A DNA stretch of 34,295 nucleotides, from assembly GCA_945876115.1 (NCBI GenBank), contig CAMCNF010000006.1, forward strand, positions 1 to 34,295, written 5' to 3'. The notes under the pieces are model-generated. The model worked only from the letters and a program-made list of their open reading frames with translations, made no database searches and was not told the origin of the DNA. The DNA is from Verrucomicrobia subdivision 6 bacterium. Lineage in GTDB: Bacteria > Verrucomicrobiota > Verrucomicrobiia > Methylacidiphilales > Verrucolacustridaceae. How positions within the stretch are numbered: position 1 is the stretch's first letter; the number at the start of each line of letters is the position of its first letter. Positions 1-34,295 of the stretch are shown in pieces. Position numbers and translations under genes: made by a program.

Positions 1-630
1 TGGCCTGCGGAGATGAAGGCGTTGGAGGCGAAGCGGGTGGAAATACGGGCGGGAGCGGAAAAGAAGCGGTTAGAGGCGCAGAGTACGGAGGTGGAGCGGA
101 AGAATTTAGAGTTGGAGGCGGCGACTCATCGAGCGAAGGTGGCGCGTTATAAGATTCAGCAGTTTGAGACACGCAAGAACGAGGAGTTTTCTGCTTTGGG
201 TACAGAAATTGCGCGGGAAGAGAAGGAGGTGCATGAGATTGAGGATCGAGAGTTGGAGTTAATGGATCGGGGGGAGAAGGCGAAGAAGGCGGCGGCGATT
301 GAGATTGAGGCGGCGAAGGGCCGTGAAGCGGAGGTGACGGCGAAGGAGTTGGAGCAGGGTAAAAAGAAGATTGAGTTGGAGACGCGGTTGGCGGATTCGG
401 TAAAGGAGATTGAGCTGCTGGCGGCGGGACTCGATGAGGGAGTTTTAGGTAAGTACCGGAGAATCATGGCGAGTAAGAAAGATGTGGCGGTGGTGCCGGT
501 GGTCCATGGGACGAACTGTGGGGGTTGCCATATGAAGTTAACCGCTGGTTCGGCGATATCTGCCAAAGCAGGAAATATGGGTGCGACGTGCGAGAACTGT
601 GGGCGATTGCTGTTCTGGCCGGTGAACTAA
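1..630 (+). CDS. CT398/CdsZ-like coiled-coil zinc-ribbon protein (5' end outside window)
   Basis: Member of the COG1579 type: a long charged coiled coil followed by a C-terminal four-cysteine zinc ribbon. The reading frame is open to base 1 (codons before the first ATG at 13 encode W-P-A-E), so the gene very probably begins upstream; about 209 codons are visible, whereas the family usually has around 240 residues. The Lys/Glu-rich helical part fills the first ~150 residues. The ribbon follows: NCGGC near residues 169-172 (counted from the ATG at 13) and CENC near 194-197, ending in GRLLFWP. Chlamydial CT398 (CdsZ) has the same layout and has been linked to sigma-54 and the type III secretion apparatus; whether this copy acts similarly cannot be seen here. 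Its last ~246 bases recur, degraded, at 3709-3954. Family assignment is confident, cellular role is not. Confidence 0.85.
   Translation, partial: WPAEMKALEAKRVEIRAGAEKKRLEAQSTEVERKNLELEAATHRAKVARYKIQQFETRKNEEFSALGTEIAREEKEVHEIEDRELELMDRGEKAKKAAAIEIEAAKGREAEVTAKELEQGKKKIELETRLADSVKEIELLAAGLDEGVLGKYRRIMASKKDVAVVPVVHGTNCGGCHMKLTAGSAISAKAGNMGATCENCGRLLFWPVN
385..630 (+). repeat. Direct repeat, intact copy (3' end of the zinc-ribbon gene)
   Basis: This stretch matches 3709-3954 in the same orientation with about 18 mismatches by eye, roughly 93 percent identity, and no indels that I can see. It covers the end of the coiled coil and the whole zinc ribbon including the stop codon. The two copies bracket two AT-rich genes and a permease remnant. 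Confidence 0.85.
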
Positions 631-678
631 AGCAAGAACAGGCTTGTTAAAAAAAGCTTGTTACTTTAATAATTTTTT

Positions 679-1368
679 ATGCGATTACTACAGGCTTCCG
701 TCCTGTCCCTTCTCCTCGTCATGCAGGTGAATGCACAAGTTGGAGAAAAGTGCTTTGGGCCTTTGACCTACGGGATGAGTGATGAAAGAGTGGAAGATGC
801 GTTGTCGAATATTGGAATACAAAGAATCCACGAACCAACCGAGTCATTGGCTTTGAGGCAAACATTTAACAATTCCGGCATCATGGCTTGGGATCGCTTT
901 GAAAACTCAAAAAACCTGCAGATCTTTGAGCGTAAATCCTTTCGGGGAAGAGTGGTCGAGCAAATAACAGAAATCCTTTGTTATTTTCTTAAGGGTCAAG
1001 CCGCAAGCAATATGGGGATAAAGACCGCCCCACAAGGCTTGCAGGCGGCTGTTCTAATCTTTGAGCCGCTAGAAAAAGATTGTCTCAATACATTTGAAAC
1101 TTTGCAAAATATTGTAAGTGAAAGAAACGGTGCGCCGACAAAGAGCACAAGAAAATTCGAAGAGCCATTTTATAAAAACGATGGCTATACAGAAACAGCA
1201 ATCAAGGCGGGTAAATGCACCTATGAAGCGTCTTGGCAGCATCCCGCAGGATTTCAATCGATTTGGCTAAGGATAGGCAAAGATATGAAAATCATGCTTT
1301 ATTATCAATCAAGCATCTTTGGTGAGGTTCTAGATCGTGATCTACAAAACAAGAAGGACCAGCTCTGA
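679..1368 (+). CDS. Secreted protein of unknown function (229 aa)
   Basis: Not recognised. Residues 1-20 form a clear signal peptide: a short basic start, the hydrophobic stretch LLQASVLSLLLVM, and a likely cleavage after VNA. The mature part is a mixed alpha/beta-looking globular sequence with several cysteines (C25, one near residue 101, one in KDC near 135, one in GKC near 178), so disulfides in the periplasm are possible. No membrane segment follows the signal. Only three bases separate its stop from the next ATG at 1372, so the two genes are almost certainly co-transcribed. Codons are much AT-richer than in the zinc-ribbon gene or larC, which fits acquisition by transfer. No good ribosome-binding site precedes the ATG; the upstream 48 bases are T/A-rich with a repeated GCTTGTTA. 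Confidence 0.7.
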   Translation: MRLLQASVLSLLLVMQVNAQVGEKCFGPLTYGMSDERVEDALSNIGIQRIHEPTESLALRQTFNNSGIMAWDRFENSKNLQIFERKSFRGRVVEQITEILCYFLKGQAASNMGIKTAPQGLQAAVLIFEPLEKDCLNTFETLQNIVSERNGAPTKSTRKFEEPFYKNDGYTETAIKAGKCTYEASWQHPAGFQSIWLRIGKDMKIMLYYQSSIFGEVLDRDLQNKKDQL

Positions 1369-1371
1369 GAT

Positions 1372-3252
1372 ATGAAAATAAAAACCCCTGTTCAATACCT
1401 GTGTTGGATTCTGACCACGCTCATGCCGCTCCTTTTGGGCCATATTTATGCCCAGACGCTGGACGAAGTATTAGGTGCGGGCAAAACGGATTACAAGCAG
1501 GCGAAGCCGGAAACTATCGAAAAGTGGGAAAACATCTTAACCATGCTGGACGCTTCAAGGTTTGAGGCAGCCTTGCCTGAACTCCAGAAATATCGGACGA
1601 TTGACGATGTAACGGAGCCTTATCAGAAGGTCTTTGTCGATTCGGTGATCATACTTATTGAGCCCGGTGATCAGTTCATGCGGGCCGATGATGTCCAGCT
1701 GAGGTACAACAAATCAATCGACAATCTAAAAAAAGATAAGGCAGACCTCTTATCTGAGAATATGGGTCTAGAAGCTCAGTTACCTGCGATTGAGAAAAAG
1801 ATCAAGGATGCTGCGACTGGTGAGGGGGTGGGTAATGCAGTGGGTGGGATGCTTGGTTTGGGCAGTGTGGGTCAAATCTCAAAAGCCGGGAAAGAGGGAG
1901 CTGAAAGAGAGTTGAGTCGCATCAAGGAAAAGATTAATAAAAACGAGACTCAGATTGCACAAATCGACACAAAAATTGAAAAGCTCAAATTGGGACAAGA
2001 AGATGAGGTGACCAAGTTAGATAGCGAATTTCAAGACCAACAAAAGGTATTGCGAGAGAAAATCAGCACTCAGATTAAAGAGCTAACAAAGACGAATCAT
2101 TCAAGAACGGCTGCAGTTCTAGCCAATGTGTATATGCGAAAACGGGGAAACGATGTGGAGATCGGAAAGTTGGCCCAGCAGGCGACCGAAAATCTAAAAA
2201 ACGAATCCAAAGCGATTGAGGTGGCTAAAGTAGCCCTGAAGCCCGTACGGGAAATGATGGACAAAATGAAGTTATGGACAGCCAAGAGTGAATTAGAAAA
2301 AGCGTTCGCCACCATCAAAAATAGAATCTCCGACAACTCCCTTACCGAGCTGATCAGTCGGGAGGTCATGATGGTCAAATATGAGTTGGATGAAAAACTT
2401 AAAAAAGTAAACGATGAGATCGGTAATTCCATGGATTTGGCCAAAGAGGATCCGGTTCAGGCAGAATCAAAGCTAATGGTGCTCAAAAAAACCTATGTGG
2501 ATGACCCTAATTTGGAGCAAAAAATCAACGAGGTGAGAACGACTCGTTATGAAAAAGAGGAAAAAACAATTCTCAGACTTTCCCAGACCGATCCGGAGGC
2601 CGCGGAACGAAAGCTATCCGAATTTGTCGACCGGAATCCAGAATTTCCCAATTCCGAAAATCTCAAGATTAAGGTCAAAGAGATAAAATTCGCAAAAAGA
2701 ATATCTGCTATTGAGGAAGTAATCAGCAATGACCCAGCGGAAGCGAAAAAAATGATTAAAACACTGATGGCCAGCGGACTTACACCGGATGACATATCTG
2801 TAGTGAAATCGAAGGTATCCAAGCTTGAGAGACAAATATTGGATAAGGAGTTTGATGGCATTAAGGCTGACATGGATGAAGCACAAGGCTTCCTAACCAA
2901 GTTTAACGCTCAGGTTGCTGGATCTGGTAACGTTCCGACGGACGGAAAAGTTGTCAAGGTTGACTTCATCTCTTCGCTTTCAATCGGCACAGAAAACATT
3001 GTTCGTGCCAGAAGTATTCAGGTGGGAGCTCAAAAACGCCTTGAAATACTTTTGGTAGAACCGATGGATAATGTGACGAAAGCCAAGCTCACTGGACTGC
3101 TTGAAACCCAAAAAGCTGCTGTTGAGCAAATGGATGAAGTAGCGAACCTACAGAGGAATAATCGAATACTTGCAGTGGCTGGTTGCGGTGTCATCTTGAT
3201 GGCGGGGGGATTTGGAGGGCTTGTTCTGAAAAAGCGTTTTAAAAAGCAATAG
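1372..3252 (+). CDS. Exported coiled-coil protein with C-terminal membrane anchor (626 aa)
   Basis: Not recognised. The N-terminus has a signal peptide (hydrophobic YLCWILTTLMPLLLGHIY, probable cleavage after YAQ near residue 28). The body is strongly helical and charged, with long heptad-like stretches around residues 115-145, 180-260 and 270-350 and further helical repeats rich in Lys/Glu to about 510. A glycine-rich break (GVGNAVGGMLGLGSVG) lies near residue 155. Residues ~599-619 form one hydrophobic helix followed by the basic tail KKRFKKQ, so the protein is probably anchored in the inner membrane with most of its length outside the cytoplasm. It lacks an LPXTG or PEP-CTERM motif. Base composition is AT-rich like its partner at 679-1368. 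Function cannot be assigned; a periplasmic scaffold or tethering role is only a guess. Confidence 0.7.
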   Translation: MKIKTPVQYLCWILTTLMPLLLGHIYAQTLDEVLGAGKTDYKQAKPETIEKWENILTMLDASRFEAALPELQKYRTIDDVTEPYQKVFVDSVIILIEPGDQFMRADDVQLRYNKSIDNLKKDKADLLSENMGLEAQLPAIEKKIKDAATGEGVGNAVGGMLGLGSVGQISKAGKEGAERELSRIKEKINKNETQIAQIDTKIEKLKLGQEDEVTKLDSEFQDQQKVLREKISTQIKELTKTNHSRTAAVLANVYMRKRGNDVEIGKLAQQATENLKNESKAIEVAKVALKPVREMMDKMKLWTAKSELEKAFATIKNRISDNSLTELISREVMMVKYELDEKLKKVNDEIGNSMDLAKEDPVQAESKLMVLKKTYVDDPNLEQKINEVRTTRYEKEEKTILRLSQTDPEAAERKLSEFVDRNPEFPNSENLKIKVKEIKFAKRISAIEEVISNDPAEAKKMIKTLMASGLTPDDISVVKSKVSKLERQILDKEFDGIKADMDEAQGFLTKFNAQVAGSGNVPTDGKVVKVDFISSLSIGTENIVRARSIQVGAQKRLEILLVEPMDNVTKAKLTGLLETQKAAVEQMDEVANLQRNNRILAVAGCGVILMAGGFGGLVLKKRFKKQ

Positions 3253-3277
3253 AGGGCATAAAATAACAACATTCGAT

Positions 3278-3300
3278 AACTAAAAAATCTTTTAGTTTTT
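3278..3300 (+). terminator. Possible rho-independent terminator, AT-rich
   Basis: Arms AACTAAAA (3278-3285) and TTTTAGTT (3290-3297) pair perfectly around the loop AATC and run into a short T tract, 26 bases after the stop of the coiled-coil gene. The stem has only one G-C pair, so its strength is doubtful. A second inverted repeat, ATCTGAT/ATCAGAT, lies at 3304-3310 and 3329-3335. Confidence 0.35.
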
Positions 3301-3376
3301 CGGATCTGATCGTGCACCTTGAAGCCTAATCAGATTTGAGGGAGTGACATTTTTAAGGAGTCTACCATTCGTGAGG

Positions 3377-3709
3377 TTAGGATTTGGGTGAGATGAGGCA
3401 GTTGTCGTAGGAAAAATAAGTATTCAGGCCGATCGCCAGCCAGAGGGTGAGGCGGATACAAGTGTCGATGGGAAGGGTGATCACCTGAGCCAGGCAAACC
3501 GAAGCTCAGGCAATCGGAATCAACTGGAGAAACGGGCAGCGGAAGTGGCGGTCGACGTTGGGGCGGGTTTTTCGAAGCATGAGGATGCTGAGGCATGCAA
3601 AGGTGAAGGGGATGAGGGGGCCAATGTAGACGAGTTCGCCGAGGACGCCTTTGGGGAGGACACTCGCCATTAATTGCAGCGAATAGTCCGATAGCAACAA
3701 GGCTGACAC
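3377..3709 (-). pseudogene. C-terminal remnant of an APC-family amino-acid permease
   Basis: Read on the minus strand, two adjacent frames give a recognisable permease tail. VSLVAIGLFAA (about 3712-3680) continues, after a one-base frameshift near 3675-3685, as LMASVLPKGVLGELVYIG, then LRKTRPNVDRHFRCPF. An in-frame TGA follows at 3506-3508. Beyond that stop the same frame still reads LPIDTCIRLTLWLAIGL and NTYFSY before a TAA at 3377-3379. Family members of the APC superfamily (YfnA/cationic amino-acid transporter type) have a GELV-IGTL-AF segment, an RPDLPRPFR-P segment and a final helix of this kind in the same order. About 110 codons survive from a protein that normally has 450-500. The break near 3706 is exactly where the zinc-ribbon fragment begins, so a rearrangement joined the two. 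Confidence 0.7.
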
Positions 3710-3954
3710 GCTTGGCGGATTCGACGAAGGAGATTGAGATGCTGGCGTCGGGACTCGATGAGGGAGTGTTAGGTAAGTATCGGAGAATTATGGCGAGTAA
3801 GAAAGATGTGACGGTGGTGCCAGTGGTCCATGGCACAAACTGTGGGGGTTGCCATATGAAGTTAACCGCTGGCTCGGCGATATCTGCCAAAGCAGGAAAT
3901 ATGGGTGCGACGTTTGAGAACTCTGGGCGATTGCTGTTCTGGCCGGTGAATTAG
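3706..3954 (+). pseudogene. Degenerate partial copy of the zinc-ribbon gene 3' end
   Basis: The reading frame reproduces the last ~80 residues of the protein at 1-630 (from the ADS-KEIE segment to FWPVN) at about 93 percent nucleotide identity, but lacks the entire upstream coiled coil. The first zinc knuckle NCGGC is kept, whereas the second has changed from CENC to FENS, so both of its cysteines are gone and the ribbon could not hold zinc. The frame has no stop codon, and many of the other differences are silent. An ORF could start at the in-frame TTG at 3712, but no ribosome-binding site is visible. It is best read as a relic of duplication rather than a gene. It abuts the permease remnant at its 5' side. 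Confidence 0.8.
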
Positions 3955-4220
3955 GGGAGAAATTACTCACGCAAAGGTCGCAAAGTACGCTAAGGAATTC
4001 TAGATGTGAGAATGTAGGAAAGTACGAAAGTCCGAATGTCGTTTTAAAGTTGGAAGTTTAGGTAGAGGCGGCATCTCTGAGGCCGCCTAGTTGGGCGATG
4101 AGTTCTACATAATTGAGCGCAGGCGTTCTCGGAGAGACCGCCCTACCTAAGTTTAGAGTTTTAGAATTACGGTCACACTTCCATGGCAGAAGCGATGGGG
4201 AGAGGTAAGGGATAATTAGG
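3955..4220. repeat. Intergenic repeat region with palindromic element
   Basis: No gene is visible. Three related 7-mers (CGCAAAG, CGCAAAG, CGCTAAG) occur at 9-10-base spacing at 3970-3994. Farther on, TTAGGTAGAGGCGG (4058-4071) pairs with CCGCCCTACCTAA (4138-4150) apart from one bulged base. Inside this, GGCGGC (4067-4072) can alternatively pair with GCCGCC (4082-4087). The nested palindrome resembles REP-like dispersed elements common between genes in this kind of genome, but dispersal cannot be tested from one window. Confidence 0.5.
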
Positions 4221-5441
4221 TTAACGGGCGAGTGATTTGGCGGACGAGCTGACTTCAGAGTATGAAACGCCGGCAGCGGTGGCGGATTTGCGGCAGTCGG
4301 CATCTTCGGGATGGATTTGGACGAGGGCATCTCCAAGGTAGCCGAGTTTAACTCGAATAGGTCCGTAGGGGGTGTTGACGGTTTTTTCTTCGCGGCGAAG
4401 AGTACGGCGGTCGACTCGTTCGAAGCGGACGCCGAAGGCGGTGGTTTCGCGAAGAACAAGGGAGGCGAGGCGTTCGGCGTCTTGGGGGAGGGCAAGGACG
4501 GTGAGGAGGTAACCTGGCCGACCTTTTTTCATGAGGAGGGGGAGGGCGGCGGCGTCGAGGGCGCCGTCGGCCATTAACCGATCGATGGCGTGGGCGAGGT
4601 GCTCACCAGTGATATCGTCGAGGTGGGTGCGTATTTCCACGATTTGATCCTGTGAGGAGGAGGGAGTCGTAGAAGGGGTGCCGAGAAAGGCGCGGAGGAC
4701 GTTGGGGCGACCTGGGAGTTCACGGGTGCCGAGTCCGTAGCCGATTTTGTCAGCGGCAAAGGAGTCGAGGGACCCAAACTTTTTTACGAAGTGGGCGAGG
4801 ATGGCGGCGCCGGTGGGGGTGGTAAGTTCGTGGGGGACGTCGAGTTGGCGGATAGGGATGCCGCGAAGGATTTCGGCGGTGGCAGGAGCGGGGAGGGGGA
4901 AGGTGCCATGGGCGCACTGGATGGTGCCGGTGCCGTCAACGGGAACGGAGGCGGTGATGTTTTCGAGTTTGAGGTGGTGTATGCCTACGGCGGCGCAGAC
5001 GAGATCAACGATAGAGTCCACGGCACCCACTTCATGGAAGTGGACGGTTTCGATAGGAACGCCGTGAAGCTTGGCCTCGGCCTCGGCCACTCGCAGAAAC
5101 ATGGCGAGGGCGGAGTCGCGAACCGCTGGAAGGAGCTTCGATTTTTTCAAAAGCTCACGAATATCGGCCCAAGAACGACCGTGATGATGATGTTCATGGT
5201 GATGATGCTCGTGATGGTGGGGGTGAGGATGGGCCGCTTCTTTAACGAGAAAACGAGTGCCCGAGAGGCCACCGCGTATGGCGCGCTCTGTTTGTAAGGA
5301 AACTTTTTCGGGTAGGCCAAGATTCTGAATCGATTCTTGAAGGAGGGTGAGGGGAACACCGAGATCCAGGAGAGCAGCTGTAAACATATCTCCACTGATT
5401 CCAGAGGGGCAATCGAGATGAAGATGGGCGGGATGGGACAT
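4221..5441 (-). CDS. larC: LarC-type nickel insertion protein for the nickel-pincer nucleotide cofactor
   Basis: LarC inserts nickel, with CTP hydrolysis, into pyridinium-3,5-bisthiocarboxylic acid mononucleotide to make the nickel-pincer nucleotide used by lactate racemase and related LarA enzymes. The 406-aa sequence opens with the family signature LDCPSGISGDMF (residues 10-20). It has a strongly histidine-rich metal-binding stretch at residues 71-87, then the conserved HFHEVGAVDSIVD and ETHLDD-like segments and the C-terminal domain in one uninterrupted frame. In some lactobacilli the protein is split and needs a programmed frameshift; that is not the case here. larB and larE are not in the window. 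The ATG at 5441 lies 21 bases from the GTG of the divergent rpiA, so the two share a very short promoter region. Identification is firm. Confidence 0.93.
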   Translation of the reverse strand: MSHPAHLHLDCPSGISGDMFTAALLDLGVPLTLLQESIQNLGLPEKVSLQTERAIRGGLSGTRFLVKEAAHPHPHHHEHHHHEHHHHGRSWADIRELLKKSKLLPAVRDSALAMFLRVAEAEAKLHGVPIETVHFHEVGAVDSIVDLVCAAVGIHHLKLENITASVPVDGTGTIQCAHGTFPLPAPATAEILRGIPIRQLDVPHELTTPTGAAILAHFVKKFGSLDSFAADKIGYGLGTRELPGRPNVLRAFLGTPSTTPSSSQDQIVEIRTHLDDITGEHLAHAIDRLMADGALDAAALPLLMKKGRPGYLLTVLALPQDAERLASLVLRETTAFGVRFERVDRRTLRREEKTVNTPYGPIRVKLGYLGDALVQIHPEDADCRKSATAAGVSYSEVSSSAKSLAR

Positions 5442-5462
5442 TGAAGATAGATTGACGCAACC

Positions 5463-6158
5463 GTGAGGAAATCCCAGAAAAGAAGAGTGGATTTAATTTC
5501 GCTGAAACGAGCGGCGGCGGAGGCGGCCTTAGCTTATGTGCCGAAAGGGTGTGTGTTGGGAGTGGGGACGGGATCGACGATGATTTATTTTATTCGGGGA
5601 TTGAAGAGGGGTTGGGTGAGGGGGGCGGTGCCCAGTTCTAAGGGGACGGAGCGGGCGTTGCGCAAAAGGGGAATTCGAGTGCTGGATTTGAATCAGGCGA
5701 AGAAAGTGAGGTTGTATGTGGATGGGGCGGATGAGGTGAACCCGAGTTTACAACTGATGAAAGGGGGGGGCGGGGCGTTGACGCGGGAGAAGATTTTGGC
5801 GAGTGCGGCAAAAAAGTTCATCTGCATCGTGGACGGGTCGAAGTTGGTCAAGAGGTTGGGAAAATTTCCGATTCCGCTCGAGGTGGTGCCGATGGCACGG
5901 GATCAGGTGGCCCGCGAGGTTCGAAAAATGGGGGGGAGGCCTGTGTGGAGAAGAGATTTTGTAACGGACAATGGGGGAGAGATTTTGGATGTACACGGCT
6001 GGAAAGTTGCGGATCCAGTCCGAATGGAGAGGAGGTTGGAGGCAATTCCTGGGGTAATCTGCGCGGGGGTTTTTGGAAAAAGGAGGGCGGATCTTCTCCT
6101 GGTGGGAACTCCGCAGGGAGTGGAAAAGTTTATAAGCGTGACAGGAATTCGGTGGTGA
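5463..6158 (+). CDS. rpiA: Ribose-5-phosphate isomerase A
   Basis: Interconverts ribose 5-phosphate and ribulose 5-phosphate in the non-oxidative pentose phosphate pathway. The RpiA motifs appear in order, counted from the GTG at 5463: GVGTGSTM (33-40, phosphate binding), PSSKGTERAL (57-66), VDGADEVNP (86-94, with the catalytic aspartates) and KGGGGALTREK (100-110), followed by FVTDNGGEILD. At 231 aa it is slightly longer than the usual ~220. The GTG at 5487 is an attractive alternative because a purine-rich AGAAAAGAAGA lies just before it, and it would give 223 aa. The gene is divergent from larC. Its last 29 bases overlap the end of the convergent parA. Confidence 0.93.
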   Translation: MRKSQKRRVDLISLKRAAAEAALAYVPKGCVLGVGTGSTMIYFIRGLKRGWVRGAVPSSKGTERALRKRGIRVLDLNQAKKVRLYVDGADEVNPSLQLMKGGGGALTREKILASAAKKFICIVDGSKLVKRLGKFPIPLEVVPMARDQVAREVRKMGGRPVWRRDFVTDNGGEILDVHGWKVADPVRMERRLEAIPGVICAGVFGKRRADLLLVGTPQGVEKFISVTGIRW

Positions 6159-6894
6159 GCTGGCGGTAGCTGGCGGCGGCGGCTCCTGCATTGTCATATT
6201 CGTAGATGGTTTGGCCGTGGCTGGGAGCTTCGGCAAGGCGGACGGATCTGGGGATGATGGTGCGGAAGACCTGTGGACCCAGATGGGTGCGAAGATCTTC
6301 ACTGACCTGCTGGCTGAGGCGGGTGCGGGTATCGTACATGGTGAGGACAATTCCGAGCACGGAGAGGGTGGGGTTGAGTTCTCCCTGTTTAATTCGTTCG
6401 ATCAGATTGAGAATCTTGCCCACTCCTTCCAGGGCAAAGTACTCGCACTGGACGGGGACGAGAATCTTGTCGGCGGCGACAAGGGCGCTGGTCATGAGGA
6501 GACCGACGCTGGGGGGGCAATCGAGGATGATGAGATCGAAGGCGGGCTGGTGGCGGAGGGGTGCGAGGGCATCGCGGACACGAAGAAGGGGATTCTCGAT
6601 TCCGGCGAGTTCCATTTCTGCCCCTGCCAGATCCATCTCGGAGGAGAGGATTTGGAGGTTCTCTTGGCGCGAAGGTTGGAGCATGTCGAGGGCGCGGGCA
6701 TTCCCGATGAGGACGGGGTAGAGACTTTTACCAAGGACGATTTCAAGCCCAAGGCCGCTGGTGGCGTTGGCTTGGGGATCGAGATCGACGAGGAGGACTC
6801 GCCGGCCGGACTCGGCGGCGCCGGCGGCTAGGTGGATGGCGGTGGTGGTTTTCCCTACGCCCCCCTTCTGGTTGCAGATGGCGATCGTTTGCAC
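6130..6894 (-). CDS. parA: ParA/Soj-family chromosome-partitioning ATPase
   Basis: A deviant-Walker ATPase of the Soj/ParA group (254 aa), which normally works with ParB bound at parS sites to segregate chromosome origins. Visible motifs are the deviant Walker A KGGVGKTT at residues 10-17, VLLVDLDPQANATSGLG (A' motif with the catalytic aspartates) and LIILDCPPSVG (Walker B). The conserved NPTLSVLGIVLTMYD and RLAEAPSHGQTIYEYD segments follow. I chose the GTG at 6894 because the family begins directly at this strand; a longer frame reaching 7182 would overlap the divergent ABC gene and adds a proline-rich, unlike sequence. No parB follows: the downstream gene is the convergent rpiA. It may pair with a ParB encoded elsewhere or act on another cargo. 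Confidence 0.92.
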   Translation of the reverse strand: MQTIAICNQKGGVGKTTTAIHLAAGAAESGRRVLLVDLDPQANATSGLGLEIVLGKSLYPVLIGNARALDMLQPSRQENLQILSSEMDLAGAEMELAGIENPLLRVRDALAPLRHQPAFDLIILDCPPSVGLLMTSALVAADKILVPVQCEYFALEGVGKILNLIERIKQGELNPTLSVLGIVLTMYDTRTRLSQQVSEDLRTHLGPQVFRTIIPRSVRLAEAPSHGQTIYEYDNAGAAAASYRQLTTEFLSRL

Positions 6895-6992
6895 AAAGAA
6901 GGAGAACGGCGGAAGGGGTGTCTTGTCGAGCGATTTTCTGTCGGCGGTGGGCTTGACCTTTGGGCTATAGTTCTTAAAATTTATGATTCGCC

Positions 6993-7919
6993 ATGATCCG
7001 AGTTGAAAATTTAACAAAGAAGTATGCGGGAGGAGAGGCAGTGCGGGGCATTTCCTTCTCTGTGGAAAAAGGGGAAGTGGTGGGATTCTTGGGGCCGAAT
7101 GGGGCGGGAAAATCCACAACCATGCGGATCCTGACCGGTTTCTTGCCAGCCACGGATGGCCGAATCGAGGTAGCGGGGGCAAAATTACCTGAGGAGAGTC
7201 TTTTAGTGCGCCAGCGAATTGGATACATGCCAGAAAATGTTCCGCTTTACCCCGAAATGAGAGTGGAGGAGTTTTTGGAGTATCGGGGTCGATTAAAGAG
7301 AGTTGCGCGTAAGGAGATTACGGAGCGCGTGGGATTGGTACTGGATCAGTGTGGTTTGTCTGAGGTGCGAAAGAAGATTATTGGCACCCTTTCGAAAGGA
7401 TTTAGGCAGCGGGTGGGTTTGGCGGATGCCTTGATCCATAATCCGCCCTTACTGATTTTGGATGAACCGACCGCGGGGCTAGATCCGCACCAGATCCGCT
7501 CGTTTCGTGAGTTGATCAAGGATCTTGGGCGAGATCGCACGATCCTGCTTTCCACCCATATTCTTTCCGAGGTGGAGATGGTGTGCGGGCGAGCGATCAT
7601 CATCAACCGAGGAAAGATTGAGGCGTCGGATACTTTGGCAAACTTGGCCAAGAGAGTGCAGTCGGGGGCTCTGCAGATTGAGGTGAAGGCGAATCCCGTA
7701 GGAGCGAAGGAAAAGTTGTCAAAGTTGAGTGAGGTTGGAGCGGTGGTGGAGTTAAATCGGGTGGGAGAGTGGGTTTCTTTTGAGGTGACGGCTTTACCAG
7801 GGAAGGATATTCGCGGAGAAGTGGACGGTTTGATTAAGCGGGAAAACTGGCCTTTGCGAGATTTCCGTCGCGAGAAGGCCCGTCTGGAAGATGTTTTTGT
7901 CGAGTTGACGCAAGAATAG
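6993..7919 (+). CDS. ABC transporter ATP-binding protein (GldA/ABC-2 type)
   Basis: The 308-aa nucleotide-binding subunit of an ABC-2 transporter. Walker A GPNGAGKST lies at residues 34-42, the signature LSKGFRQRVG at 133-142, Walker B LLILDEP at 153-159 with the D-loop AGLDP, and the switch histidine in LLSTHI near 185-190. The last ~90 residues form the regulatory extension typical of CcmA/GldA-like ATPases. It is the first gene of a six-gene operon: the permease starts seven bases after its stop. In Bacteroidota the homologous GldA-GldF-GldG set is needed for gliding. In non-gliding phyla the same module is widespread with an unknown substrate, so no transport direction or cargo is claimed. 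The 98-bp gap to parA must contain promoters for both directions. Confidence 0.92.
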   Translation: MIRVENLTKKYAGGEAVRGISFSVEKGEVVGFLGPNGAGKSTTMRILTGFLPATDGRIEVAGAKLPEESLLVRQRIGYMPENVPLYPEMRVEEFLEYRGRLKRVARKEITERVGLVLDQCGLSEVRKKIIGTLSKGFRQRVGLADALIHNPPLLILDEPTAGLDPHQIRSFRELIKDLGRDRTILLSTHILSEVEMVCGRAIIINRGKIEASDTLANLAKRVQSGALQIEVKANPVGAKEKLSKLSEVGAVVELNRVGEWVSFEVTALPGKDIRGEVDGLIKRENWPLRDFRREKARLEDVFVELTQE

Positions 7920-7925
7920 GAGCGA

Positions 7926-8681
7926 ATGATGACCCGTGCATTTTGGACGTTATGGAAGCGAGAGGCAGGAGCGATCCTGCTTTCCCCGATCGCTTGGGTT
8001 CTCCTGACCTGCATGGCCTTGATTAATGGCTTTAGCTTTAGTCAGTGTGTGGCCTACCTCGGGCAGGGCGTACGAGAGTTCACGGTGATGCAGATCTATT
8101 TCTATATTTTCCATTTTTGGTTTCTCCTGATTATTCTCGTGCCGATTTTAACCATGAGACTTTTCTCGGAGGAGTATAAAACTGGCACGATTGAGATGCT
8201 CTTGACGGCGCCAGTGCGAGATGGGGATGTGATTCTTTCCAAGTTTGCTGGCGCGCTGTCTTTTTACCTTCTGTTGTGGATTCCCTCTTTGTTGGGGTTA
8301 GCGGTCTTTCAAGTGGTGACGCATCAAGCGGTGCCGGTGGCGTGGATTCCGTTGGGGCTTTCCTACTTGATGGTGACGTTGGTGGGGATGCTTTATCTCT
8401 CGATTGGGTTATTTACTTCGGTACTGAGTAAGAATCAGGCGGTCTCGGCTATGCTAAGCTTTACGATCATTGCCCTGCTGTTCTTTACGGGCTTTTTAAG
8501 TTATCTGGTGCGGGACCCTGGATGGCGGGAAGTGCTTACCTATATTTTTACTTTGGAGCAGATGCGTTCGTTCAGTGCGGGGCAGTTCGACTCTCGGCCG
8601 GTGGTCTTTTATTTGAGTGGGACGATATTCTTTCTCTGCTTAACCCAGCGGGTGATGGCGAACCGTACCTTGAAGGGATGA
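7926..8681 (+). CDS. ABC-2 type permease, GldF-like
   Basis: Integral membrane subunit (251 aa) of the transporter whose ATPase lies just upstream. Six hydrophobic segments are evident: around residues 15-35, 55-75, 100-125, 138-160, 170-195 and 215-240. The segment LRLFSEEYKTGTIEMLLTAPV-like (here MRLFSEEYKTGTIEML, from about residue 77) is the family's cytoplasmic coupling motif between the second and third helices. AGGAG sits at a good distance before the ATG-ATG start at 7926, and only six bases separate it from the ATPase stop. It would form the pore together with the GldG-like protein encoded next. Substrate unknown. Confidence 0.9.
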   Translation: MMTRAFWTLWKREAGAILLSPIAWVLLTCMALINGFSFSQCVAYLGQGVREFTVMQIYFYIFHFWFLLIILVPILTMRLFSEEYKTGTIEMLLTAPVRDGDVILSKFAGALSFYLLLWIPSLLGLAVFQVVTHQAVPVAWIPLGLSYLMVTLVGMLYLSIGLFTSVLSKNQAVSAMLSFTIIALLFFTGFLSYLVRDPGWREVLTYIFTLEQMRSFSAGQFDSRPVVFYLSGTIFFLCLTQRVMANRTLKG

Positions 8682-8688
8682 AGGCAAG

Positions 8689-10215
8689 ATGAGTGCTGCC
8701 CCTCTTTCCCCTCCGCCCCTTTCGCCGTTGCGCAAGGCACGGCGACAGCAGGTCTTTTTGGGCTGGTTGTTTTTACCGATGCTGGTCTTCCTGCTTGCGG
8801 GTGTGAATTACATCGGTTGGCGCCATTACAAGAGGGCTGATTTTACTCTGAACCAATTGCAGGAGCTTTCAGGGCAGACGCTGAATCTTCTGAAGAATCT
8901 TGCGAGCGAGGTGACGTTGACGGCATTTCTCGCGCCGGAACAGGATACGACGGGCAGTTTGATTCAGGAGGACGTGCAAAAACTGCTCGATGAGTATCAA
9001 TATCGGGGGGGTGGGAAGGTGAAGGTGGTTCTGGTGCGACCTTATCTGGATTTCCAAGCGGCGCAGAAGCTGGCGGAAAAGTTTAAGCTAACGAGTAATG
9101 AGAATGTCATCGTGGTTCAGTATGGGGAGCGTTCACGGGTGTTGAAGGTGGCGGAGATGGCAGAGATCGATTCTGGTGCAATGATGTCTGGGGGTGCGGC
9201 GCGGGTGAAAACCTTCCGAGCGGAGGAGAAAATATCTTCGGCGATTGGGGCATTGGTTCAGGGCAAGCCAGCGAAGATTTACGTCACGGAAGGCTCAGGA
9301 GAGTACAACCTCAACTCAACCGACCGAGATCCTAGTGGCTATTCCCTTTTATCGGCGCGGCTGGCTTCGCAGAATCTCGAGTTATTGCCGTTAAAATTGG
9401 CAGAGCAGGAGGGGGTGCCTGAGGATGCGGACGCACTTTTGGTGGCGGGTCCTAAATTTCAGTTGGCGGCTCCTTCGGTGGCGGCGGTGCGGGCCTACTT
9501 GGCGAAACCAGGAAAGCTGATCTTGTTGCTGGATCCTGGGGTGCCAACGGGTTTGGAGAATATTCTGGCGGAGCAGGGGGTGACGGTGAATCCAGACAAA
9601 ATCTTTCGCAAGGTGGCGGTCTTAAGTACGGGTGGGCTGACGCAAGGGGTGAACGAGGAGACGGTGGGCACAAGGTTCTCGGGGCATCCTGCGATACGTT
9701 GGATTGAAAATGTGGGGGGATCGATTCGTCTTGGGCCGTGTCGGTCTCTTTCGATTCGGCCGGTAACGGCGGCATCGACGGCGAAGGCTGAGATGCTGGT
9801 GGAGACGTCCGATCGGTATTGGGCGAAGGGTTGGCCCTTGGCCGTGGGTAAAAAAACCGATTTTGCGGAGGGGGAAGATAGACATGGGCCCTTTGTGGTG
9901 GCGGCGGCGATTGATAGTTCTGCCCCTGGGGACAAGGGGAAGGAGGCGCTGGCGTTGAGGGCGGTGGTGGTCGGCTCGGCTTCGGCATTTGCGAATCAAA
10001 ACATTTCTCCATTAGAAGTGGATTTCATGGTGAACTCAGTGAGTTGGATGTTGGGACGAAACGAATCGTTGGGAATTTCCCCGAAGACGCCGAAGGATTT
10101 CTCCCTTTCTTTGGATGAGGGTCAGCAAAGGATCATTATGCTAGCCACCTTGCTGGGCATTCCCCTAGTAACAGGATCCTTGGGATTTCTGGTTTGGTGG
10201 CGGCGGCGTAGTTGA
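8689..10215 (+). CDS. GldG-like ABC transporter auxiliary protein
   Basis: A 508-aa membrane-anchored protein of the type annotated as Gldg family or ABC-type uncharacterised transport system. A hydrophobic helix lies at about residues 25-45 (FLGWLFLPMLVFLLAGVNYI) and another at about 480-502, just before the basic end WWRRRS, so the ~430-residue central part lies outside the cytoplasm. That part contains the expected segments LTLNQLQELS-like near 50 and KIYVTEGSGEYNL near 200. The family's sugar-binding-like fold with LLLDPG (near 280) follows. Seven bases separate it from the permease stop. Function in the complex is presumably to bind or guide the substrate; that is inference from topology. 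Confidence 0.85.
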   Translation: MSAAPLSPPPLSPLRKARRQQVFLGWLFLPMLVFLLAGVNYIGWRHYKRADFTLNQLQELSGQTLNLLKNLASEVTLTAFLAPEQDTTGSLIQEDVQKLLDEYQYRGGGKVKVVLVRPYLDFQAAQKLAEKFKLTSNENVIVVQYGERSRVLKVAEMAEIDSGAMMSGGAARVKTFRAEEKISSAIGALVQGKPAKIYVTEGSGEYNLNSTDRDPSGYSLLSARLASQNLELLPLKLAEQEGVPEDADALLVAGPKFQLAAPSVAAVRAYLAKPGKLILLLDPGVPTGLENILAEQGVTVNPDKIFRKVAVLSTGGLTQGVNEETVGTRFSGHPAIRWIENVGGSIRLGPCRSLSIRPVTAASTAKAEMLVETSDRYWAKGWPLAVGKKTDFAEGEDRHGPFVVAAAIDSSAPGDKGKEALALRAVVVGSASAFANQNISPLEVDFMVNSVSWMLGRNESLGISPKTPKDFSLSLDEGQQRIIMLATLLGIPLVTGSLGFLVWWRRRS

Positions 10216-10228
10216 TGGAAATAGCGGG

Positions 10229-12004
10229 ATGAGTGCGCGGTCTTTTCTGATTTCTCTGGGATTGGTGCTGGCCCTATTGATTGCTCTGAGCGTGTTGCAG
10301 CGCAAGGAGCCAGGAACGGAGAGGGGTGCCCGAGAATCTCGTCGGATGACCGATCTACCTGTTCGGGAGGCGGAACGAATCGAGCTGACAGGGCCGAAGG
10401 GGTTTTTCTCCTTTCGAAAAAAAGCGGAGAAGGAGTGGTTGTTGGAAAAGCCGATTCAGGGTGCAGCGGATGCGAGCTCGGTGGGACAGCTTCTTTCAGA
10501 AATTCAATTCGTGGAGACGTTGCAAAAAATGCCAGAAGGGAAAAAAGAGGAGGCTCTTTTGCAGTCGTTCGGGCTTGGGCAACCGACGCGTACGGTGCGG
10601 GTGGGAATGAAGGATGGGGAGTTGCAGATTGAGACGGGTCGTGAAACTCCAATTGCGGGGGGGATTTACGTTCGTGCGCGACAACCGGGTCGGCCTGAAC
10701 TCATCGCGGTGGTGCAAAAGCAGTTAGCGGAATCGATGGATCGCGACTTAACCGGGTGGAGAGAAAAGCGGGTATTGCCGCTGGCGGTGTCTGAGGTGGA
10801 GGAGATTCTTTTGCATCAGGGGGCGTTGGAGGTGGAAGTGAGGAAAAAGGATGGAGAGTGGTCGATCCACAAACCGGTGGACGCTCCGGCGGATCCAGTG
10901 GCGGTGGGCACTGTTCTAGGGGAGATGTCTACTTTAAAGGCGGCGTCTTTTGTTTCGGATACAGGTGGAGATCTGGCGCTGTACGGATTGAATGCACCGG
11001 GGTTGGTTTTCGAATTACGGACAAAGGCGACGAATCGGATTCTGCAGATTGGGCAAGTAAATCCGCAAGATACGCAGCAGGTTTTTGCTCGGGTGTCTGA
11101 TCAGCCTTCGGTTTTCCTTTTGTCGCGGTCGGCGATTGATGCCTTAGGGAAAATGGCGGATCGGGTGAGGGATAAGCGTTTGGTGACGTTTTCTTCTCCT
11201 GCGCAGGTGCAGTCGGTGGATTTTGCTGGGCGTGGGGGGGAATATCGTCTTCAGCGTGGGCAGGGCACAAACCAGTGGGCGTTGCGGGTGGGCGGGAAAG
11301 AGCGGGTGGCCGATGAGTTGAGGGTGGGGGCTTGGTTGGAGTATTGGCAGGAGGCGCGGGCGAGTCGTTTTCTTTCAACGGAAGATCCAGCGCGGATGGG
11401 TTTGAATAAGCCTCGGCAAACGGTGACTTTTTCTTGGTCGAATACCGTGGGAAGTGCGGGGTCGACGAATCGGGTGGAAACTTTGAAATTTGGAGATGAT
11501 GCCAAGGAGGAGGTCTTCGCTCAGTTGGCGGCGATTTCCGGAGGAATGGCGTTGCCGATGGCTCTTTGGCGAAGTATTCCCGAGAGTCCGTGGAACTGGC
11601 TGAGGCAGGATTTGCTGCCTGCTGATTTCGGACCCGTGACGGGATTGATCTGGGCTTCAGGAGGATTACGCCATGAGTATCTTGCGGGAGCGGATGGGCG
11701 GTGGCGTGCCGAAGGGGTGGGGGCGGATGTTCCGGAAGCGGCGGGCTACGCGGCGCGATTAGCGCATCTGGAGGTGTCGCGGTGGACAGGAGAACCGCGC
11801 AAGGGTGACTTTAGTAAAACCGATGTCGAGATTGTGGTGCAGGGGGAGAAGGGGAAAAGGGCGAGGATTGTGGTGGGTCGTCCGATGGTGGATGGATTCG
11901 CTCCGGTGCATGTGGAGGGGGCTGAATTTGCCGGTCTGCTGTCACAGAATCAGGTGGGGCAGCTTAAGCAGGATCCTCGTTTACCCATCTCAACCCAGAG
12001 GTGA
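10229..12004 (+). CDS. DUF4340 domain-containing protein
   Basis: A 591-aa protein with one N-terminal membrane helix (FLISLGLVLALLIALSVL, residues 5-22) and a long extracytoplasmic region. The sequence shows the repeated alpha/beta pattern typical of DUF4340: segments such as RIELTGPKG, WLLEKPIQGAADASSVGQLL and WSIHKPVDAPADPVAVGTVL recur, suggesting at least two tandem copies of the same fold (about residues 45-190 and 195-340). DUF4340 genes are regularly found directly after GldG-like genes, as here (13 bases apart). Its biochemical role is unknown. The start at 10229 leaves the first helix intact; no strong ribosome-binding site is visible. Confidence 0.85.
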   Translation: MSARSFLISLGLVLALLIALSVLQRKEPGTERGARESRRMTDLPVREAERIELTGPKGFFSFRKKAEKEWLLEKPIQGAADASSVGQLLSEIQFVETLQKMPEGKKEEALLQSFGLGQPTRTVRVGMKDGELQIETGRETPIAGGIYVRARQPGRPELIAVVQKQLAESMDRDLTGWREKRVLPLAVSEVEEILLHQGALEVEVRKKDGEWSIHKPVDAPADPVAVGTVLGEMSTLKAASFVSDTGGDLALYGLNAPGLVFELRTKATNRILQIGQVNPQDTQQVFARVSDQPSVFLLSRSAIDALGKMADRVRDKRLVTFSSPAQVQSVDFAGRGGEYRLQRGQGTNQWALRVGGKERVADELRVGAWLEYWQEARASRFLSTEDPARMGLNKPRQTVTFSWSNTVGSAGSTNRVETLKFGDDAKEEVFAQLAAISGGMALPMALWRSIPESPWNWLRQDLLPADFGPVTGLIWASGGLRHEYLAGADGRWRAEGVGADVPEAAGYAARLAHLEVSRWTGEPRKGDFSKTDVEIVVQGEKGKRARIVVGRPMVDGFAPVHVEGAEFAGLLSQNQVGQLKQDPRLPISTQR

Positions 12005-12034
12005 CGCGGGAATTCTTTAGGTTAGATTGAAGCG

Positions 12035-12334
12035 ATGGAACGGGATCGAAAAAGTGTCACGCCGCAGAACCAAGTCCGAGTACGACCTAAGCTGTATGGG
12101 GTAGCTCTTTATCTGGTGGCGGGAATTTTGCTGATTCAGGTTCTTTTCTGTATCTCGGTATTCGTTCTCAGACCCTACGCCCAGGGAAAAACCCCCGAAG
12201 GAATATTGAATAGTGAAAGAGCGAAAGCGGGAGAGTGGTGGGGTGGGGTAACTCGCTTTTTGCAGTCCCGAGTAACCAAGGGGATGATGGCACCGCGTGG
12301 AGAGACGAATGCGCCGGTGTCTGCGCCCCACTGA
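12035..12334 (+). CDS. Small single-pass membrane protein, unknown (99 aa)
   Basis: Not recognised. About 20 residues of basic N-terminus precede one hydrophobic helix (GVALYLVAGILLIQVLFCISVFVL, about residues 22-45). The remainder is a short soluble tail with WWGGVTRFLQSR and a Pro/Ala-rich end. The positive-inside rule puts the N-terminus in the cytoplasm. It lies 30 bases after the DUF4340 gene and six bases before the next, so it belongs to the Gld-type operon. It could be a small accessory subunit of the transporter, but that is inferred only from position. Base composition matches its neighbours. Confidence 0.65.
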   Translation: MERDRKSVTPQNQVRVRPKLYGVALYLVAGILLIQVLFCISVFVLRPYAQGKTPEGILNSERAKAGEWWGGVTRFLQSRVTKGMMAPRGETNAPVSAPH

Positions 12335-12340
12335 ACATTT

Positions 12341-13276
12341 ATGGCTGAGAAAAAAAGTCGGACTTGGATTTTGGCGGCGGCAGGGTTGGTGGGGATTCAA
12401 GTTTTAGTTTTGCTCGGGCTACTGAAGTTGCGCCATCAGGACACGGATGAGTCGCGAGAATGGTCGTTGGATCCGAAGGCGACGGTGGAGGAGGCGGCTC
12501 GGGAGAAGGAGTCGCGCGAGGCGTTGGGTAATCTGCCCTTGCCTGAGGGGACGAGGCGTTTGACGGTGGCGGGCGCGCAGGCGGCGGCGCCGCAGGCGGA
12601 GGATCTTTTGGAGCAGGCGAGGGAGCTGCAAAATCGAGGACAACTGGATTTGGCGGAGAAATTGCTGGGGCAAGCTCAGGCTAAGGCACCTGAGAATAAT
12701 CGGATTCGGGTGGCGTCGGCTTTGTTGGCGGAGGCGCGGCAGGATTCGGCCTTGGCGCTGCAACGTTGGCGGGAGTGTATTCAAGCGAGTGACCCAAGCG
12801 GGACGATTCGGCGGTTGGCCTTGGCGCGAGCGAGGGTAGTGGAAGAGAGGATGCGACTTGAGCAGGTGGCGAGGCAACGAGAGGAAAGCTTGGCGAAGAA
12901 CTCGCGGAAACTGGCTCTGGCAGGGGTGGTGGAGGAGAAGACCGCGGGGGAGGGGCGACGAGTTACTTGGAATGTAAGGGCGGTGAGTGGAAATCGTCCA
13001 TTGGATGCCGGGAAAGTGGCGGTGCGGGTGACTTTTTTTGAGCGTGGTCCGAATGGAGTTTTGCAAAAGAGTGAGGGAGGACTTCCGCGTTGGGAGAAGG
13101 GGCCTCCGTTGGTTGAGGGTGATGGATGGCGGAATCTTTCAGCGGAAGCTCGGCCCAGTGCGGAATCTAAATATGCGGGATACTCGTGGCAGCTTTTTTA
13201 CGATGGAGAGTTGCAGGATGAGCGAATTCAGCCTGCGTCCTTGCGGGGTGTTTTACGTGAAATCCCGCGGAGCTGA
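12341..13276 (+). CDS. Membrane-anchored TPR-like protein, unknown (311 aa)
   Basis: Not recognised as a named family. A membrane helix lies at about residues 8-27 ([20 protein letters not shown]). It is followed by an Ala/Glu-rich linker, then helical pairs reminiscent of tetratricopeptide repeats ([20 protein letters not shown] and the next ~80 residues). The C-terminal ~115 residues look beta-rich ([38 protein letters not shown]), like an Ig-type or carbohydrate-binding-like fold. It is the last gene of the Gld-type operon, six bases after the 99-aa protein. Its stop codon lies inside the 3' acceptor end of the tRNA-Asp on the other strand, a 9-bp overlap, so there is no room for a separate terminator before the tRNA. 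Confidence 0.75.
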
Positions 13277-13341
13277 CGGGGCTCGAACCCGCAACCCCCG
13301 CCGTGACAGGGCGGTGCTCTAACCAATTGAGCTACAGCTCC
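13268..13341 (-). tRNA. tRNA-Asp (anticodon GTC)
   Basis: The 74-base cloverleaf folds completely on the minus strand. The acceptor stem GGAGCTG pairs with CAGCTCC and the discriminator base is G. The D stem is GCTC/GAGC with the loop AATTGGTTA. The anticodon stem CCGCC/GGCGG carries the loop CTGTCAC, giving anticodon GTC, and the T stem GCGGG/CCCGT with TTCGAGC includes one G-T pair. No CCA is encoded after the discriminator. The start of the nadB frame, if extended upstream, and the end of the 311-aa gene both intrude on this locus on the opposite strand. Confidence 0.97.
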
Positions 13342-13365
13342 AACCAAGATAGAAATATACCTGCG

Positions 13366-14970
13366 ATGGCGAAGAGACCAAGTCAGGATTTCACGGCTGA
13401 GGTAGTCGTGGTGGGGAGTGGGATTGCGGGGTTGAGCTTTGCCCTGAAGGCATCCCGGCATGCGCGGGTCCTTTTATTAACAAAAAAGAACGCGGCGGAA
13501 TCGAATACCAACTACGCGCAGGGGGGGATTGCCTGTGTAACTTCGGCGGAGGACTCCTCCGAGTTGCATGTGCAGGACACGATGGCGGCGGGGGCGGGGT
13601 TGTGTCGGGAGGCGGTGGTCAGGCAAGTGGTGCAGGCTGGTCCGGCTCGAGTGGCGGAGTTGATTGCGCTGGGGGTGAAGTTTACGGCGAAGCAGGTTGG
13701 GAGTGGTCAGGGGTTAGATCTGGGTAAGGAGGCGGGACACAGTAAGCGGCGGGTTTTGCATGCGGGGGATATTACGGGGAAGGAGTTGGAGAAAGCTCTT
13801 TTGGCGGCGGTGCGTGCCTCGCGGAACATTGAAGTCCGAGAGGATTTGGTGGCGATTGATTTGGTTACCTCGAAAAAACTGAAGAAGCCGGGGCCGAATC
13901 AGGTGAAAGGGCTTTATGTTTTAGAGAGTGCGAGGCAGCGGGTTTTAGCAATCTCCGCGCGGATGGTAGTTTTGGCTACGGGGGGGTGTGGGAAGTGTTA
14001 TCTCTACACGACGAATCCGCCGATTGCGACTGGGGATGGGGTGGCGATTGCGTATCGGGCGGGAGTAGCGATTGCGAATATGGAGTTTGTCCAGTTTCAT
14101 CCTACCTGTCTTTTTCATCCCACGGCACCGACTTTTCTGATTTCGGAGGCGTTGCGTGGAGAAGGGGGATTGGTGGTGGATGCGCAGGGAAAGGATTTCA
14201 CGAAAAAGAGGGATGCGCGGGGTTCGTTGGCGCCACGAGATATTTTGGCGCGGGCGATTGATGAGGAGATGAAGGAAACGGGGGCGCCCTGTGTGTTTTT
14301 GGATATTCGTTCCCGTGGGGCGGGCTTTTTGGAAAAACGTTTTCCTGCGATTACGGCGACTTTACGTAGGTTAGGCATTGATCCTGCGAAGCAATCGATT
14401 CCGGTGGTGCCGGCGGCACACTATCAGTGTGGGGGTGTGCCCGCGAAGTTGGATGGATCGACCCAACTTCAGGGTTTATTGGCGTTGGGGGAGGTGGCCT
14501 GCACTGGGTTGCATGGGGCGAATCGGCTGGCGAGTAATTCTTTGCTGGAGGCGTTAGTGATGGCCCATCAGGCGGCGGAGGCTCTGCCCGAGAAGCTAGC
14601 TGGTTTGGGCAAGGCTGGGCCTATTCCTGGGTGGAAAGAGGGGAAGGCTCATGATGCGGATGAGATGGTGGTGTTGACTCATAACTGGAAGGAGATCCGG
14701 CAGTTGATGTGGGATTACGTGGGGATCGCGCGGACGAATAAGCGGTTGTTGCGGGCTCGGTCACGATTGAGACTGCTTTTGCAAGAAGTGCAGGAGTTTT
14801 ACTGGAACTTCCGAGTGACGAGTGATTTGTTGGAGTTACGGAACTTGGCGTTATGTGCGTCACTGATTGTGGAGTCGGCTTTGAGGAGGAAGGAGAGTCG
14901 GGGCCTGAATGCGAATGCGGACTATCCGAAAAAGAAAAAGATGGCTAGGGACACCTTAATCAACCCTTGA
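13366..14970 (+). CDS. nadB: L-aspartate oxidase
   Basis: Oxidises L-aspartate to iminoaspartate with FAD, the first step of de novo NAD synthesis; NadA then makes quinolinate. The 534-aa sequence has the FAD motif [13 protein letters not shown] (residues 15-27) and [18 protein letters not shown]. Next come [33 protein letters not shown] and [11 protein letters not shown], then the active-site LRGEGG and [18 protein letters not shown] and the flavin-binding [18 protein letters not shown] complete the set. The C-terminal helical domain of the fumarate reductase/succinate dehydrogenase flavoprotein family is complete. I place the start at the ATG at 13366, since the open frame upstream to 13303 runs into the tRNA and adds sequence unlike the family. 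nadA and nadC are not nearby. Confidence 0.95.
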
Positions 14971-14973
14971 GGG

Positions 14974-14996
14974 GCATCGTGCTGGCAGCATGGTGC
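14974..14996 (+). other. Near-perfect palindrome after nadB, possible terminator hairpin
   Basis: Four bases after the nadB stop, GCATCGTGCTG and CAGCATGGTGC are complementary around a single G, allowing two G-U pairs in RNA, so a strong hairpin of at least nine pairs could form. No T tract follows. A shorter stem, CCCTT/AAGGG with loop GCCG, lies about 20 bases downstream, before serA. Termination or attenuation between nadB and serA is plausible but not shown. Confidence 0.4.
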
Positions 14997-15049
14997 GGAA
15001 GGGGAAGCCGAAGCGTTGCCCTTGCCGAAGGGTCTGCTAGAACTTTTTG

Positions 15050-16645
15050 ATGGCAACGAAGTATAAAGTTTTTGTGACTGACGGGGTATCCCCGAGTGGG
15101 GTGGGCGTTTTAAAGGCATGCCCGCAAATTGAAGTGATCGAAAGTCCGACACTCAAGGAGAAGGAGCTACTGGAGAAGTTAAAGGGGTGTGATGCCTTGA
15201 TTGTGCGAAGTCAAACTCAGGTCAGTAAAGTAATACTGCAGAGGTGCCCAACGATTCGTGCGGTCGGCCGGGCGGGGGTGGGCGTGGACAATGTGGATGT
15301 GGATGCCGCGACGGAAAAAGGTGTGGTGGTGATGAACACTCCCGCAGGCAATACGATCAGCACGGCGGAGCAGGCTTTCACGCTTTTGCTGGGGCTGGCC
15401 CGACATTTGCCCTTAGCCCATGCCTCGATGGTGGCGGGGCAGTGGGATCGGAAAAGTTTTCAGGGAACGGAGCTGAACGGGAAGACGCTGGGAATTTTAG
15501 GGATGGGTAGGATTGGAGGAGAAGTGGCTCGTCGGGCGATTGCTTTTGGGATGAGGGTGCTGGCCTATGATCCGTATCTTTCAGCGGGGAAAGCGAGGAG
15601 CCTGCAGGTAGAATTGATGGATCGGGTGGAAGATCTGCTTCCGCAGGTTGATTTCATTACGATGCATCTACCGATGACCGATGAGACGAAGGGGATTTTG
15701 AGTGAGGAAAGGCTGAAACTTTGCCGCAAGGGCGTGAAGATTGTGAATTGTGCGAGAGGAGGGTTGGTTTCGGAGGCGGTACTGCTCCAAGCGATTGAGG
15801 CGGGACAGGTAGGCGGTGCGGCCTTGGATGTTTTTGAGGAGGAGCCACTGACTGCGGATCATCCGTTACGGAAGAACAAGAAGGTGATTCTGACTCCCCA
15901 CCTGGGGGCCTCTACGGCGGAAGCACAGGAGAGCGTGGGGATCGAGATCGCTGAGGCGATCCGGGATTATTTGACCGAGGGTGCGGTACGGAACGCAGTG
16001 AACATTCCGAGTGTGGATGCGCGGACGATGGCCAAGCTGCGTCCGCAGATTGAGTTTGGGTTTAGGCTCGGGCGGTTGCTCTCGCAGATTGCCCCCGCTC
16101 GGTGCGATCGTTTGACGATCAGTTATGCTGGAAAAATTGGGGAAGAGGACACGACCCCGATCACCCGGAGTATTTTGAAGGGATTTCTCTATGGTGCGGG
16201 TGGAGGGGAAGTGAATGAGGTGAATGCCCCGAAAATGGCAGCGAATCTCGGGCTGAAGTTGAGCGAAACCAAGCAGGCGGAACCCGGGGAGTATGCCGAG
16301 CTGATTTCGGTGAGGGCAGGACAGGATTTGAAAGAGGCTGAGGTAAGTGGGACGTTTTTTGGAACGAGTCCGCATATCGTCCGGATCAATGATCAGTGGA
16401 TGGAGGCGAGGCCAGAAGGATTTTTACTGTTGATGGAAAATAAGGATCGGCCGGGGATTGTCGGTTGGATCGGAACACTGTTAGGCAAGCACAAGGTGAA
16501 TATTGCGAGTATGACGCTGAGTCGGAGTGCACCAGGATCGAAGGCGCTGAGCGTATTGAATCTGGATTCGGCCCCTGGGGATGAGGTGTTGAAGGAGATG
16601 CTGGCGGATAAGGACATTACGTCGGTCAAAGTCGTTAAGATTTAG
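15050..16645 (+). CDS. serA: D-3-phosphoglycerate dehydrogenase (long form with ACT domain)
   Basis: Oxidises 3-phosphoglycerate to 3-phosphohydroxypyruvate with NAD, the first committed step of serine synthesis. The protein has 531 aa, the length of the long (type I) enzyme. The substrate-binding part contains VGRAGVGVDNVD. The NAD-binding fold carries LGILGMGRIGGEVA, and catalytic residues sit in NCARGGLV (Arg), ALDVFEEEP (Glu) and LTPHLGAST (His). After residue ~315 comes the allosteric substrate-binding domain. The C-terminal ~75 residues are an ACT domain (NKDRPGIVGWIGTLLGKHKVNIASM), which in relatives gives serine feedback. The ATG at 15050 is preferred to the TTG at 15047 directly before it. 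The 79-bp gap from nadB holds the palindrome at 14974-14996. Confidence 0.96.
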   Translation: MATKYKVFVTDGVSPSGVGVLKACPQIEVIESPTLKEKELLEKLKGCDALIVRSQTQVSKVILQRCPTIRAVGRAGVGVDNVDVDAATEKGVVVMNTPAGNTISTAEQAFTLLLGLARHLPLAHASMVAGQWDRKSFQGTELNGKTLGILGMGRIGGEVARRAIAFGMRVLAYDPYLSAGKARSLQVELMDRVEDLLPQVDFITMHLPMTDETKGILSEERLKLCRKGVKIVNCARGGLVSEAVLLQAIEAGQVGGAALDVFEEEPLTADHPLRKNKKVILTPHLGASTAEAQESVGIEIAEAIRDYLTEGAVRNAVNIPSVDARTMAKLRPQIEFGFRLGRLLSQIAPARCDRLTISYAGKIGEEDTTPITRSILKGFLYGAGGGEVNEVNAPKMAANLGLKLSETKQAEPGEYAELISVRAGQDLKEAEVSGTFFGTSPHIVRINDQWMEARPEGFLLLMENKDRPGIVGWIGTLLGKHKVNIASMTLSRSAPGSKALSVLNLDSAPGDEVLKEMLADKDITSVKVVKI

Positions 16646-16845
16646 CGGGGGAGGTAGCGGTGGGGGCGGGTTATTGGTATGGAGTTATCAAGATATCAGT
16701 TCTTGTTCAAAGTCGTTGATAGATAGGGCTTGTATATGGTGATCCCCAATGTTCTTGCAAAGTTATTCACATAGCGGTTAGGCGGTTATTCGGGGCTATT
16801 TTAGGGAGTCTCGATCGTTTTTAAGATTCGGGATAGGTTTTGGAC

Positions 16846-17553
16846 ATGTGGATGGCACTGCTCATTGGCTGGTTAGGGGTCTGGTCTGCTGCTTTAGCCG
16901 AGGAAAGGTACCCAGAGGGGATGACGATTTTGGAGACGCCGAAGAGCGGGGAAATGCAGGTGGTGACGGGAAGCAAAGTTGATGTGGATGTGACACGGGA
17001 ACCGGCTTCTACTTTCAAAGTGGTGATTGCCTGGGCGGCACTGGATCAGGGATTGGTCCAAGATGTAGAGACACCGTTGAAGGGCGCGGAGGGGTTGGGG
17101 TTAAGGCAGTCACTCCAGAAATCGATCAACCCGCCCTTTGCTCTTTTAGCGGAAAAAATCGGAGGAGAGGTTTTGGGGGAGTACGCGGAGCGGAGCGGTC
17201 TGATCGAGGGAAAGATCCTGAAGAGTTGGATGAGGGCAGGAGGCCAGGAGGCGGTCCACGGGGGGAATCTTAAAACAACCCTGCGAAGGGAGCATTCGAT
17301 GGCGGTGGGGTGGATGCGTGGCACTGCTCCTTGGAACGGCAAAGTGGGGAAAAAGTTGCAGGAGGCGTTGGTTTGGAAGGGGGAGAAGGTTTTCTTGCGG
17401 GCCAAGACCGGCTCTTACGGGGGTTGTCTTTGGATGACGGGATATGGGGAGGACAAGGCGGTGACAGTCTTTATGCTGGGAGAAGTCGGAGGGCGGCATG
17501 AGGTTGTGAAAGCCTTTTTCAGCCGATGGGGCGTAGAACCTGCCAGCCTGTAA
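16846..17553 (+). CDS. Exported class D beta-lactamase-like (penicillin-binding fold) protein
   Basis: A 235-aa exported protein of the serine beta-lactamase/penicillin-binding superfamily, most like class D (OXA/BlaR sensor) proteins. A signal peptide spans residues 1-18 (MALLIGWLGVWSAALA). The catalytic tetrad PASTFK (Ser55, Lys58) is followed by a helix like that of OXA enzymes. RAKTGSYGG (Lys187-Thr-Gly) is the KTG strand. The second motif is expected near residue 93, where the sequence has KSINPPF: SxN as in class A enzymes and PBPs instead of the class D SxV. No YGN motif is obvious. It is also somewhat short for a class D enzyme. Beta-lactam hydrolysis is therefore uncertain; a carboxypeptidase or sensor-like role is possible. 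The start at ATG 16846 is preferred to TTG 16840 because AGG lies about eight bases before it. Confidence 0.7.
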   Translation: MWMALLIGWLGVWSAALAEERYPEGMTILETPKSGEMQVVTGSKVDVDVTREPASTFKVVIAWAALDQGLVQDVETPLKGAEGLGLRQSLQKSINPPFALLAEKIGGEVLGEYAERSGLIEGKILKSWMRAGGQEAVHGGNLKTTLRREHSMAVGWMRGTAPWNGKVGKKLQEALVWKGEKVFLRAKTGSYGGCLWMTGYGEDKAVTVFMLGEVGGRHEVVKAFFSRWGVEPASL

Positions 17554-17625
17554 TTAAAAATCTTCGTTAATAAGTTTGGGTTGGCACTTGTTTGATTTGT
17601 TCTTCTTCAGCACTTTAGATTCTCG

Positions 17626-18918
17626 ATGATTTCCCGATATTCCCGCCCTGAGATGAGTTCCTTGTGGTCCGAAGAGGCCAAGCTCGCGCGTTGGCTAGAA
17701 ATTGAGATTTTGGCCTGTGAAGCGATGGCTAACCGCCGAATCATCCCGCGGAAGGACGCACGCACGATCCGACGAAAAGCTAAATTCGATATTCGGCAGG
17801 TTCGTCGCAATGAGATTCGCACTCGTCACGATGTTTTAGCTTTTTTAGAAGATGTTGCTTCTCATGTGGGTCCTGCAGGGCGGTGGATTCATCAGGGTCT
17901 GACCTCATCCGATATTTTGGATACGACTTTGGCTTGGCAGTTGCGGGATGCGGCCGATCTCCTTCTGGTTGGTGTACGCAAAGTAAAAGCGGCGGCGGCG
18001 ATGCGCGCGCGAAAGCATCGGGGAATGCTAACAATTGGCAGGACTCATGGAATCCATGCGGAACCTACAAGTCACGGGATTCGGATGGCACTTTTGCATG
18101 ATGAATTTTGCCGAGCGGAGGAGAGGTTATTGGCGGCACGGAATGAGATATCGGTTGGAAAACTTTCGGGTGCGGTGGGCACCTATGCCCACCTTGATCC
18201 CTCGATCGAAGCGTACGTTTGTAAAAAACTAAAGCTGAAGCCTGGTGCGGCAACGCAGGTGGTGCCGCGAGATCGGCATGCGGCGTTTGCCTTGGCACTT
18301 TCCTTGGTGGCGGCGAGTGCGGAGCGGTGGGCGACTGAGTTTCGGCATCTGCAAAGGACGGAGGTGGGAGAGGTGGAGGAGCCTTTTGCCAAGGGTCAGA
18401 AGGGTAGCAGTGCGATGCCGCACAAGCGGAATCCTGTGAATGCGGAGAGGATTTGTGGTTTAGCACGAATTGTCAGGGGGCACGCAGTAGCGGCTTTAGA
18501 AAACGTGGCGCTTTGGCACGAACGAGATATTTCCCATAGTTCGGCAGAACGGATTCTTTTTCCCGATTCAACCGTTCTTTTGGATTTCATTCTAGCGGAT
18601 TTAGAAGCTTTGGTTCGCGGACATAAGGCGGATGGCAAACGTATGTTGGCAAACTTCAAGGCCTCGCGTGGGCTGTGGGCATCTCAAGGGGCTCTGCTGG
18701 CTTTGACTCGAGCAGGATTGGAACGGCGCAAGGCCTATGAAGCGGTCCAGAAGCACGCGATGGCGACTTGGAATGAAGGTGGGGATGAGTTTACCACGCG
18801 ATTGGAAGGGGATCCTGAATTAGGAAAGAAAATCGGTCGGAAAGGGTTGCGGGATGCGGGCAATGCCCATCGTCACTTGCGCTACGAAAAGTTGATTCAC
18901 CGACGTTGCGGACTCTAA
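17626..18918 (+). CDS. purB: Adenylosuccinate lyase
   Basis: Splits SAICAR to AICAR and adenylosuccinate to AMP, releasing fumarate, in purine synthesis. The 430-aa length is normal for the bacterial short form. It shows IHQGLTSSDILDT (residues 88-100), the general-acid segment GRTHGIHAEPT (138-148) and the superfamily signature GSSAMPHKRNP (260-270) with the mobile catalytic serine loop. KLSGAVGTYAHLDP (179-192) also fits PurB. The ATG at 17626 gives the usual N-terminus, MISRYSRPEM-SLWS. The 72-base upstream gap is AT-rich. The gene is convergent with the membrane protein gene ending at 18956. Confidence 0.96.
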   Translation: MISRYSRPEMSSLWSEEAKLARWLEIEILACEAMANRRIIPRKDARTIRRKAKFDIRQVRRNEIRTRHDVLAFLEDVASHVGPAGRWIHQGLTSSDILDTTLAWQLRDAADLLLVGVRKVKAAAAMRARKHRGMLTIGRTHGIHAEPTSHGIRMALLHDEFCRAEERLLAARNEISVGKLSGAVGTYAHLDPSIEAYVCKKLKLKPGAATQVVPRDRHAAFALALSLVAASAERWATEFRHLQRTEVGEVEEPFAKGQKGSSAMPHKRNPVNAERICGLARIVRGHAVAALENVALWHERDISHSSAERILFPDSTVLLDFILADLEALVRGHKADGKRMLANFKASRGLWASQGALLALTRAGLERRKAYEAVQKHAMATWNEGGDEFTTRLEGDPELGKKIGRKGLRDAGNAHRHLRYEKLIHRRCGL

Positions 18919-18955
18919 GAATCTTTGCGGATAAGAGTCCTCTGGATTGGGGTAA

Positions 18956-19687
18956 TTAAGGGGTGGTGGGCTCGGACTTTTTCTCTAGCCCGTGGGAACC
19001 GATGAAAACAAAGGCGAGACTCCAACCTGAAAGGGCGAGAAGAAAGAACGGGACTTGGAGCGCGAGGGGCAGGCCATAGAGAATGATGAGGAGTGGTCCC
19101 CAATAGACGAAGTCAGGAAGAATAAGGGGTAGGACGCGATCTCGGTAGAGGCGCCAGCTCCAGGATCGGAGAATGCGCAGAGGTGACCAACCGAGTTCCA
19201 GCCAAAGGAAGTAGCTGACGGCGAGGGGAAGGGCGAACCAAGGAATGAATCCGAAAAAATCGAGGGCGATCTTAGGGGCGACGACTTGCCAGGTAGCTCC
19301 GACTCCAAAGAGGGTTGCTTGGAGGAGGTAAAAAAGATCCACGAGGAGTCCGTTGGCGGCGAAAAAAAGAAAATTCCAACCCAGCCGGCGGAGTCGGGTT
19401 AAATCCCAGGTTCGGTCAGGACCGACAATGGTACGGGCGAGCTCAGGTAGGACCGTGCCAGCTAGGGCGGTAAGAAGCGCGCTGAGGGCGATTCCCCCTT
19501 CTGTCTTCCATTGAGCAAAAGAATCGCAGGCCGTGTGGACCGCGGCCGAATGGTGGTAGGAAAAAAAGAGAGCAATCCCAATGGCCTGGAAAAATATGAA
19601 GATGCGGTAGAAGGTACGGACGGCAAGGAGACCTGGGCGAAGAGCGTCCCAGAAAGTCCAAGGAGCGGAGAGGCGTTCAGGCCTCAA
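18956..19687 (-). CDS. Polytopic membrane protein, EI24/CysZ-like in layout, unknown function
   Basis: About 243 aa with four to six hydrophobic segments: RTFYRIFIFFQAIGIALFF near the N-terminus, ALSALLTALAGTVL, FLFFAANGLLVDLFYLL, DFFGFIPWFALPLAVSYFLW, a tight hairpin YWGPLLIILYGLPLALQVPFF and FLLALSGWSLAFVFIG at the end. The size, the LELGWSPLRILRSW linker and the hairpin near the C-terminus recall the EI24 (CysZ-like) group, but similarity is too general to name a substrate. No ATG is available. A TTG at 19687 overlaps the last 11 bases of the upstream Fe-S carrier gene, suggesting translational coupling; another TTG at 19732 would lengthen the overlap to 56 bases. Start choice is uncertain. 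Confidence 0.65.
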   Translation of the reverse strand: MRPERLSAPWTFWDALRPGLLAVRTFYRIFIFFQAIGIALFFSYHHSAAVHTACDSFAQWKTEGGIALSALLTALAGTVLPELARTIVGPDRTWDLTRLRRLGWNFLFFAANGLLVDLFYLLQATLFGVGATWQVVAPKIALDFFGFIPWFALPLAVSYFLWLELGWSPLRILRSWSWRLYRDRVLPLILPDFVYWGPLLIILYGLPLALQVPFFLLALSGWSLAFVFIGSHGLEKKSEPTTP

Positions 19688-19991
19688 ACGAGGTGCCGCA
19701 ACCGCAGGTCTGCTTGGCTTTGGGATTAACAATTTTAAAGCCGGTGTGAGTCAGTTCTTCTTCGTAATCGAGAAGGCATTCACTGAGGAGGGATGCGCTA
19801 TCAGCGGCGACGAAAAGGCGGGCGCCATCTTTTTCTAATGTTTCATCCGAGGGTTCAGCGGTGGCAATGCGCATCCCGTAGGAAGAGCCGGCGCATCCAC
19901 CTTTCTCAATAAAGAGACGAAGACCTTGGGTTGAATCTGCGGAGGAAAGAGTTTTGATATGGAGAGCGGCGCGATCGGTCAGCTGGATCAT
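19677..19991 (-). CDS. A-type iron-sulfur cluster carrier (IscA/ErpA/HesB family)
   Basis: A 104-aa A-type carrier that accepts Fe-S clusters from a scaffold and passes them to target proteins. The three ligand cysteines are in place: Cys33 in KGGCAGSSYG and Cys96/Cys98 in TCGCGTSF at the C-terminus. The N-terminal ITLTDRAA-like start (IQLTDRAALHIK) and FKIVNPKAKQTCGCG are diagnostic. Which of IscA, ErpA, SufA or an archaeal-like branch it belongs to cannot be decided by eye. It overlaps the next minus-strand gene by 11 bases or more. Upstream on the plus strand the antiporter gene begins about 90 bases away, so the two are divergent. Confidence 0.93.
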   Translation of the reverse strand: MIQLTDRAALHIKTLSSADSTQGLRLFIEKGGCAGSSYGMRIATAEPSDETLEKDGARLFVAADSASLLSECLLDYEEELTHTGFKIVNPKAKQTCGCGTSFEA

Positions 19992-20081
19992 GAGAGCATG
20001 GTAAAGGAGGAGGCAGAGGGTGTCAAAAGGGGGCTAAGGTTTAAGGGTTTTAGATCTGGGAAAATCTGCGAGAAAAGAGAG

Positions 20082-22109
20082 ATGCACGCAATGATTCTGG
20101 TACAAGATTTAGCCTTGATCATGGCGTCCGCGGCGGTGGCGGCAGTGATTTGTCAGCGACTAAAACAGCCAGTCGTTCTGGGATATATTTTGGTTGGGGT
20201 CCTGATTGGTCCGAATACACCTCCGTTCAGTTTGGTTGCTAACGAGGATGAAATTAAATCCTTGGCAGAGTTGGGGGTGGTCTTGTTGATGTTTTCGGTT
20301 GGGCTGCATTTTAGCTTTCGAAAGTTGAAGGAAGTGGGGGTGACGGCGGTGGTGGCGGCGGTGGTAGAAGTCGGAGCGATGTTTTTCTTAGGGGAACGGT
20401 TGGGGCGGTACTTCGGCTGGAGTGCGATGGACTCGATCTTTCTCGGTGCGATTATGTCGATTTCTTCTACGACAATTATCGCCAAGGTGCTGGAGAGCCT
20501 GGGATTTTTGCGGCAAGGCTTTGCCAAGTTGATTTTCGGGATTTTGATTATCGAGGACATTCTGGCGATTGCCATGATGGGACTGTTGACGCGGTTGGGC
20601 ACGACGGGCGAGGTGGACTTGGCTTCTTCGGGACAGGGCCTACTGAAGTTGATTCTTTTTTGCGTGGCGGTGGCGGTGGTAGGTTTCCTCGTCATTCCGC
20701 GGCTCATTTCGCTAGCGGGCAAAAGCCGATCAGACGAGGTGCTCTTGATCACGGTACTGGGTATGGTGTTTGGTCTCGCCTTATGGTCGGCAAAGTTAGG
20801 ATACAGTATCGCCCTAGGATCTTTCTTGGTCGGAGCGGTTGTGGCGGAAGTGAAAGAGGTACATCGGATTGAGCGACTGGTTGCGCCGCTACGAGACTTA
20901 TTTAGCGCAATCTTTTTTACTTCGTCGGGAATGCTGATTCGGTTTGATCTTTCGCTGCAGGGAGTGGGTCAACTTGCCTTAATTTCTTTCGTTCTGATAT
21001 TCGGAAAGATTGGGTGGGTTACTTTCGGAGCTTTGCTCGGTGGGTGTGATATGCGAGCGGCGTTGAGAACGGGATTGAGCCTGGCTCAAATTGGAGAGTT
21101 TTCCTTTATCATCGCTGGGCTGGGGATGGCGCTGGGGTCAACGGGGTCGAGATTGTATTCTCTGGCCGTTTTGGTTTCGGCGGTGACGACGTTAACCACG
21201 CCTTACCTGATCTCGTGTTCAGGGCCGGTTGCCGATTGGTTGGAGCGCCGAGGGCCTCGCTGGTTTGTGGATTTCTGGGGTTGGTATCACTCGGGATGGA
21301 AAGGTTTCCAGTCTGCTCCGCATAATCGTCGTGCTACGGCGCGTTCGATGGTGCGAAAACTTCTCGGGCAGTTGGGGTTGCAGTTAGCGTTGATGACGGC
21401 ACCGATTGTCGGGGCGGCGGGTCTTTGGCAAGCCTATCGGAATCAGTTGCCAGAAATATTTCGAGTTGCTTGGTGGGGAGGGCCTCTTTTTTGGCTGGGC
21501 GGGGCTCTCTTGGCGTTACCGGTAGTGGTTGCTTTTATTCGGAAATACCATGCTTTTGGAATTCTAGTATCCGAGATGGCGTTTCGGCGAGGAGAGGGCA
21601 ACGAAAGGGCGGGACCAACTCGGGCTTTGGCAACATTCCTGGTTTGTGGCATGGGTTACATCCTGCTGGGGTCTTATTTAATTTTGATTAGTAGTCCGTT
21701 ATTGCCGAGCACCCACTTGGTCTTAGGGCTGGTGGGGGCGGTGGCTTTTCTGGGGTTGGGGATTCGGCGACGATTAGTGAAAATCTATTCGCAGGGTCAA
21801 GAGAGCATTCAAAAAACGTGGCAAGTGGCGCCAGATCAGCCGCCGATTCAGCTTCCAGGAAATTCCCAAGTTCGTTCTTATCGGGTTGAAAAAGATTCCC
21901 CATTGGTGGGGCAGACCTTGCACGAAATTGAGCTAAGAAAACGATGTGGGGTAGTGGTGGTGGCGATCGAGAGGGCGGACGGGAATGTGGTTTCGCCAGG
22001 GCCGAACGAGAAAGTCGGTATTGGAGATGAGTTATTTATTTTCGGTGGGGCGGATCAGCTGAATGCGGCGGAAGAGTTCTTTAAAACTCAACAGGTCACT
22101 TCGGTATAG
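20082..22109 (+). CDS. CPA2-family cation:proton antiporter with TrkA-C domain (Kef-type)
   Basis: A ~675-aa monovalent cation/proton antiporter of the KefB/GerN type. About 12 hydrophobic segments fill the first ~390 residues, beginning DLALIMASAAVAAVICQRL with the family's QPVVLGYILVGVLIGP. LGVVLLMFSVGLHFS, SISSTTIIAKVL, the cation-site segment GILIIEDILAIAMMG and LAQIGEFSFIIAG follow. Extra helices occupy about 440-570. The last ~80 residues (YRVEKDSPLVGQTLHEIELR to DELFIFGGADQL) form a TrkA-C (RCK-C) regulatory domain; a nucleotide-binding TrkA-N domain is absent. It probably exchanges K+ or Na+ for protons in pH or osmotic homeostasis. The start could be ATG 20082 or ATG 20091, the latter with GAGAG at better spacing. 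Its end overlaps the convergent glycosylase gene by 14 bases. Confidence 0.92.
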   Translation: MHAMILVQDLALIMASAAVAAVICQRLKQPVVLGYILVGVLIGPNTPPFSLVANEDEIKSLAELGVVLLMFSVGLHFSFRKLKEVGVTAVVAAVVEVGAMFFLGERLGRYFGWSAMDSIFLGAIMSISSTTIIAKVLESLGFLRQGFAKLIFGILIIEDILAIAMMGLLTRLGTTGEVDLASSGQGLLKLILFCVAVAVVGFLVIPRLISLAGKSRSDEVLLITVLGMVFGLALWSAKLGYSIALGSFLVGAVVAEVKEVHRIERLVAPLRDLFSAIFFTSSGMLIRFDLSLQGVGQLALISFVLIFGKIGWVTFGALLGGCDMRAALRTGLSLAQIGEFSFIIAGLGMALGSTGSRLYSLAVLVSAVTTLTTPYLISCSGPVADWLERRGPRWFVDFWGWYHSGWKGFQSAPHNRRATARSMVRKLLGQLGLQLALMTAPIVGAAGLWQAYRNQLPEIFRVAWWGGPLFWLGGALLALPVVVAFIRKYHAFGILVSEMAFRRGEGNERAGPTRALATFLVCGMGYILLGSYLILISSPLLPSTHLVLGLVGAVAFLGLGIRRRLVKIYSQGQESIQKTWQVAPDQPPIQLPGNSQVRSYRVEKDSPLVGQTLHEIELRKRCGVVVVAIERADGNVVSPGPNEKVGIGDELFIFGGADQLNAAEEFFKTQQVTSV

Positions 22110-22968
22110 GGAAGCGGTGGGGCGGGCGCTTTTCCGAGTGAGCGAGTTTCGGACGGGTGCGATACCAATGAAAGAGGAGGAGTTGGGCGAGGCCACGGTG
22201 GCGACCAAAGTGTTCTAGGGACCACTTCTCGAGTTCGGAAATGCGAAAGGGTTTTCTTTTCTTGGGAAAATAGAGTTCTCGTAAGAGACGATCGACCCAA
22301 ACATCGATGGGGAAGGCGTCCCAACGACCGTAGGCGTAAAGCAGGACGCAGCGGGAGATTTTTGGGCCAACTCCTGGCAAGAGTTCGAGGTGCGCGGCAG
22401 CTTGGGGGGTGGGTAGCGAGGAGGAGATTTCTAGGAGTGAGGGTTGGGTTGCAATGATTTGGGCAGTGGCGAAGAGGTGTTTGGCGCGATAGCCAAGACC
22501 GCAGGAGCGAAGGGCGGTTTCGCCCGCGCGAGCGAGAAGGTTAGCGGATGGGAAAAGATGGTGGGGACCGCCAAAGGAGTTTCGCAGGCGGGTGTTGATC
22601 TGGCGGATTTGGACGATTTGTTTAAGGGATGAGCAGATGAAATTGGCAAGGCATTCCCAAGGATCTTCGCGAAGAGCTCGCAGGCCAGGGTAAGTTTTTC
22701 GCGCGGTGGCAAGAGAGAGGTCGGATTTAGGAAAGGTGGAAAGAAGAGAGTGCCAAGGGAGATCGAAAGTGAAATAGTGGCTGAGCTGAGCTGGGGAGAG
22801 ATTCGGATTATCCCAATGGAGAGTTTGGGCATCGGAGGTAAGACGAACGGGCTGGTGGGCGATCCAGCCGGAAAAAGTTCCTGGAGAAACCTCATTCCAG
22901 CAGAAGCTTTGCCCTCCGAGGAGAGTGGAGGGGCAGTCGAGAGGGCAGGGGAGCTGGAGGGAGGGCAT
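22096..22968 (-). CDS. OGG1-like 8-oxoguanine DNA glycosylase/AP lyase (HhH-GPD)
   Basis: A 290-aa base-excision repair enzyme that resembles the eukaryotic and bacterial OGG1 type, which removes 8-oxoguanine and nicks the strand. The N-terminal beta-rich domain contains GQSFCWNEV, the segment that in OGG1 reads GQSFRW. The helical domain has DPWECLANFICSSLKQIVQI (residues 102-121). The helix-hairpin-helix LLPGVGPKIS is at 196-205, with the catalytic lysine at Lys203, and the essential aspartate is in FPIDVWVDR (Asp222). Both catalytic residues are present, so it should be active. The gene is convergent with the antiporter and divergent from the exported protein that starts near 23013. Confidence 0.92.
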   Translation of the reverse strand: MPSLQLPCPLDCPSTLLGGQSFCWNEVSPGTFSGWIAHQPVRLTSDAQTLHWDNPNLSPAQLSHYFTFDLPWHSLLSTFPKSDLSLATARKTYPGLRALREDPWECLANFICSSLKQIVQIRQINTRLRNSFGGPHHLFPSANLLARAGETALRSCGLGYRAKHLFATAQIIATQPSLLEISSSLPTPQAAAHLELLPGVGPKISRCVLLYAYGRWDAFPIDVWVDRLLRELYFPKKRKPFRISELEKWSLEHFGRHRGLAQLLLFHWYRTRPKLAHSEKRPPHRFPIPK

Positions 22969-23012
22969 GGGCGGGATTCAGTTTAATGGTTTATGGGAGG
23001 CAGAGAAGTGGG

Positions 23013-23912
23013 ATGATCGGAGGAATGAAAACTTGGTGCTGTGTGATTGGATGGATATGGGTGGGGGGTGGTCTTGTTTGGGGTCAGCTAGGGGAGGAGC
23101 CTGTGCGAAAAGCGGAGGCGCTCGAGGAGGAGGTGCGTTTAGCCACACCTGTGGAGGAGGTGGTGCGAAAAGCGGAGAAGGTGGATAAGCCGAAAACGGA
23201 CACGGGGCAACCGGTTGATCCTAAGGAGCCGATACGGGTGAAGATTGAGTCTCCGTTGGACGGACAAGTGGTGGACTGGGAGACGGTAGATGTGTTTGTG
23301 GGGGTAGAGAACTATGCTTTAGGCGAGGGTGGGAATCGTTTGCATGTGATATTGGACAACGGCTCGCCGATGGAACAAGCGAGCGAGCGTAAGCCGACAA
23401 TTTTGCGTAGTTTGGCCCCAGGGGCGCATTCGTTGCGGGTCTACGCGGTCAAGCCGGATGGAAAGATGCTGGCGGATTTGAAGGCGAGTGATCGGATCAA
23501 CTTTTTTGTAAGGAGGAAAGATTTTTCGAATTTTCAGCCTTGGAACAGTCCGTACTTAACGGTGAATCTGCCTCAAGAAGGGATGGTTTATCCTGATGGG
23601 GAGGGAAAAGTATGGCTAGATTTTCGGGCGCATAATGCGCCGTTGGCAAAAGATAAGTTTAGGGTGAAAGCACAGTTAGACGGGGTGGAGACGATTTTGA
23701 GTAAAGAAGAGTCGTATCCTTGGGGTGGGTTGGCGGAGGGAAGACACCGGTTGCTGGTGGAGCTAATCGATGAGGATGGAGATCCTGTTTCGGAGATGTT
23801 TGCGCGAGTGGAGCGAACGATTGAGGTGCCGCGGATGGTTAAGGCGGTGAATCCGAATGAGGCTGATTCGGCGAATCTATGGTTGAGAAAAAAAACGAAG
23901 CCGACGCAGTGA
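23013..23912 (+). CDS. Exported protein with Ig-like/beta-sandwich domains, unknown
   Basis: Not recognised. With the start at 23013 (or ATG 23025) a signal peptide is seen: MKTWCCVIGWIWVGGGLVWG, with cleavage probably after VWG or shortly beyond. A charged linker with a repeated VRKAE follows; it comes from a 15-base direct repeat at 23103-23117 and 23163-23177. Then come two similar beta-rich units: IRVKIESPLDGQVVDWETVD with LAPGAHSLRVYAV, and PYLTVNLPQEGMVYPDGEG with LAEGRHRLLVELIDEDG. Both look like Ig-like modules in which GxHxL turns close the sheet. The C-terminus is short and basic, without an anchor. It stands alone between a divergent glycosylase gene and convergent rlmN. An upstream ATG at 22986 would destroy the signal peptide layout. 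Confidence 0.7.
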   Translation: MIGGMKTWCCVIGWIWVGGGLVWGQLGEEPVRKAEALEEEVRLATPVEEVVRKAEKVDKPKTDTGQPVDPKEPIRVKIESPLDGQVVDWETVDVFVGVENYALGEGGNRLHVILDNGSPMEQASERKPTILRSLAPGAHSLRVYAVKPDGKMLADLKASDRINFFVRRKDFSNFQPWNSPYLTVNLPQEGMVYPDGEGKVWLDFRAHNAPLAKDKFRVKAQLDGVETILSKEESYPWGGLAEGRHRLLVELIDEDGDPVSEMFARVERTIEVPRMVKAVNPNEADSANLWLRKKTKPTQ

Positions 23913-23932
23913 GAGGATAAGAGGCGGATGGT

Positions 23933-24985
23933 TTAGATTTTTTTGTCTTCTTGCATTTTCTGGAGTCGGAGTTGGCCGCAAGCGGCGTCGATATCGTGGC
24001 CTTTTTCGCGGCGGACGGTTGCGCGAACTCCAGCGGCCAGGAGGGTTCGGCAGAAGAGGTGGATGGCGTCTTCGGTGGGTCGTTCGTAGGGGAGTCCTTC
24101 GACTTTGTTGTAGGGGATGAGGTTGACTTTGGCGTGGAGTCGTTTGGCGTGTTGGGCGAGGAGGCGGGCTTGTTCGGGGCTATCGTTGATGCCTGCGAGG
24201 AGGATGTATTCGAAGAAGATCAGTTTTTTACGAGCAGCGATAAAGATATCGCAGGCAGCGAGGAGGCGTTCCATGGGGTAGCGTTTATTGACGGGCATGA
24301 TTTGATCGCGGACCTCATCGCTGGCGGCGTGGAGAGAGAGGGCGAGGCGGAAGGGGAAGGGGTGGTGAGCAAGTTCTTCGATTTGGGGAGCGAGACCGCT
24401 GGTGGAGATGGTGACATGGCGGGCGCCCATGCCGATGTTGGCTGGGGAGATGAGGAGATCGAGGGCAGAGAGGAGATTGGGGAGATTGGCGAGAGGTTCG
24501 CCCATACCCATGAAGACAAGATTGTCGGCTCGGCGTCCAGCGATCCGGGCGGCTTCGAGAACTTGGCCGATAATTTCGGCGGCGGTGAGATTTCGACGCC
24601 AGCCATCGAGTCCGCTGGCGCAGAAGCGGCAACCGTAGGCACAACCGACTTGGCTGGAGACGCAGATGGTGAGGCGGGCACTGCGGGTACCAGTTTTGCT
24701 GAGGGTGGCGGGGATGAGAACGGATTCGATGAGCGATCCATCGCCAAGTTTCCAGAGAAACTTTCGGGTGGTGTCCTCGGAGCCTTGGATGGTGATGGGT
24801 TCGGCGGCACGGAGTCGGAAGCGGGAAGCTAGGGAGGTGCGGAGGGGGAGGGAGAGGTCTGTCATTTCATCGTAAGAGGAGACGAAGCGCTGGAGGATCC
24901 AGGTACGAATCTGTTTTTCGCGATAGGGCTGGTCCCGAGGGAGATCCCAGGTGGCCACGGGTTGATCGAGGAGGAGGGGTAACAT
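23933..24985 (-). CDS. rlmN: Dual-specificity RNA methyltransferase RlmN
   Basis: Radical-SAM enzyme that methylates C2 of adenosine 2503 in 23S rRNA, and A37 in some tRNAs. From the ATG at 24985 the protein has 350 aa. The 4Fe-4S motif CAYGCRFC provides Cys115, Cys119 and Cys122. The conserved VFMGMGEPLAN and the SAM-binding VTISTSGL and LALSLHAAS are present. The C-terminal cysteine that carries the methyl intermediate is in DIDAACGQL (Cys336). A TTG at 25009 would add eight residues. It lies 48 bases after the sugar transferase gene and may be the last gene of the minus-strand run from pdxJ. Confidence 0.95.
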   Translation of the reverse strand: MLPLLLDQPVATWDLPRDQPYREKQIRTWILQRFVSSYDEMTDLSLPLRTSLASRFRLRAAEPITIQGSEDTTRKFLWKLGDGSLIESVLIPATLSKTGTRSARLTICVSSQVGCAYGCRFCASGLDGWRRNLTAAEIIGQVLEAARIAGRRADNLVFMGMGEPLANLPNLLSALDLLISPANIGMGARHVTISTSGLAPQIEELAHHPFPFRLALSLHAASDEVRDQIMPVNKRYPMERLLAACDIFIAARKKLIFFEYILLAGINDSPEQARLLAQHAKRLHAKVNLIPYNKVEGLPYERPTEDAIHLFCRTLLAAGVRATVRREKGHDIDAACGQLRLQKMQEDKKI

Positions 24986-25033
24986 TTTGATTAAGCTACC
25001 ATAACGCAATATTTGACCTACGACCCCACCGGG

Positions 25034-26428
25034 CTAGCGGGCACCACGACCGAAAAGGACGGCGGGGATAGTGCGAAGGAGGATTTGGATATCGAGCCAG
25101 AAAGACCACTGGTCGATGTATTCGAGATCAAGGCGAACCCAATCCGAGAAATCCTTTACTTCGTTGCGGCCTGAGATTTGCCAGAGGCAAGTCATTCCTG
25201 GAGTGACGCTGAGTCGGCGTCGTTGGGCGTTGGCAGTCATGGCGAGGGTTTCGTAGGTGGGAAGGGGGCGAGGACCGACGAGGCTCATCTGGCCGAAAAA
25301 GACATTAAAGAGTTGGGGGAGTTCATCGAGAGAGGTGAAGCGGAGGAAGTTACCTACTTTGGTGACTCGAGGATCTTTTTTGATCTTAAAGACTGGGCCA
25401 CTCATTTCGTTTAGGGCTTTAAGTTCGGCGTGCTGCATTTCTGCATTACTGACCATAGTGCGGAATTTGTACATGGTGAAAGGGTCGCCATGACGACCGC
25501 TACGCTGTTGAAGGAAAAGGGCGGGCCCGGTGGATTCAAGTCGGATGGCGATCCAGATGATGGCAAATACAGGGGAAAGGAGTAGGAGAAGAAAGAGACT
25601 GCTCAGGCGATCAAAGAGAATTTTTAAGATGGATTGCCAGGTTCCGCCTCGAGCTGAGCGGAAGACAAGGAGGTTGCGGTTCATGATATCCTCGAAGTGG
25701 GCTCGGGCGATTTGGGTGCCGACGAAGTCAGTGCTTAGCCAAGCTTCCACTCCTTCTTCTTCACAGGCTTGAATGGCTTTGACGGACCAAGGGAGGTTGC
25801 TGGGCTCGACTTCAAAAAGAACGATGCCGGCTGATTCGCGGTGGAGAATATTGATAAAATCTTCAATTGAGTTTTCTTTGGGATGGAGAAGGTGGGCGAC
25901 GCGAACGGAGGCGGCCGAGTCGGCAAAGAGATTGGCCCAGCGTTCGGCGCTGGTTTCGGAATCGGAGATGAGGATGAGGTTGGCGGAGTATTGACCTGCC
26001 TGGCGTCGCGATTGGCTGAGGCGACGGAATAACTCTTCTCGCACAACTAGCATGAGGGAATAGATGGGGATGAAGAGGACAAAGACGATGCGACTAGGGC
26101 TTTCCTTTAAAAAAAAGATTAAGGAGACAGCTAAGAGGAAAAGCACAAGAGAGACCTCCATCATTGAGCTGAAGACACCTCCGCGTTTCCGAATCGAGAA
26201 GTGGCGATAAATGCCACGCCTTTCGAGAATGATGGGGGCAAGGAGGCCCATGAGGATGGCGTATGGCAAATAGATAGAAATCTGTCCAATTTCGTGACTT
26301 TCCATAGGGATAAAACGAGGCAGAAACTGGATTCGCAGTAGGTAAGCGAGGAGCATGGCACCAGTAGCGCAGAGGCCATCGATGATTTGCAGTCCAAGGC
26401 GCGTTGTGCGGAGATCGCTAAAAATCAT
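25034..26428 (-). CDS. Polyprenyl-phosphate sugar-1-phosphate transferase (WbaP/CpsE type)
   Basis: Transfers a hexose-1-phosphate from a nucleotide sugar to undecaprenyl phosphate, starting assembly of exopolysaccharide, capsule or O-antigen. From the ATG at 26428 (464 aa) there are four N-terminal helices (residues ~10-120, including QIIDGLCATGAMLLAYLL). A CoA-binding-like Rossmann domain (~130-250), one further helix (SSLFLLLLLSPVFAIIWIAI) and the C-terminal catalytic domain follow. That domain carries LFLQQRSGRHGDPFTMYKFR, RVTKVGNFLRFTSLDELPQL, GQMSLVGPRPLP and PGMTCLWQISGRNEV, all hallmark segments. The longer frame to 26551 only adds sequence inside the preceding gene. It follows nnrDE by five bases. 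No other glycan genes are adjacent, so the polymer is unknown. Confidence 0.93.
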   Translation of the reverse strand: MIFSDLRTTRLGLQIIDGLCATGAMLLAYLLRIQFLPRFIPMESHEIGQISIYLPYAILMGLLAPIILERRGIYRHFSIRKRGGVFSSMMEVSLVLFLLAVSLIFFLKESPSRIVFVLFIPIYSLMLVVREELFRRLSQSRRQAGQYSANLILISDSETSAERWANLFADSAASVRVAHLLHPKENSIEDFINILHRESAGIVLFEVEPSNLPWSVKAIQACEEEGVEAWLSTDFVGTQIARAHFEDIMNRNLLVFRSARGGTWQSILKILFDRLSSLFLLLLLSPVFAIIWIAIRLESTGPALFLQQRSGRHGDPFTMYKFRTMVSNAEMQHAELKALNEMSGPVFKIKKDPRVTKVGNFLRFTSLDELPQLFNVFFGQMSLVGPRPLPTYETLAMTANAQRRRLSVTPGMTCLWQISGRNEVKDFSDWVRLDLEYIDQWSFWLDIQILLRTIPAVLFGRGAR

Positions 26429-26433
26429 GGGTT

Positions 26434-27930
26434 CTACTTTGCACGATGGATGAGAGCACGCCAAGAGGTAGAAAGGTGTTGAGCGGCGTCGGAGGCAAGG
26501 ACGGCTGGGCCGCCAGATCGCGCGACTTGATCGGAGGCGAGGCCATGCCAAGAAACGGCGAGGCGTGCGGCATCGTAAGGAGGGTAGCCTGAGGCCAGCA
26601 GACCCGTGAGAAGACCGGCGAGGAGGTCGCCCATACCCGCGGTGGCTTGGGCGGGCCCCCCCGAGCCGTTGAAGCTGAAAGGGTGCGAGGAGGTGGCGAT
26701 GAGAGTGTGGGCTCCTTTAGCAATGAGCAGAGTGGAGGGAAATTTTCTGAGCCATTCTTGAGCGGCCTCAGCGCGATCAGTGATGGGATGGCCAAGGAGT
26801 TGGGCCAGCTCTCCTGCGTGGGGGGTAAGAAGAAGAGGGCAGGTGGCAGTGGCGAGGAGAGCGGGATGGGCGGCAATGATTTCGAGTGCGCCGGCATCGA
26901 GGACAAGGGGAATTTTGGCGATGGGGAGAAGTTGAGTAAGAAAGTTTTTTAAGGCGGGAGAGGGGGGCAGGCCTGGCCCGACAAGGGCAGCGGAGGCACG
27001 GTAGAGAAAGATCTCTGGATTTGGAAAGGAGCCAGGTTTGATGGGTGCGAGGAGAAGTTCGGGTAGATGGGGAGAAAGGGGAGTGGCGACGGTGCGATCG
27101 GTAAAAAGGCGAACAAATCCTGCGCCTGAGCGGAGAGCGCCTGACGAGGCGAGATTGGCTGCTCCTAGATATTGGGCCGAGCCTGCCCAGAGGTGGACGG
27201 TGCCAGCGGAATGCTTATGGAGGGAGGCGGAGCGGGAGCGAATAATTTTCCAAGCTTCTTGCGGTAAAAAGAAATCAGCAGAGAGTTTTGGGGAGGGGGT
27301 GCCGAAATCGATCGGGACGCCACGGAGTTGACCGATCACGGGAAGAGCGGGATCGCGCAGGCAACCTGTTTTAACTGAGCCGAGAGCGAGAGTGAGATCA
27401 GCGGGAAAGACTGGACCGGGGACGGCGCCAGTGGCGGGGTGGAGGCCCGAGGGAAGATCAATCGCGACATAGAGGTCGGCTGAGCGTTTTTCTTGAGCGA
27501 CCCAAGTAAGAATTGCCCCTTCGGCGGGACGGGGTGGAGGAATGGAACCGAGTCCGAGGAGTCCATCGATAACCAGTCGAGGTCCTTGGGTCTGGAGAAA
27601 GCGGGAGGGTTTGGCGGGCCAGACGATGGCTTTTTTCCAGAGTTTGGGTTTGATCCGAGAATCAGGATGGAGACGCCGGCCGACGGGGCGAGAAAGGAGG
27701 TATTCGACGGACCAACCGAGATCTTTGAGTTCGAGAGCGAGAAGGACAGCATCGTCTCCGTTATGGCCTGGGCCGACGAGGATGAGGGCGACGCTAGGTG
27801 CTGGAAGGAAAGGGGTGAGTTCAGGGAGCGCCCCCGCGATAGCTTGGCGCATGAGATCTTTGATCCGGGCACCCGCTTGGATACCTCTTTCTTCCCAAGT
27901 GCGGGCGAGGTCAGGAGGGAGAACGATCAT
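26434..27930 (-). CDS. Bifunctional NAD(P)H-hydrate epimerase/dehydratase (NnrE-NnrD fusion)
   Basis: Repairs hydrated NADH and NADPH. The 498-aa fusion has an N-terminal YjeF-N epimerase domain (residues 1-~205) and a C-terminal ribokinase-like ADP-dependent dehydratase domain (~225-498). In the dehydratase, AGTVHLWAGSAQYLGAANLASSGAL, LLTPHAGELAQLL, LIAKGAHTLIA and the catalytic GMGDLLAGLLTGLLA segment are all present. In the epimerase, IDGLLGLG and IDLPSGLHPATG are kept, but the phosphate-binding loop reads GPGHNGDDAV where most relatives have NNGGDG. The ATG at 27930 overlaps the acpS stop as ATGA, which fixes the start and implies coupling. The longer frame to 28092 lies within acpS. Confidence 0.92.
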   Translation of the reverse strand: MIVLPPDLARTWEERGIQAGARIKDLMRQAIAGALPELTPFLPAPSVALILVGPGHNGDDAVLLALELKDLGWSVEYLLSRPVGRRLHPDSRIKPKLWKKAIVWPAKPSRFLQTQGPRLVIDGLLGLGSIPPPRPAEGAILTWVAQEKRSADLYVAIDLPSGLHPATGAVPGPVFPADLTLALGSVKTGCLRDPALPVIGQLRGVPIDFGTPSPKLSADFFLPQEAWKIIRSRSASLHKHSAGTVHLWAGSAQYLGAANLASSGALRSGAGFVRLFTDRTVATPLSPHLPELLLAPIKPGSFPNPEIFLYRASAALVGPGLPPSPALKNFLTQLLPIAKIPLVLDAGALEIIAAHPALLATATCPLLLTPHAGELAQLLGHPITDRAEAAQEWLRKFPSTLLIAKGAHTLIATSSHPFSFNGSGGPAQATAGMGDLLAGLLTGLLASGYPPYDAARLAVSWHGLASDQVARSGGPAVLASDAAQHLSTSWRALIHRAK

Positions 27931-28319
27931 GGGCCAAGAAGGATGACGGTGGCGGCGGAGTGGGTTCGGGTATGGGTGAGGGTGACAAGAGAGCGGGTGA
28001 TGCCTCGAGTTTGGGCAAGGGTAGCACCAGCATGATGAAAGAGGAGAAAAGGTTCTCCGGTTGAGTGGCGACCGATTTCCAATCCGAGCCAAGGCAAGAA
28101 TTGGCCGATGCCTGTGCCAAAGGCTTTGGAGGTGGCCTCTTTAGCGGCGAAGCGAGCGGCGAGGTGAGTGGCAGGACGCGCTTGGGTGCGGGCGTAGGCG
28201 ATTTCGTTGGGAAGGAAAATACGTTCAAGAAACCGATCGCCGAAGCGGTGGAGGGAGTCTTCGATGCGGTCGATTTCGACTAGATCCATACCGAGGCCGA
28301 GGATTCTTTCGGGGTTCAT
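27927..28319 (-). CDS. acpS: Holo-[acyl-carrier-protein] synthase
   Basis: Attaches the phosphopantetheine arm of CoA to the serine of acyl carrier protein. The 130-aa size is typical. LGLGMDLVEIDRIEDSL (Asp12) and RFAAKEATSKAFGTG (Lys60-Glu61) hold the magnesium- and CoA-binding residues, and LTHTRTHSAATVIL replaces the usual SHE-YA-A strand. ATGA overlaps link it to pdxJ upstream (28316-28319) and to the NAD(P)H-hydrate repair gene downstream (27927-27930). The pdxJ-acpS pair is a well-known conserved linkage. Confidence 0.95.
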   Translation of the reverse strand: MNPERILGLGMDLVEIDRIEDSLHRFGDRFLERIFLPNEIAYARTQARPATHLAARFAAKEATSKAFGTGIGQFLPWLGLEIGRHSTGEPFLLFHHAGATLAQTRGITRSLVTLTHTRTHSAATVILLGP

Positions 28320-29053
28320 TTTTTTGTGATGGCTTGGAGGAAGTCGCGGACACTTTGTTCGAGGCCGACGTTGATGGCATGGGCGACGAGAGAGTGACCG
28401 ATGTTTAGAGTATGGAGGTGGGGGAGGGAGAGGAGATCGGAGAGATTGGAGAGGCGAAGGCCGTGGCCGGCGTTGACTTGGATCTTGAGATGGTGGGCCT
28501 GTTCGGCTGCGGATTTTAGTTTAGCGAAGTGGGTGGGTCGTTCTGTAGGGCTGGCATCGGCGAAGCTGCCTGTGTGGAGTTCCACGACGGGGGCTTGAAG
28601 GGCAGCGGCAGCATCGATTTGGCGTGGGTCGGGATCGAGGAAAAGGCTGACAAGAATATTGGCCTGATGGAGTTTTTGAATCATGGGGCGGAGAGAGTTG
28701 ATTTTGGCGACGGCGTCGAGGCCTCCTTCAGTGGTGACTTCGGCGCGGTTTTCGGGGACGAAGCAAACTTCTGCAGGTCGGAGGCGAAGGGCGAAGTCGA
28801 GCATGGCGGGAGTGGCAGCCATTTCTAGGTTAAGCTTTTCGCGGCATTCGCGGCCGAGTCGAAGAACGTCGTCGTCTTGGATGTGGCGACGATCTTCGCG
28901 GAGGTGGACGGTGATGGAGTGAGCACCGGCGCTGAGGCAGAGCAGGGCGGCGGGAACGGGGTCGGGTTCGGGCACGACACCAGGGATGGGGACGCGGTAC
29001 CTCGCCTGACGAAGGGTGGCGAGGTGATCGATGTTGACGCCAAGACGAATCAC
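28316..29053 (-). CDS. pdxJ: Pyridoxine 5'-phosphate synthase
   Basis: Condenses 1-deoxyxylulose 5-phosphate with 3-amino-2-oxopropyl phosphate to pyridoxine 5'-phosphate in the DXP-dependent vitamin B6 pathway. The 245-aa TIM barrel shows LGVNIDHLATLRQAR (residues 4-18), SAGAHSITVHLREDRRHIQD, NLEMAA, VCFVPENRAEVTTEGGLD, VELHTGSFAD, VNAGHGL and LNIGHSLVAHAI, all standard. The start codon is GTG at 29053, with AGGAT close upstream. It is the first gene of a tightly packed minus-strand run in which acpS and nnrDE overlap by ATGA. Confidence 0.96.
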   Translation of the reverse strand: MIRLGVNIDHLATLRQARYRVPIPGVVPEPDPVPAALLCLSAGAHSITVHLREDRRHIQDDDVLRLGRECREKLNLEMAATPAMLDFALRLRPAEVCFVPENRAEVTTEGGLDAVAKINSLRPMIQKLHQANILVSLFLDPDPRQIDAAAALQAPVVELHTGSFADASPTERPTHFAKLKSAAEQAHHLKIQVNAGHGLRLSNLSDLLSLPHLHTLNIGHSLVAHAINVGLEQSVRDFLQAITKK

Positions 29054-29112
29054 ACTTTTATCCTATCGCAAATATCGAGCCGAGTTGAGTGTTTTTGAGT
29101 TTGTGAAAACGA

Positions 29113-29709
29113 TTATTTGTACGTGGGTTTATTGGTTCTGCTGTAAACAGTGCTGTCGGCTCGAAGACCATTAAATCCATATCCGTCCGAGTGAACATCG
29201 GAGGCGTCCCAGGCCAAGGTGAGACGGCGGAAGGGAATTTCAAAAGTTCCAGTACGACCATAAATGGTGGCGGTTCCAGGAGCGGCCTCCTCGTCGGAAG
29301 AAAAAGGGAGGTACTCGTAGCTGTTGGTGTATTTCCGGTAGTAGCTGTCTTTGCTGCGCAGATCGGCTGGGCAAGCGAGAACCTTGGCGGTCAGTCCGTA
29401 GGGGCCGAGGGCTCCAAGAAGGTTGGTGGCTCCCTCGTTCGTGAAGACTTGCGCGCCCCATGGATTATTAATGCTGGGAAATTTGTTCCCGTTGTCGGGG
29501 ACATAGAGCCAAACGGCGGTGCCGATCTGGCGGAGATTAGATTGGCAGACGGTGGTTTCCGCTTTCGCACGAACTCTTTGCAGGGAGGGGGAAATCATTC
29601 CTGCCAGCATAGCGATGATCGTGATCACGGTGAGAAGCTCAACGAGGGTAAATCCATTCTGGCAATGGATGGGGCGGGGAACGGGATTATCCTCCCTTCT
29701 GAGTTGCAC
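29113..29709 (-). CDS. Prepilin-like (type II secretion pseudopilin/type IV pilin-like) protein
   Basis: A 198-aa protein with a class III signal: a 19-residue basic leader ending in NG, then FTLVELLTVITIIAMLAGM. Cleavage by prepilin peptidase would fall at Gly19-Phe20, leaving the conserved Glu at position 5 of the mature protein (Glu24). The globular part (NLRQIGTAVWLYVPDNGNKFP, CPADL, SDEEAAPGTATIYG) is of the kind seen in large prepilin-like families of Verrucomicrobia, Planctomycetes and Lentisphaerae. The start is a GTG at 29709 inside the last 23 bases of the upstream STN-like gene, with GGAGAG only two bases before it. Cargo or pilus role unknown; no secretion ATPase or secretin is in the window. 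Confidence 0.88.
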   Translation of the reverse strand: MQLRREDNPVPRPIHCQNGFTLVELLTVITIIAMLAGMISPSLQRVRAKAETTVCQSNLRQIGTAVWLYVPDNGNKFPSINNPWGAQVFTNEGATNLLGALGPYGLTAKVLACPADLRSKDSYYRKYTNSYEYLPFSSDEEAAPGTATIYGRTGTFEIPFRRLTLAWDASDVHSDGYGFNGLRADSTVYSRTNKPTYK

Positions 29710-30703
29710 GTCTCTCCACGTAGCCTTGATAGCGTTGGGATCTTTGTTCGGGGCTCATTTTCCGCATGGCACGGGAGAAGCCTTCGCCACTACGTTCAGC
29801 TCGGGCGGGGTCGTTCATGATTTCCTGCCTTTTTTTGTCCCGCTCCTCCTCGGTGAGTGTCGACCATTCGCGATATTGGCGAACCGATTCTTGGGCAGCT
29901 TGTCTTGCATCCGCCTGTTCGGAAGAGGGGAGCCCACGGATGCGGGAGTCAAAGCGAGCAAGGAGGGCTTCGGGAGAAAGGGTGGGGGGGCCTGTCCAAC
30001 GTAGATCGGTGCGATTGGAATCGCTGGTAGCGGGAGGACCACCAGGGCCTTCCCGTTCGGATCGGGCTGGAAGAAGATAGACGAGCTGGGACTGGCCCCC
30101 TGCAACTTTGGCAAGGGCAGGGAGGGAAGAGGAGAGAGAGCCGGCGGAAGGTGATTTTTTTAGATTCGGATTCCACGATTGGGGGAGGAGGAGTCTGACT
30201 TCGGTGGTTTGGGCGGCATGTTCAAGGAGGGGTAGAAGTTGAAGGGGGAGTTGGGGAGAGGGGGTCCATATTTGGTTTCGTGGATCGCGGTCGATAGGAA
30301 GGTTGTCGATTCCTCCACGGAAAAGCCAAGGGGTGCTGTATTCGATGGAAAGGATGCCAGAGGTTTCGGTTGGGGTGGGGAGGGCGGAGAGGAGATTTTT
30401 CATGGAGGGGGCATCGGGAGCTAAGAGAATGGCGAGGCGACCGCGTGACTCGGCGGAGGCTTGGAGGGCGTCGAGGGCTTCGCTGACGGGGACGCGGCGG
30501 ACATGGATAGTGATGGGTTTAGTCAGATCGAGATCGGTGATGACTTTAAGCCCAGACTGCTGGGTGAAAGAGCGCAGGACAGTGGCGAGAGGCTTCTTTT
30601 CGAAATCGAGAGTGATGGTTCCCCACCAACTGGATATCCAGAGTCCGAGCCAGAGCAGGGCGAGAAGGCCGACGAAGGGAAAAAGCGCTTTGGGACGATT
30701 CAT
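29687..30703 (-). CDS. Membrane-anchored protein with STN-like (secretin N-terminal) domain
   Basis: A 338-aa protein with one N-terminal helix (ALFPFVGLLALLWLGLWISSW) followed by an STN-like module. ITLDFEKKPLATVLRSFTQQ, KPITIHVRRVPVSEALDAL has the beta-alpha-beta pattern found at the front of secretins and TonB receptors. No secretin channel domain follows. The rest is Pro/Ser-rich, then a charged helical tail (TEEERDKKRQEIMNDPARAE, MSPEQRSQRYQGYVERR). It overlaps the prepilin-like gene by 23 bases, so the two are probably made together and may act in one envelope process. Function is not known. The 149-bp gap upstream separates it from the divergent helicase gene. Confidence 0.7.
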   Translation of the reverse strand: MNRPKALFPFVGLLALLWLGLWISSWWGTITLDFEKKPLATVLRSFTQQSGLKVITDLDLTKPITIHVRRVPVSEALDALQASAESRGRLAILLAPDAPSMKNLLSALPTPTETSGILSIEYSTPWLFRGGIDNLPIDRDPRNQIWTPSPQLPLQLLPLLEHAAQTTEVRLLLPQSWNPNLKKSPSAGSLSSSLPALAKVAGGQSQLVYLLPARSEREGPGGPPATSDSNRTDLRWTGPPTLSPEALLARFDSRIRGLPSSEQADARQAAQESVRQYREWSTLTEEERDKKRQEIMNDPARAERSGEGFSRAMRKMSPEQRSQRYQGYVERRATQKGG

Positions 30704-30852
30704 GGGCTTGATCTATTAGGTTAGAGTAAGAATGGGGGGATGGAAAGAGGAGGTGGGATCAAATAAAGGGTACAAAGTTGTTCCCAACGAGGGCACAGAG
30801 GTGGAAGGAGGGGATTGCGTACGCTTGTCTGGTTTTCATAAGTTTGAGGACT

Positions 30853-33800
30853 ATGTCGGAAACTAATTCGGCACCTTCCGTACTCTCCAAAGAGATGCTT
30901 TTGGAGATCGGGGGTTGGAGGGCGATGCAGGAGGGGCGTTCGTTGTGGGAGGCCGGGAAGGTGATGTCGGTGGAGTGGGTGGATCCAGTCTTGGGGGGAG
31001 TGGTGCAAGCGGGTACGGGGACGGTGAATGCACGATTGAAATTGGGATCACGTTTAGCGGATGTGGAGAATTTCTGTAGCTGTCGTCAGGCGCGGGAGTA
31101 TGGGACGGTATGTCCCCATGTGATTGCGCTGAGTTTAAAATATTTAGAGAAAAACGGAAAATCGGCGAGCGGCCCGATTCATCGACCGAACGGGGCGGTC
31201 TCGGGCCCAGTGGCGGCGGCGGCACGGGCGATGGCGCCAAGATTTCCTCGGGTGCTGGGTCAGTTAGCGGGAAAAGGATCGAAGCCTCTTTGCTTGGAAG
31301 TACATCTTCCGCTCGATTTGGGGAAGGCGTGGAAGGCGGGCAAGATTCCTTTGACGGTCGAGGCCTCGGTGGATGGAGGTCCGACGAAGAGTTTGGATGC
31401 GGTGCCTGTGGAGAAGGTGGAGCCGTATATTGTAGACGAGGCGGATGCGACTTTGCTGGCGATGTTAGAGAGGATGGAGGGGGCTTCGGTGCATGGGGAA
31501 GCGGACTTGATGGCAACGGATCGAGATATTTTCTTTCCGGTTTTATTAGGGCATCCGCGAGTTTTTGCGGGAAGGCGGAAGCATCTTTTAGTGAAACGGG
31601 CGGCGGAGGGGACGCGACTGAAGGCAGAGTTGGATGCAGACGGGATTTTGCACCTTGAGCTGGTCGCGGCGCCAGCGGGCCCGGCGGAGAGTGAGCTACT
31701 GGAGTGCACAGATGGGCGGTGGAGGTTGGCGGGGGAGAATCTAGAGCTCTTGGACAGTCTGCCCCACAGTTATGATGGGTTGCGGCACGGACCGAGGTCG
31801 GTGGCTCGTGAGGGCCTAGCCCTTTTTCTGCAAAGGGAGATGCCGAATTTGGAAAGGCATGTGCGAGTGGAAGCGGGGGAGAAGCTTCGTGGGCTGCAGT
31901 TCGAGACGATGGTGCCGAAGATCAAGGTGGAGTTGGACGGTTTGCTTTCGGGGGTGAGTTGTCAATTGGAGGCGCTTTACGGGAAAGAGATTCATATTTT
32001 AACGGGAATGCCAGGGCAGAACGAGGGCATGGACGCGTGGGTGCCTGATGGAAAGGATGTGGGGCGATATCGGGTGCGGGGTCGAGCGATGGAGCGAACG
32101 GCGCAAAGGGAGTTGCTGGCGGCGGGATTTCTTCCAGGGCAACGAGCTGCAGAGAGATATACCTTGGCTGGCGAGGGGAAGGTGGGTGCTTTCTTGGCGA
32201 ACATTTTGCCACGTTGGAAAAAGAAGTGGGAGGTAACGGTGACTCCGAGGATGGAAGCCTTGCTGGGTCGATGTGATTATATTGCGCCGGAAGTAACCTT
32301 ACGGGACACGGGGGGATCGTGGCTTTCGGTGGAAGTTGATTTTCGCTCGGGGAACGGAAACGATGCCTTGACCCCTTCGGAGGTCCAGAGGTTGCTCCAG
32401 ACGGGGTTAAGTCATCATCGGTTGGCGGGAGGGCGGATTGCGTTGGTGCCGACGGAGGACGTGGCGGAATTCACCGAGGTGTTGCGGGATTGCCAAGTGA
32501 AGAATGACGGCACGCGGTACAAGTTAGAAAAAAAGTTTCGAGGGTATTTTGGAGAGGCGATTCGGGGGACGGGATGGATGGTGAGTGGACGATCGAACTG
32601 GAAACCGCAAGCGGAGTTGATCCAGTACACCGAGGCTAAAATACCCGAGCGACTGGAAAAGATTGCGCGCCCGTATCAGAAGGAGGGCATTGGGTGGTTG
32701 CAGTATTTGGCGAAGAACCACTTTGGGGGGGTTTTGGCGGACGAAATGGGATTGGGCAAAACATTGCAGACTTTGGCTTTTCTAGAATTGCGGCGGGCAG
32801 AGAATAAAACAAAGTTACCTGGGTTGGTGCTTTGTCCAACGAGCCTGGTGATTAACTGGATGGATGAGGGAAAGAAGTTCGCCCCCGGGCTTAAAATGCT
32901 TGCCTTGTATGGGGCGGGAAGGAAATCGCTTCTGGGGAAGATTTCGGAGTATGACCTGGTGGTAACGAGTTATGCGCTTTTGCGGCGGGATATTGCGACG
33001 TATGAGAAGCTGGAGTTTGATACGGTGGTTTTGGATGAGGCACAAAACATTAAAAATCGGGCAAGCCAAACGGCGATCAGTGTAAAAAAGTTGGTCTGCG
33101 ATCATCGGATGGTGCTTACGGGAACCCCCTTAGAGAATTCGTTGTTAGATCTTTGGTCGATTTACGATTTCTTGATGCCTGGATATTTGGGGACGGCGAC
33201 AGATTTTCGGGATCGGTATGAAATTCCCGTGGCGAAGATGGGAGATGAAAAGGCTCAGCAGAGGTTGCGCCAGCGGGTGCGCCCCTTTCTTTTGCGCCGG
33301 ACAAAAGCGGAGGTGGCGAAGGATCTTCCCGCCAAGATTGAGCAGATTGCTTATTGCGAGCTTACGGATGAGCAGAAGGGGGTGTACCGGCAGATATTGG
33401 AGGAGGGCCGCAAGCAGGTCAGTGAACTTTCGGGCAAGGCATCGGGGGGAAGGGATCGGATTGCGGTGCTGACGGTGTTGATGCGGTTGCGGCAAGCGTG
33501 CTGTCATCTGGGGTTGCTGCCCTCGACGGGAACGGGGGCGAAGGTGTGGTCAGAACCCTCCGGGAAAATGGAGTATTTTCTGGATCGGTTGGACGAAGCG
33601 ATTTCTGGGCGGCACCGCATTCTCGTCTTCAGTCAGTTTGTTTCCATGTTAAAGATCGTGCAGGAGGAGTTGCGCCGAAGGAAAATACCGCACTGTTATC
33701 TGGATGGGGGGACGGTGGATCGAGCGGGCGAGGTGGATCGATTCCAGCGGAATCAGGATATTCCAGTTTTCCTGATTAGCCTGAAGGCGGGAGGAACGGG

Positions 33801-34065
33801 CTTAAATCTTACGGGAGCGGATACGGTGATCCATTTCGATCCGTGGTGGAATCCTGCGGTGGAGGATCAAGCGACGGCGCGGGCTCATCGTATCGGGCAG
33901 AACAAGATCGTCAGTTCTTACAAGTTGATTGCGCGAGATACGGTGGAGGAAAAGATTGTCCGCCTGCAGGAGCGCAAGAAGGAGCTCTTCCGAGGAACAC
34001 TGGTCAGCGAGGAGGATTTTGTACGAGGGCTGGACTGGACTGAGCTGCAAGAGCTTTTGAATTAG
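30853..34065 (+). CDS. SNF2-family helicase-like ATPase with SWIM zinc finger
   Basis: A 1,070-aa double-stranded-DNA translocase-type ATPase. A SWIM zinc finger is near residues 72-90 (FCSCRQ, then VCPHVIALSL). A ~500-residue region of unassigned beta-rich sequence follows, then the SNF2 core. Core motifs are DEMGLGKTLQTL (near 630), VLCPTSLVINW, LDEAQNIKNRASQ (near 726), LTGTPLENSLLDLWSI, FSQFVSMLKIV, ISLKAGGTGLNLT and the arginine-finger motif ARAHRIGQ (near 1010). Bacterial SWIM-SNF2 proteins are widespread and may remodel nucleoprotein or help RNA polymerase recycling or repair; the target here is unknown. The ATG at 30853 with GAGGA close upstream is chosen over a TTG at 30778. Confidence 0.93.
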   Translation: MSETNSAPSVLSKEMLLEIGGWRAMQEGRSLWEAGKVMSVEWVDPVLGGVVQAGTGTVNARLKLGSRLADVENFCSCRQAREYGTVCPHVIALSLKYLEKNGKSASGPIHRPNGAVSGPVAAAARAMAPRFPRVLGQLAGKGSKPLCLEVHLPLDLGKAWKAGKIPLTVEASVDGGPTKSLDAVPVEKVEPYIVDEADATLLAMLERMEGASVHGEADLMATDRDIFFPVLLGHPRVFAGRRKHLLVKRAAEGTRLKAELDADGILHLELVAAPAGPAESELLECTDGRWRLAGENLELLDSLPHSYDGLRHGPRSVAREGLALFLQREMPNLERHVRVEAGEKLRGLQFETMVPKIKVELDGLLSGVSCQLEALYGKEIHILTGMPGQNEGMDAWVPDGKDVGRYRVRGRAMERTAQRELLAAGFLPGQRAAERYTLAGEGKVGAFLANILPRWKKKWEVTVTPRMEALLGRCDYIAPEVTLRDTGGSWLSVEVDFRSGNGNDALTPSEVQRLLQTGLSHHRLAGGRIALVPTEDVAEFTEVLRDCQVKNDGTRYKLEKKFRGYFGEAIRGTGWMVSGRSNWKPQAELIQYTEAKIPERLEKIARPYQKEGIGWLQYLAKNHFGGVLADEMGLGKTLQTLAFLELRRAENKTKLPGLVLCPTSLVINWMDEGKKFAPGLKMLALYGAGRKSLLGKISEYDLVVTSYALLRRDIATYEKLEFDTVVLDEAQNIKNRASQTAISVKKLVCDHRMVLTGTPLENSLLDLWSIYDFLMPGYLGTATDFRDRYEIPVAKMGDEKAQQRLRQRVRPFLLRRTKAEVAKDLPAKIEQIAYCELTDEQKGVYRQILEEGRKQVSELSGKASGGRDRIAVLTVLMRLRQACCHLGLLPSTGTGAKVWSEPSGKMEYFLDRLDEAISGRHRILVFSQFVSMLKIVQEELRRRKIPHCYLDGGTVDRAGEVDRFQRNQDIPVFLISLKAGGTGLNLTGADTVIHFDPWWNPAVEDQATARAHRIGQNKIVSSYKLIARDTVEEKIVRLQERKKELFRGTLVSEEDFVRGLDWTELQELLN

Positions 34066-34117
34066 GCGACTCCGCTTGGATAAGTGACAAAAAAATCGAT
34101 TGAATGGCCGAGGTGGT

Positions 34118-34142
34118 GAGCCGCCTCCACTGAGGCGGGCTC
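34118..34142. terminator. Strong GC-rich hairpin between convergent genes
   Basis: GAGCCGCCTC (34118-34127) and GAGGCGGGCTC (34132-34142) pair around CACT with one bulged G. It lies between the helicase stop (34065) and the stop of the convergent gene (34214), so it could terminate transcription from both sides, although neither strand has a good T tract after it. Confidence 0.4.
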
Positions 34143-34213
34143 CGAAATGGCTCGGGTTCTTTTCGATGATGCACAAAGCTGTTCGAGAGCAGGGATGCTG
34201 TTTTCAAAGTTGA

Positions 34214-34295
34214 TTAGGGAGCTTTCTTGCGATTGAACCAGAAGCTTCCCAAATCCTTGGCCTTGAAAAACAGGCGTTTGTCCGTCCGATTGGAT
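34214..34295 (-). CDS. 3' end of a convergent gene, unknown
   Basis: The minus strand is open from the window edge to a TAA at 34214-34216, giving about 26 residues with the basic ending FKAKDLGSFWFNRKKAP. Third codon positions are GC-rich as in neighbouring genes, which supports this frame. A different minus-strand frame stays open down to 34062, but its codons look less coding-like and it runs through the hairpin at 34118-34142. Too little is visible to name a family. Confidence 0.45.
   Translation of the reverse strand, partial: SNRTDKRLFFKAKDLGSFWFNRKKAP

Follow-up and report, generated by a model that had tools for sequence, protein, structure and literature searches.

An AT-rich gene pair between two copies of a zinc-ribbon gene end in an uncultured member of Verrucomicrobia subdivision 6

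The window analysed here, 34,295 nucleotides long, is the entire contig C6 of a metagenome-assembled genome (MAG) of a Verrucomicrobia subdivision 6 bacterium. The MAG consists of 162 contigs with a total of 1.69 Mb; it is 81% complete and has 5.77% contamination. It was compared with 20 other genomes of the genus (G001–G020), which together with the host make a set of 21. From the isolate names, we read the closest relatives of the host as being of lake origin.

The window begins inside a gene for a protein with a coiled coil and a C4 zinc ribbon (positions 1–630, plus strand), called the zinc-ribbon gene below. Its opening codons are located on another contig, C150; this contig and the window share an overlap of 149 identical bases, and across the join of C150 and C6 the gene is an open frame of 246 codons. 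All four cysteines are present and the match to PF02591 scores 31 bits, above the curated cut-off of 29.1. The 3' end of this intact gene (copy A, 381–629) is repeated directly, on the same strand, at 3705–3953 (copy B); the repeat is 249 nt long, 92% identical and has a spacing of 3324 nt. The first-pass annotation had placed it at 385–630 and 3709–3954 with about 93% identity, and the repeat itself stands, with slightly wider limits. All other direct repeats within positions 1–8000 are of 30 nt or less. Copy B is a truncated and decaying fragment: the 5' part of the gene is missing, the last two of the four zinc-ligand cysteines are replaced by phenylalanine and serine, and the PF02591 score of 19.5 bits is under the cut-off. 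The two copies differ at 19 of 247 coding bases, and the longest run shared exactly is 40 bases.

Behind copy A, positions 631–678 are unlike what comes after the stop codon in any of the four close relatives discussed below. Two open reading frames of the plus strand come next, 3 nt apart in an operon-like arrangement, one of 229 codons (679–1368) and one of 626 codons (1372–3252). Both products look exported: read by eye, each starts with a hydrophobic stretch resembling a signal peptide, and at the C-terminus of the 626-aa protein there is a hydrophobic helix followed by a basic tail. Searches for a function of the pair in Pfam, NCBIfam, PADLOC and PHROGs gave either nothing or sub-threshold matches only. 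There is no relative of the 229-aa protein in the 286 genomes of the class other than the host, and neither protein has a relative among phages, plasmids, viral contigs and named genome contigs. The structural model of the 229-aa protein is useless (pLDDT 37). The 626-aa protein is predicted to be all-helical, with confident helices (pLDDT 79, pTM 0.46); its model matches no PDB structure at E ≤ 0.001, the best value being 0.009 for chain 6xns_A. On this model, it may be a solenoid or coiled-coil protein that is exported and anchored in the membrane. Most likely, the pair contributes to a putative envelope trait, the 229-aa protein being secreted and the helical one anchored in the membrane, as predicted. 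Scanning of positions 560–4230 for promoters and terminators found fewer sites than in shuffled sequences.

A spacer (3253–3393) separates the pair from the decayed C-terminus of an amino-acid permease on the minus strand (3394–3709). On this strand, 3404–3739 matches residues 364–474 of the permease of a congener with 62% amino acid identity; there is an internal TGA and a one-base shift with respect to the relatives, and the reading frame is not intact. The whole relative belongs to AA_permease_2 (PF13520, E 2.3e-63), and the decayed permease tail recognized in the initial annotation is thus real. A tree groups the remnant with the permeases of G002, G017 and G013. It was also considered as evidence for a horizontal origin of the remnant, which we discarded: vertical placement is unrejected in AU tests with three taxon sets (p 0.18, 0.06 and 0.13). 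The two reading frames of the pair stay open across 2.57 kb, whereas copy B and the permease remnant have decayed, which suggests that the pair is in use and, we infer, probably maintained by selection.

The homology to the permease ends at about position 3709 and copy B begins at 3705, with few bases common to both, so that as far as the sequence goes the junction is almost homology-free. No word of 11–25 bases spanning 3704–3713 recurs in positions 1–3600 of the window or in 18 loci (those of 17 congeners and C150), and therefore an assembler could hardly have created this join. This bears on one explanation of the locus, a chimeric assembly of two members of the clade binned together. The bin does contain two versions of a comEC contig, C132 (L139) and C135 (L140), 93% identical over 3.8 kb, so it mixes two members of the clade, and a second member was accordingly present in the sample. 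With a contamination of about 5.8% and a contig end inside the zinc-ribbon gene itself, the conditions for a chimera would exist. Nevertheless, we consider it very unlikely: besides the unique words at the join, the exact identity of the two copies does not exceed 40 bases, the window has no N, and the overlap of 149 bases between the contig ends suggests that the assembly word was much longer.

Behind copy B follows an intergenic region (3954–4220), and then larC on the minus strand (4221–5441), which codes for a nickel insertion protein (PF01969). The stop codon of copy B and the next bases match the genomes G011, G004 and G003, and G001 less well. Behind copy A, there is no match to any of these four. 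Upstream, contig C150 is 94–95% identical to the four relatives. Both outer sides of the locus are therefore native, since C150 agrees with the relatives on one side and the bases immediately behind copy B agree with three of the four on the other. It follows that the inserted part, the islet, corresponds to positions 630–3704, and that copy B, with native sequence behind it, is the displaced end of the gene.

The intergenic stretch 3946–4171 is dispersed in the genome. At least 48 of 50 matches, excluding the window itself and C150, fall there; as 40 of the 75 first-look candidates were scored, the count may be a lower bound. One match is 98% identical over 40 bases, and the stretch looks like a member of a short repeat family. 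In G011 and G004 it has the same location.

Of the 20 other genomes of the genus, 17 contain the zinc-ribbon gene (loci L035–L051); none was found in G005, G016 and G020. The four closest congeners, G011, G004, G001 and G003, have a zinc-ribbon protein 98–99% identical to that of the host. In all four of them, larC lies directly behind the zinc-ribbon gene and there is no islet. Neither the pair nor the permease was found in these four genomes; G001 gave a marginal profile match of 18 bits away from the locus. The initial annotation had proposed that the pair came by transfer or rearrangement and had suggested looking in relatives for a zinc-ribbon gene adjoining larC; this arrangement exists in each of the four closest congeners, and the proposal is supported by their empty site. 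The observation that was to count against it, the pair between the same flanks in all relatives, was made in none of these four. In five of the 17 congeners, a permease gene in convergent orientation lies behind the zinc-ribbon gene; it is whole in G002, G006 and G012, whereas contig ends truncate it in G013 and G017. The remaining eight (G007, G008, G009, G010, G014, G015, G018 and G019) have one homologous group of genes there, of which the member in G007 matches the sodium:neurotransmitter-symporter family (PF00209). The position behind the zinc-ribbon gene thus varies within the genus, with larC in four, the permease in five and the symporter-family gene in eight of 17. As the permease is convergent behind the same gene in five congeners, a related genome probably supplied the insert from the corresponding position. 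None of the 21 genomes of the genus was found to have the order zinc-ribbon gene, pair, permease. The zinc-ribbon locus of this genus is also carried by L074 and L076, records titled 'Candidatus Paceibacterota bacterium' and 'Akkermansia muciniphila', which appear to be mislabelled.

The composition of the islet is distinct from that of the rest of the window. Between 751 and 3500, the 500-base windows have a GC content of 0.41–0.46, against about 0.48–0.63 outside the islet, and the 25 listed windows of lowest GC all start between 651 and 2801. The two genes of the pair have GC contents of 0.43 and 0.44 (0.50–0.59 in 13 other genes of the window). Their GC skew at third codon positions is 0.09 and 0.20, compared with 0.38–0.79 in 14 other plus-strand genes; when pooled, these values are 0.17 and 0.58 (Fisher p 5e-19). 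The GC skew is positive along the whole contig (1–34,295) and that of the pair is low, indicating that the pair is not adapted to the local strand bias. Low GC and third-codon skew mark the pair as foreign. The distance in codon usage was rejected as a marker of foreign origin: for the pair, z is 6.4 and 9.4, for 14 other plus-strand genes it ranges from -0.3 to 15.0, and for the four minus-strand genes tested it is 25–46 relative to the plus-strand genes. The usage of minus-strand genes is this far from that of plus-strand genes because of the contig-wide positive skew, and the measure, dominated by strand skew, is uninformative for the pair. In the first-pass annotation, the pair had been described as two AT-richer genes for exported proteins and a plot of GC and codon usage had been proposed; the measured GC and the signal-like N-termini bear out the description, and the pair is distinguished by GC and strand skew, not by codon usage.

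We favour, at about an even chance, the additive capture of a fragment of a related genome by homologous recombination in the zinc-ribbon gene, probably through a circle and a single crossover. A duplicated homologous stretch, a homology-free join of the fragment ends and native outer flanks are together what a single crossover of a circularized fragment would leave. The donor fragment would have carried the end of a zinc-ribbon gene, the pair and the 3' part of the convergent permease, and the recipient chromosome would have had the zinc-ribbon gene directly adjoining larC. On closure of the linear fragment into a circle, the permease would have become connected with the zinc-ribbon gene near base 381; the circle could then have entered by a single crossover within the zinc-ribbon gene, without an integrase. 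This would leave the complete gene (copy A) before the islet and the truncated copy B behind it, on the native flank; copy B and the piece of permease would later decay while the pair stays open. Genes of the comEC type are present in 15 of the 21 genomes of the genus and genes of the dprA type in 17 of 21. Both families also occur in most of 14 control genomes, including Escherichia coli, and their presence is therefore no proof of competence; uptake of DNA is possible.

The divergence of the two copies is relevant to the age of the repeat. There are 12 differences between copies A and B at 83 third positions, whereas the four closest relatives differ among themselves at 6–10 of these sites, and from copy A or B at 5–15; hence the repeat is no fresh duplication in this lineage. 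Trees based on the 247 repeat bases are weakly supported. The main rival of the capture starts from this divergence, since copies that differ at least as much as the relatives do may predate the species. It supposes a forebear in which the zinc-ribbon gene was followed by the pair and then the permease, a tandem duplication by microhomology from about 381 into the permease, and loss in the four relatives through the repeats. Such a history would explain the same anatomy: a join between the interior of the permease and the interior of the zinc-ribbon gene is the expected scar, and recombination between the repeats would yield the arrangement of the relatives. However, it demands loss in all four relatives as well as loss of a second permease copy, and the pair still has its foreign skew. 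We regard ancestral duplication and loss as possible, but rather unlikely.

The bases of the two copies give some indication of their origins. The zinc-ribbon gene upstream of 381 is nearest to that of G011 (14 differences in 380 bases; 16–23 for the others), and larC is also nearest to G011 (90.3% versus 75–84%). Within 381–500, there are four sites where A and B each share the base of a relative: A has the base of G011 and G004, and B that of G001, which at three of the four is also that of G003. In this stretch A differs from G011 at 4 positions and B at 10, an excess without significance (p 0.17). Beyond 500, two sites with shared bases conflict, 510 being as expected for a donor-derived copy B and 591 not. 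The pattern of 381–500, formed by few sites, fits an origin of the left part of copy B from another lineage. This argues against another variant of recombination, the entry of a linear donor without a circle, by a homologous crossover on the zinc-ribbon side and a join by microhomology on the permease side (homology-facilitated illegitimate recombination). The locus does show one homologous and one nearly homology-free junction, as this process would produce. Copy B should then be fully recipient-like, yet its left part has bases of G001, albeit at few sites; we consider this route improbable.

Capture of a related fragment must also be compared with site-specific integration. Elements that integrate at the 3' ends of genes duplicate this end and leave the gene intact on one side. 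The locus shares with them the duplicated 3' end, the intact gene on one side, with the displaced 3' end and native flank on the other, and the empty site in relatives. An integrative element or island, an idea touched on in the first-pass annotation, could be imagined to have restored the zinc-ribbon gene with its own copy. The candidate was rejected, and we give it hardly any credence: no integrase was found here, and the right end is a remnant of the permease, which in congeners is a chromosomal gene next to the zinc-ribbon gene. Pfam searches revealed no integrase or transposase among the reading frames of 630–3954, sense or antisense, and the seven antisense frames of the islet (60–186 aa) match no Pfam family, in accordance with the earlier remark that no integrase is visible. 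The repeat, moreover, is long and just 92% alike, and the pair has no relatives on phages, plasmids or viral contigs.

The family of the 626-aa protein is sparse and patchy in the class. In a profile search of 384 genomes, 14 pass E 0.001, nine of them with more than 60 bits and five with less than 30; the nine include the host and three others that were used to build the profile. Within the genus, two of the 21 genomes have strong matches, the host and G015. The relatives are distant, with at best 45% identity among the genomes searched. In G015, prfA and prmC are separated by a gene for a 722-aa relative (L108, G015:C52, 1778–3946), which has a GC content of 0.50 against 0.68 and 0.65 beside it. 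Fifteen other genomes of the genus have a prfA locus; there, the prmC match starts 17–142 bases past the prfA match. The prfA stop and the prmC start overlap by four bases in 13 of these 15; G009 has a gap of 127 bases, and in G005 the prmC match starts too late for the overlap to be judged. The relative in G096 has a GC content of 0.51 in surroundings of 0.65. In G429, a 699-aa relative, 45% identical and with a GYF_2 domain, lies between an autotransporter gene and an outer-membrane barrel gene. By eye, G029 has the same gene order; its contig ends within the first gene. The relatives in G429 and G029 are not AT-rich. No partner similar to the 229-aa protein was seen by eye beside the relatives in G015, G096, G429 and G029, and only short direct repeats (up to 33 nt, 72–84% alike) surround those in G015 and G096. 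The family is AT-rich in three of the hosts examined, and its sites include the position behind the zinc-ribbon gene and, in G015, the prfA/prmC junction. From this, it might be speculated that its members are cassettes without integrases, coding for exported helical proteins, which enter junctions immediately behind housekeeping genes of this freshwater genus, spread by ordinary recombination between relatives and are retained because a surface or periplasmic trait is selected for; we find this generalization doubtful.

For the islet itself, ordinary acquisition of genes by recombination is most likely, rather than a new kind of mobile element, and the known mechanisms of gene gain are unchanged by it. 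Its value is that of a well-resolved case, in which the empty sites can be read as well as the two junctions. It illustrates how an uncultured bacterium with a small genome can gain an operon with no mobility gene visible, next to a zinc-ribbon gene whose neighbour varies among congeners. Circularization of linear DNA followed by a single crossover is described for E. coli in PMC3240628. Reasoning from that mechanism, it would likewise produce an insert flanked by repeats and a homology-free join of the fragment ends; here, the process is deduced from the anatomy of an uncultured MAG. Homology-facilitated illegitimate recombination, described by the same source for competent bacteria and as a rare event for E. 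coli, shares with the islet one homologous and one nearly homology-free side; the islet differs in its remaining duplicated stretch, for which a circle or a duplication is at least as good an explanation. The merodiploids and tandem duplications that form in transformation, as presented in PMC3784515, have in common with the islet a duplication bordered by repeats. Those described there are of about 100–900 kb and arise via repeats already in the chromosome, whereas the spacing here is 3.3 kb and the four close relatives show no such repeat.
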